Shown: positions 1 to 64,000 of the stretch, piece after piece
Numbering within the stretch: position 1 is the first letter of the stretch
Layout of the letters: each line of letters starts with the position of its first letter
Assembly (NCBI RefSeq): GCF_014397255.1
Contig: NZ_CP060724.1
Coordinates: 434,001-498,000, forward strand
From: Weissella diestrammenae
Lineage (GTDB): Bacteria > Bacillota > Bacilli > Lactobacillales > Lactobacillaceae
Reading direction: 5' to 3'
Length of the DNA: 64,000 bases
The notes under the pieces: model-generated
The model's database searches: none
What the model was told of the DNA's origin: nothing
Seen by the model: the letters and a program-made list of their open reading frames with translations, nothing else
Program-made: the position numbers and the translations under genes

Positions 1-1159
1 TACCAGTCGTTGGATCAAACAAACGTGCAATTAATTGGGCTAACGTCGTCTTTCCAGAACCGGTTGCCCCAACAATACCAATCATTTCCCCTGCATTCGC
101 TTTAAAGGAAATATCATTTAGTACAGCTTTCTCATCACCTGGATACTTGAATGAGACATGGTTAAAATCAACCGTCCCCTCTAATTCCTGATCAGGTGCT
201 TGTGCATCATATGTCATTGATGGTTCCGTTGACAAAACTTCACCGATTCGCTTAATTGATACTGCACCACGCGCAGCAAAAGTCATCAACATACCACCAA
301 TAATGATGGCCATCATGATTTGCATGAGGTAATTCATAAATGATGAGACACTAGCTAACATATCTGGATGTGTGCCAACATGTTGGCCAACATACCAAAT
401 TGAAACAGCGATTGCTAATTGGCCAATCAAGGTAAATAACGGCATAATAATTGAGAAAAGATACCCAATCGTGACATTCACATGATTCAATTCACTCGAT
501 GCAGTGTTAAAGCGCGCTTCTTCATTCGCTTCTTGATTAAATGATTTAACCACGCGAACACCTTGCATATTTTCCTTGGCTAAATTATTCGTTTTTTCAA
601 TCAAGCCTTGAATCCGACCAAAGAGTGGTCCCATTTTACTGAAAACACCCGCTGTAATCACTAATACCAATATAACCATTAAAATGATGACCCACCACAA
701 TTCTGGCAAAGTCATTAAAGCTAAAATGAGCGCCCCAATAAACAACATTGGCATCCGAATTAAAGCTTGAAATCCCATCATTACTAATGTTTGTACCTGT
801 TGCACGTCATTAGTCATTCGTACAACTAAGTTTCCAACTGAAAACTTCTCAATATCAGCAAATGAAAAACTTTGAATTTTACGATACGTACTCTCTCGTA
901 AATCAGCTGCGACATTCTGGGCAATCTTGGCCGCAAAAATAGCATTAATTGCACCAGCAATCAGACCGATGACCGCAATAATAATCAGCTGTAACCCGAT
1001 TTCGTTCACGCGTCCCATCTTATCATCTGTAATGGCTTGCATAACCCCTTGTAACAATTTTGGCTGCCACAACGAAGAACCAGCCATGATTGCAACCGAA
1101 ATAATTGCAATGAACATATCGCCTTTATATTTGCCCAAATAGGGCTTCAACAATTTCAT
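1..1159 (-). CDS. ABC exporter, fused permease/ATP-binding subunit (partial, 3' end outside window)
   Basis: Reading the minus strand from the ATG at 1157-1159 gives an unbroken frame to the window edge, so the C-terminus is missing. The N-terminal part carries several hydrophobic segments typical of a type-1 ABC exporter membrane domain. It is followed by the start of a nucleotide-binding domain with a clear Walker A (GATGSGKTT) and, just before the edge, ARLFDPTTG. The missing part should hold the Q-loop, signature and Walker B. An AGGAGA-like ribosome site precedes the start. In LAB such half-size exporters often work as heterodimers encoded side by side (LmrCD/YheIH type) for multidrug or peptide export; the partner would lie to the left. 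The substrate cannot be read from this fragment. Confidence 0.85.
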   Translation of the reverse strand, partial: MKLLKPYLGKYKGDMFIAIISVAIMAGSSLWQPKLLQGVMQAITDDKMGRVNEIGLQLIIIAVIGLIAGAINAIFAAKIAQNVAADLRESTYRKIQSFSFADIEKFSVGNLVVRMTNDVQQVQTLVMMGFQALIRMPMLFIGALILALMTLPELWWVIILMVILVLVITAGVFSKMGPLFGRIQGLIEKTNNLAKENMQGVRVVKSFNQEANEEARFNTASSELNHVNVTIGYLFSIIMPLFTLIGQLAIAVSIWYVGQHVGTHPDMLASVSSFMNYLMQIMMAIIIGGMLMTFAARGAVSIKRIGEVLSTEPSMTYDAQAPDQELEGTVDFNHVSFKYPGDEKAVLNDISFKANAGEMIGIVGATGSGKTTLAQLIARLFDPTTG

Positions 1160-1217
1160 TTTTCTCTCCTTACATAAATAAAGTAATTATAATATTACCT
1201 TTATCATTAATATAAAA

Positions 1218-1256
1218 CAACTCAATTTGCATAAATAATCATGCTGAAATTGAGTC
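1218..1256 (-). terminator. Candidate terminator after hflX
   Basis: A 9-bp inverted repeat (1220-1228 with 1247-1255, ACTCAATTT/AAATTGAGT), extended by GCAT/ATGC, lies just past the hflX stop. On the minus strand it is followed by a broken T-rich stretch (TGTTTTATA). It is a moderate terminator and could also insulate hflX from the ABC exporter gene. Confidence 0.5.
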
Positions 1257-1283
1257 AGTTTAATATCGTATTTCTTGTTTTAA

Positions 1284-2567
1284 TCAGTCCACAATGAATT
1301 CTGCATAGCGTTTCACTTGCAGTGGGGTTAAACTCACCCGTAATTGTGTCCCATTTTCTGTATATTCAGTCGCTAAGATTGACGCTTGTTCATTCAAATC
1401 CGATACAATCTCTCCCTGATTGAAAGGGATCAAAACAGTTGCTTCACTCAAATCATCGAAGACATGTTGTTTCACAACATCAACTAATAAATCAATTGAA
1501 GCTGTGTCTTGCGCTGAAACAATCAATGTGTCCCCATCACGATCTGGATAGCTTGTGTCTGGTCGCAAGTCGGCCTTATTATAAATCGTAATCATTGGCA
1601 TGTCAGTCACACCAATTTCCTTTAACGTCTGAGCCGTGGTGGCCATCATATCAGGATAATGTTCATCAGAATAATCAACGATTTGTAACAACAAATCCGC
1701 ATTTGCCGCTTCGGCTAGAGTTGCGCGAAAGGCTGCCACTAAATTATGCGGTAATTTAGAAACAAAGCCGACTGTATCAGACAATAAAAATGACTGATTA
1801 TCTGGCAGATTAATCTTTCTGACTGCCGTTTCTAAGGTCGCAAAAAGCATATCAGCTTGAAAAACCGTTTTCGATTCATTTTCTCCAAACCGCTGAACCA
1901 ATTGGTTCATAATAGTCGATTTACCAGCATTCGTGTAGCCAACTAAGGCCACATTCTTAATGGCTTGTTTCGTCCGGTGGGCACGCCGTATTTGCTCATC
2001 TGACTGAATTTCGACAATTTCTTTTTTAATCATTGCAATCTGATGCTCAATGGTCCGACGATTGGTTTCCAACTTGGTTTCACCAGCCCCACGTGATGTG
2101 AATCCGCCACCGCCACCACCTGTTTGCTGATCTAGTCGAATATTTAAACTCGTCCTCAACCGTGGTAATTGGTATTGTAATTGGGCCATATTCACTTGCA
2201 ATTTTGCCATACGGGTTTGCGCACGCGAGGCAAAGATATCCAAAATCAATGCGGTCCGATCCATAATCGTTGCACCAGTCATTGTTTCCAGATTACGAAT
2301 TTGTGATGGTGATAATTCATCATTTGCAACAACCATATTAACTTGATGGTACGCTACAGCGTCTTTTAACTCTTCAACTTTACCTTTACCAAAATAAGTT
2401 GACGCCACTGGTCGTTCCAATTTTTGCGTCAATTGATCAACCACTTGCATGCCATTGGCCTCAGCTAAATTAGCCAATTCCGTCATTTGATAGACAAACT
2501 GCGGATCATTGCGATCCAACCCAACAATTAAAACGGGTACTTGTGCTACTTGTTCGTTTTCGTGCAT
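1284..2567 (-). CDS. hflX: GTPase HflX (ribosome-associated)
   Basis: This 427-aa protein is full length for HflX, a GTPase that binds the 50S subunit and can split or rescue stalled 70S ribosomes, notably after heat stress. The N-terminal HflX domain (about residues 10-150) ends in the Gly-rich linker GGGGGGFTSRGAGE typical of the family. The G domain follows, with Walker A GYTNAGKST near residue 210, DTVGF (G3) near 262 and NKAD (G4) near 330. It starts only 4 nt after the stop of the upstream phosphatase gene, so the two are probably co-transcribed from a promoter above 3243. Confidence 0.95.
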   Translation of the reverse strand: MHENEQVAQVPVLIVGLDRNDPQFVYQMTELANLAEANGMQVVDQLTQKLERPVASTYFGKGKVEELKDAVAYHQVNMVVANDELSPSQIRNLETMTGATIMDRTALILDIFASRAQTRMAKLQVNMAQLQYQLPRLRTSLNIRLDQQTGGGGGGFTSRGAGETKLETNRRTIEHQIAMIKKEIVEIQSDEQIRRAHRTKQAIKNVALVGYTNAGKSTIMNQLVQRFGENESKTVFQADMLFATLETAVRKINLPDNQSFLLSDTVGFVSKLPHNLVAAFRATLAEAANADLLLQIVDYSDEHYPDMMATTAQTLKEIGVTDMPMITIYNKADLRPDTSYPDRDGDTLIVSAQDTASIDLLVDVVKQHVFDDLSEATVLIPFNQGEIVSDLNEQASILATEYTENGTQLRVSLTPLQVKRYAEFIVD

Positions 2568-2571
2568 CTAA

Positions 2572-3243
2572 TCACCAAACTTTCTCAATGTCATTAAAAA
2601 CTTCTAACGTCATTTTGTCCTGATCAACGACCCATTTTGAAATTGATCCGTTATGCATACTAGGTAATGTATATTCTGGCCCAGCATATTTTCCAGCTAA
2701 GTTTCGAATTAATGTTCCATGAACCACCAATAAGACATTTTCACCGTCTTTGGCCGTTGTTTTTAATATATCCAGCCCTGCCTCAACACGTGTCCAAAAT
2801 TGTTCAGCATTTTCAGCATCATGCGTTGGGTCTGCCGCATGAATGGCATTCATGACTTCATCTTGAGACATTTCAGCCATCAGATCACCATATGCCGAGA
2901 TATCCTTTAGTCCTTTTAACTCGGCTACGGCTTGAGCTGCTGTAGGACCTGGTAGCCCTTCAAATGTACCAAAAAACTCTTCTCGGAATTGTGCCAATTC
3001 AGTCGGTTCAGCATAATCAGGCGTTGCATTATTACGATTCATAATAAAACGTGCTGTCCGGACAGCGCGAGTCAAATCGGAAGAAAAAACATGATCAAAT
3101 TTCACATTTGCCAACCGATTACCAGCAGCTTGACCATCAGCAATACCTTTTTCAGTTAATGGTGCATCAGACCACCCTTGCATCCGATTGTACTTATTAA
3201 AGATTGTTTGACCATGCCGAACGACAAATAAATTAAAGCTCAT
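2572..3243 (-). CDS. Histidine phosphatase family protein (phosphoglycerate mutase-like)
   Basis: This 223-aa protein belongs to the histidine phosphatase superfamily. The catalytic RHG lies at residues 9-11 (VVRHGQTIFN), the helper arginine region is SSDLTRAVRTA near 56-66, and the second histidine is in VVHGTLIRN. The family includes cofactor-dependent phosphoglycerate mutases and many broad-specificity phosphatases (GpmB/PhoE-like). A true glycolytic gpmA is present separately at 26.0 kb, so this copy is more likely a phosphatase on small phosphorylated metabolites. It heads a two-gene unit with hflX, 4 nt apart. The exact substrate cannot be told from sequence. Confidence 0.88.
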   Translation of the reverse strand: MSFNLFVVRHGQTIFNKYNRMQGWSDAPLTEKGIADGQAAGNRLANVKFDHVFSSDLTRAVRTARFIMNRNNATPDYAEPTELAQFREEFFGTFEGLPGPTAAQAVAELKGLKDISAYGDLMAEMSQDEVMNAIHAADPTHDAENAEQFWTRVEAGLDILKTTAKDGENVLLVVHGTLIRNLAGKYAGPEYTLPSMHNGSISKWVVDQDKMTLEVFNDIEKVW

Positions 3244-3372
3244 TTTCTCTTCCCCCTACCTTTTTCTCTCTATATTGTATCATGCCGGCAAAACTCAATT
3301 GCGTCATATTCATATAAAATCTATTTCTATATTAAATATATGTAAATAAAACTGTTATTTACCATATGATGC

Positions 3373-3407
3373 TTAAAATGGTGGCAATCACCCACACACC
3401 ATTTTAA
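3373..3407. repeat. 11-bp inverted repeat in the leader of the glycosyltransferase cassette
   Basis: TTAAAATGGTG (3373-3383) and its perfect complement (3397-3407) flank a 13-nt loop in the 487-bp gap 3244-3730 between two divergent units. No T-tract follows on either strand, so it is not an obvious terminator. It could be an operator or an RNA hairpin. A second, looser pair (ATGATTGAA near 3469 and TTCAATCAT near 3512) lies closer to the gene. Nothing else is recognisable in this gap. Confidence 0.45.
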
Positions 3408-3677
3408 ATGTCAGACTGATCTTAGTCATGATTTCATTTCACAATATGCTCCAAAAATGAGGCGATGATGATTGAAATAAGGCATACTACACCACATTCA
3501 TCCCATTACATTCAATCATGCATTTCTTTTTCTCACATTTCAAACAAAATGATTCAAACCCCAGAAGGATGTATGACGATTAATAGATTTTTTTATGCGT
3601 CATTTTTGACTATTTCATTTTCAATTATCGCTTTTTTGTGAACAGTTAATGACTATTCTTTTTTACCGGAATTTATT

Positions 3678-3686
3678 TGCTAAACT
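3678..3686 (+). promoter_or_regulatory. Possible extended -10 element for the 3.7-7.2 kb cassette
   Basis: TGCTAAACT matches an extended -10 (TGN plus TAAACT) 44 nt before the start codon. No convincing -35 is present at the right spacing. A clear ribosome site AAGGAG (3714-3719) follows. Confidence 0.3.
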
Positions 3687-3730
3687 CTTCTTGTTAACAT
3701 CATTGCATTTACTAAGGAGCCTCTACCAAC

Positions 3731-5170
3731 ATGTTAAAAAATACAAAAAAAAATCTCAATTTAATCGAAAATACTCGTGACGGGCAATGGTGGACTGAAG
3801 ACCTCTACTTTGAAGCCTATGAACAGATTGAAGCCAGCCACACTAAGAAATTTCCCATCTTCATTCCTTCAATTGGCACGCCAAATGAACATTTTGGTCA
3901 TGTCCTTGCTAAAACTTTTACCAAAGAATTCAATTGGCCCATTTTTATCCTGACACGTGATTCTCAGCTTGACGCCTATCAAGATGCAATTAATTATTCA
4001 CCCTATGTCACGGTCTTATCACAACCAGATGCTACTATTTCTAATGCTGGCGCTAGTCGTAAATATATACAAGATTATGCCATCGGTGCTGGCCACGACT
4101 TCATTTTTATGTTTGATGATGACCTGTTTGAATTTAACATATTAACAAAAGGCGTTACCGAAAATGATTTCTTATATTCAAAAATTTCAGATTGTCGCAA
4201 TCAAGCACGAATTTTGGCCGTTTGGCAAGTCGCAACCCAATATCTCAATCAAAAATATGCTGTCAATGGCACGTTCCCAAACTATCATTCCGTTTCATGG
4301 CCCTATGAATATTCAACCGTTGAAAAAGGCATGACAACTTTTTCAGATTATTGCTCACAAGCTGTCTGCACGAATGTCTTAGAAACAGCAAATAATAAAA
4401 TATATTATCATGAAAACGATGAAGTCGGTCATGAAGACTGCGATTATTACGCACGCGGTTTAGACCGTGGTCTCATCTTTTCGCAACTTAAATTTTTAAC
4501 CTTTTCTGCCGAGGGAATGGACCTTGGTAACTTTACAATTGGTGCATCGCTAGAAGATCGTTTCTTCCAACAAATGACTGAATTTGTCAATGGTCCCATG
4601 AATTGGTTGAGTCGCCCATGGTTATACAATAAGCCAATGCTCGATGGCAGTATCGTCCCCGGTTATGATCTCAAAATGATTCGGGCATATCACAACATGC
4701 CGGCAAACTTTAAAATCGATTTAACTGAATTAAATCAAATTAATTTAAATCAGTCATTTGTACCTACGCCTAATCCCATTGAAGCATTAGGCTTTGAAAC
4801 ACTTGAAGCAGCATTATCAGCGCCTGCATCTGAACACAATCAAGACATCTTACTTGGTCAAGATGCTGGTCAACATCAAAACTATTTATTACGTTGGCAA
4901 GACCGCAATGATGAACTAGTAAATGATTTTTGGCGTAGTTTGCAATCAATTTGGTATAACCTCGATGAAACATACCGTGATCACTCACGCTATCCAAAAT
5001 TCATGACCCACATTTCTGAATTTTATTTCTCAAGTTTCTATTCTCATGAAGCCGGTTCACGTGACGAGTTAGGGATTCAGTCACAAAGTGAATGGGAACG
5101 TCTTAAAGAACGCGCCCTATTCAAATATCGTAATAAACACGGCCATGAAGCAATCATTTTTATCCCATAA
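3731..5170 (+). CDS. GT-A fold glycosyltransferase, TET-associated/GREB1-like type (inferred)
   Basis: This 479-aa soluble protein has no signal peptide or membrane segment. Its first 250 residues have the layout of a small GT-A nucleotide-sugar transferase: beta-strand FPIFIPSIGTP (41-51), IFILTRDSQ (71-79), NAGASRKYIQDYA (105-117), then FIFMFDDDLFEF (124-135) with an Asp triad at 129-131 fitting the metal-binding DxD motif. A late acidic motif GHEDCDYYARGL (233-244) resembles the catalytic ED segment of such enzymes. The order IPS...TR...R.YI..YA...FDDD resembles the TET-associated glycosyltransferase family; this assignment is from memory of motifs. Residues after about 330 show no known domain. 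The RBS AAGGAG is 11 nt upstream. It is followed after 24 nt by a PLP decarboxylase. Donor and acceptor are unknown. Confidence 0.7.
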   Translation: MLKNTKKNLNLIENTRDGQWWTEDLYFEAYEQIEASHTKKFPIFIPSIGTPNEHFGHVLAKTFTKEFNWPIFILTRDSQLDAYQDAINYSPYVTVLSQPDATISNAGASRKYIQDYAIGAGHDFIFMFDDDLFEFNILTKGVTENDFLYSKISDCRNQARILAVWQVATQYLNQKYAVNGTFPNYHSVSWPYEYSTVEKGMTTFSDYCSQAVCTNVLETANNKIYYHENDEVGHEDCDYYARGLDRGLIFSQLKFLTFSAEGMDLGNFTIGASLEDRFFQQMTEFVNGPMNWLSRPWLYNKPMLDGSIVPGYDLKMIRAYHNMPANFKIDLTELNQINLNQSFVPTPNPIEALGFETLEAALSAPASEHNQDILLGQDAGQHQNYLLRWQDRNDELVNDFWRSLQSIWYNLDETYRDHSRYPKFMTHISEFYFSSFYSHEAGSRDELGIQSQSEWERLKERALFKYRNKHGHEAIIFIP

Positions 5171-5194
5171 AAACACAACGGAGAGCCATTCATC

Positions 5195-6520
5195 ATGACA
5201 TTTACTACTCTAAATGCAAGTCAACTCATCAACAAAAAGCGTGCCCAAATTGCCGTCTTATCAGAAGAATTATTTCAATTAGAAAAGGAACAATTCATGA
5301 CAGACGCCACAATTGATGCGCAAACAAAAAAACAAATGCTAGACGATCTGACAACAGCTCAACAATTTGTTTTGACGGTCAATGAGCTTCGTACACATCA
5401 TCTGGGTTATCCCGGTAATTTCAAGCAGAACAGTCCCCTTTACCATCACTTCCGGCAATTAGAGGCAGAATTACCCCTGCTCAATAATATTGGTGATATT
5501 TTTGATGAAGGTAATGCCCGCCTCCATTCCAAAAAATGGGAACGTGACATTCTCAACTTATTCGCTGAAAAATTTGGACTGACAGACAACTGGTGGGGAT
5601 ATTTAACAAGTGGCGGCTCAGAATCAAACGATTGGGCGATTAATCAAGGTCGTTCATTACTACCCGACAGCATTTTTTATCATTCAACCGGGGCCCATTA
5701 TAGCATCACAAAGTCGAGTACCAATTTCATGAGTGAAGCCATTCCAACTTGTGGCCCTGATGACGAACGGATTAACGTTGACTTGTTAACGCAACGTATC
5801 CAAGAAAATTATGAACGCCTTGGTTTAGCGGCAAATATCGTCTTAACGTGGGGCACCACAAAATATGGTGCAATTGATGATGTTTGGGCGGTTAAAAAAT
5901 TTCTCATTGCACATCACATTCCACATTATTTACATCTTGATGCTGCCCACTTTGGTGGTATCCCTAACAATCAAATTGGGGCGCCAATCATTGATGACAT
6001 TCGTTCGCTTGGTGTGCATTCGATTTCTGTCAGTCTCCACAAATATATCGGGCTCCCCCAGGTAAAAGGTGTCTTATTGTCAGTTGAAGAACCTGCCACT
6101 CAAAATGCCGTGGATTACATCGGTCAAAAAGATACAACGAGTTGCGGTTCGCGTGATTTATTACCATTTTCAACCAAACAACAAGTCCTGGAAATGCTTA
6201 AATTATCCGATCCAAATGATTACCAACGCAATATTCGTTATTTTGAGGCACGCCTTAATGAACGCAAAATTCCATTCATTCGCTATGCCTACTCAAATAC
6301 ATTTGTCATTGCTGAACCATCATCTGAAATTTGTTCACACTATCAATTATCACAATTTAAAAATGATACCGGTCATAAAAAAGCACATGTTATCATTTTC
6401 CCGTATCAATCACAGGCACAACTACTTGCTCTAGCAAATGATTTAGCCAACGATTCTAAGGCACAGTCAGACATGACATTGAACTTCAAACAAAGGGTCC
6501 TTCAAACTAATGAATCTTAA
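5195..6520 (+). CDS. PLP-dependent group II amino-acid decarboxylase, histidine decarboxylase-like
   Basis: This 441-aa protein has the fold-type-I group II decarboxylase signatures. These are GYPGN (71-75) and INNVGD-like NNIGDIFDE near 97, GYLTSGGSESN (135-145), the PLP-stacking TGAHYS (165-170), LHLDAAHFGG with the PLP-binding Asp (247-256), and the Schiff-base lysine in SVSLHKYIG (278-286, Lys283). DTTSCGSRD (313-321) matches the family's SRN-type segment. These point to the histidine decarboxylase branch, not the glutamate or tyrosine decarboxylases usual in LAB, and LAB histamine formation normally uses the unrelated pyruvoyl enzyme. The substrate is unproven. RBS GGAGAG sits 9 nt before the ATG. 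The 3' end overlaps the next gene by 11 nt, which suggests translational coupling. Confidence 0.82.
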   Translation: MTFTTLNASQLINKKRAQIAVLSEELFQLEKEQFMTDATIDAQTKKQMLDDLTTAQQFVLTVNELRTHHLGYPGNFKQNSPLYHHFRQLEAELPLLNNIGDIFDEGNARLHSKKWERDILNLFAEKFGLTDNWWGYLTSGGSESNDWAINQGRSLLPDSIFYHSTGAHYSITKSSTNFMSEAIPTCGPDDERINVDLLTQRIQENYERLGLAANIVLTWGTTKYGAIDDVWAVKKFLIAHHIPHYLHLDAAHFGGIPNNQIGAPIIDDIRSLGVHSISVSLHKYIGLPQVKGVLLSVEEPATQNAVDYIGQKDTTSCGSRDLLPFSTKQQVLEMLKLSDPNDYQRNIRYFEARLNERKIPFIRYAYSNTFVIAEPSSEICSHYQLSQFKNDTGHKKAHVIIFPYQSQAQLLALANDLANDSKAQSDMTLNFKQRVLQTNES

Positions 6521-7163
6521 TGCAACTGCTGGTATACTAGCAACCATTCTTTCGTTTCTTACTTTTGCTTTTTTCGTTCCAAACCTGATTACCGGTGCAG
6601 CCAAAACTTCCGCCTATGCTTGGACTTTTTCGCTAGTTACTGCCGCCTCTCAATTAATTCTCATGGCCATGAGTCATGAGAATTTTGCTGGCTTACTCCG
6701 GCCATTGGCACTATGCTTTTGTATCAGTATTGTAGTGTTTGTTGCTTATCGTAAAGAAACAAATTCACCCACTCGGCTTGATTACATTTGTGGCACCATC
6801 GTTCTCATTGGTATGTTATTTGCCTTTTTTGGTCAACTTCTTTTAAAACGGATCGGTATTCAGACTTCCGCCCTATTTGCCGCAGACATATCATTATCCC
6901 TTCTAACGGCCCTGGCTATTCTACCTAATATAGCAACGATTCTCGGGATTAAAAAAGGAAATCATGAGATCCCACAAATCATTGCAATTGACGCTGTGGC
7001 CAGTCTCATGGGGCTTTTTGCCTTAAATATTTGGAATGTCTTTACTGTTTTCGGACCATTACTCATTATCATTTTAGATTTACGAACTATTTTATATGCC
7101 ATTTATTATAATGCACAACGTGAAAAAAACACTTTAGCTTTCAAAGAGAAACGCGATGTCTAA
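6510..7163 (+). CDS. Seven-TM membrane protein, PQ-loop/SWEET-like (inferred transporter)
   Basis: This 217-aa protein is strongly hydrophobic with about seven predicted membrane segments (roughly 8-27, 36-54, 62-80, 90-110, 120-142, 155-175, 177-198). Two related stretches, FFVPNLITGAAKTSAYAW near the N-terminus and ILPNIATILGIKKG near residue 138, look like the two proline-containing loops of a duplicated PQ-loop protein (SWEET, cystinosin-like). I infer, but cannot prove, a small-molecule transporter. Its ATG lies inside the decarboxylase stop region (11-nt overlap) and a strong terminator follows, so it is the last gene of the cassette. It may import the precursor or export the decarboxylated or glycosylated product. 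Confidence 0.6.
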   Translation: MNLNATAGILATILSFLTFAFFVPNLITGAAKTSAYAWTFSLVTAASQLILMAMSHENFAGLLRPLALCFCISIVVFVAYRKETNSPTRLDYICGTIVLIGMLFAFFGQLLLKRIGIQTSALFAADISLSLLTALAILPNIATILGIKKGNHEIPQIIAIDAVASLMGLFALNIWNVFTVFGPLLIIILDLRTILYAIYYNAQREKNTLAFKEKRDV

Positions 7164-7235
7164 ATAACGGATGCCTCTTTTATCAATCCGACCTGGGCAC
7201 TCATTCAGATTAATTTCATCTTAAATCCCCCCAGC

Positions 7236-7275
7236 AGGTCACAAAGCTACCATTAGCTTTGTGACCTACTTTTTT
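7236..7275 (+). terminator. Rho-independent terminator of the cassette
   Basis: A perfect 14-bp stem (7236-7249 with 7254-7267, AGGTCACAAAGCTA) with loop CCAT is followed by ACTTTTTT. It closes the three-gene cassette. Confidence 0.9.
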
Positions 7276-7590
7276 AGTACTACATTAGATCTAACAATCT
7301 ATTTGTTTTACCTTACTCAAACATCATTTTTTGACCAGTGATTCACGACATGCTTAAACAAATACTAACGGTGCCAACATCTGCAAAATCGTCAGAAATC
7401 CAACCACGCACCAATTTTTTAATGTCTTCACACACTTTAAAACCTAAATATTATCCGGCCTATCTGCTGATAGTTTTCATATCCACGACGGTTAACCTGG
7501 ATGAAGTAATACAGAAATTTGTAGCCTTTTTGTAGCCCAAAATTCAAAAAAGGCCCGAAACAATCAGAAGCCATCCATATCAAAAAAAAC
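7276..7590. other. Non-coding gap downstream of tRNA-Glu(CTC), possible decayed insertion
   Basis: No intact gene is visible. On the minus strand this is the DNA just past the tRNA 3' end, the usual target for integrating elements. A minus-strand stretch (about 7437-7560) reads as protein-like sequence containing GLQKGYKFLYYF and two near-repeats GGCTACAA, but no integrase motif is recognisable and no second copy of the tRNA 3' end was found. I treat it as an unidentified remnant. Confidence 0.3.
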
Positions 7591-7595
7591 ATAAT

Positions 7596-7637
7596 AAAAG
7601 CCGTCATATCAACAATAAACGTGATACAACGACTTTT
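7596..7637 (-). terminator. Terminator after tRNA-Glu(CTC)
   Basis: A long stem of about 16 bp with two or three G-U pairs (7596-7611 with 7622-7637) is followed on the minus strand by TTATTATG and then T8. Confidence 0.75.
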
Positions 7638-7654
7638 ACAGTATATATTAATTA

Positions 7655-7726
7655 TAGCCCAACAGGGAATCGAACCCTGGATTCCGCGCTGAGAACGCGA
7701 CGTCTTAACCACTTGACCATTGGGCC
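7655..7726 (-). tRNA. tRNA-Glu (anticodon CTC)
   Basis: The minus strand folds as a 72-nt cloverleaf. The acceptor stem is GGCCCAA/TTGGGCT (terminal G-U), the D arm GTC...GAC, the anticodon stem TCGCG/CGCGG with loop TTCTCAG giving anticodon CTC, and the T arm AGGG-TTCGATT-CCCT. The discriminator base is A and CCA is not encoded. It reads GAG codons; the other tRNA-Glu in this window has anticodon TTC. Confidence 0.95.
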
Positions 7727-7756
7727 ATTGAGTTATATTCTCAACAACAATAATTA

Positions 7757-7785
7757 AATATACAGCATAATATGGTTGACGTCAA
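7757..7785 (-). promoter_or_regulatory. Promoter of tRNA-Glu(CTC)
   Basis: Minus strand: -35 TTGACG (7780-7785), 17-nt spacer, -10 TATATT (7757-7762), about 31 nt before the tRNA. Confidence 0.75.
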
Positions 7786-7816
7786 TAACTTAAATCAAAA
7801 AATGCCAACAATTCAT

Positions 7817-9037
7817 TTACTTAATAATCATCTGATGTGGTTTCACCATTGTCACCGCAATGATCCATGCAATCCCATATAGAATCGCAATTGCGAGAAA
7901 GACCGTTTGGTAACCAAGGTGCATTTGATGAACAATCAAACTCGCTAGTTGATTGCCTGAAAGGCCTGCTGCGGCCCATGCTGTTAAAGCCAACCCATGA
8001 ATTTTTGAGATGGCGTTCATCCCAAATCGGTCACTCAACAAGGGGGGTAAGGCTGAGAAACCACCGCCATAACCAGCATTAATTAAGAAAAAAGTTATGA
8101 CGAATAAATAAGGTAACAACCCATTATTTTTCGGCATCCAATATGCTGCTAAACTCATCACGACAGACATGATGAAAATCAGGCGATAAACTGTATTCCG
8201 ATCTTTTAAATGATCAGACAATGTCGCAAAACCAATTCGGCCAGCTGCGTTAAAAAATGCATCAATACTGACAATTGTCGCGATGGCCCCACCTGTCAAC
8301 AAAACCGAGCCTTGTGGGGTTGTTAAACCAGATAAAATATCTTTTTCCTGTGAAATAATCGCTAGCCCAGCCGTGATATTCAAGTAAAACATCAACCAAA
8401 TGCCAACGAAAATTGGATTTTTCAAAAAAGCAATCGGTTGGAAACGATTTTTTAATGGCTTTTCTACCCAATCTGCAGGTTTACGAATCAAAGCCGTCCC
8501 GATTAGCATCATCACAGCAAAAATGCCCGCTAAAATAATGAACATTTGCCATAAACCAACCCGATGTTGGAGTGCCATCATCACTGGAGAAAAAATCATT
8601 TTCGCTAAACCAAACCCAGCCACAGCCAAGCCAGTGCCCAAACCTTTATTATCTTTGAACCAAAGCATTAAGTTTTTAACCGGGGTTAAATATCCAATTC
8701 CCAAACCAATCCCCATAATGACGCCATAACAAAGATAGATACCAAATAACGAGCGATAATAAATACTAATCCCTGTTCCGATCATACCAACCACAAAGAA
8801 CAGGGTTGATAAACGAGCCGATTGCTTAATGTCTTGCTCCACAAAATGACCCAATAGTGCTGCCGATAGACCCAAGAATAAAATTGCGAGTGAAAATGCC
8901 CACTCAACTCTTGGTACACTCTGACCAATATAATCAGCAATCGCTTGTTTGAAAACACTCCACGCATAAACCGTTCCAATACTACCATGAATTAATAGCG
9001 CTGGTAATGCTGCTCGAACCCATTTATTATCCATCAT
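7817..9037 (-). CDS. MFS transporter, OFA (oxalate/formate antiporter-like) family
   Basis: This 406-aa protein has 12 predicted membrane segments. It starts with the OFA-type signature LIHGSIGTVYAWSVFKQAI (about residues 15-33) and has the family's loop YLTPVKNLMLWFKDNKG near residue 120. OFA members are major-facilitator carriers for small carboxylates (oxalate/formate in Oxalobacter, other monocarboxylates elsewhere); in LAB the substrate is usually unknown. It stands alone between tRNA-Glu and exoA. A perfect 16-bp palindrome lies 73-116 nt upstream of the start, so regulation by a dimeric repressor is likely. Confidence 0.85.
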   Translation of the reverse strand: MMDNKWVRAALPALLIHGSIGTVYAWSVFKQAIADYIGQSVPRVEWAFSLAILFLGLSAALLGHFVEQDIKQSARLSTLFFVVGMIGTGISIYYRSLFGIYLCYGVIMGIGLGIGYLTPVKNLMLWFKDNKGLGTGLAVAGFGLAKMIFSPVMMALQHRVGLWQMFIILAGIFAVMMLIGTALIRKPADWVEKPLKNRFQPIAFLKNPIFVGIWLMFYLNITAGLAIISQEKDILSGLTTPQGSVLLTGGAIATIVSIDAFFNAAGRIGFATLSDHLKDRNTVYRLIFIMSVVMSLAAYWMPKNNGLLPYLFVITFFLINAGYGGGFSALPPLLSDRFGMNAISKIHGLALTAWAAAGLSGNQLASLIVHQMHLGYQTVFLAIAILYGIAWIIAVTMVKPHQMIIK

Positions 9038-9109
9038 TCATCCTTTCAATCATGCCCAATCACTTATCACATTTCCATTAAAACACGAAAAATATCATCT
9101 GTAAATAAA

Positions 9110-9153
9110 AATAACGAACTATTATTTGTATAGTAAAATAATAGTTCGTTATT
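9110..9153. promoter_or_regulatory. Perfect 16-bp palindrome upstream of the OFA transporter, likely operator
   Basis: AATAACGAACTATTAT (9110-9125) is perfectly repeated in inverse at 9138-9153 around a 12-nt centre (TTGTATAGTAAA). It sits in the 227-bp gap before the minus-strand transporter and far from exoA's 3' end. The centre contains a -10-like TATACA on the minus strand. No T-tract follows, so an operator for a TetR- or MarR-like dimer is more likely than a terminator. No regulator gene is adjacent. Confidence 0.6.
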
Positions 9154-9264
9154 CATCGCATTGAATCAATTTTGTTTAAATTAATATTCGTAATCAATTG
9201 AATAAATGCGATTTTATGCACCCAGCAACTCATTCAAAGCCTGCATTAATTCCGTAAACCGTCT

Positions 9265-10083
9265 CTACAGGTCAAAATCAACCATAATTGGGGCATGATC
9301 TTGGCGCAAACCAGTATCAAGTACCTTAAATTGTCTCAATTGCGGTTTTAGTCGTTCGGATGCCAAATAATAATCAATCCGCCAACCGCTATTATTGATT
9401 TTCGATGTTTTACTTAATTGTGCCCACCAAGTGTACACATCAGTGGCATCAGGGTTTAACGTCCTAAACGTATCAATGAAGCCAGCGTCTAATAATAATG
9501 TGAATTTCTCACGTTCTTCATTTGTAAACCCAGCTGAATGATGATTAGTTTTTGGATTTTTCAAATCAATTGGTTGATGAGCAACATTAAAGTCACCACT
9601 AAAAATAACTGGTTTCTTCGCATCTAAAGTTTGAATATAGGCGCGATATGCGTCATCCCAAGCCTGTCGATCAGTTAACCGTGCCAATTGAGAACCCGAA
9701 TTTGGTGTATAAACAGTCGAAACATAGAAATCCTCGAATTCAAGGGTGATAATCCGGCCCTCTAGATCCATCTCACCCGGTGCGCCAATTGTTGGATAGG
9801 TCACAGCCAATGGCTCAACTTGAGATAACATCATCGTGCCAGAATATCCCGGTCGACCGGTACTCACATTTATAAATCGATGATAGCCCGGAAACAACGA
9901 TGTCAAAGCTGTTTCTTGTTTTTTGGTCAGTCCCGTGACCTTTGCTTTGGTCTCTTGAATGGCTAGCACAGCTGGTGCCTGCTTAGCTATATCATTTAAG
10001 ACTTGCCATGTCATCTCACCACGTGCTGATGTATGTGCCACAGCAGCGTTGATACTATCAATATTCCATGAAATAAATTGCAT
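9265..10083 (-). CDS. exoA: Exodeoxyribonuclease III (AP endonuclease)
   Basis: This 272-aa protein belongs to the exonuclease-endonuclease-phosphatase fold. Visible active-site blocks are ISWNIDS (N-terminus), AIQETK (catalytic Glu near 44), YTPNSG, SGDFNVAH (Asp/Asn pair near 160) and the final DHAPIMVDF (Asp-His). It cleaves DNA 5' to abasic sites and removes 3' blocking groups in base excision repair. The ATG is preceded by AGGAGG 8 nt upstream. The length fits ExoA/XthA, with a slightly divergent C-terminus. It is monocistronic. Confidence 0.93.
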   Translation of the reverse strand: MQFISWNIDSINAAVAHTSARGEMTWQVLNDIAKQAPAVLAIQETKAKVTGLTKKQETALTSLFPGYHRFINVSTGRPGYSGTMMLSQVEPLAVTYPTIGAPGEMDLEGRIITLEFEDFYVSTVYTPNSGSQLARLTDRQAWDDAYRAYIQTLDAKKPVIFSGDFNVAHQPIDLKNPKTNHHSAGFTNEEREKFTLLLDAGFIDTFRTLNPDATDVYTWWAQLSKTSKINNSGWRIDYYLASERLKPQLRQFKVLDTGLRQDHAPIMVDFDL

Positions 10084-10137
10084 TATTTCGCCTCCTAAGT
10101 AATACCTTCATCTAAGGATACCAAATTTCACGCTGAG

Positions 10138-10165
10138 ATAATATTACTAGGCCAGACAAATTCAA
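10138..10165 (-). promoter_or_regulatory. Promoter of exoA
   Basis: Minus strand: -35 TTGAAT (10160-10165), 16-nt spacer, -10 TATTAT (10138-10143), 55 nt before the exoA start. Confidence 0.6.
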
Positions 10166-10400
10166 TTGTGTCATTTAATTTATCGATAAGATGTTAAGCA
10201 AAGCCTCAGGATTCGTTATTTACATCCATCTCAATCAAACAGACTAGTATTCTGTCGCTAACATTCACGCGAAACAAAGTTTAACACGCCAAGCCATTGT
10301 GACTTGAATCCCAAAAGCTATTGCACTAACCCCATCAGCGCATGCCACAGTGACCGCATTTAAAGTTCATCCGCGAACCATTCGCATGACACACCACCAC
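10166..10400. other. Intergenic stretch without recognised features
   Basis: Between the exoA promoter and the terminator of the ncRNA there is no coding signal, tRNA or clear hairpin. Confidence 0.5.
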
Positions 10401-10443
10401 AAAATAAAAATGGCACGTCTCACTGAATGAGCGTGTGCCATTT
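10400..10443 (-). terminator. Terminator of the candidate ncRNA
   Basis: Stem AAATGGCAC/GTGCCATTT (10408-10416 with 10435-10443) with an inner CTCA/TGAG helix is followed on the minus strand by TTTTTATTTT. Confidence 0.85.
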
Positions 10444-10661
10444 AATTGAGATGTCCCCATCTCATACCACCATATCCGCCTAGTCGATCCACCACGACGA
10501 CTAAGCTTCCCTTTTCCATCCGGTTGGGTTCTTCAAGTCCAACCGGCATCCCATCGACAGTTAATGTCGATGATTACCGGACGATAGGGAATTGCACCCT
10601 TTTAATGAATTAAACAGTCCTGGGTTCCTTACCTCCCTGACTAATCGCATCCCCGGTAACT
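10401..10661 (-). ncRNA. Candidate structured non-coding RNA, about 260 nt, family not recognised
   Basis: The minus strand has a consensus -10 (10668-10673), no ORF, and a chain of strong hairpins ending in an intrinsic terminator. In 5'-3' order they are: TTACCGG near the 5' end able to pair with CCGGTAA about 85 nt later, enclosing GGGTGCAATTCCC; CATCGACA/TGTCGATG (loop TTAAC); CCGGTTGG/CCAACCGG (11-nt loop); CTTAGTCG/CGACTAGG; GAGATG/CATCTC (GGGA tetraloop); then the terminator stem. It does not match what I know of tmRNA, RNase P, SRP RNA, T-box, TPP, SAM, lysine or cobalamin elements. The segments AGGGTGCAATTCCC and CCGGATGG recall the FMN riboswitch, but its other conserved blocks are missing. 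It lies directly downstream of the FGGY-like gene. Confidence 0.7.
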
Positions 10662-10667
10662 GTATCT

Positions 10668-10673
10668 ATTATA
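10668..10673 (-). promoter_or_regulatory. -10 element for the candidate ncRNA
   Basis: TATAAT on the minus strand, 4-9 nt past the stop of the FGGY-like gene. No good -35 was found within that gene's 3' end, so the RNA could also be processed from a read-through transcript. Confidence 0.5.
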
Positions 10674-10677
10674 CGCC

Positions 10678-11385
10678 CTACCAGTAAATTTTGGTATGTT
10701 TTGACAAACCAATCCGTTCGATAGCTTCAGGCAATAAATAACTTTCCAGGTGATCGGCTGCAACGACTTCCGGTAAATAATCCGGCGTGATACCAATCAA
10801 TGCTAGGGCTTGTAAATTCCAACAATTATTTGCTAAATCATACATACCCGTCCGGGCTGCAAGGTGAATCGAAATTTGATTTTTTCCGGTCCAAATTCGA
10901 TAGAAATACTCATGCAAACTACTCATGCGACGCCAAACAGGCACTAATTCCGGCCGTTCGTTTTTAAACCATAAGGCAAGAATCAATGGGGTTTCAGTCG
11001 AAATCATTAGACCTGATTTTGATTCCAACTGAGCAATTACGCCATTTAATTTTAATGCTTTTAAATATCCCTGTAACTTATCTGCTTCTGTCACATTCAA
11101 GTATTCTTTTAATAAGATGTTATCATTCTCGTCCATAAAGACCCAAGCATCAAATGATTCATGAATTTTAATATCACTAATTTCTGAGTTGCGCGGTAAG
11201 CTTTCAATCAGCTCCCGTAACATTTGCTCCAAAACATTAGCCGCATGAACCACGTCCAAACTTTGTAAATGAGCCCGTGTATCATCCGAAAACCGTCGCT
11301 CTTGTAATTTGGCATTGCCATTCTCATCAATAATTTTTGTATTGATAGCCGAGCTTGTAATGGTCAACTCGAATTTATACTTCAT
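10678..11385 (-). CDS. Stand-alone FGGY-kinase N-terminal-like domain (probable pseudoenzyme)
   Basis: This 235-aa protein aligns by eye with the N-terminal domain of FGGY sugar kinases, gluconokinase type. TKIIDENGNAKL (about 16-27) matches the first beta-hairpin, HESFDAWVFMDENDNIL (about 75-91) the substrate-site strand, ETPLILALWFKNERPEL (about 130-146) and RTGMYDLANNCWN (about 178-190) the later motifs, then GITPDYLPEVV. The DxGTTS phosphate loop expected near residues 8-13 reads TITSSAIN. The whole C-terminal ATP-binding domain, usually some 250 residues, is absent, and a -10 element and ncRNA begin immediately after the stop. Kinase activity is therefore unlikely. Function unknown; it may sense a sugar acid or be a decaying gene. 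Confidence 0.6.
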   Translation of the reverse strand: MKYKFELTITSSAINTKIIDENGNAKLQERRFSDDTRAHLQSLDVVHAANVLEQMLRELIESLPRNSEISDIKIHESFDAWVFMDENDNILLKEYLNVTEADKLQGYLKALKLNGVIAQLESKSGLMISTETPLILALWFKNERPELVPVWRRMSSLHEYFYRIWTGKNQISIHLAARTGMYDLANNCWNLQALALIGITPDYLPEVVAADHLESYLLPEAIERIGLSKHTKIYW

Positions 11386-11418
11386 TTTTTCATTCCTTTA
11401 TACCCAACAAATCAGCAC

Positions 11419-12144
11419 TTACTTGGCAAGATTCCACTCTTTCAACTTTGCCGCCACATCAGTTGCCAATTTATCATCAATTTCACCAGTCACTTGTTTG
11501 ACAATATCGTCTTGCGTTTGCTTTTGTGCATTTTTATCATTCAAATAATCTGGATTAGCTTGCACTGCATCTTCAACAGCTTTGGTCACATTTTCTTTGA
11601 TTTTGTCCTCAAGGCCATCCTTTGAAGCATCGACCATCTTTTGGATTTCCTGATTCTGATTTTCAGAAACAACATACCAATTATTTGGCAATTCAAAAGT
11701 ATATGAGAATGTGACCGGCGTTGATGTTGGTAAACCAATCAGCATAAACTTAGACCACAGATTATTCGCACTATAAGACGTCGCCTTTTCAACTAATTTT
11801 GGGGTCTTAGCCACTTTAATGCGTGTTGTACCATGCTTTGGCGTTGTTCGATAACTCTTCCCATCAATTGTATAATGATACGCAAATGATCCGCCTTGAG
11901 CCTTTGTCGTTACAATAAATGATTTGTCGCCCACCGTCGACTTGGCACTGATTTGGTGCGTTCTCACCTTCTCATTTTTCTGCATTAAAAAATGACCGCT
12001 CTGCGCTTTAATTAACCCAATACCATTTGCAATCACTAAAATTAATCCAATAACAATAAACACCCAACGAATCACACGTGTCTTATAATACGTAATCGCG
12101 GCTATTAACAATAATAAGACGCCAATCGCAATTAGAATATACAC
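11419..12144 (-). CDS. DUF4811 domain membrane protein
   Basis: This 241-aa protein has two N-terminal membrane helices (about 1-18 and 25-45) and an extracytoplasmic domain with a beta-rich part (about 55-155). The C-terminal part is a charged, helical tail with many Asp, Lys and Gln residues. The layout and YHYTIDGKSYRTTP-like segment fit the DUF4811 family of LAB surface proteins, which has no known function. The start is GTG at 12142-12144 with GGAGG 8 nt upstream. It lies 33 nt before the FGGY-like gene and may share its transcript. Confidence 0.7.
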   Translation of the reverse strand: MYILIAIGVLLLLIAAITYYKTRVIRWVFIVIGLILVIANGIGLIKAQSGHFLMQKNEKVRTHQISAKSTVGDKSFIVTTKAQGGSFAYHYTIDGKSYRTTPKHGTTRIKVAKTPKLVEKATSYSANNLWSKFMLIGLPTSTPVTFSYTFELPNNWYVVSENQNQEIQKMVDASKDGLEDKIKENVTKAVEDAVQANPDYLNDKNAQKQTQDDIVKQVTGEIDDKLATDVAAKLKEWNLAK

Positions 12145-12575
12145 TTTTCATTCCTCCATCATTTGTCTCATTTATAATTTTTTTATGCCAAATCGATATA
12201 ATTAATTATCTCATAAAAATAATCATATCATTTATAATTATAGCTTATTCCGCATTCAAATTCATTATAAACCTACTCTGTTGATATTTTAAAAATGAAT
12301 CAATAACCTTGAAACGTGCAACACCTTTCCGCTCTCACAACTACTATTGATCAATCATTAGTTAATTGTTCTCACCCTTACTAACCTATCAATTTTTATC
12401 ATATAGCTAAATACTGGCGGATAAATTGTTCAACAACAGCATTCTCACAAACGTTCAAGCAGTCGTTACCTTTGATCAATCGTCACTCAGTAAAGTTGAT
12501 CGAACATTCAGGATTTCGATCATTTCGCCGTATATTAATTTAAATTTCCATAACTCAACATCGAATTAATTGATA
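12145..12575. other. AT-rich intergenic region
   Basis: This stretch between the DUF4811 gene and the tRNA-Glu terminator contains no ORF with a plausible start and ribosome site, and no strong hairpin. It presumably includes the DUF4811 promoter near its left end. Confidence 0.5.
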
Positions 12576-12608
12576 AAAAAAGATATACTTCGAAGAAGTA
12601 TATCTTTT
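12575..12608 (-). terminator. Terminator after tRNA-Glu(TTC)
   Basis: A perfect stem AAAAGATATACTTC/GAAGTATATCTTTT (12578-12591 with 12595-12608) with a 3-nt loop is followed by T-rich sequence on the minus strand. Confidence 0.85.
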
Positions 12609-12615
12609 CAAACGA

Positions 12616-12687
12616 TAGCCCATCAGGGAGTCGAACCCTGGATGCCGGTGTGAAAAACCGGAGTCTTAACCGCTTGACCAATGGGCC
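12616..12687 (-). tRNA. tRNA-Glu (anticodon TTC)
   Basis: 72-nt cloverleaf on the minus strand. Acceptor GGCCCAT/ATGGGCT, D arm GTC...GAC, anticodon stem CCGGT/ACCGG with loop TTTTCAC (anticodon TTC), T arm AGGG-TTCGACT-CCCT, discriminator A, CCA not encoded. Confidence 0.97.
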
Positions 12688-12720
12688 ATTATTATTCGTT
12701 GTCGCTTAACAACAAATAAT

Positions 12721-12749
12721 ATCTTACCAAGAATCACAAATGATTGCAA
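12721..12749 (-). promoter_or_regulatory. Promoter of tRNA-Glu(TTC)
   Basis: Minus strand: -35 TTGCAA (12744-12749), 17-nt spacer, -10 TAAGAT (12721-12726), 34 nt before the tRNA. Confidence 0.7.
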
Positions 12750-12776
12750 CCCCTTTTTTTGAATTAATTGATTTAA

Positions 12777-13559
12777 TTATTCAAACTCAGCGTTTTTAGC
12801 CATTGTCGCTTGGATAACTTGCGTCATCAATGCCGTGATATCTTTGGTTTGTAATACATCCCAACCTGCGGCCGTTGACCCACCTGGTGTCATGACTTGT
12901 TCTGCCAACGCCATCGGTGTCAACTTTTCATGTACCATTTTATCCAATGTTCCCTGTGCCGTTTGAACTGCTAACTGTTCAGCAATATCTGGTTGTACGC
13001 CAGCCGCTAATCCAGCCTGAGTCATTGCCTGCACAAAGCCGGCCACAAAGGCTGGACCAGACCCAGCAAGGGCACTTACCGCACCAAACTGGGTCTCTGG
13101 TAATTCATCGACTCGACCCAGCACTGTTAATAAGCCAAAGACTGCGCCTTTCACCTCATCATCAACCGCGGGGTTAACCGCCATTGCTGTGTAGCCTTGT
13201 TGGACTGCAACATTGACATTCGGTAGCGCACGAACCAACAAATCACTAGAATCAAAATGCGTCATTAGTGTGCTTAGACTAATACCACCTAAAATAGAAA
13301 TAATGACTTTACCTGTCACAACAGAGTTAATCTCTTGTGCCACTGCAGCAAGATGTGTTGGTGGTGTTGCGATAACAATCAAATCACTCTGTTTAACTAA
13401 TGCTTCTGCCGTTGTCGCAAAATCAATCTGCATGTTCTCTGCAACTGACTGTCCAGAATGTGGTGCATACACAACTTGATGAACTTCATCTAGTTGTGAC
13501 CAACCTTTGATCATAGCCTGTGCCATATTTCCAGCACCAATAAATCCAATATTCAACAT
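12777..13559 (-). CDS. proC: Pyrroline-5-carboxylate reductase
   Basis: This 260-aa enzyme reduces 1-pyrroline-5-carboxylate to proline with NAD(P)H, the last step of proline synthesis. The N-terminal Rossmann motif is GFIGAGNMAQAM (about 5-16). The C-terminal dimerisation and active-site segment is visible as ALAGSGPAFVAGF near 165 and MTPGGSTAAGWD near 225. The length fits the family. Its ATG overlaps the stop of rodA by one base (TAATG), so the two genes are translationally coupled, an unusual pairing of amino-acid and cell-shape functions. Confidence 0.95.
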   Translation of the reverse strand: MLNIGFIGAGNMAQAMIKGWSQLDEVHQVVYAPHSGQSVAENMQIDFATTAEALVKQSDLIVIATPPTHLAAVAQEINSVVTGKVIISILGGISLSTLMTHFDSSDLLVRALPNVNVAVQQGYTAMAVNPAVDDEVKGAVFGLLTVLGRVDELPETQFGAVSALAGSGPAFVAGFVQAMTQAGLAAGVQPDIAEQLAVQTAQGTLDKMVHEKLTPMALAEQVMTPGGSTAAGWDVLQTKDITALMTQVIQATMAKNAEFE

Positions 13560-14752
13560 TATACGAATCCTTCCTGCCCAGACAATGTGTATTTCTTATT
13601 GTGATACCGCATCGACATTACTAGACCCACCCCTAACATATTCCCAATCAAAGCTGAACCACCTTGTGAGATAAAAGGTAATGGAATACCGGTCAACGGT
13701 ACCAAACCAATGCTCATCCCAATATTTTCAAAAATATGGAATAGCAACATCATCACCACACCAGCTGCAATATAGGCATAAAACTGATTGGATGTATCAA
13801 TGACAACCTGAAAAATACGATAAATTAAGAGGAAATACAATAGCAATAATAATAGTGAGCCAACAAAACCAAAATTCTCACCAATTACTGAAAAAATCAT
13901 ATCTGACTCACGGACAGGCACACTCACATGTGACACATTAAAACCTGTCCCAGTTAGCCCCCCCGAACCAATCGCAGTCATAGAGTGCCAAAGCTGATAG
14001 GCTGAATTCGATGTGTCGCCCTCTGGGTGTAACCATGCATCGATTCGAGCAAACTGATAAGCCTTAAAGCCAAAATGACCTAAAATGGCACGTCCATTGG
14101 TACTAGCCACTAATGAAATGGCAAGCGCGCCTAATGTCCCAACCACGCCGATGATGGGACCTAATATTTTCCAAGAAATACCAGAGACCAATGTCATCCC
14201 GAAAATGATCGCCACAAAGACTAACATTGTTCCAAAGTCGTGTTGCATCAGCACCAATAAGAGCACTGGTACACTAACCAGTAAGATTTTACCAATGAGA
14301 ACTTTATCATTGGCCCAATTGTGTTCATCAAATTTAAGATTGTGTAAGGCAATGACTCGCGCTAGCATCATGATAAACGCCGGTTTCATTACTTCAGATG
14401 GCTGAAATGTCAGTGAACCGATCGCAAACCATGACTTACCACCGGTTTGATCGTAGTACGAACGACTATAAAAAACTAGCACTGCCAGCATTAAGAAGAT
14501 ACCTAGCCCAAAAATATACGGTGATAGGCGCCAAAGACGTTCTGAGTCGAATTGCATAATAATCACCACCGCAATAATGCCCAATACATACCAAACGCCT
14601 TGCATAACGACCATCCGAATGGGACTAACAGTATTACTATCATGACTTGCTGCCACAAAAACGGATGCTAAGCCAATGAGGGCCAACATCAGTACGACAA
14701 AAATAATACTCCAATCAATCTCGCCTTTGCCGCCAAAGAAACGTTTGACCAT
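13559..14752 (-). CDS. rodA: Rod-shape SEDS glycosyltransferase RodA/FtsW family
   Basis: This polytopic protein of about 397 aa with about ten membrane segments belongs to the SEDS family that polymerises lipid II. Signatures include HDFGTMLVFVAI (near 180), the loop with WLHPEGDTSNSAYQ (near 240), and the C-terminal GIPLPFISQGGSAL. The neighbours DUF2969 and mreB point to the elongation enzyme RodA, not FtsW. An upstream ATG at 14794 is possible, but MVKRFFGGKG (ATG 14750-14752) with AAAAAGGGG upstream is the likelier start. It acts in the cell membrane with a class B PBP. Confidence 0.92.
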   Translation of the reverse strand: MVKRFFGGKGEIDWSIIFVVLMLALIGLASVFVAASHDSNTVSPIRMVVMQGVWYVLGIIAVVIIMQFDSERLWRLSPYIFGLGIFLMLAVLVFYSRSYYDQTGGKSWFAIGSLTFQPSEVMKPAFIMMLARVIALHNLKFDEHNWANDKVLIGKILLVSVPVLLLVLMQHDFGTMLVFVAIIFGMTLVSGISWKILGPIIGVVGTLGALAISLVASTNGRAILGHFGFKAYQFARIDAWLHPEGDTSNSAYQLWHSMTAIGSGGLTGTGFNVSHVSVPVRESDMIFSVIGENFGFVGSLLLLLLYFLLIYRIFQVVIDTSNQFYAYIAAGVVMMLLFHIFENIGMSIGLVPLTGIPLPFISQGGSALIGNMLGVGLVMSMRYHNKKYTLSGQEGFV

Positions 14753-14768
14753 GTTTAACAACCCCTTT

Positions 14769-14981
14769 TTAATGATGCAAATTATATTCAGCAATCAAAA
14801 TTTCAACACCTTCATCAAAATTTTTCACAATTTGCTGCTTATTTTGACCAACCTGTACACGAATCGTGTTTTCGCGTTCATCGATTGTCCCTAAGATATG
14901 TTTATTAATTTTTACTTCACTTACACCTTGACTAATCACGTTGATTTCAACGTCAATTGCCTTATTTTTACGCATAGCCAT
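14769..14981 (-). CDS. DUF2969 family small protein
   Basis: This 70-aa, Lys- and Ile-rich cytoplasmic protein is recognised as DUF2969 by length, sequence style (INKHILGTIDE) and its conserved position between mreB and rodA in lactobacilli. Function unknown; the context suggests a part in cell-wall elongation. It lies 14 nt after mreB and 16 nt before rodA, so it is part of the same operon. Confidence 0.85.
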   Translation of the reverse strand: MAMRKNKAIDVEINVISQGVSEVKINKHILGTIDERENTIRVQVGQNKQQIVKNFDEGVEILIAEYNLHH

Positions 14982-14995
14982 ACTTATCTCCCTTT

Positions 14996-15973
14996 TTAGT
15001 CATGCATGTGTTCTAATAGTTCACCTGCGCCGCGTGCGACATTATCAAGTGGATGATCAGCAATCAAAACTGGCACCCCTAATTCTTTTGAAATCAATTG
15101 ATCGATATTCTTCAGCAACGCACCCCCACCGGTCAGCACGATTCCTCGATCAATAATATCTGCCGCAAGCTCAGGCTGAATTTCAGCTAACACATCATGC
15201 GCTGCTGAAACAATCTGTCGTAATGAATCACGTAAAGCAGCTTCAATTTCGTTTGAATTAATCTCAACCGATTGTGGCATACCATCATACGTATCACGCC
15301 CACGAATCGTCATTACCTCTGGTTCATCAACTTGCAATGCATTCCCGATTGTAATTTTAATCTGTTCCGCCGTCCGCTCACCTATTTGTAAGCCATGCTT
15401 ACGTTTTGTGAAATTAGCAATATCAGCATTTAATTTGTCACCAGCAATTCGAATCGAACGCGCTGATACAATATCGCCTAAGGACAAGACTGCGATATCA
15501 GAAGTTCCCCCACCCATATCAATCACCATTGAGGCAATTGGTGAGAAAATATTTAATCCTGCCCCAATGGCTGCAACCTTTGGTTCATACTCTAAGAACA
15601 CTTTGGCACCACCAACTTTTTCAGCGGCTTGAACAATCGCCTTGCGCTCAATTTCTGTAATATTAGTAGGTGCTGCAACCATGATGTTTGGACGTGAAAG
15701 AATGCCCTTAACGTTTAACTTTTTAATAAAATATGCCAACATGGCTTCAGTCATATCAAAATCAGAAATCACGCCATCTTTTAATGGTCGGACGGCGCGA
15801 ATGTTACCGGGTGTCCGACCGACCATTTGATAAGCTTCTGTCCCGACTGCCAGTACTTTCTCTGTTTTGGCATCCACTGCCACGACTGAAGGCTCATTCA
15901 AAACAATGCCTTCTCCCTCCACAAATACCAATACATTGGCGGTTCCTAAATCAATTCCAATCTCTTTTGCCAT
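14996..15973 (-). CDS. mreB: Rod-shape determining actin-like protein MreB
   Basis: This is an actin-fold ATPase that forms membrane-bound filaments and orients the elongation machinery. Motifs seen are GIDLGTANVLVF (phosphate 1, N-terminus), DMGGGTSDIAV (phosphate 2, near 160), and TGGGALLKNID (adenosine motif, near 285). The start MAKEIGIDLG at 15973 follows AAGAGGTAAGGA; an upstream ATG at 16003 is less likely. Length is 325 aa. It is the first gene of mreB-DUF2969-rodA-proC; mreC and mreD are not in this window. Confidence 0.95.
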   Translation of the reverse strand: MAKEIGIDLGTANVLVFVEGEGIVLNEPSVVAVDAKTEKVLAVGTEAYQMVGRTPGNIRAVRPLKDGVISDFDMTEAMLAYFIKKLNVKGILSRPNIMVAAPTNITEIERKAIVQAAEKVGGAKVFLEYEPKVAAIGAGLNIFSPIASMVIDMGGGTSDIAVLSLGDIVSARSIRIAGDKLNADIANFTKRKHGLQIGERTAEQIKITIGNALQVDEPEVMTIRGRDTYDGMPQSVEINSNEIEAALRDSLRQIVSAAHDVLAEIQPELAADIIDRGIVLTGGGALLKNIDQLISKELGVPVLIADHPLDNVARGAGELLEHMHD

Positions 15974-16023
15974 CTGTGTCCTTACCTCTTTAAGTCTCAT
16001 CATCTTTTTTAAATTTACTTTTC

Positions 16024-16032
16024 ATTATAGCA
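16024..16032 (-). promoter_or_regulatory. Extended -10 promoter of the mreB operon
   Basis: Minus strand TGCTATAAT (-10 TATAAT at 16024-16029 with TGC before it), 50 nt before the mreB start. The -35 is poor, as is usual for extended -10 promoters. Confidence 0.6.
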
Positions 16033-16160
16033 GAATAACCGACATATTTTCCTAAATTCTCGCGATTCAAACTGATTTAACAACAAACGACTTTCTCGGT
16101 GCATATCGATTTGAGTACAATAAACTAAGCATCAATCAAGGCCACCTTAAACAACACAAC

Positions 16161-16189
16161 TTTAACCGATAACACGGCACAGGTATAAT
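16161..16189 (+). promoter_or_regulatory. Promoter upstream of murF
   Basis: -35 TTTAAC (16161-16166), 17-nt spacer, -10 TATAAT (16184-16189). A second extended -10 (TGATAAAAT) lies nearer to the gene at about 16247-16255. Confidence 0.5.
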
Positions 16190-16286
16190 AAATACGCAAT
16201 AGCATCAATCCTTGACAAATTCCATCATCGATTGCCTCTTAATTTTTGATAAAATAGAATTAACTGATTACAGGAGCAAATTAACT

Positions 16287-17663
16287 ATGAATTATTCAAT
16301 CCAACAAATCGCCAAAATTGTCGGTGGTACTCTGATTAATAATCAAGATACTGAAATTACAAAGGTTGTTTTCGACGGCCGTCAAGCGACTCAAAATACA
16401 CTTTTTGTGCCAATTACATGGGGCAATGATGGTCATAATTATATCAATGGTGCCATCGATAATGGTGCATCTGCCACATTTTGGAGCAAAGACCATCCTA
16501 ACCCACCCCAAAATTTTCCGACTATTTTGGTTGACGACACGCTAAAGGCATTTCAACAATTAGCCGTGCATTATTTGCGTTTGGTTGGACCACAAGTCGT
16601 TGCAATTTCTGGGTCCAACGGAAAGACAACAACGAAAGATTTTATTGCTGCGATTGGGGCCAAAAAATACCGCACGGTCAAAACACCGGCAAACTTCAAT
16701 AATGAAATTGGCGTGCCAACAACAATTCTCAAAATGCCGCAAGATACTGAATTATTAGTAATTGAACTTGGTATGGATCACCCTGGAGATTTAGATCTCC
16801 TTTCAAAAATGATTACCCCAGACATTGCCGTCCTGACTATGATTGGTGAAGCCCATATTGAATTTTTCAAGACCCGTGAGCGTATTGCTGATGGCAAAAT
16901 GGAAATTATTAATGGGCTTAAACCCGATGGCACCCTCGTCTATAATGGTGACGAACCATTGTTGATTACGCGTTCAAACGCAAACCCTACCTTAAAAACA
17001 AACACCTTTGGCTTACATGCTGAAAACCAGTTATTTGCCTCTGAAATCAGCCTCATGACAACTAGCGCCAATTTTACAACGAATCAATCGACAACCCGCT
17101 TTACGATTCCGCTAACTGGTAATTACAACGTAAGCAACGCTTTAGCCGCTATCTCAGTCGGTCATTTGTTAGCGATCGATGATGCTCAAATTGCCGAGGC
17201 ACTAAAGCATACAATCATCACCAGCAATCGTACCGAATGGTTATCAGCAAATTTTGGCGGTCAAATTCTAAGTGATGTTTACAATGCTAATCCAACTGCC
17301 ATGGCTGCTGTGCTAACTTCATTTCAGGCGACACCGACAACAGGTCAACGGTTCCTAGTTTTAGGAGACATGCTGGAACTCGGTGATGTTGCTCCCAAGA
17401 TGCACGCCGATTTGGCCGAGGCAATCGACCCAAGTAAAATTGACGGCATTTATCTGGTCGGTGATTTAATGATGTGTCTTGAAAAAAGACTAAAAGAAAT
17501 CGCACCCACGCTCGATATTCATCACTATCCAGTTGATCAAAAATCAGCATTAATGCATGATTTACAATTACGACTCAAACCCAATGATTTAATGCTAGTT
17601 AAGGGATCCCATGGTATCCACCTAGAGACTGTCGTTGCTGCATTTGTCTCATCGACAATGTAG
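16287..17663 (+). CDS. murF: UDP-MurNAc-tripeptide:D-Ala-D-Ala ligase
   Basis: This 458-aa Mur ligase adds D-Ala-D-Ala to the UDP-MurNAc tripeptide, the last cytoplasmic step of the peptidoglycan precursor. Seen are the N-terminal substrate domain (VFDGRQATQNTLFVP), the ATP loop AISGSNGKTTTKDF near residue 108, NFNNEIGVP just after it, ELGMDHPGDLDLL, and the C-terminal domain with VLGDMLELG and KGSHGIHLE. The start at 16287 with AGGAG 9 nt upstream is better supported than an ATG at 16212. Monocistronic, with a strong bidirectional terminator after it. Confidence 0.95.
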   Translation: MNYSIQQIAKIVGGTLINNQDTEITKVVFDGRQATQNTLFVPITWGNDGHNYINGAIDNGASATFWSKDHPNPPQNFPTILVDDTLKAFQQLAVHYLRLVGPQVVAISGSNGKTTTKDFIAAIGAKKYRTVKTPANFNNEIGVPTTILKMPQDTELLVIELGMDHPGDLDLLSKMITPDIAVLTMIGEAHIEFFKTRERIADGKMEIINGLKPDGTLVYNGDEPLLITRSNANPTLKTNTFGLHAENQLFASEISLMTTSANFTTNQSTTRFTIPLTGNYNVSNALAAISVGHLLAIDDAQIAEALKHTIITSNRTEWLSANFGGQILSDVYNANPTAMAAVLTSFQATPTTGQRFLVLGDMLELGDVAPKMHADLAEAIDPSKIDGIYLVGDLMMCLEKRLKEIAPTLDIHHYPVDQKSALMHDLQLRLKPNDLMLVKGSHGIHLETVVAAFVSSTM

Positions 17664-17677
17664 GTCACTATCATCGA

Positions 17678-17711
17678 AATAGCCCCGAAAGTTAATATTT
17701 TCGGGGCTATT
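17678..17711. terminator. Bidirectional terminator between murF and the ABC ATPase gene
   Basis: Perfect 13-bp stem AATAGCCCCGAAA/TTTCGGGGCTATT (17678-17690 with 17699-17711), 8-nt loop, T-rich on both sides. It serves the two convergent genes. Confidence 0.9.
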
Positions 17712-17741
17712 TTCAGTGTGCCATCATTTCCTTTATATCTG

Positions 17742-18410
17742 TTAGTTAACCGTTTGCACCTCAAATTGATTAGCACGTAATTTCATTTCGACGTCAGCTT
17801 GTTGCGCAACTTTTTCATCATGTGTAATCATGATTACCGTTTTATGGTATTCATGCGCTAAGGCTTTAAATAATTCAACAATGATTTGCGAATTTTCATG
17901 GTCTAAATTACCAGTTGGTTCATCTGCCACGACCACTGGTGCATCGACCAATAAGGCTCTCACGATTGCCACCCGCTGCTGTTCGCCACCCGATAATTTT
18001 TGCACTTTTTGGCGGGCTTGGTTGGCATTAATGCCAACCCGACTTAATGCAGCGAGAATATATTTGGAATCTTTTTGATGTTTTGAATGGGTAATAGCCA
18101 GAGCTGTCTCAATATTTTGATAGGCCGTCATGGTATTCAACAAATTATAGGCTTGAAAAATCGTCGCCACATGGCGTTGCCGATATCTCGTCAAACCAAT
18201 TTTTTTTGCATCAATCCCATCAACTAAAATTCGACCTTCACGTGGCTCATCTAACCCCGCAATAAATGATAACAAAGTTGTCTTGCCTGAACCCGATTCA
18301 CCAACAATGGCATAAAATTTTCCGGCGTCAAACGTTAGGTTCACATCCTCATATAATTTTTGTGACGAATCTGAATACCAATGCGTCAATTTTTCTACTG
18401 TTAATGTCAT
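17742..18410 (-). CDS. ABC transporter ATP-binding protein, MacB/LolD-like
   Basis: This 222-aa single nucleotide-binding domain has Walker A GESGSGKTT (about 37-45), the signature LSGGEQQRV near 140, Walker B VVVADEP near 160 and the switch His in ITHD. The sequence style (LTRYRQRHVATIFQ, LLNTMTAY) matches the ATPases paired with FtsX/MacB-type permeases, and exactly such a permease gene precedes it by 69 nt. Such pairs act as mechanotransmitters or export peptides and antimicrobials without a classical substrate pore. The substrate is unknown. Confidence 0.9.
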   Translation of the reverse strand: MTLTVEKLTHWYSDSSQKLYEDVNLTFDAGKFYAIVGESGSGKTTLLSFIAGLDEPREGRILVDGIDAKKIGLTRYRQRHVATIFQAYNLLNTMTAYQNIETALAITHSKHQKDSKYILAALSRVGINANQARQKVQKLSGGEQQRVAIVRALLVDAPVVVADEPTGNLDHENSQIIVELFKALAHEYHKTVIMITHDEKVAQQADVEMKLRANQFEVQTVN

Positions 18411-18479
18411 ATTTTTTACCCTTTTTCCATCTCAATCGATTTCATACTAACTAACTATTCAACATTAATTTACACAACA

Positions 18480-19922
18480 TTAATCATTTTGTAGGATACG
18501 TTTAGGCCGCATTCTTAAAATCATAAAACTACCACCAAAGACTGATAGCAAAGCAATCAAAATGGCTACAGCACCTAGTTTCAGAATTGATCCAATTGAT
18601 AACGTATTCTTAAGTTGCGAACTGGTTTGTTGACTTTTGGTCTGATTGCCCATTGCGCTCGGTGCAGAACCACCATTTGTTGGTGCACCTGACGGCTTAT
18701 TTCCACCACCAGGCATACCACCTTGCCCACTCTGTTGGGTTGTCTGTTGCTGTTGGGTCACTAATGATTGCCCCACCATATTTGAAACCGTTGTACCGGT
18801 CGCTGTGGCAATCCCTAGTGCCACAAATAACACAATCAAGAGTTCAGTGAATAATTGTGCCATTACCTTAAACTTAGACTCACCAAGTGATACCAAGATA
18901 CCAATTTCTCGGCGGCGCTCACGTGTCGTCAACAAAATAATCAAGCCCAAAATAAGTGCGCCTGCAATAGCGACGACCCAAATAATTTTTGAGGCTAATG
19001 AAGCCACAGCCTTCATATTTTTAGCAGCCCGTTGATAGTCCGCTGCATCGCTTGTTAGACTCATTTGACTATCATTTAAGATTTTTTTAGCTGTTTTGAC
19101 AAAAGTCGCCGTTTTGGCTGGTTCCGCCATGTTAAAGGTTACTTGACTCACCTGGTTTTCAGTACCAGCTATTGTATTCACTAATGTGTAGGCGCCATAA
19201 ATGACATTGGCTGGATCATTTCTTTGCATCCCAGTTTCGGTAGTTGACTGTTTATAAATTCCGACAATTTTTAAACTGGTAATTTTTGTTGCATCGGTAC
19301 TATTTGTGATTTTAATTGTATCGCCAACTTTTAATCCGTTAGCCAACGCTAATTCATTTTCAATCACAATATGATTGGTATTGAGATCAGAAGTCTTTAA
19401 CCCACGGCCAGATGTCATTTTAGCCTGTGATGTCTTAAAGCTTTCCAAAGCAGCGGTGGTACTCGTACCACTAATCGTGATATCTCCCGTTGTTGATACC
19501 TGATCCGGATTACCAACACCACCGCCAAATTTATTCTGCTCACTACTACTTGTCGTTGTGACAGCCTTAAACCCACTTGCATTAACTGACACACTGTTAG
19601 TAATGTTATAGGTCTGCACATTAGAAAGGGCGGCAATCTTTTTAACCTTAGTTTCCGAAGTTGTCGGTATTGTCATCGTTGGTTTGGTATCGCTCGAATC
19701 TGATTGCGACCGCATTTTGGCAAACATTTTATCCCGATTTGCCGTTAGTGTCACAGTCGATCCAACAGCATCTGATGCACTCTTAGCGGAAGTCAATGCT
19801 GCATTTTGAATGATTAATCCAGCCATGACAAAGACTAAGATCACGCTTGAGGTGATTATAAGCAATGCCGTTCGACCTTTGCGGGCCCATAAAGTAATCC
19901 ACGCTCGTTTAAAAAAATTCAT
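18480..19922 (-). CDS. ABC transporter permease, MacB/FtsX family
   Basis: This 480-aa protein has the FtsX/MacB layout: one N-terminal TM (about 15-38), a large extracytoplasmic domain rich in Ser and Thr (about 40-315), and three C-terminal TMs (near 325-345, 365-390, 445-470). TM2 is followed by TTRERRREIGILVSLG, the family's coupling-helix motif. Unusual is the loop between the last two TMs (about 395-440), which is low complexity: Gln/Thr runs then Gly/Pro/Asn-rich sequence. It pairs with the ATPase gene downstream. LAB use such pairs for envelope stress or peptide export; the exact role is unknown. Confidence 0.85.
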   Translation of the reverse strand: MNFFKRAWITLWARKGRTALLIITSSVILVFVMAGLIIQNAALTSAKSASDAVGSTVTLTANRDKMFAKMRSQSDSSDTKPTMTIPTTSETKVKKIAALSNVQTYNITNSVSVNASGFKAVTTTSSSEQNKFGGGVGNPDQVSTTGDITISGTSTTAALESFKTSQAKMTSGRGLKTSDLNTNHIVIENELALANGLKVGDTIKITNSTDATKITSLKIVGIYKQSTTETGMQRNDPANVIYGAYTLVNTIAGTENQVSQVTFNMAEPAKTATFVKTAKKILNDSQMSLTSDAADYQRAAKNMKAVASLASKIIWVVAIAGALILGLIILLTTRERRREIGILVSLGESKFKVMAQLFTELLIVLFVALGIATATGTTVSNMVGQSLVTQQQQTTQQSGQGGMPGGGNKPSGAPTNGGSAPSAMGNQTKSQQTSSQLKNTLSIGSILKLGAVAILIALLSVFGGSFMILRMRPKRILQND

Positions 19923-20033
19923 TGGTCTTTCTCCTATTACTTTTAATACATTTAGTTTATGTCCTAAATCTTGGACAAAACCTAAAACAAACTCTAATGA
20001 ACCTTAAGCATTTGGTACCATCTTTTAAACGTC

Positions 20034-20062
20034 ATAAAAAAGCGACGGCATGCCGTCGCTTC
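20034..20062 (-). terminator. Terminator of the oxidoreductase operon
   Basis: Perfect palindrome AAGCGACGGCATGCCGTCGCTT (20040-20061) followed on the minus strand by TTTTTATG. Confidence 0.85.
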
Positions 20063-20071
20063 AATCATTAT

Positions 20072-21475
20072 CTAATCAATATATTCTGATATCAATTCCT
20101 CACTCACCAACGCTGAATCGGTTAAATATTTTTCTTGTTCAAGCATTGCCAATTCACCAATGCGATTAATCAACGCATATGGTAAATTCATCTCAGCCTC
20201 AAAAAAAGTTTCATAGACTGCTAATTCGGTCACAGTCGATTGTTCTGTAATAACCTGGCTAAAGACATTAATCAGTTCAGTCGTTGCTATATCATCTGAT
20301 GCAATTTGGGCACCATAAATGCGTCCCGATTTCAAATCAAAGACAATACCAAGCTTAACCGTCTTTTGACTCCCCACTTGATTAATCGTGGACTGCGCTT
20401 GTAGCGTTAATACTTTACTATGGGGTAAATTTGCTTGTTGTAGTTGTTTTAATGTCTGTCCGGTTTTACTATACATCCGACCAAATACTTCAAACCCCAT
20501 TGTGATTAAATGAGGTTTCAATTTAATATCAGAAATACCAGCTAATTGGTAGCCAGCGACTTTCCCCATTTTAATTGCAGTGGACAGCAGAGGGGCATAT
20601 CGACCAAAGTCAGATTGGATGACACCTGCATCGCCAACCACATAGACATCCGATTGACTCGATTGCATGACATCATTGACCAAAGCAGCGCCATAGCGAT
20701 CCATTTCAACCTGTCCTGATAACATTGCTGTATTTGGTTGTAATCCCGCAGCAATCGCCATGACATTGTATAGTTCCTCCTGGCCATCACTAAAGTGCAC
20801 CATGATTTGTTTGCCATGCCGGTCTACAGAAACCACTTCAACATTGGTTTTAATTTTAATGCCGTTGTCTCGCATTAGGCGTTCCAAATTTAATCGCAGC
20901 GGTTCATCGAAATATTTTGTCATCATTTGTTCGGCATACGTCACAAACGTGACAGCAACGCCTCGTCGTTGCAGCGCTTCCGCTAGCTCGACACTCACTG
21001 GACCACCACCATAAACCAACGCCTTTTTTTGAACTATCCCCCGACGGGTTAATTGATTGATTTCGGCTGCATCTTGTTTATCCTTCACAAAAACGACTTG
21101 ATTGAGATCAGACCCGACAAACGAGGGGACTTTTGGAGATGAACCAAGGGCATAAATAAGTTTATCAAAAGTTTCGACCAATGATTGACCTGAATCACCT
21201 TGCCGCACGTAAACTTTTTTATTCTTCACATCAATTCGTTCAACGATACATCCCTGACGATATATCGTATTGGGTTGACCTTGAAAGCGATCAAAACTAA
21301 GCTGACTAGCATCATCCAGTTGACCATCTAAAGCCATCCGAATCCCTGCTGAAATAAACGGTGCCACGATTGTCTGCTTCTCGATAATCACCACTTCATC
21401 TTGTTGATTGAGCTGGCGAAATGCATTGACCGCCGCAAAACCAGCATTTGAGCCACCAAGTACCACTATTTTCAT
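20072..21475 (-). CDS. FAD/NAD(P)-dependent oxidoreductase, Nox/CoA-disulfide reductase-like, redox Cys replaced
   Basis: This is a 467-aa two-dinucleotide-binding-domain flavoprotein. FAD motif VVLGGSNAGFAAVN is at 4-17, NAD motif ALVYGGGPVSVELAEAL near 150, VYVVGDAG (second FAD motif) near 276, and a C-terminal dimerisation domain completes it. In water-forming NADH oxidase, NADH peroxidase and CoA-disulfide reductase the key redox cysteine lies in (F/I)LSCG; here the segment reads FISAGIRM, with Ala at residue 43. The enzyme should therefore lack the Cys-sulfenic acid cycle. ATG 21473-21475 overlaps the upstream gene's stop (ATGA). The upstream ATG at 21553 lies inside that gene. Confidence 0.82.
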   Translation of the reverse strand: MKIVVLGGSNAGFAAVNAFRQLNQQDEVVIIEKQTIVAPFISAGIRMALDGQLDDASQLSFDRFQGQPNTIYRQGCIVERIDVKNKKVYVRQGDSGQSLVETFDKLIYALGSSPKVPSFVGSDLNQVVFVKDKQDAAEINQLTRRGIVQKKALVYGGGPVSVELAEALQRRGVAVTFVTYAEQMMTKYFDEPLRLNLERLMRDNGIKIKTNVEVVSVDRHGKQIMVHFSDGQEELYNVMAIAAGLQPNTAMLSGQVEMDRYGAALVNDVMQSSQSDVYVVGDAGVIQSDFGRYAPLLSTAIKMGKVAGYQLAGISDIKLKPHLITMGFEVFGRMYSKTGQTLKQLQQANLPHSKVLTLQAQSTINQVGSQKTVKLGIVFDLKSGRIYGAQIASDDIATTELINVFSQVITEQSTVTELAVYETFFEAEMNLPYALINRIGELAMLEQEKYLTDSALVSEELISEYID

Positions 21476-22119
21476 AATGTCATCCTCTTTTCTTGCTGTG
21501 TTGCCTGATTCGCTGACTTTTTTGGAAATGGCAACCCATATTCTCGATGCCATTCAATCACAACACGTGGATTACGTCGTCGCCTTTGTAGTTCTTTTTT
21601 AACTAATAATTGTTGTCCAATTTCTGACCAAGTCAGTGTTTGATCAGACTCAATCAGCTCTTCTGCCTTCATCAACCATTCAGTCTCCAACACTTCTCCA
21701 GGTAAGGCATCAAAATCTTGCCAAACATCACTCGCCAATAATGCACTAATTTCGACTTCAGTTTGCCCCAATAGCCGATTTAAATCGACTAGTTGTTTGG
21801 TCACATTTTTTTGACGCAGCAACTTATCGGCAGGCATCTTAATTAAAAAGCGCAAGCGCATTAAAAGTCCCATTAAAACTAATACCAAACCAGTTAATAC
21901 CGGCCAAATCAACTCTAATGGCCATTTTGGAACCAGCAAACATGAAATTGCAAGCGTCACCAATATCATACAAAGTGCAACAATCAATACACGCCGTGTT
22001 TTAATCGTTGCTAGACGCATGCGCCGTTCAGCTCGTAAACGTAATCGCCGTCCAGACAATCTAGTCAATGCATCGGTCAACTGACGCAAGGTTTCAATTA
22101 ATGCCAGCTTATCATCCAT
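21472..22119 (-). CDS. Unknown membrane protein with two TM helices
   Basis: This protein of about 215 aa belongs to no family I recognise. A basic N-terminus (RRLRLRAERRMRL) precedes two membrane helices (about 47-66 and 72-92). A soluble acidic helical region (about 100-175) follows, then a very basic tail (KKELQRRRRNPR). The likely start is ATG 22117-22119 with GGAG 8 nt upstream. The stop overlaps the start of the Nox-like gene by 4 nt, so the two proteins are probably made together and may interact, for example in tethering the flavoprotein to the membrane. Confidence 0.55.
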   Translation of the reverse strand: MDDKLALIETLRQLTDALTRLSGRRLRLRAERRMRLATIKTRRVLIVALCMILVTLAISCLLVPKWPLELIWPVLTGLVLVLMGLLMRLRFLIKMPADKLLRQKNVTKQLVDLNRLLGQTEVEISALLASDVWQDFDALPGEVLETEWLMKAEELIESDQTLTWSEIGQQLLVKKELQRRRRNPRVVIEWHREYGLPFPKKSANQATQQEKRMTL

Positions 22120-22299
22120 AACCAATACTCCACTAAATCTATAATTGCTCTCATTTTAGCATACCAATCCACAAAAAAATTGAAGATTTTATGCATCATT
22201 TTTGCGCCTCTGGAACCATGCCACAACGGACTATAAACACCATTAAAAATAGCAAACGCATAACCACCGTTCACTCATATACGTCAAAAAAATCATGGC

Positions 22300-23079
22300 T
22301 CAACCTTTTGAATGTGGTAATTGTAAAATCCAACGTTGATTGAAAAATCGTTTGTATGCCACAAAGCTAGCAAAAACTGATGCAATCCCGGTTGCCGAGA
22401 GCAACATGAAAACAACCATAATTTGATATTTAATCGCTCGAATTGGATCAACACCAGCCATAATTAAACCAGACATCATGCCTGGCAATGACACCAACCC
22501 ATACGTTCTGACCGAATCAATTGTTGGTTGCATGCCTGTTCGGATAGCTTCACGAACAATCTCACCTGCCGCTAATTTTGGTGTGGCACCCAAAGCTAAT
22601 TTTTCAAATACTTGCTGACTTTGATCCTTAAATTGTTGATTCAAACTGCGATAAACTAAACCAACCGCCGTCATGGAATTACCGGCGACCATACCCGTCA
22701 CCGGAATCACTTGGAACGGTACAAATTTAATCACTCCGGTACCAACTAAGATACCCATTGTCACTGTTGTTGAAAGTAACAAGCCCCACCACGAAATGAC
22801 GAAGGCGCCCGGAATCCCTTGACTCCTTTTTTTACCATTGCGGGCTGCATTATAAACAATAAATAGTTGCATCGCGATAGTTAATACCATTGAATTGACA
22901 TTGAAAATAAATTTCAACAAAAAACCAACAATAATCAGCTGTACCACGGCGCGTAGCACTGAAATAATCGTCTCTTTTTCAAGTTTTAGCTGTTGTCGAT
23001 AACTAATCCCGAGCGAAATCAACACCAAACTAAATGCCAAAGCTAACGACCAATTATTAACATTAATTTGCGAATTCAT
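22300..23079 (-). CDS. fetB: ABC permease, FetB/UPF0014 family
   Basis: This 259-aa protein with about six to seven TM helices matches the UPF0014/FetB family. It has the hallmark segments VFMLLSATGIASV near the C-terminus, PVTGMVAGNSMTAVGL near 125-140, and RTYGLVSLPGMMSGL near 190-204. In E. coli FetAB exports iron and lowers peroxide stress; in Gram-positives the role is inferred. Its start overlaps the stop of the ATPase gene by 4 nt (ATGA). Confidence 0.88.
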   Translation of the reverse strand: MNSQINVNNWSLALAFSLVLISLGISYRQQLKLEKETIISVLRAVVQLIIVGFLLKFIFNVNSMVLTIAMQLFIVYNAARNGKKRSQGIPGAFVISWWGLLLSTTVTMGILVGTGVIKFVPFQVIPVTGMVAGNSMTAVGLVYRSLNQQFKDQSQQVFEKLALGATPKLAAGEIVREAIRTGMQPTIDSVRTYGLVSLPGMMSGLIMAGVDPIRAIKYQIMVVFMLLSATGIASVFASFVAYKRFFNQRWILQLPHSKG

Positions 23080-23723
23080 GAATCTGCCTCCTCTTTCATT
23101 GTGGCTAATTCAAGTTTATGTGTCGCCTTTAAAATTTCACTTTCATCATGTGTGACCGACAAAACAATCCCGTGATTTTGAGCGTGCACCCGATCGATCT
23201 TTTGCCAAATAATAGCTTTCGTTTCGGCATCAAGCCCCGTCGATATTTCATCAAGCAATAACACTTTCGGTGGAAACAATAAGTTTCTCAAGACACCAAC
23301 CCGTTGACGCTCACCACCCGATAATTGCGAAATTTCTTGGTCAAGATAATTTTCTGGTAACGCCATTGATGACAGCCCCTGCTTTTGGACCAGCTCATCA
23401 GGTACCAACTGGCGCACTTGATATGGTAAATTCAGATTATCCCGAACCGTATTACCAAATAACTGTGCTGATTGCGTCGCATAAGACACCTGTTGGCGAT
23501 AATCACTGATTGGATAATCTGTCGCCATAACATTGTCTAATTTAATTTGACCCGTTGTAGCCACCGTCAACCCAGCAATAATTTTCAATAGTGTACTTTT
23601 ACCACTACCCGACGGCCCAATAATTGTAATCCAATCACCACTTGTATAACTAAATGTCATATCATTGAGAATGTGTCGATTTTCAACCTGATACCCAATT
23701 TTTTCACCATCTAATTTAACCAT
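23076..23723 (-). CDS. fetA: ABC ATP-binding protein, FetA-like
   Basis: This 215-aa ATPase has Walker A IGPSGSGKSTLL near 36-47, signature LSGGERQRVG near 134 and Walker B VLLLDEIST near 154, with the switch His in VTHDE. Pairing with an UPF0014 permease identifies it as the energy subunit of a FetAB/YbbLM-type system, which is presumed to export iron or another metal. It is the first gene of the pair. Confidence 0.88.
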   Translation of the reverse strand: MVKLDGEKIGYQVENRHILNDMTFSYTSGDWITIIGPSGSGKSTLLKIIAGLTVATTGQIKLDNVMATDYPISDYRQQVSYATQSAQLFGNTVRDNLNLPYQVRQLVPDELVQKQGLSSMALPENYLDQEISQLSGGERQRVGVLRNLLFPPKVLLLDEISTGLDAETKAIIWQKIDRVHAQNHGIVLSVTHDESEILKATHKLELATMKEEADS

Positions 23724-24090
23724 TATTCATCCCCCCCTCATCACTTCTTATTCCAGTATATACTATCCAACCGGACAATTTACTCTTCACCCATCCAACG
23801 ACACACATCTTGCGCCTCATTCTCACATTTGCCTTATTTTTAATCACGCAATTAAAAAAACTAACTGCCACTTTCAAACACAGACAATTAGTTTCTTGTA
23901 TCACGATTCAACCAACCAATCACAATTAGTTCATTGGTTTTCAGGCACATGGCCGCACCAATGTGACTTTCATTTCAAATGAGAACGCTGTAATTCCAAA
24001 CGAATTAAACGCACAATCACTGGAGTGACCAACCCCTGTATCGATCTATCGTAGCATCAAATACAACGTCCATCTCAAATTACCATTTGG
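23724..24090. other. Intergenic region between fetA-like gene and 5'-nucleotidase gene
   Basis: It contains the nucleotidase terminator at 23854-23893 and, presumably, the fetA promoter next to 23723. The part 23896-24090 holds no ORF or hairpin that I can support. Confidence 0.5.
23854..23893 (-). terminator. Terminator downstream of the 5'-nucleotidase gene
   Basis: Stem AACTAATTG/CAGTTAGTT (23885-23893 with 23859-23867, one G-U) followed by TTTTTTT on the minus strand. It lies about 200 nt past the stop, leaving a long 3' UTR. Confidence 0.6.
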
Positions 24091-25659
24091 CTATTCGTCT
24101 GTGACTGCTCGATACCCGAGGGTTGTCAAATTCGTCGGTTGCTCAATTTCAATCGCTGGGTGCTCAGCAATAAATTGACCAATTAATTCAGCAGTTTCAA
24201 TCGGTAATTCACGGACAACTTTATCCATTGAAAACATCGGGAAGTTTCCAGCACCACCCGCACGATAATTATTCATTGCGACTTCATATTCCGCAGTCAA
24301 ATCAAGTGGTTGCCCGGCAATCGAAATAGCTACCACACGATGGTTCATTGGCCGACTAAAATCAAACGTATAATCAATACCACTCCAAACATCATAATTA
24401 TAATGTTGCATTTTAGGATGTATAAAAAGCGGATTAATCACTAATTCCTTTGCAGCATTTAATTCAAAATAACGTGCATTTACTTCTAAAGCGTCTTTAA
24501 TATCTTGACCCGTCAGCTTCTCAACAACCACAGTATTGGGGTAAATATAATTAGTCATAATGTCGCGTCTCGTGACAATTCGATTCAAACCACGAACTTC
24601 ATCATTAAATAACGCTGTATTTGCAATCTTAGTACCTGTTGCAGCCATTTGCGCACGATTAACCAATTCAATAAATGGATGGTTTTTCAACCGCGCCAGT
24701 TTATGGCTTTTAATGCGCATATTATCACCAACCGTCCCCATCGGCTCATCTAACCAATGATTCAATTGCATTTGCAAAGGGTGGATCAAATCAACAATGG
24801 CTGGTGATTCTGGATAAGTTGCCGTCGGAATTAATTTTGCAGTTGTCGTTTTGATTTGATCTTGTTCATTCAGCGTAAGTGTCATCACACCCACATGGCT
24901 GGCACGATAACCTGGTTGCGTCGTTGGTACACCGTGCACCACGGTAGCAATTTCTCGATGCTGATGACCAGTCACTAAAGCATCAACACCAGATAGTTGA
25001 AGCAACTGAACGCCTTGATTTTCGCCGGTTACCCGCTCCAATGTCTGCCCAGTTTCGAGGTCTTCTGCAAAACCGCCATGATAGGCTAAAATCAGTACAT
25101 CCACCATTGGTCTAATTTGCGCAATATAGTTTTTTGCAACTTGAACCGGATCTTTAAAAGTCAACCCCTCCAGATGTTCAGGTTGTTCCCAATGTGGTAC
25201 ATATTTTGTCGTGAGGCCAATCACACCAATTTTCAGCCCCTTTTTTTCAAAAATGGCATATGGTTTGCCAATAAATGGTTCGTCAGTTTTCGTATCTAGG
25301 ACATTCGCATTCAACAATTTATCAGGCGACACTGCCCGCTCTAAATAGTCACGTCCATAATTGAATTCATGATTACCTAAAATTCGCACGTCATAATCAA
25401 TCGTGTTCGCCAAATCTTCAAAACGGTGAATTTCTGTCTGTGCTGACTGTTCAATGAAATTCGTCAGTGGTGACCCTTGAATAAAATCACCATTCTCAAT
25501 GGTCATCACGACTTCATCCGTTAACGCACGCTGCTTGATTTCTTGAATCACTGATGCTGCACGTGATAACCCAAGGGCATCATTTCTCAATGGCCGCCGG
25601 AAATCATCAGCTAAAATATACCCATGTACATCTGATGTTGACAAAACTGTAACTTGCAT
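24091..25659 (-). CDS. Metallophosphatase, 5'-nucleotidase / 2',3'-cyclic phosphodiesterase family
   Basis: This 522-aa protein has an N-terminal calcineurin-like metallophosphoesterase domain: STSDVHGY (7-14), ENGDFIQGSPL, ILGNHEFNYG, ILAYHGGF and VTGHQHREI hold the metal ligands. The C-terminal 5'-nucleotidase domain (about 330-500) contains YRAGGAGNFPMF. There is no signal peptide or LPXTG anchor, so unlike cell-wall 5'-nucleotidases it should act in the cytosol, perhaps on nucleotides or NAD-related compounds. Monocistronic. Confidence 0.88.
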   Translation of the reverse strand: MQVTVLSTSDVHGYILADDFRRPLRNDALGLSRAASVIQEIKQRALTDEVVMTIENGDFIQGSPLTNFIEQSAQTEIHRFEDLANTIDYDVRILGNHEFNYGRDYLERAVSPDKLLNANVLDTKTDEPFIGKPYAIFEKKGLKIGVIGLTTKYVPHWEQPEHLEGLTFKDPVQVAKNYIAQIRPMVDVLILAYHGGFAEDLETGQTLERVTGENQGVQLLQLSGVDALVTGHQHREIATVVHGVPTTQPGYRASHVGVMTLTLNEQDQIKTTTAKLIPTATYPESPAIVDLIHPLQMQLNHWLDEPMGTVGDNMRIKSHKLARLKNHPFIELVNRAQMAATGTKIANTALFNDEVRGLNRIVTRRDIMTNYIYPNTVVVEKLTGQDIKDALEVNARYFELNAAKELVINPLFIHPKMQHYNYDVWSGIDYTFDFSRPMNHRVVAISIAGQPLDLTAEYEVAMNNYRAGGAGNFPMFSMDKVVRELPIETAELIGQFIAEHPAIEIEQPTNLTTLGYRAVTDE

Positions 25660-25968
25660 CCCTGTCTCCCTATTATTTGCCGGTCGCTAAGATACCGACT
25701 AACCCGAATACGACTCGCTTTTCCACTTATTACCTTACGCGTTACAAATGGACTTTTCAACCATCCAGTTAACGCTTTTATCACCGGCTCAAGCTGTGAC
25801 CGGCTTTTATTTTTGGGAGTTCACGCTTAGAATTGTGAGCCCAAATCTAAATTAATACATTTTTAGTTTATCTATTGTCCAAAAAGTATTTTGCACGCAT
25901 TAATTAGTTAACCCTGCAGGTAGGTCTAAATTCAAAGATAAATTTTTTTCAAATCAGCTCTTAGGTGC
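25660..25968. other. Intergenic region upstream of the 5'-nucleotidase gene
   Basis: No gene seen. Two direct copies of ACCGGCT (about 25782-25801) lie in a GC-richer patch, and an imperfect inverted repeat (GTTCAC near 25820, GTGAGC near 25836) follows. Their significance is unclear. The nucleotidase promoter should lie near 25680-25740. Confidence 0.4.
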
Positions 25969-26011
25969 AAAAAAAGCCTAGTCGGTTGATAACTAATCCA
26001 ACCCACCAGGC
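25969..26011 (-). terminator. Terminator of gpmA
   Basis: A 12-bp stem with one mismatch (25976-25987 with 26000-26011) followed by T7 on the minus strand, starting 12 nt past the gpmA stop. Confidence 0.85.
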
Positions 26012-26023
26012 CATACTATTTTA

Positions 26024-26743
26024 TTATGCTTCAGTTGTTAATGTTTTCTTTGAAATAACATTTAAATTAGCGTCCAAATCGTATACCAATGGTTGACCAT
26101 TTGCGATTTCAACGCCCAAAATATCATCATCAGAGATATTTTCAATGTGTTTTACCAATGCCCGCAAAGAATTACCATGAGCGGCAATTACAACGTTCTT
26201 ACCAGCCTTTAAATCCTTTGAAATATTTGATTCCCAGAATGGCAACACGCGTTCCAAAGTAACCTTAAGATTTTCACCAAATGGCAATTGTCCTTCAGGT
26301 ACATCTGCATAACGGCGGTCAAATGCAGGGTATGTCTTTCCCAAAACTTCAACGGTTTCAGTTTGTTCCGTCAAAAGAGGAGGCAAAACGTCATATGAAC
26401 GACGCCATTGATGAACTTGCTCATCACCGTATTTAGCAGCAGCGTCTGCCTTATTCAATCCTTGCAATGCACCATAATGACGTTCGTTTAGCCGCCATGA
26501 CTTGGCTTCAGGAATAAATAATTGTCCAGCTTCTTCTAAAGCGTAGTGCAATGTCGTAATCGCACGAGTCAACACTGATGTGTACGCTTGATCGAATTGG
26601 ATACCTTCCTTTGCCAACAAGTCTCCTGCTGTCTTAGCCTGAGCAACACCCTTGTCAGACAACTTAGTATCAACCCAACCATTAAATAAATTCAATGCGT
26701 TCCACTCTGATTGACCATGACGAATCAAAACTAACTTAGCCAT
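26024..26743 (-). CDS. gpmA: 2,3-bisphosphoglycerate-dependent phosphoglycerate mutase
   Basis: This 239-aa glycolytic mutase interconverts 3- and 2-phosphoglycerate. [10 protein letters not shown] (6-15) holds the phosphohistidine, [10 protein letters not shown] (about 88-97) is the dPGM hallmark, and [13 protein letters not shown] near 183 the second His. Length and motifs fit dPGM fully, which separates it from the broad phosphatase at 2.6 kb. AAAAGAGGT lies upstream of the ATG. Confidence 0.96.
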
Positions 26744-26854
26744 TGATAAATACCTCTTTTATAAATTATGTTATGTGAACATTATAGCAAATTTAAAAGC
26801 ACTTGCGGAAATAAACTTCGCACACCTTGATTTTAGTCATCGATCCGAGCTGTT

Positions 26855-27871
26855 TCACCCTTCAATCTTACCATCTTTAATGGTTAAGCCTGATGAATGG
26901 ACAACACCTTGATGCGTGGGGAATTGATTGGCAATCATTGTGTTAATTGCCACTGGTACCTCGCCAAATCCAGTCGCAATTAATTCAGCTTTATTAGGAT
27001 ACCCCGCAATATCACCAACCGCATATACGCCAGGTATCGTTGTCTGCATCGTTTGATCCACAACGAATTTTTGGCGCATACTTTCAGGTTGAATCTGCCA
27101 GCTAGAAACAATTTTATTTTCCGACAAAAAGCCATAGCTGATTACCAATTCATCAACCTCAATGGTTTTAATAGCTTGTGCACGAGGCATCGACAAGGTG
27201 ACTTTAAAATCACCTGCTGGATTACGGGTTAATTCGCTAATTTGATACGGCGTTTCTTGTTGCACCGTTGATTGATTCAATGCGGTGACGGCATGTTCCA
27301 TGGCTCGGAATTGTTCGCGACGATGTAGAATATGCACTTCACTTGCAACGGTATTGAGCAACAAAGCTAAATCGACAGCTGAATCACCACCACCTGCAAC
27401 CAAAACACGCTTATCTTGAAAATCGTTCAAATCACTGACAAAATAGTTCAACCCTTGGCCTTCAAAATCCTGTTCAATTTCAGGTGCTAATCGGCGTGGA
27501 TTAAAAGCGCCCTTACCAGTGGCAATCAAAATCGCCTTGGCTTGAAGTTGCTCCTGATGATCAGTGGTAATCAAAAACCCTTGATCATTTGTCGCAACAT
27601 CGATAACTGTTGTTTCCAGCATAATATTTTGCTGAAACTGATTCATTTGGGCTGATAACTGTGAGATTAAATCTTGACCAGTAATGGCTAAAAAACCTGG
27701 AATATCCAAAATCTGTTTTTGCGGATATAGATTGGCTGTCTGCCCTCCTAATGTTTTTAGGCTTTCAATCAAGGTCACATCAAGTTCCCTTAAGCCAGCA
27801 TAAAAAGCGGCAAACATGCCCACCGGACCGCCACCAATAATTATTAAATCTGTCTGTTTTATTTCTGTCAT
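26855..27871 (-). CDS. Ferredoxin/flavodoxin-NADP reductase (thioredoxin reductase-like type)
   Basis: This 338-aa flavoprotein has FAD motif IIGGGPVGMFAAFYAG (10-25), NADP motif VAGGGDSAVDLALLL near 157, and the closing GVYAVGDIAGYPNK near 275. There is no CxxC redox pair between the two motifs, which separates it from thioredoxin reductase and fits the homodimeric TrxR-like FNR of Firmicutes (B. subtilis YumC). It supplies or takes electrons from ferredoxin or flavodoxin. It stands alone. Confidence 0.9.
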   Translation of the reverse strand: MTEIKQTDLIIIGGGPVGMFAAFYAGLRELDVTLIESLKTLGGQTANLYPQKQILDIPGFLAITGQDLISQLSAQMNQFQQNIMLETTVIDVATNDQGFLITTDHQEQLQAKAILIATGKGAFNPRRLAPEIEQDFEGQGLNYFVSDLNDFQDKRVLVAGGGDSAVDLALLLNTVASEVHILHRREQFRAMEHAVTALNQSTVQQETPYQISELTRNPAGDFKVTLSMPRAQAIKTIEVDELVISYGFLSENKIVSSWQIQPESMRQKFVVDQTMQTTIPGVYAVGDIAGYPNKAELIATGFGEVPVAINTMIANQFPTHQGVVHSSGLTIKDGKIEG

Positions 27872-27971
27872 ATTATTTTCTAATCAACCTCTAGCATTTA
27901 CAGTAACTAAATTACCACTTGATTCTAAATCCAATATCGCTATCAACTAACTAAGCAAAATCACAAGTAAC

Positions 27972-28002
27972 AAAAAAGCGCCCAATACCGCCGATTCGCG
28001 CT
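27972..28002 (-). terminator. Candidate terminator downstream of the SseB-like gene
   Basis: AGCGC/GCGCT arms (27977-27981 with 27998-28002) with flanking CCCAAT/ATGGG alternatives, then T6 on the minus strand. Confidence 0.55.
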
Positions 28003-28017
28003 AATGGGTCAACTTAA

Positions 28018-28836
28018 TTAGATATTGCGCGCATAGAAAGTCTTGAATTCAGATAAGTCGACGCCGTCAAGCCTTGCCATCGGCACGACCTCAGGCGTAA
28101 CTTGTTCACCCAAGACTTTTTTTAATGCATTTCGAAAGACAGGAACAAAATCATTCAACTGTTCCACGTCTGGTCCGTCGATAACTAGGAAAAAACGACC
28201 AGCTTGGCTTTGCTGTTCCGTTAACCATAGCAAATACATCTCGGTGATTTTGCCCATTGCATCATCTGCAATCCCGATTAATTCGTACTGCAATGGAGTT
28301 GGGACATCTTCAGGTACAGTAATTTCCATTGTTAATTCTTGGGCCTCTTGACGCTCAGCCTCAACTTTTGCTTCTCCTGACTCAATTTGAGTATACGCTT
28401 GCGCCAAATACGTCATATTTTGACGCGAAATTGGCATCCCCTCATCTTCGTTAAAGGGGTTCATTGCAAGGGCACCCAAGGCCTCATCCTTTTCGAACAT
28501 GGTCATAAAATCGCCGAAGGGAATTGTAATCACTCGTGTATCCTCAGCCCAACCATCTGGATTAGCTTGAAAGTTCTTCTCGTCAGTAAAGACAGGGAAA
28601 ACTTGTTGTTGATCATTATCCATAAATGTCAACAAACGAATTTCTTCACCTGATTCAACAGCAATCCCACCTTGTTCATCGATCTTTGTTTCATCAGGAA
28701 TCTGGACCGGCACCAAAAAACTTGCCTGCAACAAAGCTAATTCAAACGCCTGTTGATTAGCTTGTGATTGGTCTGCTTTAAAATTAGCAAGGGCTGAAAT
28801 TAAGGTGTCATTATTAAATTGTTGCTCATTTGCCAT
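28018..28836 (-). CDS. SseB family protein (two-domain)
   Basis: This 272-aa cytoplasmic acidic protein has an SseB N-terminal-like domain (about 10-125: LLTFMDNDQQQVFPVFTDE and the ITIPFGDFMTMF block) and a C-terminal SseB-type domain (about 165-272: FFLVIDGPDVEQLNDF). SseB proteins are linked to serine tolerance in E. coli, but their biochemical role is not established. A related, diverged paralogue lies just upstream (28934-29680), 98 nt apart. Confidence 0.75.
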   Translation of the reverse strand: MANEQQFNNDTLISALANFKADQSQANQQAFELALLQASFLVPVQIPDETKIDEQGGIAVESGEEIRLLTFMDNDQQQVFPVFTDEKNFQANPDGWAEDTRVITIPFGDFMTMFEKDEALGALAMNPFNEDEGMPISRQNMTYLAQAYTQIESGEAKVEAERQEAQELTMEITVPEDVPTPLQYELIGIADDAMGKITEMYLLWLTEQQSQAGRFFLVIDGPDVEQLNDFVPVFRNALKKVLGEQVTPEVVPMARLDGVDLSEFKTFYARNI

Positions 28837-28933
28837 CGGTTATCTCTTTTCTTTTATAATTTCACTTTATAATAGTTACTTCATTTTATCATGAAAATCA
28901 GGATATATCTGCCAATACCAATTAGAATCCGTG

Positions 28934-29680
28934 CTAATTTTTGGCGTTATAAAGCGGCTTAAATTGTGCCACCTTGGTATAATCCAATTCACCAACGGTT
29001 ATTATCCGATCAAACTTAGGGTAAGCATCTTTTGATTGCAGCCATAGCATGATTTTTTCGATGCTTGTAGAGATATCTTGTCCCGGAAAAACAGCCACAA
29101 CATAAACATTTTGTTGTGTGTCACCCAACTTCAAAGCCCAAAGGGTTTGAATAAATGGCATTTTCTCTGCTAATTCCCTCTGGACGGTTTCAATAAATGA
29201 CTCTTTTATATCTAATCGTTGACGCATTTTGAACTGCGATAATTGTTTCAAGTTTGCCAGCTGTTGCGTCAAATAAGCAACATTGCGTTGGTCTAATACA
29301 AGATTAACCGTCATCATATCAATGACGACACCACTGACGCGACTTGCTTGTTGCAAGAGTGACCAGATTTCTTCAATACTAATAGCTAATGGTGTTTGAC
29401 CCTCAATCCGGGATTTTGCCTGCCATTGATTGTATGCTTGCCGGTTTGAAAAAACTGGAAATAATTGTTGACCGGTTGCATTTTTAACTAATTGATACTG
29501 GACGTCCACGATGCGTTGCTCAAGCATCGGCCCGTTTTTTTGCTGCCCCGTATTTTTTCCAATTGCAGCTGGGATCAACAGCGTACTCCCAACAAATTGA
29601 TCAATTAACAAAGTTTCTGTTTCTGGCCTTGGGTCCTTCACATATTGATTTAACGCTTCTGTCAATGTTAAATTAGCCAT
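28934..29680 (-). CDS. SseB-like protein (paralogue of the next gene)
   Basis: This protein of about 248 aa has the same layout as its neighbour. Both have an N-terminal LTEALNQY-type helix, QQLFPVFSNRQAYNQW (compare QQVFPVFTDEKNFQAN), MMTVNLVLDQRNVAYL (compare ISRQNMTYL) and a C-terminal VYVVAVFPG domain. This points to a tandem duplication followed by strong divergence. The start MANLTLTEAL at 29680 gives the best spacing to TAGGA; ATGs at 29686 and 29698 are alternatives. Function unknown. Confidence 0.7.
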   Translation of the reverse strand: MANLTLTEALNQYVKDPRPETETLLIDQFVGSTLLIPAAIGKNTGQQKNGPMLEQRIVDVQYQLVKNATGQQLFPVFSNRQAYNQWQAKSRIEGQTPLAISIEEIWSLLQQASRVSGVVIDMMTVNLVLDQRNVAYLTQQLANLKQLSQFKMRQRLDIKESFIETVQRELAEKMPFIQTLWALKLGDTQQNVYVVAVFPGQDISTSIEKIMLWLQSKDAYPKFDRIITVGELDYTKVAQFKPLYNAKN

Positions 29681-29717
29681 TCTCATCGTTCCTATCATAT
29701 TTTTTGCTTAGTATAAC

Positions 29718-29758
29718 AAAAGCATGCCTTTCTTTTATTAAAAAAGGGCATGCTTTTT
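29718..29758. terminator. Bidirectional-looking terminator near the hxlR-type gene
   Basis: AAAAGCATGCC/GGCATGCTTTT (29718-29728 with 29747-29757) with an inner A/T-rich helix. It ends the minus-strand regulator gene. Confidence 0.75.
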
Positions 29759-29795
29759 ACTGACACCGCATATTTCATATGATATGAGGTCGATA

Positions 29796-30149
29796 TTACA
29801 TCGCTTCATTACAGGTGTTGCCACCATTATATTTATCTGACCATTCATGAATGGCCGTCATCATTGGTCGCATTGCTTCGCCACGTTCTGTCAATTCATA
29901 CATAATTAAAGCTGAATCCTCAAACGTTTTACGAGCAACTAAATCAGCCATTTCCAGTTCTTTTAATCGCTCCACCAAAACACGATCTGAGCATCGTGTA
30001 ATCGCTTGTGCTAAATCTTTAAACCGACTTGGCCCATCTTTTAACAATACTTCAATGATTAGGCCATTCCATTTACGTCCTAAAACATCAAACGTTGCAA
30101 CAAATTTTTCGCAGATTGGTTCTGCAGTAGTACTTTGACTAGTTGGCAT
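29796..30149 (-). CDS. HxlR-family transcriptional regulator
   Basis: This 117-aa winged-helix protein of the HxlR (MarR-like) type has FDVLGRKWNGLIIEVLL (about 20-36), CSDRVLVERLKELEMADLV (about 54-72) for the recognition helix, and YELTERG in the wing. A Cys in the N-terminal extension (ICEKF) matches the position used as a redox or aldehyde sensor in several HxlR members, and a second Cys lies near the C-terminus. The MFS drug exporter upstream (30.3-31.6 kb), transcribed in the same direction, is a natural target. Confidence 0.9.
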   Translation of the reverse strand: MPTSQSTTAEPICEKFVATFDVLGRKWNGLIIEVLLKDGPSRFKDLAQAITRCSDRVLVERLKELEMADLVARKTFEDSALIMYELTERGEAMRPMMTAIHEWSDKYNGGNTCNEAM

Positions 30150-30307
30150 AATAACTTCCTCAGACTTCTCGATATAAATTCTTCTATTTAATACTTATAA
30201 TTATATACTTAATATACGCTGTAATTGTGACCAATTCGTTAAAATAATTAAATGAAGTACCAATTATACCACTTTTCAAACTTTAAATTTATTGCCATTT
30301 CGACTCA

Positions 30308-31633
30308 TTAAACTAATCGCCAAACCATTCCCAACATTATCACTGCCAAAGCTGAAAAACAGATAAATGTCCCGGACAAACCGATCCCATTTGTTTCAAT
30401 TAAAGTCGTTGCTAACAAAACACCGATAACCCCAGCAATCTGGCGACCAGTAGTAATAATCGCCGTCCCATCTGGCATGCGTTGATCGGTTAAACTATCG
30501 CTCGCAAAAGTCATTGCTGGCATCATCATGAAGGCATTGCCAGCTTCAGCAAAGATTGAAAAAATAACTGCCAAAATAATCAGATGCTCATAAAAGGTAA
30601 TACTCAAGCCGACAAAACCAAATACAATACAACAAGCCCCAATCCGCATAACGATTCTAACGCCCTGTCGATCTAATAGTCGACCAGCATAATGGTTTAA
30701 AACGCTTAGGGTTACTGCCGCAGGTACCATTAACAATCCTGACCAAAATGGTGCTAATTGCAACACATTTTGAAAATATAACGGCATCAAGACTGTCATC
30801 ACAATTAAAGCAATATATGCACTATTATTTAATAATAAGCCTTGTCTAAATTGACGATACCGTAGGAGCGACAAATCCAATAAGGGTCGTTTTAAATGAT
30901 ACTGTCGCCAGATAAAATCGCCACTTAAAACACAGCCAATCAATAAAATAATGCCTAATTGCCAATTAATGCCGATTTGACCGAGTGCCTGTAGTGCGTA
31001 CAAAAGTGCTGCAATGCCCACTAAACCAACAATCGAACGACAATCTAAAGCATTGGGTCTCAAAGGAACCAATGATTGCCCATAACGCCACGTTAAAATC
31101 AGCAATAGTGCTAATAATCCCAAAAAGAAACCAAAAACTGCTCGCCATGCAAAAAATTGACTAATTACCCCTGAAACAATTGGTCCCACAGCTAGGGCAC
31201 TGCCCATTACTAAACCAACCCAACCCATCGCTGTTCCTCGAACTGTTTCTGGTGTCATCATCAATATCACACTTTGAAAACTTGGAAATAAAATCCCAAC
31301 TGCCACCCCTTCTAAAATACGGCCAACCATTACCCACATGAAATTAGGCGCAATCAACGCCAATACAGTACCAATTATAAAAATTGCCTGTAGACTTAAT
31401 AATAACCACTTAAATGCCACACGACGTAAAAGCCATGGACTTAGCGGCATCATGATGGTCATTGTTAACATCAGCCCCGTCGTCAACCACTGGATCGTAC
31501 TGACTGGGAGCTCAAATTGTCGACTCATCATTGGATATAGCGTTGTCATTGCTGATTGACTAATTGAAAAGATAAAGCTCGTGGCTAATAAAATAACAAC
31601 GAATATCTGCCTTGTTCGATTACTAACTGTCAT
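30308..31633 (-). CDS. MFS multidrug-type transporter (DHA2-like)
   Basis: This protein of about 441 aa is a major-facilitator carrier with about 14 hydrophobic segments and the style of EmrB/QacA exporters. Examples are PMMSRQFELPVSTIQWLTTG near 35-54, the motif-C-like AVGPIVSGVISQFFAWRAVF near 150-169, and MPDGTAIITTGRQIAGVIGV near 385. It probably exports drugs or toxic metabolites by proton antiport. The ATG at 31633 (8 nt after GGGGG) is preferred over 31639. It lies 158 nt upstream of the HxlR regulator gene on the same strand. Confidence 0.85.
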   Translation of the reverse strand: MTVSNRTRQIFVVILLATSFIFSISQSAMTTLYPMMSRQFELPVSTIQWLTTGLMLTMTIMMPLSPWLLRRVAFKWLLLSLQAIFIIGTVLALIAPNFMWVMVGRILEGVAVGILFPSFQSVILMMTPETVRGTAMGWVGLVMGSALAVGPIVSGVISQFFAWRAVFGFFLGLLALLLILTWRYGQSLVPLRPNALDCRSIVGLVGIAALLYALQALGQIGINWQLGIILLIGCVLSGDFIWRQYHLKRPLLDLSLLRYRQFRQGLLLNNSAYIALIVMTVLMPLYFQNVLQLAPFWSGLLMVPAAVTLSVLNHYAGRLLDRQGVRIVMRIGACCIVFGFVGLSITFYEHLIILAVIFSIFAEAGNAFMMMPAMTFASDSLTDQRMPDGTAIITTGRQIAGVIGVLLATTLIETNGIGLSGTFICFSALAVIMLGMVWRLV

Positions 31634-31704
31634 TCTCATTTCCCCCTTTTATGCCACTTCAACTATACGCCAATCCTAATGTTTTTCAAATTTTAACCAC
31701 TCAA

Positions 31705-31733
31705 AAAGCGTTCTAAATCCATTAGAACGCTTT
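31705..31733 (-). terminator. Terminator of the HD-domain gene
   Basis: Perfect 12-bp stem AAAGCGTTCTAA/TTAGAACGCTTT (31705-31716 with 31722-31733) with a 5-nt loop, T-rich on the minus strand side. Confidence 0.85.
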
Positions 31734-31737
31734 ACTA

Positions 31738-32232
31738 TTAATATTTTATCTTTCGCAATGTTTTTAAAGTCCTAAGGTGATCTTTAACCGGATTGAAAAA
31801 ATCTGTAATAGCTGTCCAATCATCAACTAAATTCAACAACAAACTTTCCCAATAATGTGGCATCGCCCAGGTAGAGCCCCACATATGCTTTAAGATAATG
31901 TCTTTTTCCATTTCTGACAGTGGCGTAATCTTTTCAGCATTTCTTAAACTCACCCGCGGATGAATAAAAGCATGTGATCCTAATTCAAACTTCGTCTCAC
32001 GCCAATCATAATAGAATAAATCATGCACGATACCAGCGCGTGCCAAGGCTGTGGCATTTAACCCCAAACGTAACCCAAGCTGATAACTCCGATATGACAC
32101 ATCAATTGAATGCGTCAAACGATCGGAATAATGATGCTGCGTATAATTGGCCAATTCCTGTACCTCAGGATGGGCTAACAAATCGTCAACAATGTCCCGA
32201 TATATTTGATCATTTTGCCAATTGTCATACAT
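31738..32232 (-). CDS. HD domain phosphohydrolase
   Basis: This 164-aa protein has HD-type metal-binding residues: HSIDVSYRSY (first His, near 38), ARAGIVHDLFYYDW (the HD pair, near 68), and downstream HAFIHPR and KHMW. It is probably a small nucleotidase or phosphodiesterase of unknown substrate. The start at 32232 (MYDNWQNDQ) follows GGAGGGTGAT; the longer in-frame extension to 32319 overlaps the upstream methyltransferase gene and lacks support. It is likely co-transcribed with that gene (37-nt gap). Confidence 0.82.
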   Translation of the reverse strand: MYDNWQNDQIYRDIVDDLLAHPEVQELANYTQHHYSDRLTHSIDVSYRSYQLGLRLGLNATALARAGIVHDLFYYDWRETKFELGSHAFIHPRVSLRNAEKITPLSEMEKDIILKHMWGSTWAMPHYWESLLLNLVDDWTAITDFFNPVKDHLRTLKTLRKIKY

Positions 32233-32269
32233 ATCATCACCCTCCATCATGATTTGATTCTTATAGCGC

Positions 32270-33040
32270 TTAACGTTGTCGTAATGCAAACATTGCAATT
32301 CCAGCTGCAACACCCACATTCAAAGATTCTGCATGGCCCGCTAAAGGAATATAGAGATTTTGTGATGTCATTTGGGCCAGTTCAGTTGACATACCTTGAC
32401 CTTCATTGCCCATAACCAAAGCAAATTGCGTTTGTGGTTGAATCGTAAACAAATCAACTGCCTCAGGATCCAATTGCGTACCATAAACCACAAATTCATT
32501 CCGCTTAAACTCAGTAATCCATTCTTTCAAATCACCTGAAGCAATTTGAACGTGAAATTGAGAACCTTGCATCGCACGAATCGCTTTAGGCGCAAAGGGG
32601 TCAACCGAACCTGCGCCAAATACAACACCGGTAAAGCCAGCAGCATCAGCCGTTCTGACCATTGTACCAACATTTCCTGGGTCTTGAATTGCATCTAAGA
32701 ACAACCATGCACCATCGTGAATATACTGTGGTGCACGGTTAGCAGTTGGCAGTGAGACTTCCGCAAAGATACCTTGTGGTGTTACCAAATCAGATAATTT
32801 TTTAGCAATATCGTCATAGATAAAAAACACTGGAACACCTAATGGTAATTCAGCCTGATGCAAATCATACTGTGCTTGGGTCGCCATGATTGCATGTAAC
32901 TTGCCACCATGATTGATTGCTTCTTGTACAAGATGCCAACCATCAATTAAGTAAGTTTGGCTCACTTGACGACCTTTTTTTGTCTGTAACTTGGTCCAGG
33001 CTTTCACCCGGTTATTTTGAATCGATGTAATATTTTCCAT
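32270..33040 (-). CDS. TrmH/SpoU family RNA 2'-O-methyltransferase
   Basis: This 256-aa SPOUT-class enzyme has an N-terminal substrate-binding domain (about 1-95) followed by the knotted SAM domain with QDPGNVGTMVRTADAAG (motif 1, near 118), VMGNEGQGMS (motif 2, near 211) and IPLAGHAESLNVGVAAGIA (motif 3, near 231). It methylates a ribose in rRNA or tRNA; the target (23S rRNA is usual for this subgroup) cannot be fixed from sequence. Confidence 0.92.
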   Translation of the reverse strand: MENITSIQNNRVKAWTKLQTKKGRQVSQTYLIDGWHLVQEAINHGGKLHAIMATQAQYDLHQAELPLGVPVFFIYDDIAKKLSDLVTPQGIFAEVSLPTANRAPQYIHDGAWLFLDAIQDPGNVGTMVRTADAAGFTGVVFGAGSVDPFAPKAIRAMQGSQFHVQIASGDLKEWITEFKRNEFVVYGTQLDPEAVDLFTIQPQTQFALVMGNEGQGMSTELAQMTSQNLYIPLAGHAESLNVGVAAGIAMFALRQR

Positions 33041-33107
33041 GCCCTAAGTATACCTCATAATCACATGCTTTGGCGTAATATTGTTCTTTTAATTAATCCC
33101 AATCCAA

Positions 33108-33995
33108 TTACGAATTTAACGTTGTCACTTCACTTTTAAAAATATCAATGATTTGATTCTGCCAGTTAGTCAACGGCAATGTTTCTCGAACCAAAAAATA
33201 AATCCGAAACTTGGGTAACTGATCATCCAAAAGATGAACAACCCGCAAATCTTGATCATGATTCTGCAAAGCAAGTTCGGTGATAAACCCCATACCAATG
33301 CCTGACCGTACCATATTTTTTAGCACTTCAACATTCGGCGTTTGATAGGCGACTGGTGGATAAACACTATTTTCAGCTGATAGTCGCCGAAATACCTCGT
33401 CATGCAAATAGCCGCGTGAATGCACTACAAATGGTTGATTTGCCAAGGATTCAAAGGTGACCGCCGGTGTGTGTTGATTATTTGCTTCAATTAACACGAA
33501 GTCATAGTGTGCCAGTTCATACTGCCGAATACCTGCTAAATCGACTGGTTGTGTGGCAGCCACAATTCCAAAATCAAGGGCACCCAATCGTAATTGTTGT
33601 AATAATTCATCACTACCAAATTCAACCGTTTCGATATTACCAAGTAAATTGGCCGGCACTAACTTTTGGGCAATTTTTGAAAAATAATAAGTACCGATAA
33701 TTGGTGGCAAGCCAATCCGCATTTTTGATTGTTGATGTAATTTAACTTCTGCATGTGCATACTGCCACTCGCGATTAATACGCTGTGCAGACTTTAAAAC
33801 AATTTCACCAGCTGCCGTCACAAAAGTTGTCTTATGCGATTGGTCACGTTCAATTAATGCCTCACCAAATTCGGTCTCGAGACGTTTCAAAGCATACGAA
33901 ATGGTTGGTTGCGACACCTTAAATTTTTCCGCGACTGCCGTTAAGCTATGGTACGTCTCTAACGCTTGAAAATATTCTAAATCTTTTAAATTCAT
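33108..33995 (-). CDS. mleR: LysR-type regulator of malolactic fermentation
   Basis: This 295-aa LysR regulator has an N-terminal winged HTH (MNLKDLEYFQAL, KVSQPTISYALKRLE) and a periplasmic-binding-like effector domain. It is divergently transcribed from mleS, the usual arrangement in LAB, where MleR with L-malate activates the malolactic genes. The shared 134-bp gap holds the mleS promoter and a small palindrome next to its -35. Confidence 0.9.
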   Translation of the reverse strand: MNLKDLEYFQALETYHSLTAVAEKFKVSQPTISYALKRLETEFGEALIERDQSHKTTFVTAAGEIVLKSAQRINREWQYAHAEVKLHQQSKMRIGLPPIIGTYYFSKIAQKLVPANLLGNIETVEFGSDELLQQLRLGALDFGIVAATQPVDLAGIRQYELAHYDFVLIEANNQHTPAVTFESLANQPFVVHSRGYLHDEVFRRLSAENSVYPPVAYQTPNVEVLKNMVRSGIGMGFITELALQNHDQDLRVVHLLDDQLPKFRIYFLVRETLPLTNWQNQIIDIFKSEVTTLNS

Positions 33996-34049
33996 TTCGT
34001 CCCCATTTCAGGTATCATAATGGCTCATATAAATATTTTTTATTATAAC

Positions 34050-34087
34050 ACATAGGTTTGACTATGTTTTTTTATGGAAAGTACAAT
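34050..34087 (+). promoter_or_regulatory. mleS promoter with overlapping palindrome
   Basis: -35 TTGACT (34058-34063), 18-nt spacer, -10 TACAAT (34082-34087). ACATAG and CTATGT (34050-34055, 34062-34067) form an inverted repeat overlapping the -35, a candidate LysR-type (MleR) contact. Confidence 0.65.
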
Positions 34088-34129
34088 ATAAATGAATTTA
34101 AAAAATAGCATTAATCAAGGAGAAACAAT

Positions 34130-35752
34130 ATGCGTGGACAAACCCTTCTAAACAACCCCTTTTTGAATAAGGGGACTGCCTTTACCTTAGCAGAACGTCG
34201 TGAATTAGGCCTAACTGGTCTACTCCCTGCAACTGTGCAGACAATTGATGAACAGGCAGAACAAGCATACAATCAGTATCAAACTAAGCCAACTGACTTA
34301 GATAAGCGCCTTTTCTTATCACAATTGTTTAATGAAAATCGGACGTTATTTTATTATCTTGTCGACCAACATGTTGCCGACTTTATGCCAGTCGTCTATG
34401 ACCCAACCATTGCCGACAGCATCGAAAATTACTCGGCATTATTTATCAATCCACAAAATGCTGCCTTCTTAGATATTAATCATCCCGAGGATATTGCGGC
34501 AACGCTTGAAAATGCTGCTGACGGGCGTGATATTCGCTTAATGGTTGTCACTGATGCTGAAGGTATTCTTGGTATTGGTGATTGGGGTGTACAAGGTGTT
34601 GATATCGCTGTCGGAAAATTGATGGTTTACACTGCTGCAGCTGGTATCGACCCAGCAACGGTCTTGCCAGTCTCAATCGATGCCGGTACAAATCGACAAA
34701 CACTATTAGCCGATCCTTTGTACCTAGGTAATCGTCATCAACGGATTGTTGGCGACCAATACGACGCGTTCATTGACACCTTCGTCACTACCGCTCAACA
34801 AAAATTCCCCGACATGTATTTACATTTTGAAGATTTTGGGCGTGCAACAGCAACAAAGATTCTAAATAAATACAAAGATAATTGGCCAACTTTCAATGAT
34901 GATATTCAAGGTACTGGCATCGTGGTAACTTCAGCTGTCCTTGGCGCTTTGGCTATTACCCATGAAAACATTCAAGATCAAATTTATCTCACATACGGTG
35001 CTGGTTCAGCTGGAACTGGAATTGCAAATCGGGTCATGGCAGAATTTATGCAACAAGGTATGTCTGAAACAGACGCCCGCCGTCGATTCTATATGGTGGA
35101 CAAGCAAGGTTTACTCTTTGATGACGATCCAACCTTAACACCTGAACAAAAACCTTTTGCTCGTCAACGCAATGAATTTGAGCACCCCGAAGCCCTCACA
35201 AATCTGCTAGCGGTCGTAAAAGCTGTTAAACCAACTGTATTAGTTGGTACTTCAACTAACCCTGGGTCATTTACCAAAGAAGTGGTGGAAACGATGACCG
35301 CCAATGCAACCTATCCAAAGATTTTCCCACTGTCAAATCCAACCAAACTTCATGAAGCAATGCCCAATGATATTATCAATTGGTCAAATGGTCACGCATT
35401 AGTCGCAACCGGGGTTCCAGTTGAGCCATTGACAATTAACGGGATTACTTACGAAATCGGTCAGGCCAATAACATGTTAGTTTATCCAGGTCTGGGATTG
35501 GGTACGATTGTCGCAAAAGCTAAAATTCTATCTGACGGTATGATTTCGGCAGCTGCCCATGCATTAGGTGGCATGGTCGATGTGAGTGTAGCTGGTGCAC
35601 CTGTTTTACCACCTGTTTCACGTCTTGCTGAGATGTCTGAACGCGTTGCGATTGCGGTTGCTCAAGCAGCAGTTGCGGAAGGTTTGAACCAAGTCGATTT
35701 ACCTGACATCCCCGCTGCCGTTCATGCTGCGCAATGGTCACCAAAATACTAA
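34130..35752 (+). CDS. mleS: Malolactic enzyme
   Basis: This 540-aa NAD- and Mn-dependent enzyme converts L-malate directly to L-lactate and CO2, raising pH and driving a proton-motive force with the malate carrier. Visible family blocks are [18 protein letters not shown] (near 145), [15 protein letters not shown] (near 235), the NAD site [17 protein letters not shown] (near 287) and [14 protein letters not shown] (near 400). The gene neighbours mleR and mleP favour malolactic over malic enzyme. AAGGAG lies 8 nt before the ATG. Confidence 0.95.
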
Positions 35753-35767
35753 ATCCAAGGAGTAATT

Positions 35768-36721
35768 ATGTCTGCCTTTATCACCTCAGTATCATCAGTT
35801 ATCGAAATCATTTTTGTTATTGCCTTAGGATACTTCTTGCGGCATGGTCAAAAATTCCATGATTCTTTTAAACATGATATCGAATTCTTAATTATGAAAG
35901 TGGCGCTACCACTCAATATTTTTGTTGGTGTCCTCAACAATTTGACTCGTGCAAAGCTTATTGCACTGTCGGGGTCATTGATATTTGTCATCATCTCATT
36001 TGCCATCGGTTATCTAGTCGCCTGGTTACTGACAAAACTCTTACACATTCGTGTTGGTCGACGGGGAACATTTATTAATATGTTTGTTAATGCTAATACC
36101 ATTTTTATTGGCCTTCCCCTCAACATCGCCCTCTTTGGTGAAAAATCAATTTCATATTTTTTGATTTATTACCTTGCAAATACCGTTTCAACTTGGGCAA
36201 TTGGCATTTTCTTTATTCAAAATGATGGGCCTAAAAAAGCTAACCAAACGTTCAATTGGAAAAAGTTATTACCAGCGCCACTATTGGGATTCATTGTGGC
36301 TTTGATTTGGCTCCTTATGGCCTTGCCAGTACCAGAATTAGTCAACAAAACTTTCACCATGGTTGGTAACATTGTCACACCTTTGTCGTTAATTTATATC
36401 GGAATTGTTTTAGCAGATGCCGGGCTCAAGTCAATTCACTTTGACCGAGACACAGTTGTTGCGCTACTAGGTCGGTTTGTCTTTGCGCCAGTCGTAATGA
36501 TTTTGGTCGTCATTACATTCAGTGCCGGTGGACTCAATATCCCGGCAATGGAGAAGAGCACCTTGATTATTCAGGCTGCGGCACCTGGTTTAGCAGTGTT
36601 ACCCATTCTAGTTGGTGAAGCAAAAGGTGACGTAGCCTACGCAACAAATGTGGTCACAACCTCAACTGTTCTATTTGTCATTGTCGTACCTATCTTGATG
36701 CAAATCGTTACCTTATTCTAA
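35768..36721 (+). CDS. mleP: Malate permease (auxin efflux carrier family)
   Basis: This 317-aa protein has about ten TM helices in two halves, the AEC fold. It includes FINMFVNANTIFIGLPLNIALFG near 108, APGLAVLPILVGEAKGD near 280 and a GYFLRHG N-terminal motif. It begins 16 nt after the mleS stop with AAGGAG upstream, so it is in the same operon and should import malate (or exchange malate for lactate). Confidence 0.92.
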   Translation: MSAFITSVSSVIEIIFVIALGYFLRHGQKFHDSFKHDIEFLIMKVALPLNIFVGVLNNLTRAKLIALSGSLIFVIISFAIGYLVAWLLTKLLHIRVGRRGTFINMFVNANTIFIGLPLNIALFGEKSISYFLIYYLANTVSTWAIGIFFIQNDGPKKANQTFNWKKLLPAPLLGFIVALIWLLMALPVPELVNKTFTMVGNIVTPLSLIYIGIVLADAGLKSIHFDRDTVVALLGRFVFAPVVMILVVITFSAGGLNIPAMEKSTLIIQAAAPGLAVLPILVGEAKGDVAYATNVVTTSTVLFVIVVPILMQIVTLF

Positions 36722-36816
36722 ACGCTATAATTAATCAATGTCACAAAAGTCAATCAGCTAAATTCTTAAGCAATATGAATTTTTCCTGATGGGCTTTTTT
36801 GATTCAATCCTAGATA

Positions 36817-36825
36817 TGCTAAAAT
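36817..36825 (+). promoter_or_regulatory. Extended -10 promoter of femX
   Basis: TGCTAAAAT (-10 TAAAAT at 36820-36825) with TTTTGA as a possible -35 at 17-nt spacing. The nnrD leader has the same TGCTAAAAT at about 47132-47140. Confidence 0.45.
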
Positions 36826-36892
36826 ATAAACATATTAGCCGAATAGTCGTGTACTGTTTGGTCAGTCAAATATTCATTGAAAAGAGAGCAAT

Positions 36893-37912
36893 ATGCCGGT
36901 TTTAGATATTAATGATAAAAAAGCAGTCGCACGCTACCAAGAATTTGTTAGGGCTTCACCATTTGGTCAAGTGACACAGGATCTTGCTTGGTCAGAAGTG
37001 AAGAACAATTGGACACCGCGTTATGCGTATGTAGAGAATGCGCATGGCGATATCATTGCAGCAATATCAATGCTCTTAACGGATACACCCAGTGGCAAAA
37101 AATTTGCATATGCGTCAAAGGGGCCAGTAATGGATATGCACGATTTAGACCTCTTTGATAAACTCATTGTTGAAGCAAAAAAAGCCATTCAAGATGATAA
37201 TGTTTACTTATTACGTTTAGATCCCGAAGTGATTTACTCAGATGATTTTAACGCCGAGTTACAAGCCCACGGCTATCAAACCCGTAATCGAAATGTTGCT
37301 AATCAGGGCATGCATGCAACAATTCAACCACGGTTAAATATGGTTTTAGATTTAACTGAAAAGCCAGATGCGAAAGAAACATTTGACTTATATCCATCAA
37401 AAACAAAAAGTAAATTAAAACGACCAATTCGTGATGGGGTGACCGTTAAATGGGCAGCTGATCAGGCAGCAATTGATGCTTTTTTCGAAACTTACGCCGG
37501 TATGGCGCAACGACACGGTATTTCACATCGACCAAAAGCATATTTTGATCGTATGTTAAATGCTTTTGGCCAAAATGGTGACATATTGAGAGTTTACCTA
37601 GCTGAACGTGAGGGTCAACTCCTATCAACTGGAATCGGTTTTAAATATGGTCAGAAAATTTGGTACATGTATGCCGGATCATTTGATGGCAATATTTATT
37701 ACGCACCGTATGCAGTGCAAACCGCGATGATTCAATGGGCATTAGATGCTCACGTCGCAGCGTATGATATGGGTGGCATCGAAGCAGTCGATGAACACGA
37801 CGGTTTATACATCTTTAAGCATACATTCGTTAAGGCAGACCCTCGTGAATATATTGGCGAAATCGACGTCGTACTAGATGAACAGGTTTATCATGAACTA
37901 GTCAAGTCATAG
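36893..37912 (+). CDS. femX: FemX-type peptidoglycan cross-bridge aminoacyltransferase
   Basis: This 339-aa Fem transferase with two GNAT-like domains closely resembles, from memory, W. viridescens FemX: GQVTQDLAWSEVKNNW (25-40), KKFAYASKGPVMD, NMHATIQPRLNMVLDL-type segment, LYPSKTKSKLKRP, KIWYMYAGS and VFKHTFVK-like IFKHTFVKADPREYIGEID. The W. viridescens enzyme adds the first amino acid (L-Ala from Ala-tRNA) to the lysine side chain of UDP-MurNAc-pentapeptide. The helical coiled-coil arm of FemA is absent, as in FemX. It is monocistronic with its own terminator. It is the strongest genus marker in the window. Confidence 0.92.
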   Translation: MPVLDINDKKAVARYQEFVRASPFGQVTQDLAWSEVKNNWTPRYAYVENAHGDIIAAISMLLTDTPSGKKFAYASKGPVMDMHDLDLFDKLIVEAKKAIQDDNVYLLRLDPEVIYSDDFNAELQAHGYQTRNRNVANQGMHATIQPRLNMVLDLTEKPDAKETFDLYPSKTKSKLKRPIRDGVTVKWAADQAAIDAFFETYAGMAQRHGISHRPKAYFDRMLNAFGQNGDILRVYLAEREGQLLSTGIGFKYGQKIWYMYAGSFDGNIYYAPYAVQTAMIQWALDAHVAAYDMGGIEAVDEHDGLYIFKHTFVKADPREYIGEIDVVLDEQVYHELVKS

Positions 37913-37913
37913 A

Positions 37914-37945
37914 AAAAAGGCAAACCATAAATGGTTTGCCTTTTT
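37914..37945. terminator. Bidirectional terminator of femX and doxX
   Basis: Perfect 15-bp arms (37914-37928 with 37931-37945, AAAAAGGCAAACCAT) with A/T runs on both sides. Confidence 0.93.
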
Positions 37946-38450
37946 ATTTATGAAATACATGCGTTTTGAACCAGGGCTGTAATATGCGATCAACGCCAAA
38001 TAATCCAGCGTGATTACCAGCGCTTAAAAGAATGAACGCTACGACTAATTCAGTCGGATTTACGCCAATTAAACCAAACCCCAAATAAGTTAAATTCAAT
38101 AAAATTGCCACACCTGCTGCAATTGAAGTCAAAGCCCCAATAATGAGCAACAAACCAACCACTATTTCAGCGAATACTAGCATTTGAGACCAAGTATTCA
38201 GAGCAGTAATCGATTGTCCATGCTGCGTTGTTTGATCAATTAATCCATTGAACCATGGAAAAGCAGGCCGTTGATCAAAGGTCATTGTGACTGGCTTTTG
38301 TAAGACGAGTTTGATGACTGCATCTAAATGAAACCCACCATTCATTGTTAGCTTCGTCCACCCATCACTCAACCAAACACCACCCAACCCAATACGTAAA
38401 ATAGTCAGTACGTACGCCGCAACTTTACTCTCTCGTAACCATTGCCACAT
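37944..38450 (-). CDS. DoxX family membrane protein
   Basis: This protein of about 168 aa has four TM helices and the DoxX pattern LRIGLGGVWLSDGWTKL near 15-31 and LVFAEIVVGLLLIIGALTS near 85-103. DoxX proteins have been linked to membrane-associated oxidative stress defence and quinol chemistry, but the role here is open. Three ATGs in a row (38456, 38453, 38450) follow AGGA; MWQWLRES at 38450 has the best spacing. It lies after prfB in the same direction. Confidence 0.8.
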   Translation of the reverse strand: MWQWLRESKVAAYVLTILRIGLGGVWLSDGWTKLTMNGGFHLDAVIKLVLQKPVTMTFDQRPAFPWFNGLIDQTTQHGQSITALNTWSQMLVFAEIVVGLLLIIGALTSIAAGVAILLNLTYLGFGLIGVNPTELVVAFILLSAGNHAGLFGVDRILQPWFKTHVFHK

Positions 38451-38486
38451 CATCATGTCCTCGCATTTCATTGCTATTTCTGGTCG

Positions 38487-39601
38487 TTAATCAGGGTTTA
38501 ACAGACCTAGTTTCCACTGTAGGTAGGCATTCATGAAACCATCTAAATCGCCATCCATCACCGCTTGCGGATTACCACTTTCATAGTTTGTCCGATGGTC
38601 TTTCACCATGCGATATGGTTGAAAAACATACGACCGAATTTGTGAACCCCATCCATTTTCAAGGTGTTCACCAGAAATTTCAGCCCGTTCGGCTTCTTTT
38701 TTATCCATTTCCAATTGATACAGTTTTGCCCGCAACATACCATAGGCTGTATCTTTGTTTTGAAATTGTGAGCGCTGCTGTTGTGATGCGACAACAATTC
38801 CGGTTGGTATATGTGTCAATCGCACCGCTGATGATGTTTTATTAATGTGTTGCCCACCAGCACCAGACGCACGATACACGTCCATTTTAACATCAGCCGG
38901 GTTAATATCAATGGTGACAGAATTATCTAATTCAGGCATCACGTCAATTGACACAAACGACGTATGCCGGCGTCCTGCTGAATCAAAGGGCGAAATGCGA
39001 ACAAATCGATGAACTCCGCGTTCTGAACGTAAGTAACCATACGCATTGTGTCCAGAAATCATCAAAGTCACCGAATCAACCCCGGCAACATCCCCGGGGT
39101 GATAATCCATAATATCAACTTTAAAGTGATGCTTTTCTGCCCATCGCGTGTACATCCGTTGCAAATTAGCACCCCAATCAGCGGACTCAGTCCCCCTGAT
39201 CCGGGATGGATTTCCAAAATCGCATTACTGTTGTCATACGGTTCATTTAATAACTGTTCAAGTCGATAACTTTCAAGATTTTGTTGTAATTGATTCAGTT
39301 CATTATCTAATTCAGCTTCTAATTCATCATCTGGCATCTCAGCCAATAATTCGATAGTTGTTGCAACGGATTCAATCCCATCCGTTAACACTAAATAATT
39401 GTCACGGCGCTGTTTTAATTCATTGTTGGTATCAATAACCGCTTGGGCAGCAACATTGTCCTGCCAGAAATCGGGATGTGCCATTTCATCTTCATTTGCC
39501 GCAATCTGATCTGTTAACGCATCTAAATCTAGATTTTCACCAAGATGCGTAACTTCTGCGCTAATCTCATTCAATTGATTCCGTGCATCCGCTAAAGTCA
39601 T
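38487..39601 (-). pseudogene. prfB: Peptide chain release factor 2, single-base frameshift (probable sequence error)
   Basis: The first frame runs from MTLADARNQL (ATG at 39601, AAAGG upstream) to the conserved LEIHPGSGG and then goes out of frame. The second frame resumes with [16 protein letters not shown] and continues to the end, including the peptidyl-tRNA hydrolysis motif [15 protein letters not shown] (GGQ) and an SPF anticodon-like motif for UGA. The break is at the G5 run 39192-39196, where GGN-ACT needs one more base. RF2 is essential, so a base missing from the consensus is more likely than a null gene. The usual programmed +1 frameshift near codon 25 is absent: VTHLGENLDLDALT is continuous with no in-frame TGA. 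Confidence 0.9.
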
Positions 39602-39709
39602 ACTGATTTGCCTTTCTACCATTCATTCACAATACTGGTTTTATTCACTGTCAAACACACCTTTAAACACAAAAGGAAAGTCACTCGGACCTTCCTGTTG
39701 TGACCAGCA

Positions 39710-42076
39710 TTAAACTGTCAAATTCTGACGAATTTCTGACTTCATGAATAGACGAGTTGCCTCGTATTCAATGCCAGCAATCATTTCATCAAACATACGG
39801 AACCCTTCATTTTGGTACTCAATCAGTGGGTTCAATTGACCATAACCTCGTAATTGAATCGCATCACGCAATTGATTCATTGCTTCCATGTGATCTGTCC
39901 ACTGTGCATCAACGACACGTAAGATAACTACTCGTGTGAATTGCAATAATTGGTCACTATCATGCAAAGATTCCGCTTTATCCGCATAAACTGCTTGAGC
40001 TAATTCAAATAAGAATGCTTTAATTTCATCAACTGACTTATTTTGCAAATCAGAGACTTGTACTTGATTTTCAGGTACTAAGACGGCACGAGCAAAATCA
40101 GCAATTGATTGCAAATCCCATTCGTCAGCTTTTCCCATCGTGTGTACATCAACAACTCGGTTAATTGTACGACGAGCCATAGGTAGCAAAACATATTCCA
40201 ATGATGAACCAGCATCAATCACTTCATTCCGATTGCGGTAAAATACTTCACGTTGTTGTGACATGACATCATCATATTGCAAAACGTTCTTGCGAGAATC
40301 GTAATTATTTCCTTCAACTCGCTTTTGGGCTGATTCAACTGACCGGGTAATCAAACGATTACGAATAACAGCATCATCGTCTGCAAGGTTCAAACGATCC
40401 ATCATCGCTTTAATTTTTTCACCACCAAAACGAACCATCAAATCATCTTCCAATGACAAGAAGAATTGAGAATAACCACGATCACCTTGACGACCAGCAC
40501 GTCCACGTAACTGATTATCAATACGACGCGATTCATGACGCTCAGTCCCAATAACAGCTAATCCACCTAAGTCAGACACACCAGGTCCAAGCTTAATGTC
40601 AGTTCCTCGACCAGCCATGTTAGTTGCAATCGTAACTGCGCCACGTTGACCAGCATTAGCCACAATTTCAGCTTCTTTAGCGTGGTTCTTCGCATTCAAA
40701 ACGTTGTGTGGAATTCCCACTCGATTTAAGAGTTGTGATAACAATTCTGACGTTTCAACGGCAACTGTTCCAATCAAAATTGGTTGTCCCTTCGCATGCA
40801 ACTGTTGTACTAATTCAACAACCGCACGGAACTTTGCCTTTAAGGTTGGATACAATAAGTCAGGTTCATCAATTCGTGCATTCGGACGATTCGTTGGAAT
40901 GGTTGTGATTTCCATGTTGTAAATTTCACGGAATTCCTCAGCCTCTGTTTTAGCAGTCCCTGTCATACCAGATAACTTTCGGTAACGTCGGAATAAGTTT
41001 TGATAGGTAATCGATGCCATGGCCCGGTTGTCTTCTTGAATTTGAACTTGTTCCTTAGCCTCCAAGGCTTGATGCAAGCCATCAGAGAAGCGACGACCTT
41101 CTTGAATTCGACCTGAGAAAGCATCAACCAGAACAACTTCTCCGTCCCGAACAACATAGTCTTTGTTATTTTCCATCGTATAGTTCGCACGTAGCGCTTG
41201 ATCAATATGATGTGTTAAGGCCGTGTTACCAGAACCATATAAGTTTTCTAAGTTAAAGTATTGCTCAGCTTTTGCAATTCCTTCATCTTGTAATAAGACT
41301 GCTTTTGCTTCCAAATCCACGGTAAAATCAATGTCTTTTGTCAAAGACTTAACAAACCGGTCGGCTCGAATATATAATTGCGTACTTTCCTGTGCTGGTG
41401 CACCCGAAATAATCAATGGTGTTCGAGCTTCGTCAATCAAAATCGAATCTGTTTCATCAACCAAAGCAAAATTCAATGGTCGTTGTACACGATCTTCCTT
41501 ACGTGCCACCATATTATCACGCAAATAATCAAAGCCAATTTCTGAATTAGTTGAATATGTGATATCCGCATTATAAGCAGCCCGCTTATCTTCAGCTGAC
41601 TTATCAGAAAGGTTAATGCCAACAGTCAAACCGAGCCATTCATATAACTGACCCATTTCCAGACCATCACGTTGTGATAAGTATTCATTGACTGTAACAA
41701 CATGCACACCTAATCTAGGTAGGGCGTTTAAATAAACCGCCATTGTTGCCGTTAACGTTTTCCCTTCCCCAGTCTTCATCTCTGCGATATTTCCACCATG
41801 TAACACAGTTGATCCCATTATTTGTACTCGGAAAGGATAGAGTCCCAAGACACGTTTTGCACCTTCTCGCACTACTGCAAATGCTTCCGGCAAAATATCA
41901 TCAAGACTTTTTCCTTGTTCAATTAACGCCCGGAAATAAGGCGTTTTTGCTTGTAATTCTTCATCTGACAAAGCTGCCATTTGGTCCGCATAGGCTTCAA
42001 CGCTGTCTGCAATGTGACCAAGCCGTCGTAAAGTACCTTTGTCACTTTCAATTATTTTTCGTAAAGGATTTGCCAT
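39710..42076 (-). CDS. secA: Protein translocase ATPase SecA
   Basis: This 788-aa motor ATPase of the Sec pathway drives preproteins through SecYEG. Walker A is [18 protein letters not shown] near 101, DEAD-like [13 protein letters not shown] near 207, [15 protein letters not shown] near 485, and helicase motif [11 protein letters not shown] near 520. The C-terminus ends EIRQNLTV without the Cys-rich zinc-binding tail (CPCGSGKK) found in many SecA proteins. This is a known variant among lactobacilli, as far as I recall. It sits upstream of prfB in the same direction, the standard secA-prfB order; hpf, often next to it, is not here. Confidence 0.96.
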
Positions 42077-42247
42077 TTTTATATTTCACCTTTGATTCTC
42101 ATTTTAATGTCTAAATAGCCGATAATAAGGCTATGTTACTAAGAACCATTGTAACACAGCCAAGCAATTGAAAAAAAGAATTTTGTCTGAACAAAAAGTA
42201 AGTTTTCTGAGGCCGAGCTCATATCAGGTACCATTTATCGTTAAATA

Positions 42248-42274
42248 AAAGAAAACGACAGTCATCACTGTCGT
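42248..42274 (-). terminator. Terminator of the dlt operon
   Basis: ACGACAGT/ACTGTCGT (42255-42262 with 42267-42274), CATC loop, followed by TTTTCTTTTATTT on the minus strand. Confidence 0.8.
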
Positions 42275-42295
42275 CTCTCTTCTATCTGCAACACC

Positions 42296-43555
42296 TTAAT
42301 CTTGATTCGGTATATTTTCTGTTTGCGCCCATTGTTGCGTAAAGAAATGATTATTCAAATGATAATTTGGTGTTGCTTGATGTGTCGTTAGAAAATGATT
42401 GACACGCTGATCAAAAGCTAACCAACCATTCCAACCCAGATGAATCGTATCTTGCATGAAATACGGTTCAGAACCCCGTTTTGAAAGATCTGTAATCTGA
42501 TCAAAACCTTGTGATTGCAGTTGATACCTAATTTTTTCAACCGTTTTTTCATACATATCAGCATTCAACCCAGTATATGCTTGCCAATGGGTATTCACCG
42601 GTGGGATAACGAACATAACATCAGTTTTATTTTTTGCAAACTCATTTAACACCAGTTGTAAATCGCCATATTCTGGTGACTTCAAATAGTTAAAGTTCTT
42701 TTGTGAGTCTTTCAACTTTGGTAAATCGCGTTTGACACGTTTTGAGTAAAAACTATTCAAAATCTCAAACGGGTTGTTTGTGGTCTGTTCCTCACCCAAT
42801 CGTGTCGCACGGGCCTTTAATGTTGTCACATTATAGGACTGAGGTAATTTTTGTGCTCGAGGTTGTACCCGTTTGGTGAAATTATTACCTGTCTGAAGGC
42901 CTGCAAAGAGGCTATCTTCACGATCAGACAATTCCTCTAAAAGATTAATCTGGCGCAATTCAAAGGCACTCAATGCTTTACCATGCGCAACTTTTTCCAT
43001 ATACTGACGGACTGAACTTTCAGGCATCATCTTCAAAAAACGTTGCGCGGCATAACGATCTGCAACTGATCCAGTTACATTTTGTAAAAAATGATACGCT
43101 TGGTCGCCTGAATAGTAATATTCAAATGCACCTGGAAATTGACCTTCACGGATAAACCATTGCGGTGAGATGACAAAAACAGCCTGTTTATTTTTAAGTT
43201 GTTGTTTGATTTGTTGCATCCCAAAATAATGGGTTAAACTTTCAGCCCCCTTAAGCCCCAACAAGAAAGGTCGATAATTCCGATGATAACCCTCTGCCAA
43301 TACAGATGGATGCATTTCATCAAAGCGTTGCCATTCGCTTGAACCAAAAAATGGTACAAAACGATGCTGCTTATCAGAAAGAGCCTGTCGTTTAAGGGCT
43401 GCATTTTTAAAGACAATTGGTGTTAATGATGTTGCCGCACGCTTTTCAGCATCTAAATCATGCGATTGCGTTGTGGGCACCAAAAAAATCACGGTGATGA
43501 CTAAACCAATAGCCACCAAAACCGGTCCAAAAATCAGCCATAATCGCTTAAACAT
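42296..43555 (-). CDS. dltD: D-alanyl-lipoteichoic acid biosynthesis protein DltD
   Basis: This 419-aa protein has one N-terminal TM helix (about 4-27) and an extracytoplasmic SGNH/GDSL-like esterase domain: [12 protein letters not shown] (catalytic-Ser block GSSE, near 69), LSHYFGMQQ-like region, and the C-terminal [14 protein letters not shown] (Asp-x-x-His). It acts at the outer leaflet in the transfer of D-Ala to lipoteichoic acid. Its start overlaps dltC by 8 nt, and it is last in dltXABCD. Confidence 0.95.
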
Positions 43556-43787
43556 TTTGTAATTCCTTTACACCTTGAATAATTTTATTTGCTGTGTTCC
43601 AGTCATCACGTCCCATGTCCGAGACAGGAATTTTAATATTAAACTTGCTTTCAAGCTCTAAAACCAATTCAACGGTTCCCATTGAATCTAAAACCCCGGC
43701 ATCAAATAGGTCATCATCCATCATATCTGACACGTCTTCCATAAATAAATCGTCAATAATTGCAATTACTTCTGCTTGAATATCCAT
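43548..43787 (-). CDS. dltC: D-alanine carrier protein DltC
   Basis: This 79-aa acyl-carrier-like protein has the phosphopantetheine-attachment Ser at residue 35 in [11 protein letters not shown]. DltA loads D-Ala onto its 4'-phosphopantetheine arm and DltB uses it. It needs an AcpS-type transferase; one is encoded at 53.7 kb. It lies 60 nt after dltB and overlaps dltD by 8 nt. Confidence 0.96.
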
Positions 43788-43847
43788 TTTTATTTCTCCA
43801 TTTTCTTCTGAATTGAATTAAAGTTATTTTTTGCTACCTATAACATT

Positions 43848-45110
43848 TTAATGACCATGGTGCATCATCGGATGGAACCAAAGTTGATCTAAGAATCCTG
43901 AGAATAACAAGAAACTAAACATCACAACGTTAAACGTCACGAAGATGCCGAGCGCATGCATGAATTTATTATCTGGTAATAATGGTTGCCCAGCTTGTTT
44001 GCGTGTTTTGTTGATTCTTTTTTTCTTTCTAAACCACCAATCGTTGATGACCAAGCCAACGCCATGGAAAAGGCCATAAGCAATATAGTACCAAGTAACC
44101 CCATGCCAGAATCCCATAATGAGCATATTAACTAAATACGCCACACTCGATGTTGTATTACGATTCTTAAAAACTTTATGTTTCATTAACACATAGACTA
44201 AACGCATAAATACAAAATCACGGAACCAAAAACTCAATGACATGTGCCAACGATTCCAAAATTCTTTCAAATCTCGTGATAAGAATGGCTTATTAAAATT
44301 AATGGGGGTATGAATACCCATGATATATGAAATACCAATGGCAAAGAGTGAATAACCTGCAAAGTCAAAAAATAAATCAAATCCATACGTATACATCACC
44401 AATAATGTTGGCCAATTAAAGACGCCACCAGCCATCAAGGCCATGTGTTTAGCTTGTGGTAAGAGTACATCTCCAAAGATATAAGCCAAAATAAACTTAT
44501 AAAATGCACCCAACATCAGATACCAAACTGCCTTCTCTAGCATATTCAAGTACTCAGTTCGGTCTGGCAGTTGACGATAATCCTCATCAAAGCGTCGATA
44601 ACGGTCAATGGGACCTGATGAAATCGTCGGCATAAAAATCATAAACCGCATGAACGGCCAGAACTTCGTATCATGTAATTCACCATCCCGCATTTCCATA
44701 ATCATTGCAACTGAACGAAATGTTAGATATGAAATTCCCAAAAAACCAAATAGTGAATTAACGCCGATAACGGCCGGTGTTATTTTAACAATTATCAGTG
44801 GTAGGAGCGCAATTAGTACACTAGCATAAAAAACAAGGCTTTGATTGGCACGTTGTCGATAGGATTGATAGGCAAACACAATGAGCGTTTGCCAGATTAA
44901 ATACCCAATTAGCGCCAGTAATTGCATCCAATGTGACCCGCCAAACATGAACAAAATAAAGGTCACGGACACCAAGCTTTCATAAACCTGTAACCGTCGT
45001 TGATAAAACATTGCAATCACGACCGGTACTAATGCCAACAATAGAATGGCAAAATACTGAGGGTCTCCGTATGGTTGCCAATTTGGCAAAGATTGTACCC
45101 ACTCAATCAT
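43848..45110 (-). CDS. dltB: D-alanyl transfer protein DltB (MBOAT)
   Basis: This 420-aa membrane-bound O-acyltransferase has about ten TM helices. The MBOAT core is visible as MSLSFWFRDFVF, then LIMGFWHGVTWYYIAYGLFHG with the conserved His (near 336). It moves D-Ala from DltC across or into the membrane for DltD. Its ATG overlaps the dltA stop by one base (TAATG). Confidence 0.96.
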   Translation of the reverse strand: MIEWVQSLPNWQPYGDPQYFAILLLALVPVVIAMFYQRRLQVYESLVSVTFILFMFGGSHWMQLLALIGYLIWQTLIVFAYQSYRQRANQSLVFYASVLIALLPLIIVKITPAVIGVNSLFGFLGISYLTFRSVAMIMEMRDGELHDTKFWPFMRFMIFMPTISSGPIDRYRRFDEDYRQLPDRTEYLNMLEKAVWYLMLGAFYKFILAYIFGDVLLPQAKHMALMAGGVFNWPTLLVMYTYGFDLFFDFAGYSLFAIGISYIMGIHTPINFNKPFLSRDLKEFWNRWHMSLSFWFRDFVFMRLVYVLMKHKVFKNRNTTSSVAYLVNMLIMGFWHGVTWYYIAYGLFHGVGLVINDWWFRKKKRINKTRKQAGQPLLPDNKFMHALGIFVTFNVVMFSFLLFSGFLDQLWFHPMMHHGH

Positions 45111-46648
45111 TAGGCATTCACCTCAGCAATCAACTTTTTAATATCAACCTTACCATTTGGGGTAATTGGCAATTCATCGCGGTAAATAAATCGTGACGGC
45201 ATCATATATGCCATCATATCATCGACTAATTCGGCTTTAATGGCCATCGTCAACTTAAGATCCTTTTCAAACTGGGCACGAACGCCCGGCTTAGCAACCA
45301 CGTATGCCAGTAATTGTTGTACTTTATGCTGGTCATTGTATCTCGGCACAGCAACCGCCGCATCAAGATATTGTGATAGGTTTAAAATATGTGCCACTTC
45401 TTCCAGCTCAATTCGGTAACCATTGAACTTAATTTGAAAGTCCATTCGTCCACCATAGTGAAGCAGTCCTGTTTGATCGAGCGTTCCAACATCACCAGTA
45501 TGATAAGCTCGCTCGCCATCTAGTTCAAAGAACGCTTGGGCCGTTTTTTCAGGATTGTTAATATATCCCTTTGAAACCGCAGGCCCCGTAACAATGATTT
45601 CACCTTGTTGGTCAGCCGCAAGGCGTTCTCCAGATTCATTCATGATATAAGTAGGTGAATCAGGCTTCACATAGCCGATAGGAAGCCGTTCAGCCTTAGC
45701 TAACATCGCTGGGGTAATTGCAACAGCTGAAAAAGCAACCGTGGCCTCAGTCGGCCCAAATGAATTAACAATTCGTGCATTAGGGAATCGTTCATGTAAT
45801 TTTGCCGCCGTGCTAACGGTCAATTCTTCACCACAGAAATAAAAATGCGATAACATTGGCATATTTTCGCTATTAAATGCGTCTGATAGCATGGCCATAT
45901 CTACAAACGATGGGGTTGATGTCCATACTTGAATCGGCAGCTGAGGCAAAACCGCAAATAAATCTTTGAAATTTTCAGTAGTTGCTTTTGGCATAGCATA
46001 CATTGTCCCACCAGTAGCCAATGTTGGTGCCCAATACATCACTGATAAGTCAAATGAATATGGTGGTTGCGCCAACATTTTTGGCTGTTCAGGCAAAGCA
46101 AATGCGTCATCTGTGATAATCCAGTTCACAAATGACAGTAAATTACGATGAGAAATTTGAACGCCCTTCGGTTTACCAGTTGTTCCCGATGTAAAAATAA
46201 TATAATACGTATCATCTTCAAGGACGGCATGATCCACTGAATAATCAACTGGCACTTGCATAGCTTGTGCCAACATATCTGGTGTCACAACCGGTACATC
46301 ATCGATGGCAATCGGTAAATCATCGACCGCGATTACAGCTGCCGGTTCGCCAATCGTCAAAATATTAGTTAAGCGTTCATTAGCAGAATTAATGTCAACT
46401 GGAATATAGGCGTGTCCCGCCTTAGTTAACCCAATGAATGTTGCAATCATCGCATATTCTTGCCCACCAAACACCATAACCGGTTGTTTCGGCGCCAAAT
46501 TCATCTCATCAATCATCTGCGCAATTGCATCTGAATGTTGTTTCAACTGGGCATAAGTGTGTTGTTCCCCTAATACATCGTATACAACTCGATCTGGTTG
46601 CGTTTGAGCATAACCATCAATAGTTGCAATCATATTTTCAATCGTCAT
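45110..46648 (-). CDS. dltA: D-alanine--DltC ligase
   Basis: This 512-aa ANL-superfamily adenylating enzyme activates D-Ala with ATP and transfers it to DltC. The P-loop is [14 protein letters not shown] (about 149-162). Further motifs are [13 protein letters not shown] (near 291), YHTGDVG (near 380) and the C-terminal catalytic Lys in [11 protein letters not shown]. The start ATG follows AAGGGATGAAATAA. D-alanylation lowers the wall's negative charge and raises tolerance to cationic peptides. Confidence 0.96.
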
Positions 46649-46730
46649 TTATTTCATCCCTTCATTACACCGCTTATATCTTTTGGTTGACTACTCATTT
46701 GTTTTTTGTGAATAGCAAACCACCTATCAA

Positions 46731-46889
46731 TTAGAATTCATTATAAATAAAGCCACCTTGACCATGACCAGAGTAGCCAAACAGGTAAAGCAATCCCAGT
46801 AATATCACAAAATAAAAGATACTTTGCAATATAAATTTTATAAATGGCCATGTGTTTTTTTCTGGCAACGTCTGCAAATATTTCAACAA
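46731..46889 (-). CDS. dltX: DltX small membrane protein (52 aa, TTG start)
   Basis: This short gene precedes dltA. The C-terminus reads YLFGYSGHGQGGFIYNEF, the DltX hallmark (Gly-rich turn then FIYNEF), after one TM helix with IKFILQSIFYFVILLG. No ATG fits; two successive TTGs (46887-46889 and 46884-46886) lie 9 and 12 nt after GGAG, so translation likely starts at a TTG. DltX binds the Dlt machinery and its C-terminal carboxylate is thought to relay D-Ala between DltB and DltD. It lies 82 nt before dltA. Confidence 0.85.
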   Translation of the reverse strand: MLKYLQTLPEKNTWPFIKFILQSIFYFVILLGLLYLFGYSGHGQGGFIYNEF

Positions 46890-46924
46890 AATATTTTTCT
46901 CCTGTATATCAGATTATTTTTTAC

Positions 46925-46953
46925 ATTATATCAGTCGTTACAAGATATTACAA
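46925..46953 (-). promoter_or_regulatory. dlt operon promoter
   Basis: Minus strand: -35 TTGTAA (46948-46953), 17-nt spacer, extended -10 TGATATAAT (TATAAT at 46925-46930), about 36 nt before the dltX start. Confidence 0.8.
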
Positions 46954-47188
46954 ATATATTTCATTCATGCGCATTTTTATTACAAAAAAATACCAGCATT
47001 TTCATATTTTATCCTGATTTATTTGAGCCAATCAGGCTTTATATCGCGATTACATCGATTTAAAAGATTATCATTAAAATTGAATGAAAATTCACTTTTT
47101 AGTAGCATGCCATATAAATGACACTTGAATATGCTAAAATATGTATTACAAATATTCGATTAATTACGCCGATTAAGGAGGAAAAATT
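46954..47188. other. Divergent AT-rich spacer between dlt promoter and nnrD
   Basis: No gene is supported. An extended -10 (TGCTAAAAT, 47132-47140) and the ribosome site AAGGAGG (about 47176-47182) serve nnrD. Confidence 0.5.
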
Positions 47189-48036
47189 GTGCCTGCTGAA
47201 TTAAAGACAGATATCCTACACGAGGTCATTCAAAAAAGGCCTGCCCAAACCAATAAAACTAATTTTGGCCGCGTCTTATTAATTGGCGGTAACCAACAGC
47301 TGGGGGGGCAATTTTAATGGCGGCACAGGCCGCTGTCAGTGCCGGTGCCGGACTCGTAACGGTTGCAACCCATCCCTTGAACGTAACAGCATTACATGTC
47401 AGAACACCTGAAGCAATGGTAGTTGATTGGCAAAACGAGCAACAATTACTCGCACAAATGGCCAAAAGTTCAATCATCTTGCTAGGCCCAGGCATGGGTA
47501 CTGATGATTTTTCCGTTGGCCTCGTTCGCTGGGTTATGCATCAGGTCACAGCACAACAGACACTAATCGTTGATGCTTCAGCCTTAACCATTATGGCCGA
47601 CCATCACATCGCCTTTCCAAATCAAGGTTTCATCATTGCGACACCACATCAAGGTGAATGGGCCAAACTATCAAGTGTGATGATTACCTATCAAAGTTCA
47701 ATGGATCTTAACGACCTACAACGACAGAATCTCAATATCGATGTCCTTGTCCTCAAGCAACACCATACTGTTGTATTAAGCCAAAACCGACAAGTGGCCC
47801 TTAAAATTGGTGGTCCATATCAAGCTATCGGCGGCATGGGAGACACTTTGTCCGGTATGATTGCTGGGTTCGTCGCTCAATTTGCTGAACCCAGACGCGC
47901 CACTGAGGCAGCAGTTTACGCACATAGTGCAATTGCCCAGGAACTCGCTGAACATAATTGGGTCGTCAAACCGACCATCATTGCCGATTATTTACCTAAC
48001 TTTATGTCACGTATTCAAAATAATCTGGTTGATTAA
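47189..48036 (+). pseudogene. nnrD: ADP/ATP-dependent NAD(P)H-hydrate dehydratase, single-base frameshift (probable sequence error)
   Basis: The frame from GTG 47189 (AAGGAGG upstream) encodes PAELKTDILHEVIQ... to FGRVLLIGGNQQLGG and then hits a stop. The second frame resumes with AILMAAQAAVSAGAGLVTVA and runs to the end, with DWQNEQ, LLGPGMGTDDF, LIVDASALTIM, TPHQGEW and the kinase-fold signature GGMGDTLSGMIAGFVAQ (Asp catalytic). The break falls in a run of seven G (47302-47308) where eight are needed. With one G restored the protein is about 282 aa, normal for the YjeF C-terminal type dehydratase that repairs hydrated NAD(P)H. No epimerase domain is fused. Confidence 0.88.
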
Positions 48037-48057
48037 GGTAACACCCTCTATATTTCG

Positions 48058-48083
48058 GTCAAGCGGTGACGCTTGGCTTTTTT
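48058..48083 (+). terminator. Terminator of nnrD
   Basis: GTCAAGCG/CGCTTGGC (48058-48065 with 48070-48077), GTGA loop, followed by T6. Confidence 0.85.
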
Positions 48084-48557
48084 AACGCACTAAATAAAAA
48101 TGCATGCCGGTTCATTAACCCGCATGCGCGCTTGAGCTAGGCATTTCGACACCTTAGCAAGGAAGACCTACTTGTCACCCTGATATTCAATTGTCATCCA
48201 TCATTTTTAGAGGTCTAATCTGCAGTTTTAGACGCCTGTCGCTAAAAATGATTGAACCAAATTCACGCCAACAACTATCTGAACAACCATGTTACTCATC
48301 AATCTATGTGTAAAACCTATTTCACAACAGTTTTTATGCTTTTGACGAGCCATGTCGGGAACAGCTTACTAACACCCGCATTGACTTACATCAGTTAACT
48401 AAATTGACCCAATCTCGTTAATGACACACGATGTTGGCATTTTAGTCACTTTGACTATGATGCGCCGTAATAAGACTGACTGCTAATGTCGTAAGATATG
48501 TCAAATCATGACTTGATGTCTATCTGTTTTTAGATACGCTATATCGCTCTTACGTCA
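48084..48557. other. Non-coding stretch, possibly decayed gene
   Basis: No ORF with a plausible start is seen on either strand. It lies downstream of a full promoter at 48.66-48.69 kb that reads into it, and stops appear in all three minus-strand frames. It may be the worn body of a catabolite-controlled gene. Confidence 0.4.
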
Positions 48558-48629
48558 TTACTGCGACATGCCCACATGTGTGGTCATCGCTGTTGTAATC
48601 AATTTGGTTGAATTTTGAAATTCTTCCAA
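48558..48629 (-). pseudogene. Short truncated reading frame behind a cre promoter
   Basis: A TTG (48627-48629) with AAAGGGTGG about 9 nt upstream starts a 23-codon frame (MEEFQNSTKLITTAMTTHVG, then MSQ) ending at TAA 48558. Too short to identify. The strong promoter and ribosome site suggest it is the remaining 5' end of a larger gene. It could also be a genuine micropeptide or leader. Confidence 0.35.
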
Positions 48630-48662
48630 ACTTCTTACCACCCTTTCTTAAGGTATATCTAA

Positions 48663-48691
48663 ATTATAGCACGCTTTGAAAGCGCTTACAA
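48663..48691 (-). promoter_or_regulatory. Strong promoter overlapped by a cre (CcpA) site
   Basis: Minus strand: -35 TTGTAA (48686-48691), 17-nt spacer, -10 TATAAT (48663-48668). TGAAAGCGCTTACA (48677-48690) is a near-ideal catabolite-responsive element overlapping the -35, so CcpA would repress it when sugar is plentiful. Confidence 0.8.
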
Positions 48692-48796
48692 GCGAAAAGT
48701 TTTTTTGCTTGTCATCCTAAACAAACATACTCTGAAAAATGATTTTTATGCTCGCTATAATGCGATTTGTTTTGCCAGACATGACTGTCTTTTAAT

Positions 48797-49561
48797 TTAT
48801 TTAGCCGTATAGCCACCGTCAACTATAAACTCCGCACCGGTCGCAAACTTAGCTTCTTCTGACCCTAAAAAGACACACATATTTGCAATATCATCTGGAT
48901 CACCGAGATGTCCCATTGGTGTTTGTGCGCGTGAAGCTTGATATTCGGCTAATCCAGGGGCATTCTCCACCATCGGTGTCCTGATATAACCTGGGTGAAC
49001 CGTATTAATTCGGACATTCAAATCATTCAAGGCACAGTGTAAGGCTGCTGATTTAGTCATTAACCGCACCCCACCCTTTGACGCATTATAAGCCAATAGA
49101 TTAGGTTCACCGACTAGGCCTTCAATCGAGGACATATTAATAATCGACGCATCTTTTTGCCCTTTCATATTTAATACACCATAATGTGTGCCTAAAAAGA
49201 CCCCGTCGAGATTAACAGCTTGAATTTTGCGCCAGTCTTCAAAAGTGACGGTTTCAATATTGCCATTCAGAGCAATCCCAGCGTTATTCACTAAAATCGA
49301 AATCTGCCCATATTGCGCCTCAGCATTTTTAAAGAGATCAATCCAACCTTGTTCATCAGAAGAGTCATGTTGAACAAACGAAATATGGTCTGCGCCGGCT
49401 ACCTTTGCTAACGCCTCAGCTGCTTCTTCACCGGCAGGAACCCCACGTCCAGTGATGATGCCCTTGGCCCCTTCTTCAAGAAAACGTTTTGCGGTCGAAA
49501 AACCAATCCCTTTACTACCACCCGTTACAATAAACACTTTCCCCATCAAACGATCCGTCAT
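48797..49561 (-). CDS. R-specific alcohol dehydrogenase (short-chain dehydrogenase)
   Basis: This 254-aa classical SDR has the cofactor loop VTGGSKGIGFST (12-23), NNAGIALNG (near 91), the catalytic Ser in SIINMSSIEG (near 141) and Tyr-Lys in YNASKGGVRLM (near 157), and ends KFATGAEFIVDGGYTAK. Many blocks (QHDSSDEQGW, NTVHPGYIRTP) match the Lactobacillus brevis R-ADH, a Mg-dependent tetramer reducing ketones to R-alcohols. The substrate in the cell is unknown; acetoin/diacetyl or small ketones are possible. The upstream AGGAGG is well placed. Confidence 0.85.
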   Translation of the reverse strand: MTDRLMGKVFIVTGGSKGIGFSTAKRFLEEGAKGIITGRGVPAGEEAAEALAKVAGADHISFVQHDSSDEQGWIDLFKNAEAQYGQISILVNNAGIALNGNIETVTFEDWRKIQAVNLDGVFLGTHYGVLNMKGQKDASIINMSSIEGLVGEPNLLAYNASKGGVRLMTKSAALHCALNDLNVRINTVHPGYIRTPMVENAPGLAEYQASRAQTPMGHLGDPDDIANMCVFLGSEEAKFATGAEFIVDGGYTAK

Positions 49562-49694
49562 ATCGATATCCTCCTCTTGATGCTTTTCTTTTTACCATTC
49601 AAGATTAGCATAAAAATGAAAACGTTTACAGTGATAGGACTTGTACTTTTAACAGTGTCCACAATCTTTTGAATCTACTGCGATTCAGCATAAT

Positions 49695-49740
49695 AAAAAA
49701 GGTATACAACAGAACTAAAGCCTTGTTGCATACCTTTTTT
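49695..49740 (-). terminator. Terminator of ppx
   Basis: AAAAAAGGTATACAACAG and CTTGTTGCATACCTTTTTT form a long stem (about 49695-49712 with 49722-49740) with A/T runs on both sides, just past the ppx stop. Confidence 0.85.
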
Positions 49741-49764
49741 AATCAACTAATTAATGTACATCGT

Positions 49765-50700
49765 TTAATGTTCTTGTGCTTCCAACCGATATTCCTGAAG
49801 AACGCCTTCGCGGACGCCCGATGCTGAAAAAATAACCTTTTTGGCATCAGTTAACGTTATTAATTGCATTAACGGCAACAAACCACTGATGATGATGTCT
49901 GCACGATTTGCTTCAACGCCCAACAACTCTGCGCGTTGCGCCAAAGTCATTGCATTAAGTTCGTTAAATGTCTGCACAACGCGTTCAGTTGGCATTGTAT
50001 ACCCATGAAAATCAGCTTCATCCACCAGTTTTTGACGACGTCGATCTAAACGTGCCAAAGTTCGGTTTGCTCCACCTAATAAAATTATTGGCAATTGATC
50101 CGATTCAACCCATGGCAAATTTTCAAATTGTGCAGCAACGTAATCTTGTGCGGCTGATAAGGCCTGCGTATCGATTAAGCCTGCTTTATTCAATTCAAAA
50201 CGTTCTGTTAGATTGACCGCTCCAAACGGTAAACTAATGAAATTGGCTGCCATACGGTCTTGAATACCAACCAATTCAACACTCGCACCACCAGTATCTA
50301 GTAGCCAAGCATCTGAGATATCTAACGCTGAAACAGCACCTAAATAATCATAATAAGCTTCTTGATCGCCACTTAAAACCTGAACCTCAACGCCAAACTC
50401 ACGTAATAGTCGTTCCGTAAATTCATTTTGATTCGTTGCTTCTCGAACAGCCGCTGTTGCTATCCCAATGATCTTAACATCTGGATAGGCATCATAACTT
50501 TCAGCAAAAGTTCGAATCGCCTGACAAACACGTGTCATGGCAGCCTGCGTCAAGGCCCCGTTATTTTGTAACATGCCTTCTGCCAGTCGCGTATCTGACT
50601 TTTGTCGTATTAATTCAACCACGCGACCATCCGCTTGAATCTCTTCAACGACCATCCGTGTTGAATTTGAACCTAAATCAATGATTGCTAAATAACTCAT
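49765..50700 (-). CDS. ppx: Exopolyphosphatase / guanosine pentaphosphatase (Ppx/GppA)
   Basis: This 311-aa ASKHA-fold phosphatase has IIDLGSNSTRMVV (phosphate 1, 5-17), IATAAVREATNQ, and LLDTGGASVELVGI (phosphate 2, near 137). At 311 aa it has the Ppx/GppA core without the C-terminal HD domain of the long form. It hydrolyses polyphosphate or pppGpp; which one cannot be decided from sequence. It lies 25 nt after trpS and is probably co-transcribed. Confidence 0.9.
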   Translation of the reverse strand: MSYLAIIDLGSNSTRMVVEEIQADGRVVELIRQKSDTRLAEGMLQNNGALTQAAMTRVCQAIRTFAESYDAYPDVKIIGIATAAVREATNQNEFTERLLREFGVEVQVLSGDQEAYYDYLGAVSALDISDAWLLDTGGASVELVGIQDRMAANFISLPFGAVNLTERFELNKAGLIDTQALSAAQDYVAAQFENLPWVESDQLPIILLGGANRTLARLDRRRQKLVDEADFHGYTMPTERVVQTFNELNAMTLAQRAELLGVEANRADIIISGLLPLMQLITLTDAKKVIFSASGVREGVLQEYRLEAQEH

Positions 50701-50725
50701 TATTTCACCTCAATAAAATAAGCAC

Positions 50726-51742
50726 TTAATCCCAATATTGAATACCCATTGCTGTTCGAATCTCTGTCATTGTGACTTGGGCTGTTTCACGCGCACGCTG
50801 TGAACCATCTTTTAACATCTGTAAAACAGCAGGCTTATCTTCTGCCAAGGCTTGACGTCGCTCACGAATTGGCGTTAATTCTTGATTTAAGACTTCAAAC
50901 AAGTACTTTTTAATTTTCATATCGCCAAGACCACCGGCTTGATATTGTGCTTTTAACTCAGCAACTTGCGCTTGATTTGAATCAAAGATATCCAAATACG
51001 TGAATACCATATTACCTTCAATGTGGCCGGGATCCGTCACCTGAATATGTTTTGGATCAGTATACATTGATTTAACTTTCGCCCATAGCTCATCTTCACT
51101 ATCACTTAAATAAATGGCATTTCCAAGCGATTTAGACATCTTCACGCCATCCAACCCAGGAATACGGCCTTGCCCCTTTGGTGGGAAAAAGCCAGTGGGC
51201 TCCTTCAAAACGTCTGTGTGATAAACATGGTTGAATGTGCGAACTAACTCTCTTGTTTGCTCCAACATTGGTTCTTGATCGTCACCAACTGGCACGATTG
51301 TTCCCTTAAACAATGCAATATCCGCAGCTTGTGAGACGGGATAAATAAAGAAACCAGCCGGAATTGACTCACCAAATCCTTTTTGCTGAATTTCTGTTTT
51401 GACCGTTGGGTTACGTTGTAGACGCGCAATAGATACTAGATTCAAAAAGTACTCTGTTAATTCTGATAATTCAGGAATAGCAGTTTGGACAAAAATTGTG
51501 GTTTTCTTAGGATCAATACCCACCGCTAGATAATCTAGTGCCACCTCAAGTAAGGAATTTTGAATTTTCTCTGGATTGCGTGCATTATCCGTAAATGCCT
51601 GTTTATCAGCAATCATAATATAAGGCGTATATTCACCAGAATTTTGCATTGCAACGCGATTTTTTAATGAACCAACATAATGACCAATATGTAACTTCCC
51701 TGTTGGCCGATCACCTGTCAATAATACTTTTCTCTCTGTCAT
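50726..51742 (-). CDS. trpS: Tryptophanyl-tRNA synthetase
   Basis: This 338-aa class I synthetase has the HIGH motif as GKLHIGHYVGS (about 16-26) and the KMSKS motif VKMSKSLGN (near 201). The length is typical of the short TrpRS type. It charges tRNA-Trp. No T-box leader precedes it, because the mazF gene ends 17 nt upstream, so it is probably expressed by read-through. Confidence 0.97.
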   Translation of the reverse strand: MTERKVLLTGDRPTGKLHIGHYVGSLKNRVAMQNSGEYTPYIMIADKQAFTDNARNPEKIQNSLLEVALDYLAVGIDPKKTTIFVQTAIPELSELTEYFLNLVSIARLQRNPTVKTEIQQKGFGESIPAGFFIYPVSQAADIALFKGTIVPVGDDQEPMLEQTRELVRTFNHVYHTDVLKEPTGFFPPKGQGRIPGLDGVKMSKSLGNAIYLSDSEDELWAKVKSMYTDPKHIQVTDPGHIEGNMVFTYLDIFDSNQAQVAELKAQYQAGGLGDMKIKKYLFEVLNQELTPIRERRQALAEDKPAVLQMLKDGSQRARETAQVTMTEIRTAMGIQYWD

Positions 51743-51759
51743 AGTCTTTTCTTTCTAGG

Positions 51760-52143
51760 CTAACCTTGCCCAATGTCATTTAATCCCAAACTAATTAATA
51801 AAGCCCGATCTGTCGCTTTCAGCATCGTATCTGGTAACCGACCGATTTTATCTTGGATTCGATTTTTATCAACCACGCGAATTTGCTCCATCAGAATTGT
51901 CGAATCACGATTAACGCCGGTCCCTGAGACCGTCCCTGGTAACTTCACATGAGTGGGTTGTAATTTTTTCAGTTCTTTTGTGGAAATTGGTGCAATGATG
52001 GTTGTTGGCGCATAAAGATTACCAATATCGTTTTGAATAATCAAAACAGGTCGAACACCGCCTTGTTCCGAACCAACTTTTCCAAATTCCAAATTGGCGT
52101 ACCAAATATCACCGCGGTGTATTTCCTTTCGTACTTTTTCCAT
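51760..52143 (-). CDS. mazF: MazF/PemK family endoribonuclease toxin, no adjacent antitoxin
   Basis: This 127-aa protein has RGDIWYANLEFGKVGSEQGG (beta-barrel with the substrate loop), VRPVLIIQND and PTTIIAPIS, which together fit MazF/EndoA toxins that cut mRNA at short motifs. The ATG at 52143 is 9 nt after GGAG; a TTG at 52158 is possible. In Bacillus the order is alr-ndoAI-ndoA, but here only 35 nt separate alr and mazF, with no room for the antitoxin. Confidence 0.88.
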   Translation of the reverse strand: MEKVRKEIHRGDIWYANLEFGKVGSEQGGVRPVLIIQNDIGNLYAPTTIIAPISTKELKKLQPTHVKLPGTVSGTGVNRDSTILMEQIRVVDKNRIQDKIGRLPDTMLKATDRALLISLGLNDIGQG

Positions 52144-52178
52144 ACATCTGTTCTCCAATTAATTATGTAATGGTTGCG

Positions 52179-53666
52179 TTAGTCAACCAATTGACGTGGC
52201 AATCTAGCTGCCATTCCAGTAGCCACTTCATACGGAATTGTCCCTAAGCGATTAGCTAAATCGACTAACGTAATGGATTCACCACCAGCTTGACCAATTA
52301 ATGTGATAACTGTCCCAACTGGCACTTTCTCAGGCAATTTGACCATCATCTGATCCATAGCGATGCGGCCAATAATCTCGACATGTCGCCCATCTGGTAA
52401 GAGTCCATAGTAACCTTGTAACTGGCGCGCATAACCATCAGCGTACCCAACTGGTACCGTACCAATCCAAGTTGGCTCTGTTGTATGATATGTCGCACCA
52501 TACGAAACAGCAACGTCTGCTTCAACCTGTTTTACTTGCACTAAACCAGCTTTTAATGTCATCACTGGTTTTAAGTCACGTGGTGGCATTGTCCCTTGTG
52601 ACGGATCAAAGCCATACATACCGGCGCCAACCCGAATGGCATCGGTCGACGGATTTTGATGCCAAAGGGCTGTCCCGGAGTTAGCAAGATGACGCCATGT
52701 CCCCTCTGGTAAAGTCAAACCATCCGTCAATTGATGCCACCGTGCTAATTGTTTTCCCCAATATGCTATATCAGGGGTATCCGCGGTAGCAAAATGCATG
52801 CCGATACTATGAATGTCAAATTGCGTTGGCCGAGCCATTACAAAATTAATAACTGCTTCAATGCTTTGTCGTGAGCGTAATCCAATTCTGGTCATCCCAG
52901 TATCAACTGCGATTGCAACTAATAATTGATTATCCGGCATCAGGTTGGCACTGGCTTCTTCAAGCCATGTCATAGTTGTTAACGGCACAACAATGTGATT
53001 CTCAGCTGCTAAATTAACAAATTCTGCTGACACAACACCTAAAACCAAGATGGGTAAATCAACGCCAAACTGGCGTAACCACAATGCCTCGTCTAACGTG
53101 GCAACCCCAAATGCGTCGACACCTGCTGCCAACGCTGCGGTCACAATTTGTGCGCTACCATGGCCATAAGCATTCGCTTTCACAACAGCCATAAAGCGTT
53201 TAGCACCAGTTAATTCTCGAATATATTGGACATTATGGGTCAATGCCGATTGAGAAATCTCCAACCACGCTGGCCGATGAGTACTCACTGAACCATGCAT
53301 GTCTGGAAAAGTCTCCAAAATAACCGACGTATGAACCGAATCACCAGTATGTGAGATTGAAACGTGGGCTAATAAATCATTTGAGCGAGGATGTTTGACT
53401 AATGCTGGTGCCCCATGTTCATCATACAATATTTCTAGATCCTGCCAACTGACCCCACTACCAATTCCAGTTCCAAGGGCCTTACTATAAGCCTCTTTCG
53501 CTGAAAAACGACCTGCCAAAAATTCCCACTGATGTTTCCCTTTTCGTGTTTCAAATATCGCACGCTCACTAGGTGTTAACACAACATCAATAAATCTTGG
53601 TCGTCGTTTAGCTAACTCAGCAACTCCTGAAATTTCTTGGGCATCAATCCCATTCCCATAAATCAT
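52179..53666 (-). CDS. alr: Fused holo-ACP synthase - alanine racemase
   Basis: This 495-aa single frame joins two enzymes. Residues 1-118 are AcpS: GNGIDAQEI, the Mg/CoA segment FSAKEAYSKALGTGIG (54-69) and HVSISHTGDS (101-110). Residues about 123-495 are PLP alanine racemase: RPAWLEISQSALTHN (131-145), VVKANAYGHG with the PLP Lys163, and VPVGYADGYARQL with the second base Tyr. AcpS loads phosphopantetheine onto acyl carriers (including DltC); Alr makes D-Ala for MurF's D-Ala-D-Ala and for dlt. The genes are normally adjacent but separate in LAB. An internal ATG at 53300 with GGAG 12 nt upstream could also yield free Alr. Confidence 0.88.
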   Translation of the reverse strand: MIYGNGIDAQEISGVAELAKRRPRFIDVVLTPSERAIFETRKGKHQWEFLAGRFSAKEAYSKALGTGIGSGVSWQDLEILYDEHGAPALVKHPRSNDLLAHVSISHTGDSVHTSVILETFPDMHGSVSTHRPAWLEISQSALTHNVQYIRELTGAKRFMAVVKANAYGHGSAQIVTAALAAGVDAFGVATLDEALWLRQFGVDLPILVLGVVSAEFVNLAAENHIVVPLTTMTWLEEASANLMPDNQLLVAIAVDTGMTRIGLRSRQSIEAVINFVMARPTQFDIHSIGMHFATADTPDIAYWGKQLARWHQLTDGLTLPEGTWRHLANSGTALWHQNPSTDAIRVGAGMYGFDPSQGTMPPRDLKPVMTLKAGLVQVKQVEADVAVSYGATYHTTEPTWIGTVPVGYADGYARQLQGYYGLLPDGRHVEIIGRIAMDQMMVKLPEKVPVGTVITLIGQAGGESITLVDLANRLGTIPYEVATGMAARLPRQLVD

Positions 53667-53821
53667 CGCGCTCCCCCATTTATCTTACATTAAGTAGACG
53701 CTTTTGGCCTTGTCATCAGTCTATTTATCGTTAACTTTTTTGCTCTGATTAACTCATTTTAATTAGTCAATTTTACCACATTCAGCCATGATAAGCACCA
53801 TATCACCCATGATACCCCAAA

Positions 53822-53856
53822 ATAAAAAAGCAGTATCTAAAATTCTGATACTACTT
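53822..53856 (-). terminator. Terminator of cshA
   Basis: 9-bp stem AGTAGTATC/GATACTGCT (53847-53855 with 53829-53837, one G-U) followed by T6 on the minus strand. Confidence 0.85.
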
Positions 53857-53868
53857 TTATTAAGCTTA

Positions 53869-55440
53869 TTAGTCTTTATTATCACGAATAACAAATTGAC
53901 GTCGACCTGATGGTCGTGAACCACGTTGTGATCGATCACCTGAACCAGTTCTTGCACCACGGTCATATGACTTACGACGCTCAGAATCATTATCTCGGCG
54001 TCCACCACGTGAACCACCATCACGATGACCACCACGGTAACCACCACCGTTACGTGAACCACCATCACGATGACCACGATAACCACCACCATTACGTGAA
54101 CCACCGCGACCGTACTTCTTATTTGGCAATGGACGTTCCCGTGTCAATGTGAAGTCAGCATCCATTTCAGCTACATTTGCTGAAGCTGCTAATACAGCAG
54201 CTGCTAGGGTCTCCGCATCATACTTCTCAACCAATTCGGCCACTTGATCAGCAACGAGTGCTTTATCAATCGCCTTAACAGTGTCATCAACAGACGCTAC
54301 TGCTGTGCGCATGCGAGCAGCAATAGCCTCTTCACGCGTAAATGGCTTTAAGGCAAGCATCCGCTTCTTAGTTAGCTTTTCGATATCTTTTAGATAATCT
54401 AATTCAGAATTGGTAACAAAAGTGACGGACGTACCATGTGCACCAGCACGACCTGTTCGCCCAATTCGGTGAACATATGATTCTGATTCTTGTGGGATAT
54501 CAAAATTATAAACGTGCGTCACACCTGAAACATCCAACCCACGCGCAGCAACATCTGTAGCAACTAAGATTTTAATTTCTCCAGCTTTAAACGCCTTCAA
54601 CACTTGTGAGCGCTTTTGTTGCGTTAAGTCGCCATGAATACCAGCAGCCTTAAAGCCACGTAATTCAAGACCACGTGTTAATTCATCAACACGACGCTTT
54701 GTACGACCAAATAAGATGGCCAATTCTGGTTCTTGAACCGCTAAAATCCGTGTCAATGTATCGAATTTCTCTGGTTCGCGTACTCGAACATAATATTGAT
54801 CAACTAGGTCAGTTGTCAATTCTTTTGCTTCAATTTGGATATGTTCAGGATTCGTCATGAATTGAACACCAATGCGCTTGATTGCTGCCGGCATTGTTGC
54901 TGAGAACAACAATGTTTGACGTTCGTCAGGAACAGCTTTCAAGATTGACTCAATATCTTCCAAAAATCCCATGTTCAACATTTCGTCAGCTTCATCCAAA
55001 ACTAATGTTTTAACATGTGACAAATCGATTGTGCCACGACGAATATGATCAATCAATCGACCAGGTGTCCCAACGACAATGTTCACACCGCGCTTCAAAC
55101 TGTCGATTTGGCGTCGGATATCAGCACCACCGAACACGGCTTGCACCCGAACACGCTTGTCACGCCCCAATTTAAATAATTCTTCTTGTGTCTGAATTGC
55201 TAGTTCACGAGTTGGTGATACAACCAATGCTTGCACTGCCTTGCTATCATCAATCATTTCTAGAATTGGTAGGCCAAAGGCAGCTGTTTTTCCTGTCCCT
55301 GTTTGCGCTTGTCCAATGACATCTTTACCTGCCAACGTCAACGGAATTGTCTTTTCCTGAATTGGCGTTGCTTCGACATAGCCATGCTTTTCAATGGCTG
55401 TTAGTAGGTCTTTTGTGAGACCTAATTCTGAAAACTTCAA
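53869..55440 (-). CDS. cshA: DEAD-box ATP-dependent RNA helicase CshA
   Basis: This protein of about 523 aa has the helicase core motifs Q-motif (ATPIQEKTIP), I (QTGTGKTAA), Ia (PTRELAIQ), II (LDEADEM), III (SAT), V (ATDVAARGLD) and VI (HRIGRTGRAG). A C-terminal RGG-type tail (about 445-523) made of GGSRNGGGYRG repeats and rich in Arg/Gly should bind RNA. CshA unwinds RNA in the degradosome and ribosome assembly and helps cold growth. The preferred start is TTG 55440 (KFSELGL) 6 nt after GGAGG; an in-frame ATG at 55476 lacks a ribosome site. Confidence 0.93.
   Translation of the reverse strand: MKFSELGLTKDLLTAIEKHGYVEATPIQEKTIPLTLAGKDVIGQAQTGTGKTAAFGLPILEMIDDSKAVQALVVSPTRELAIQTQEELFKLGRDKRVRVQAVFGGADIRRQIDSLKRGVNIVVGTPGRLIDHIRRGTIDLSHVKTLVLDEADEMLNMGFLEDIESILKAVPDERQTLLFSATMPAAIKRIGVQFMTNPEHIQIEAKELTTDLVDQYYVRVREPEKFDTLTRILAVQEPELAILFGRTKRRVDELTRGLELRGFKAAGIHGDLTQQKRSQVLKAFKAGEIKILVATDVAARGLDVSGVTHVYNFDIPQESESYVHRIGRTGRAGAHGTSVTFVTNSELDYLKDIEKLTKKRMLALKPFTREEAIAARMRTAVASVDDTVKAIDKALVADQVAELVEKYDAETLAAAVLAASANVAEMDADFTLTRERPLPNKKYGRGGSRNGGGYRGHRDGGSRNGGGYRGGHRDGGSRGGRRDNDSERRKSYDRGARTGSGDRSQRGSRPSGRRQFVIRDNKD
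54007..54108. repeat. Tandem repeat encoding the CshA RGG tail
   Basis: Two units of 45 and 42 bp (54007-54051, 54052-54093) plus a partial third (54094-54108) share ACGTGAACCACC. They encode the GGSRNGGGYRGGHRD units. Length variation between strains is likely. Confidence 0.8.
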
Positions 55441-55698
55441 AATCTTCCTCCAATTGCAGTAAATCTCGTACTGCATACTTAAATGAAAATGGGACGAACA
55501 ATCATCAACCTGGTCACAATCCGGCGACTTTATAACGAATTAATCATTGGCGTACCATTTTTTACAACTTATCTAGCTTACCTTGTTTATGCCTAAAACA
55601 CAAGAGAAACGATTAAATCAACCATTTTCACTGGTGAAGCTAGCGCATGGTTATTTTTTATGTCCAAGTCAATCCATAAAATGCAAACATAATGACAT

Positions 55699-55726
55699 AA
55701 AAAATCCCCATCACTGGGGATTTTTT
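55699..55726 (-). terminator. Terminator of murA
   Basis: Perfect 12-bp stem AAAAAATCCCCA/TGGGGATTTTTT (55699-55710 with 55715-55726), TCAC loop, reaching the murA stop codon. Confidence 0.85.
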
Positions 55727-56993
55727 TAATCTTCTTCATCAATGATTTCAATATCACCATTCAACTGGGTTATTTTTTGAATTAAATGATCATAACCACG
55801 TAGAATGTGTTCTGAATTTTTAATAATTGTCACCCCATCTGCCATCAAACCAGCGATGACTAATGATGCACCGGCTCGAATTTCAGCTGCGGAAACTGTT
55901 GTGCCAACAAAGCTCGAACTTGGTCGAATGGCAATTAATCCATGCGATAAACTTTCGATGTCCATCCCTAATTTATTCAATTCAGAGATATGGCGTGTCC
56001 GCTCTGGATAGATTTCTTCAGTGATAACACTCTCGCGCGCAGCCAATGATAACAGTGGTGTAATCGGTTGCTGTAAATCGGTTGCAAATCCAGGAAATGG
56101 TGCCGTTTTAATCTTGATGGCCTTTAAATCTGTTGTTTTGGGCACAAAAATACTATCTTCGCGAACGTCAAGCGCAACGCCTGCTTCCATCATTTTCGCA
56201 ATAAAGGCATCCAAATGTTCTGGAATAATATTTTTCACCAATACACCGTCGCCCTGTGCGGCAGCCATTGATAAATAAGTTCCAGCTTCAATTCGATCTG
56301 GAATAATCGTATGCACGTTATGTGATTCTAAACGATTGACACCAACAATCCGAATTGTATCTGTACCAGCACCCCGAATTTTTGCCCCCATATTATTTAA
56401 AAATGTGGCTAAATCAATGATTTCTGGCTCTTTTGCGGCATTTTCAAGAATTGTCGTGCCTTCTGCACGCACGGCAGCCAAAATAATATTAATCGTTGCA
56501 CCAACTGAGACCATGTCTAAATAAATCCGCGCGCCATGTAAGCCATTGGGCGAGGTAATCCGGACTGTATCATCATCATATTCAACTTCAGCCCTAATGC
56601 CTCAAATCCTTTGACGTGTTGATCAATCGGACGCGGCCCGATATTATCTCCACCAGGAAATGTCACCACAGCTTGACCAAATTTTCCAAGCAATGAGCCC
56701 ATAAAATAATATGACGCACGTAAACTTTTAATTGCTGTCGAAGGCAACTCCGCTTCACGAATCTGAGTCGGATCGACTGACAATTCACCACGTGCAAATG
56801 ATGAAGTCACATTCATTGACTCCATAATCAGCTGTAAATTGTAGACGTCTAAAATATCAGGGACACTATCAAATTTAACCTCAGTATCTGCAAGAATTGA
56901 CGCTGGAATGAGCGCGACTGTTGAATTCTTTGCACCACCGATTGTCACTTCACCATGCAAGCGACGGCCACCATGAATAACCAGTTTTTTCAT
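55726..56993 (-). pseudogene. murA: UDP-GlcNAc 1-carboxyvinyltransferase MurA, single-base frameshift (probable sequence error); Asp in place of catalytic Cys
   Basis: The first frame (from MKKLVIHGG, 56993) is MurA up to HVKGFEALG, then shifts. Restoring one G in the run 56592-56594 gives [20 protein letters not shown] and joins the second frame ([17 protein letters not shown]...) without a gap, giving about 423 aa, normal for MurA. The enzyme adds enolpyruvate to UDP-GlcNAc, the first committed step of peptidoglycan synthesis. The catalytic loop reads [13 protein letters not shown]: the usual Cys (GGC) is Asp, a change that makes MurA insensitive to fosfomycin in other bacteria. It lies 220 nt after pyrG; a second murA paralogue is not in this window. 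Confidence 0.88.
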
Positions 56994-57170
56994 TATTAAA
57001 CCTCAATCGCTTAAAGCAACACATTTGTTCTCAAAGCGTCTTATTATTAATTTCATCATTTTAGATTGCAGTCTGCTCTCATCACCTGAAGGAGTCCTAC
57101 TGATGGTCGCAAGCATCCGCATACGTTCTCAATTTTACAATACAATGACATTATTAACAACAAGTAACTA

Positions 57171-57199
57171 AAAAGCCTGATTGAAAATCAACCAGGCTT
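57171..57199 (-). terminator. Terminator of pyrG
   Basis: 12-bp stem with one G-U (57173-57184 with 57188-57199, AAGCCTGATTGA), 3-nt loop, T-rich on the minus strand. Confidence 0.8.
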
Positions 57200-57213
57200 A
57201 AATTGATTCAAAC

Positions 57214-58856
<1,643 letters not shown>

Positions 58857-58929
58857 TCAATCACTCGCAAGACACGGATATGGTGTGAATGATTGATTTG
58901 AAATCAGCGTGTCAACAAGGGAATTTATC

Positions 58930-58971
58930 AAAAAATAGAAAAGCTCCCATTGCTAAAACAGCAGTGGGAGC
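58930..58971 (-). terminator. pyrG leader attenuator hairpin
   Basis: 12-bp stem with one G-U (58943-58954 with 58960-58971), followed on the minus strand by TTTTCTATTTTTT, lies between the pyrG promoter and gene. Its 5' arm carries CUCCC, which a G-extended transcript start could pair with, blocking termination. Confidence 0.8.
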
Positions 58972-59014
58972 GCTTATCTTCATTCGACATGCCCTGCAAG
59001 TAATTACAGGAGCC

Positions 59015-59052
59015 CGGAACATTATGATACACATTTTTTTGGAATCTGTCAA
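59015..59052 (-). promoter_or_regulatory. pyrG promoter with GGGC start (CTP-dependent reiterative initiation)
   Basis: Minus strand: -35 TTGACA (59047-59052), 17-nt spacer, -10 TATCAT (59024-59029), then a start likely at the first G of GGGCTCC (59015). In B. subtilis pyrG, low CTP makes RNA polymerase stutter and add extra G at such a GGGC start; those Gs pair with the terminator's 5' arm and allow read-through. All parts are present here. Confidence 0.8.
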
Positions 59053-59089
59053 CTGGAGCAGGCAACAAAATGTCTATCACCAATTAGGA

Positions 59090-59686
59090 TTACTTTTCGA
59101 TGTCACCAGAGCCATAATCGTCATCAACGTTATTACCTAAGCCAGCAATATCGTCGCCGATACCATTTGAAACTTCAAAATCATCTTTCGCTGCTTCATC
59201 CGTATCGTCATCATCACTATCATCATCGTCAGTATCATCTTTAGTCGTTGCTGTTTCATCATCTGACGCCACATCAACTTCTTCAAAATCATCTTCTTCA
59301 GGATCATCATCCCAACCAACCACATCATCGTCGTCGGTATCAAGCAAAGCTGCTGCTTTCTTGGTTGTCTTCTTCTTTTTCTTGGTTGAGGCCTCTTCTT
59401 CAAGGTCCAAATGAATTTCCTCATTGATTGAATCAAATGGATACCACGAACGAAGTCCCCACATATTTTCACCCAATGAAATAAACGAACCGTCAATATT
59501 TAAGTCCGTATAGAATTGCGCTAAACGCGCCTCAATTTCTTGATCATCTTTACCAATAAATGCTTGTACTTGCTTCAAAAGATCATTGAAACCAATTGTT
59601 TCTTGACGCTCATGAAGAATCTCACGCGCGACTTCGATCATTGAAAGTTCTGATTTTTCTTGATTGTCAAATTTTGATAATGCCAA
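59090..59686 (-). CDS. rpoE: RNA polymerase delta subunit
   Basis: This 198-aa protein has a folded N-terminal HARE-HTH domain (about 1-90: MIEVAREILHERQETIGFND, ENMWGLRSWYP) and a disordered, very acidic tail of Asp/Glu runs (about 120-198). Delta binds core RNA polymerase, releases it from DNA and raises sensitivity to initiating NTP levels, which fits its place just above pyrG. The likely start is TTG 59684-59686 (ALSKFDNQ), 10 nt after AAAGGA; a GTG at 59695 is too close to it. Confidence 0.93.
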   Translation of the reverse strand: MALSKFDNQEKSELSMIEVAREILHERQETIGFNDLLKQVQAFIGKDDQEIEARLAQFYTDLNIDGSFISLGENMWGLRSWYPFDSINEEIHLDLEEEASTKKKKKTTKKAAALLDTDDDDVVGWDDDPEEDDFEEVDVASDDETATTKDDTDDDDSDDDDTDEAAKDDFEVSNGIGDDIAGLGNNVDDDYGSGDIEK

Positions 59687-59722
59687 ATCATGCACATCCT
59701 TTCGAGGGTTTACTAACGCTTA

Positions 59723-59751
59723 ATAATACCGTATTTTTGATAATTCTTCAA
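59723..59751 (-). promoter_or_regulatory. Promoter of rpoE
   Basis: Minus strand: -35 TTGAAG (59746-59751), 17-nt spacer, -10 TATTAT (59723-59728), 36 nt before the start. Confidence 0.75.
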
Positions 59752-59775
59752 TGGTTATTTATTGAACTTATGATT

Positions 59776-61110
59776 TTATGGCCGAATTAACTTACCATTC
59801 CGGACATAGTGCTGGAATTCTTCATACATCGGTGCCATTAAATCCCAATCAGCGTGTTTTGACAACATTTCGTTTGGGAAAAAGAACCGTGCATTGCCAT
59901 ACGTGCGACCACGCAAGGCCTGTACCAGTGTACTTTCAGATGACAACTCAACCAAAGTCCCATCTTGTTGAATTACTTCAATTGGCGTCTTTGTTTTCTT
60001 TGAATTTGGATTATATGAATCATATGCAGTATCGAAACTATCATTTTCTGCTGTGTAGTATCGTTCATCAAAACCAGCTGCCTGAATGAGTTCAACTAAT
60101 TTTGGCAATAAGTCCCGCACATCATCTGCAATCTCAATTGATTTTAATGGCTTTCGATCTAAAAAGCGCGTTGCTAAATCAGCCAAAATACGATCAGGTG
60201 CATTCCGCCAATTACTAATATTAGCAATAATGGTTGCATCGTCTAACGCTAAATATTCTGTAATTGAAATTTGATGTTCAAATAAAGGCACCAAAGCTTC
60301 AGAAACAAAATGGCCATCAACAAATGAATCTGTCTTGCTCCGTTCATATAATGACATCGCACGTTCCAAAAGGTGGGTCAACAATACTTCCATGCCCCGA
60401 GAAACTGGGTGAAAATAAACTTGTCCATACATTTGATAACGTGACACAACGTAATCTTCAACCGTTGTCATGCCCTTATCCTCAAATGCAATTCCTCCAA
60501 CATACGGGCGCATTAAATGGATAATTCTGAAAAGATCAAACATCCCATAGGTTGCCCCAGTATAATAAGCATCACGCAATAAATAATCCATTCGGTCAGC
60601 ATCAATTTGTGATGAAATTAACGACACAACTTGCGGATTTGGATAGGTTTTAGCAATGACACTTGCGACCTGACTTGGAAAATCATCACTCACCGTCCGC
60701 AACACCTGATTCACTTCAGTTTCCGATGACAAAATAATTTGTTGGGTGTATTTCTCATGATCCGTTTTGAAAATATGCTCAAACGTATGCGAATACGGCC
60801 CATGACCTAAGTCATGCAATAACGCCGCAGCCAATAATACACGCCGTTCTTCAGGTTGCCAGCCACCATCGCCTGGCGTTTGTGTTTTAAAATTAATTAA
60901 ATGCGCCGCAAATTGGCGTGCAATTTCATACACACCTAATGAATGCGTAAACCTAGAATGTTCAGCCGTATGAAAGACTGTATTCGCGACGCCCAGCTGT
61001 TTAATGCGTCGTAACCGTTGAAATTCGCGTGTATCAATCAACGCTAAAATCATCGGGTCATCGATGCGAATAAAGTTGTGTACTGGGTCGCGAAATACTT
61101 TTTCTTGCAT
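59776..61110 (-). CDS. HD domain phosphohydrolase, YwfO/dGTPase-like
   Basis: This protein of about 444 aa has the dNTPase-type HD motifs: EFQRLRRIKQLG (near 33), AEHSRFTHSLG (His, near 54), ALLHDLGHGPYSH (HD, near 97), and SSQIDADRMDYLLRDAYYTG (Asp, near 170). It matches the YwfO-like family of dNTP triphosphohydrolases; in enterococci such an enzyme tunes dNTP pools. The start at 61110 (MQEKVFRDP) follows AGAGGAATTTAAG; an ATG at 61128 is possible. Confidence 0.88.
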   Translation of the reverse strand: MQEKVFRDPVHNFIRIDDPMILALIDTREFQRLRRIKQLGVANTVFHTAEHSRFTHSLGVYEIARQFAAHLINFKTQTPGDGGWQPEERRVLLAAALLHDLGHGPYSHTFEHIFKTDHEKYTQQIILSSETEVNQVLRTVSDDFPSQVASVIAKTYPNPQVVSLISSQIDADRMDYLLRDAYYTGATYGMFDLFRIIHLMRPYVGGIAFEDKGMTTVEDYVVSRYQMYGQVYFHPVSRGMEVLLTHLLERAMSLYERSKTDSFVDGHFVSEALVPLFEHQISITEYLALDDATIIANISNWRNAPDRILADLATRFLDRKPLKSIEIADDVRDLLPKLVELIQAAGFDERYYTAENDSFDTAYDSYNPNSKKTKTPIEVIQQDGTLVELSSESTLVQALRGRTYGNARFFFPNEMLSKHADWDLMAPMYEEFQHYVRNGKLIRP

Positions 61111-61219
61111 CTTAAATTCCTCTTTCATTTGACTTATTTCTCTAATTATACCGTAAATATCGTCATCGCACCGTTAACATGTGTATAATATCCCTATGAC
61201 GAACTCTAAGGACAATTTT

Positions 61220-61630
61220 ATGCAATCACCATCAAAGAATGTACACGTTCAACTCACAACTAAAATTCAACAAGCCGACATGAGTGAAACTTTTACTTTT
61301 AGTGAACCGGGGCAGCTGATTCAAAAAGACCAAATCACTTATCTGCGATATACTGAACATGCCGAAATTGAAACACCAATTATCATCAAGTTTAACCCAG
61401 ACCAGACAGTTCGTCTGTCACGTCAAGGTACAAGCCAAGTACATCTTGACTTGAATCCAAAACAAACAACGACAACCACCTATATCACACCTGTCGGTCA
61501 TCTACCACTGATGGTTAAAACACTTCATTTGACCTCCGACCTGTTAAATGGCACATTAATCACACAATATCAACTCTATCAAAATGACCAATTAGTTGGC
61601 GACTATCATTTAAAATTAACTTTCGATTGA
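61220..61630 (+). CDS. DUF1934 family protein (YwiB-like)
   Basis: This 136-aa beta-rich protein is rich in Thr and Gln. Blocks such as YLRYTEHAE, FNPDQTVRLSRQG and ITQYQLYQNDQLVGDYHLKL fit the DUF1934 calycin-like family, which is often next to rpoE or argS in Firmicutes and has no known function. ATG 61220 with AAGGAC upstream is preferred; in-frame ATGs at 61181 and 61196 lie at or next to the -10-like TATAAT. Confidence 0.78.
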   Translation: MQSPSKNVHVQLTTKIQQADMSETFTFSEPGQLIQKDQITYLRYTEHAEIETPIIIKFNPDQTVRLSRQGTSQVHLDLNPKQTTTTTYITPVGHLPLMVKTLHLTSDLLNGTLITQYQLYQNDQLVGDYHLKLTFD

Positions 61631-61635
61631 TGTAA

Positions 61636-61690
61636 AAACCTATGAACAATGCGTGCTTTTAGCAATTCTCGCATCGTTCATAGGTTTTTT
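61636..61690. terminator. Bidirectional terminator
   Basis: A long interrupted stem AAACCTATGAAC(A)ATGCG / CGCAT(C)GTTCATAGGTTT with A/T tracts on both sides separates two convergent genes. Confidence 0.85.
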
Positions 61691-61700
61691 TCTTTCCAAA

Positions 61701-62255
61701 CTAATAGGCTTCAAAGATGCCAGTCATTTGATTCATTCTTGTAATTTGTCCAGTTGTAAGCGCATAGCGGAAAATTGCCGCTTGATTAACAGTATTTGCC
61801 TGCGGATTTTGACTCACAACTTCAATTTGGTATTGCCCATCCGTCAAGTCAGAAATGAGATATGTCGGTGTACTTGGTAAACTTTGATCACCCTTAGTCG
61901 CAGCAATGACTCGTGTTAAAGCCAAATAGGCGTCGGGCGTCGTCGTTGTCACTTGGTATTGGTCATCATTTCCACCTTCATTTGACTGCACATCATGCTT
62001 ATCGCCTCCCCCAGCAGTTGGTTTTGTCGCGGTTGACGAAGATTCCGATGTCGATGTATCAGCGTTTGAATTTACCCGACTGGTTGTCATGGTTGATTGT
62101 TTTGGGGTACTTTGTCGTTTTGACTGCGTTAAATGAGTGGTGTTATTAGTATCGTGTGTGGTCGCTAGGCGACCGACCGCATAAACCCCACCTACAACAA
62201 GCCCTAAAGTCAAAAGTCCACCGACTAATCCAATGGTCCACTTATTAATTCTCAT
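61701..62255 (-). CDS. Membrane-anchored extracytoplasmic protein, unknown
   Basis: This protein of about 184 aa has an N-terminal membrane helix (about 6-28, WTIGLVGGLLTLGLVVGGVY). A low-complexity Ser/Thr-rich stalk (about 30-100) follows, then a small globular C-terminal domain (about 110-184) with AYLALTRVIAATKGD and YQIEVVSQNPQ. No lipobox or LPXTG is seen, so it probably stays anchored by the uncleaved helix. ATG 62255 with GGGAG upstream is preferred over the longer frame to 62363. Family not recognised; it may be a cell-surface sensor or stress protein. Confidence 0.6.
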   Translation of the reverse strand: MRINKWTIGLVGGLLTLGLVVGGVYAVGRLATTHDTNNTTHLTQSKRQSTPKQSTMTTSRVNSNADTSTSESSSTATKPTAGGGDKHDVQSNEGGNDDQYQVTTTTPDAYLALTRVIAATKGDQSLPSTPTYLISDLTDGQYQIEVVSQNPQANTVNQAAIFRYALTTGQITRMNQMTGIFEAY

Positions 62256-62425
62256 AATTTCTCCCTTTCCAACCTCATTTTCAGCTTCACTATAATCTAA
62301 ACGTAACAAAATTGAAACATAAAAGTAGCAAACTTTAGGTTTTCCTATGAAACGATTCATCATTCCTGAATATATTAAAACATTTTAACAATGATTAAAT
62401 ATGCAAAGTTAATCACTTATTTGGC

Positions 62426-62577
62426 ACAAAAAAACCACGGTCGCAAGAGGGGGAACGCGACCGTGGTTTGTTATCAACTACAAATAGCAATTGATAACAA
62501 GGGTTCTGGCGCTTTGGGGAAGCGCACAGATTCTTCATGTACTTTGGGGAGTAATGAAATCCACTTTAGCAGTGGAT
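62426..62577 (-). ncRNA. Candidate small RNA with C-rich (UCCCC) hairpin loops
   Basis: The minus strand downstream of htrA holds about 150 nt with no ORF, its own promoter and a chain of hairpins. The 5' hairpin is ATCCACT/AGTGGAT. Next come TACT-CCCCAA-AGTA, GCGCTT-CCCCA-AAGCGC, a 7-bp TTATCAA/TTGATAA stem, and a 13-bp terminator stem whose 12-nt loop is GTTCCCCCTCTT, followed by T7. Three loops thus expose CUCCCC/UUCCCC, complementary to Shine-Dalgarno-like GGGGA. This is the architecture of sRNAs such as Listeria LhrC, staphylococcal Rsa and streptococcal csRNAs, which block translation starts. No sequence family was recognised. Confidence 0.7.
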
Positions 62578-62578
62578 A

Positions 62579-62606
62579 TTTATATCATACACGTCTTTTG
62601 TGTAAA
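62579..62606 (-). promoter_or_regulatory. Promoter of the candidate small RNA
   Basis: Minus strand: -35 TTTACA (62601-62606), 16-nt spacer, -10 TATAAA (62579-62584). TATGAT at 62584-62589 is an alternative -10 that would place the start at the first hairpin. Confidence 0.55.
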
Positions 62607-62683
62607 ATGTGTGAATACTACTTTGCGAATATTTTTCAAAAATATTCTTTTATTGAATTATTATTTTTCTCATTAAATTAACT

Positions 62684-63940
62684 TCACTTATTAATCTTAG
62701 CCGTTGTGGCCGTTAACTTGACTTCACCATTTTGAACTTTACCATCTCGATAATAAGTGATTTTAACCGTATCGCCAGTTTTATGTGCATATAAGATATC
62801 TCTCAAATCACCAGAGCTACTTACCGCCTTATCATCAATCTTTGTAATGACATCGTATTTCTTCAAGCCCAGAGTTTTAGCAGGTGTATTATCAACAACG
62901 CTCATCACAACGACCCCACCGGTAACACTCTCTGGTAACTTCAAAATTTCCTTTTGATCAGTTTCAGTGACATTCACCAAATCAATCATTTTAATTCCTA
63001 AGGCTGGTCGGCTAACTTTACCATCCTTTTCAAGTTGATTAATAATATTGACAACTATATTGGAAGGAATTGCAAAGCCCATCCCCTCAACACTTGTTCC
63101 CGAGGTAGATGAGGCTAATTTCATCGAATTAATCCCAACCACTTGTCCGGCCAAGTTAATCAAGGCACCACCTGAGTTACCCGGATTAATTGCAGCGTCA
63201 GTTTGCATAACAGTCGCTTTCCCTAATGAATTACCGCTTTCGTCAGTCGCTGCGACCTCCCGTTTGGTTGCTGAAATAATTCCCTCGGTTACTGATGTTG
63301 CATATTCAGAACCTAAAGGCGAACCGATTGCTAAGACAGACTCCCCCGCCTGCACTTCATTGGAATTTGCAAATTGTGCAACTTCACTCACCTTATCAGC
63401 TTTAATCTTAATCACTGCCAGGTCAGTAATATTATCAGTTCCGACCAGTGTACCTGTCAATTTAGTACCGTCACTCAATAACACTTGCAGGGCATTCGAA
63501 CCTTCAACCACGTGATTATTTGTTACAACATACGCAGTATTATCCGTCTTCTTATAAATCACACCTGAACCTTCAGATGCAGTTTCCAAACTTGATTTAG
63601 TAGTTGATGAATCTGTTGACTCATCTGATCCTTCACCAAAGATATTCAAACCTGATGATTTTTGCTTTTGTAAGTTGATAACAGATACTACCGCACCTGA
63701 TGTCTTTTTAAATGCCTTAGTCGCGGCGCTCTCGCCCTTAACATTTGTATCTGCAACTTTGACCGGTGTCGTTTTCCCCACCGTCACAGTTGAATTCATC
63801 GCATTTAATTGTTGAATGCCAAACGCACCAGCACCACCACCAATGATGCCGGCAACTAATGCTATCACAACAACTTTTGATGATCCTTGCCAAAACTGTT
63901 GAAAACTCCGATTAATCTTTTTCATACCATCTTTTTTCAT
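62684..63940 (-). CDS. htrA: HtrA/DegP-type membrane-anchored serine protease
   Basis: This 418-aa protein has an N-terminal TM anchor (about 22-44) and a trypsin-like protease domain with His in TNNHVVEG, Asp in NITDLAVIKI and Ser in INPGNSGGALIN. A single C-terminal PDZ domain (about 310-405, GLKKYDVITKIDDK) follows. It degrades misfolded surface and secreted proteins. The ATG at 63940 follows GGAG by 8 nt. LAB usually have one such protease, often controlled by a two-component system; in streptococci that system (CiaRH) also drives C-rich-loop sRNAs like the one just downstream here. Confidence 0.95.
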   Translation of the reverse strand: MKKDGMKKINRSFQQFWQGSSKVVVIALVAGIIGGGAGAFGIQQLNAMNSTVTVGKTTPVKVADTNVKGESAATKAFKKTSGAVVSVINLQKQKSSGLNIFGEGSDESTDSSTTKSSLETASEGSGVIYKKTDNTAYVVTNNHVVEGSNALQVLLSDGTKLTGTLVGTDNITDLAVIKIKADKVSEVAQFANSNEVQAGESVLAIGSPLGSEYATSVTEGIISATKREVAATDESGNSLGKATVMQTDAAINPGNSGGALINLAGQVVGINSMKLASSTSGTSVEGMGFAIPSNIVVNIINQLEKDGKVSRPALGIKMIDLVNVTETDQKEILKLPESVTGGVVVMSVVDNTPAKTLGLKKYDVITKIDDKAVSSSGDLRDILYAHKTGDTVKITYYRDGKVQNGEVKLTATTAKINK

Positions 63941-64000
63941 GTTTTTTACTCCAAGAATAATATTATGATTATGATCTTATCTTACTGCATCTTTCTTAAT

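Follow-up and report, generated by a model that had tools for sequence, protein, structure and literature searches.

A compact three-gene operon beside tRNA-Glu

The window analysed here is a 64,000-nucleotide stretch of the Weissella diestrammenae genome, which is 1.66 Mb in size, assembled as a single contig and 99.96% complete. It contains a cassette of three plus-strand genes (Table 1) separated by a 24-nt gap between genes 1 and 2 (5171–5194) and joined by an 11-nt overlap between genes 2 and 3 (6510–6520), so that the tight spacing described in the initial annotation is exact and its coordinates were reproduced. The single terminator and the orientation opposite to both flanks, which that annotation also reported, were borne out, the neighbouring genes on either side being encoded on the minus strand. 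Shine-Dalgarno-like sequences precede gene 1 (AAGGAG, 3714–3719) and gene 2 (GGAG, 5180–5183). A scan of the upstream intergenic region yielded no convincing sigma-70 promoter on the plus strand, and an Rfam scan returned the tRNA as its sole match. Tight spacing, the overlap and a single terminator indicate that the three genes probably form one transcription unit and, given the overlap, gene 3 is probably translationally coupled to gene 2. Judged from its sequence, the cassette appears to be a real, intact and rare operon that brings known enzyme families into a new combination.

Table 1. Features of the cassette and its surroundings (nucleotide positions are those of the window; residues are those of the encoded protein).
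Feature	Position	Strand	Description
Variable cargo site of the genus	3244–7653		pgm to tRNA-Glu
hflX and pgm		–	Flank on one side
Upstream intergenic region	3244–3730	+	487 bp, AT-rich, 31.4% GC
Gene 1	3731–5170	+	ATG start, intact ORF, 479 aa
Gene 1 core	residues ~41–252		DDD129–131, ED235–236
Gene 2	5195–6520	+	ATG start, intact ORF, 441 aa
Gene 3	6510–7163	+	ATG start, intact ORF, 217 aa
PN motifs of gene 3	residues 9–27 and 129–147		In two hydrophobic segments
Intrinsic terminator	7236–7267	+	14-pair stem, 4-nt loop, T-run; strong
tRNA-Glu(CTC)	7654–7727	–	3' end towards cassette; border of variable site
MFS gene	7817–9037	–	Flank on the other side, beyond tRNA-Glu

The cassette occupies a variable chromosomal site

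In sister species, the gene order at this site is hflX-pgm-tRNA-Glu-exonuclease, and in at least nine of them the site is empty, pgm and the exonuclease gene lying 400–570 bp apart with tRNA-Glu genes between them. It is also empty in one further relative locus (L044). Other relatives carry different cargo (assigned by eye): an MFS transporter between pgm and tRNA-Glu in the nearest relative (L040), and a sugar-acid-type metabolic cluster of regulator, kinase, dehydrogenase and transporter in L041 and L042. Since the sister sites are either empty or filled with other cargo, the cassette lies at a variable site whose border is the 3' end of a tRNA gene. No integrase was seen, no convincing att-like repeats flank the cassette, and models of anti-phage systems gave no match. 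The GC content of the cassette (38–40%) is close to the window mean (40.3%), and the genes therefore look settled rather than freshly arrived. The nearest relative has in addition a second cargo block between the exonuclease gene and tRNA-Glu (L040:6680–11630), with ORFs assigned by eye as HerA-like ATPase, NAD(P)H-oxidoreductase-like, triosephosphate-isomerase-like and CinA-like.

Gene 1 resembles phage TAGT glycosyltransferases

Gene 1 matches the Pfam family TAGT (PF20691; E=4e-7, 30.6 bits vs a curated cut-off of 27.5), scores 32.3 bits with this profile in a search of its own genome, and matches phrog_842, the PHROGs beta-glucosyl-HMC-alpha-glucosyltransferase family (E=4.4e-8). By hhalign against six phage TAGTs, the match has a probability of 94.8% (E=5e-8) over residues 40–144. 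The invariant TAGT core (P..PS, R, DDD, ED), defined by alignment with six phage TAGTs, is retained in full (P42, P46, S47, R110, D129–131, E235 and D236). In a published AlphaFold3 model, TAGT adopts the GT-A fold and lies near GT2 (PMC13216743). We take the fold of gene 1 from its family because its own single-sequence structure model was too poor to use (pLDDT 35). By family membership, gene 1 is predicted to encode a GT-A-type glycosyltransferase, its fold resting on homology, and the earlier GT-A claim is probably right on these grounds (PMC13216743).

Known TAGT members include the beta-glucosyl-HMC-alpha-glucosyltransferase of phage T6 and gp47 of Microbacterium phage Chepli, and solitary TAGTs are carried by many phages (PMC13216743). 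Gene 1 shares with the family the P-S, R, DDD and ED residues and a score above the Pfam cut-off. Unlike phage TAGTs, it lies on a bacterial chromosome, and its 479 residues include ~140 extra C-terminal ones; residues ~340–479 matched no known domain. Identity to the phage members is only 17–19% over the multiple alignment, and tblastn with gene 1 retrieved five Microbacterium phages only, with matches that cover part of the first domain at 27%. In two of the compared loci (L010 and L143), TAGT has thymidylate-synthase-like, nucleotide-kinase or hydroxymethylation genes next to it, whereas the window lacks such phage DNA-hypermodification neighbours. No membrane anchor is obvious in gene 1 by inspection.

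Residues 364–417 of gene 1 (4820–4981) resemble, over a short stretch, the metal-binding motif in the C-terminal part of Fe/Mn superoxide dismutase (37–39% over ~54 aa, with its D and H both aligned). This candidate was rejected: PDB matches reached only E ~0.1, PF02777 did not match gene 1 even at E<=10, and the pairwise E of 6e-7, being the best of 399 genomes, is at about chance level.

Gene 2 encodes a divergent group II PLP decarboxylase

Gene 2 matches PF00282 (E=3.8e-7), and its best PDB match is a chain deposited as serine decarboxylase (1.6e-32). With the histidine decarboxylase (HDC) model NF002748 it scores 199.1 bits, below the equivalog cut-off of 305. In an alignment of 84 relatives, the PLP lysine (K283), D249, the stacking histidine (H168), R320 and the proton-donor tyrosine of the catalytic loop (Y308) are unchanged. 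Tyr308 corresponds to Tyr336 of CsAlaDC, as counted from the aligned 8jij chain, and this loop tyrosine is needed for decarboxylation (PMC11407765); its presence in gene 2 therefore argues for true decarboxylation. The choice between serine (Tyr) and alanine (Phe) is set by the residue after the GYP motif (PMC11407765), a position occupied in gene 2 by Gly74, so neither serine nor alanine is predicted as its substrate.

Lys283, His168, Asp249 and the loop Tyr308 are shared with bacterial histidine decarboxylase and plant serine decarboxylase (8jij, 8jg7). Gene 2 differs from these enzymes in its ~30% identity to its nearest relatives, its longer N-terminus, Gly74 at the substrate-specificity position, the change of SGHK to SLHK and a deletion after residue 321. 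Against the 84 relatives, it departs from family-invariant residues at G281L, P290V and W324P as well as at this deletion, and in the tree it stands alone on a saturated branch whose exact placement is unreliable. With all catalytic residues present, gene 2 is placed among the group II PLP decarboxylases, in the histidine/serine-decarboxylase family. The initial annotations of genes 1 and 2 were thus correct at superfamily level (Pfam, PHROGs, HDC model and PDB matches), and the pairing of a glycosyltransferase with a decarboxylase stands, as a TAGT family member and a PLP decarboxylase relative. The more specific label "HDC-like" is upheld for the family and fails below it, the score lying under the HDC cut-off and the residue known to confer serine or alanine specificity being absent.

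A separate observation concerns a locus labelled Acinetobacter phage MD-2021a (L005), in which the neighbours of hdc are genes for isochorismatase and an ABC transporter (ybtP-like); the entry appears to be a siderophore cluster of bacterial origin that was filed as phage.

Gene 3 encodes a small membrane protein

A hydropathy scan of gene 3 gave six clear hydrophobic segments, with seven possible. In its small size, its 6–7 helices and the PN motifs in two of them, the product is like the small carriers of PQ-loop/SemiSWEET type, and it differs from them in lacking a profile match at the thresholds tried: the PQ-loop profile PF04193 gave no match at E<=10 in a search of the own genome and none by hmmscan. 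The earlier PQ-loop-like label, for which only hydropathy and the two PN motifs speak, was a reasonable guess but is supported by no profile. Nor was a credible match found to any profile, PDB chain, phage or plasmid. Matches in other Lactobacillales (E 0.003–0.1) were discarded as noise, several of them crossing stop codons, and a structure model made without an alignment had a low pLDDT (53) and was not used to judge whether the protein has the two triple-helix bundles of PQ-loop transporters. Gene 3 is best described, from its sequence, as a predicted integral membrane protein of no recognisable family.

A single known instance

Gene 1 was sought in samples of the family (401 genomes), the order (398) and the phylum (399), which overlap in part, and was present only in its own genome, the sole weak match elsewhere being the rejected superoxide dismutase. 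The TAGT profile matched only the own genome among 200 of the phylum, and at E<=1e-10 gene 2 was confined to its own genome among 251 of the family. Neither the trio nor gene 1 turned up a second time in ~1,100 sampled genomes, 50,697 phages and 72,556 plasmids; these distribution searches are of limited sensitivity and would miss distant relatives, and some collections may leave out records very near to the genome of the window. A scan of genome contigs with gene 2 patterns, built from an alignment of gene 2 with two artificial scrambled sequences that keep chosen motifs and serve as search patterns only, not as evidence, recovered generic HDC/SDC relatives at 28–33% identity. Of the genome-contig relatives of gene 2, the best 80 had neither gene 1 nor gene 3 as a neighbour. 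Viral-contig scans and a genome-contig scan whose query combined parts of genes 1 and 2 returned nothing.

The initial annotation had named a lack of conservation of the trio as neighbours in other genomes as a finding that would refute its reading, and the outcome was unfavourable to it, no other instance being found. Because the searches recovered no close relatives of the individual genes either, this outcome reflects a lack of comparators and does not prove that the association is broken. With the trio known from this genome only, there is one instance on which to base co-function, and it allows no comparative test.

A proposed function and its alternatives

Our preferred reading, which we hold tentatively at a probability of about 0.35, is that the cassette is an accessory operon at the pgm/tRNA-Glu site through which an amino acid is decarboxylated and its product then glycosylated and moved. 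Gene 2 would convert an amino acid, or an amino-acid-like compound, to an amine; gene 1 would transfer a sugar from a nucleotide-sugar to a small acceptor, in the simplest case the amine itself or its conjugate; and gene 3 would move substrate or product through the membrane. The operon anatomy, the families of genes 1 and 2, the catalytic residues and the variable-site location are supported by the sequence. We infer that the three genes share one molecule; which way transport runs, and which amine and sugar are involved, are likewise conjectural. The idea that a small amine or amino-acid-derived product is made, moved and possibly glycosylated was part of the initial annotation: its enzyme chemistries are sustained by the sequences, while the product and the coupling stay inferential. 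Against a single pathway, the TAGT enzymes whose products are known modify DNA bases, gene 3 has no recognisable family, and no substrate can be predicted.

Lactic acid bacteria commonly pair a decarboxylase with a transporter, and genes 2 and 3, which the 11-nt overlap ties more closely than genes 1 and 2, could form such a pair on their own, serving acid resistance or energy through a non-classical small carrier, with gene 1 a separate matter. The coupling of a decarboxylase gene to a membrane-protein gene is indeed like that of the decarboxylase/antiporter operons (hdc, tdc and gad), from which the cassette differs in its type of transporter and its extra glycosyltransferase. Known decarboxylase partners are 12-helix APC-type antiporters, unlike the 217-residue product of gene 3 with 6–7 helices, and gene 1, the first of the operon, would be left unexplained; we consider this pairing rather unlikely. 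We give similarly little credence to the decoration of a cell-surface or secreted glycan, in which an amine or sugar would be placed onto an envelope polymer with gene 3 as carrier or flippase. TAGTs cluster beside GT2-type GT-A enzymes, implying cellular ancestry (PMC13216743), the operon includes a membrane-protein gene, and cargo of a variable site would suit a variable surface trait, but no polysaccharide, teichoic-acid or lipid-carrier genes were recognised in the immediate neighbourhood and gene 1 has no obvious anchor.

The closest named families of gene 1 act on phage hydroxymethylcytosine, which would suit glycosylation of DNA or RNA by gene 1, which may have been domesticated from a phage; an amine used in hypermodification would then come from gene 2. 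Phage TAGTs have thymidylate-synthase-like, kinase and helicase genes as neighbours; the cassette has none of these and, apart from the family of gene 1, no phage or defence genes, and a membrane protein fits poorly, making this the most improbable of the readings considered. It is also quite unlikely, though less so, that the cassette has no coherent pathway and consists of three unrelated cargo genes at a variable site, at least one of them without present function. The single known instance, the saturated branch of gene 2 and its G281L, P290V and W324P changes against the 84 relatives would agree with this; retention of all catalytic residues argues against it, as do three intact frames with tight spacing and start signals, though other genes of the window look frameshifted.

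Returning to glycosylation and transport of an amine, a stronger form would be an undescribed pathway in which a TAGT-type enzyme, of a kind known to date from phage DNA modification, is repurposed to glycosylate the amine from a decarboxylase of new specificity, served by an orphan transporter family and yielding a new class of glycosylated amines, which we regard as doubtful. The TAGT enzymes known so far come from phages, and many of these have no assigned acceptor; a chromosomal member that shares an operon of only three genes with a decarboxylase makes a role away from DNA open to test. Amine formation by lactic acid bacteria bears on food safety and gut signalling. The hdc of lactic acid bacteria is pyruvoyl-dependent, and the enzyme of gene 2 would escape the usual pyruvoyl hdc screens.

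Interrupted genes elsewhere in the window

Other genes of the window look interrupted or incomplete. prfB (release factor 2; 38487–39622) is split mid-gene into two ORFs in different frames, probably through an assembly indel error because RF2 is normally essential. A murA-like gene (55726–56993) is split into two ORFs and is a single 421-aa ORF in one relative (L043), and the CTP synthase ORF (57214–58485) seems to be without its N-terminus; assembly indels are a more likely cause of these two breaks than real pseudogenes.
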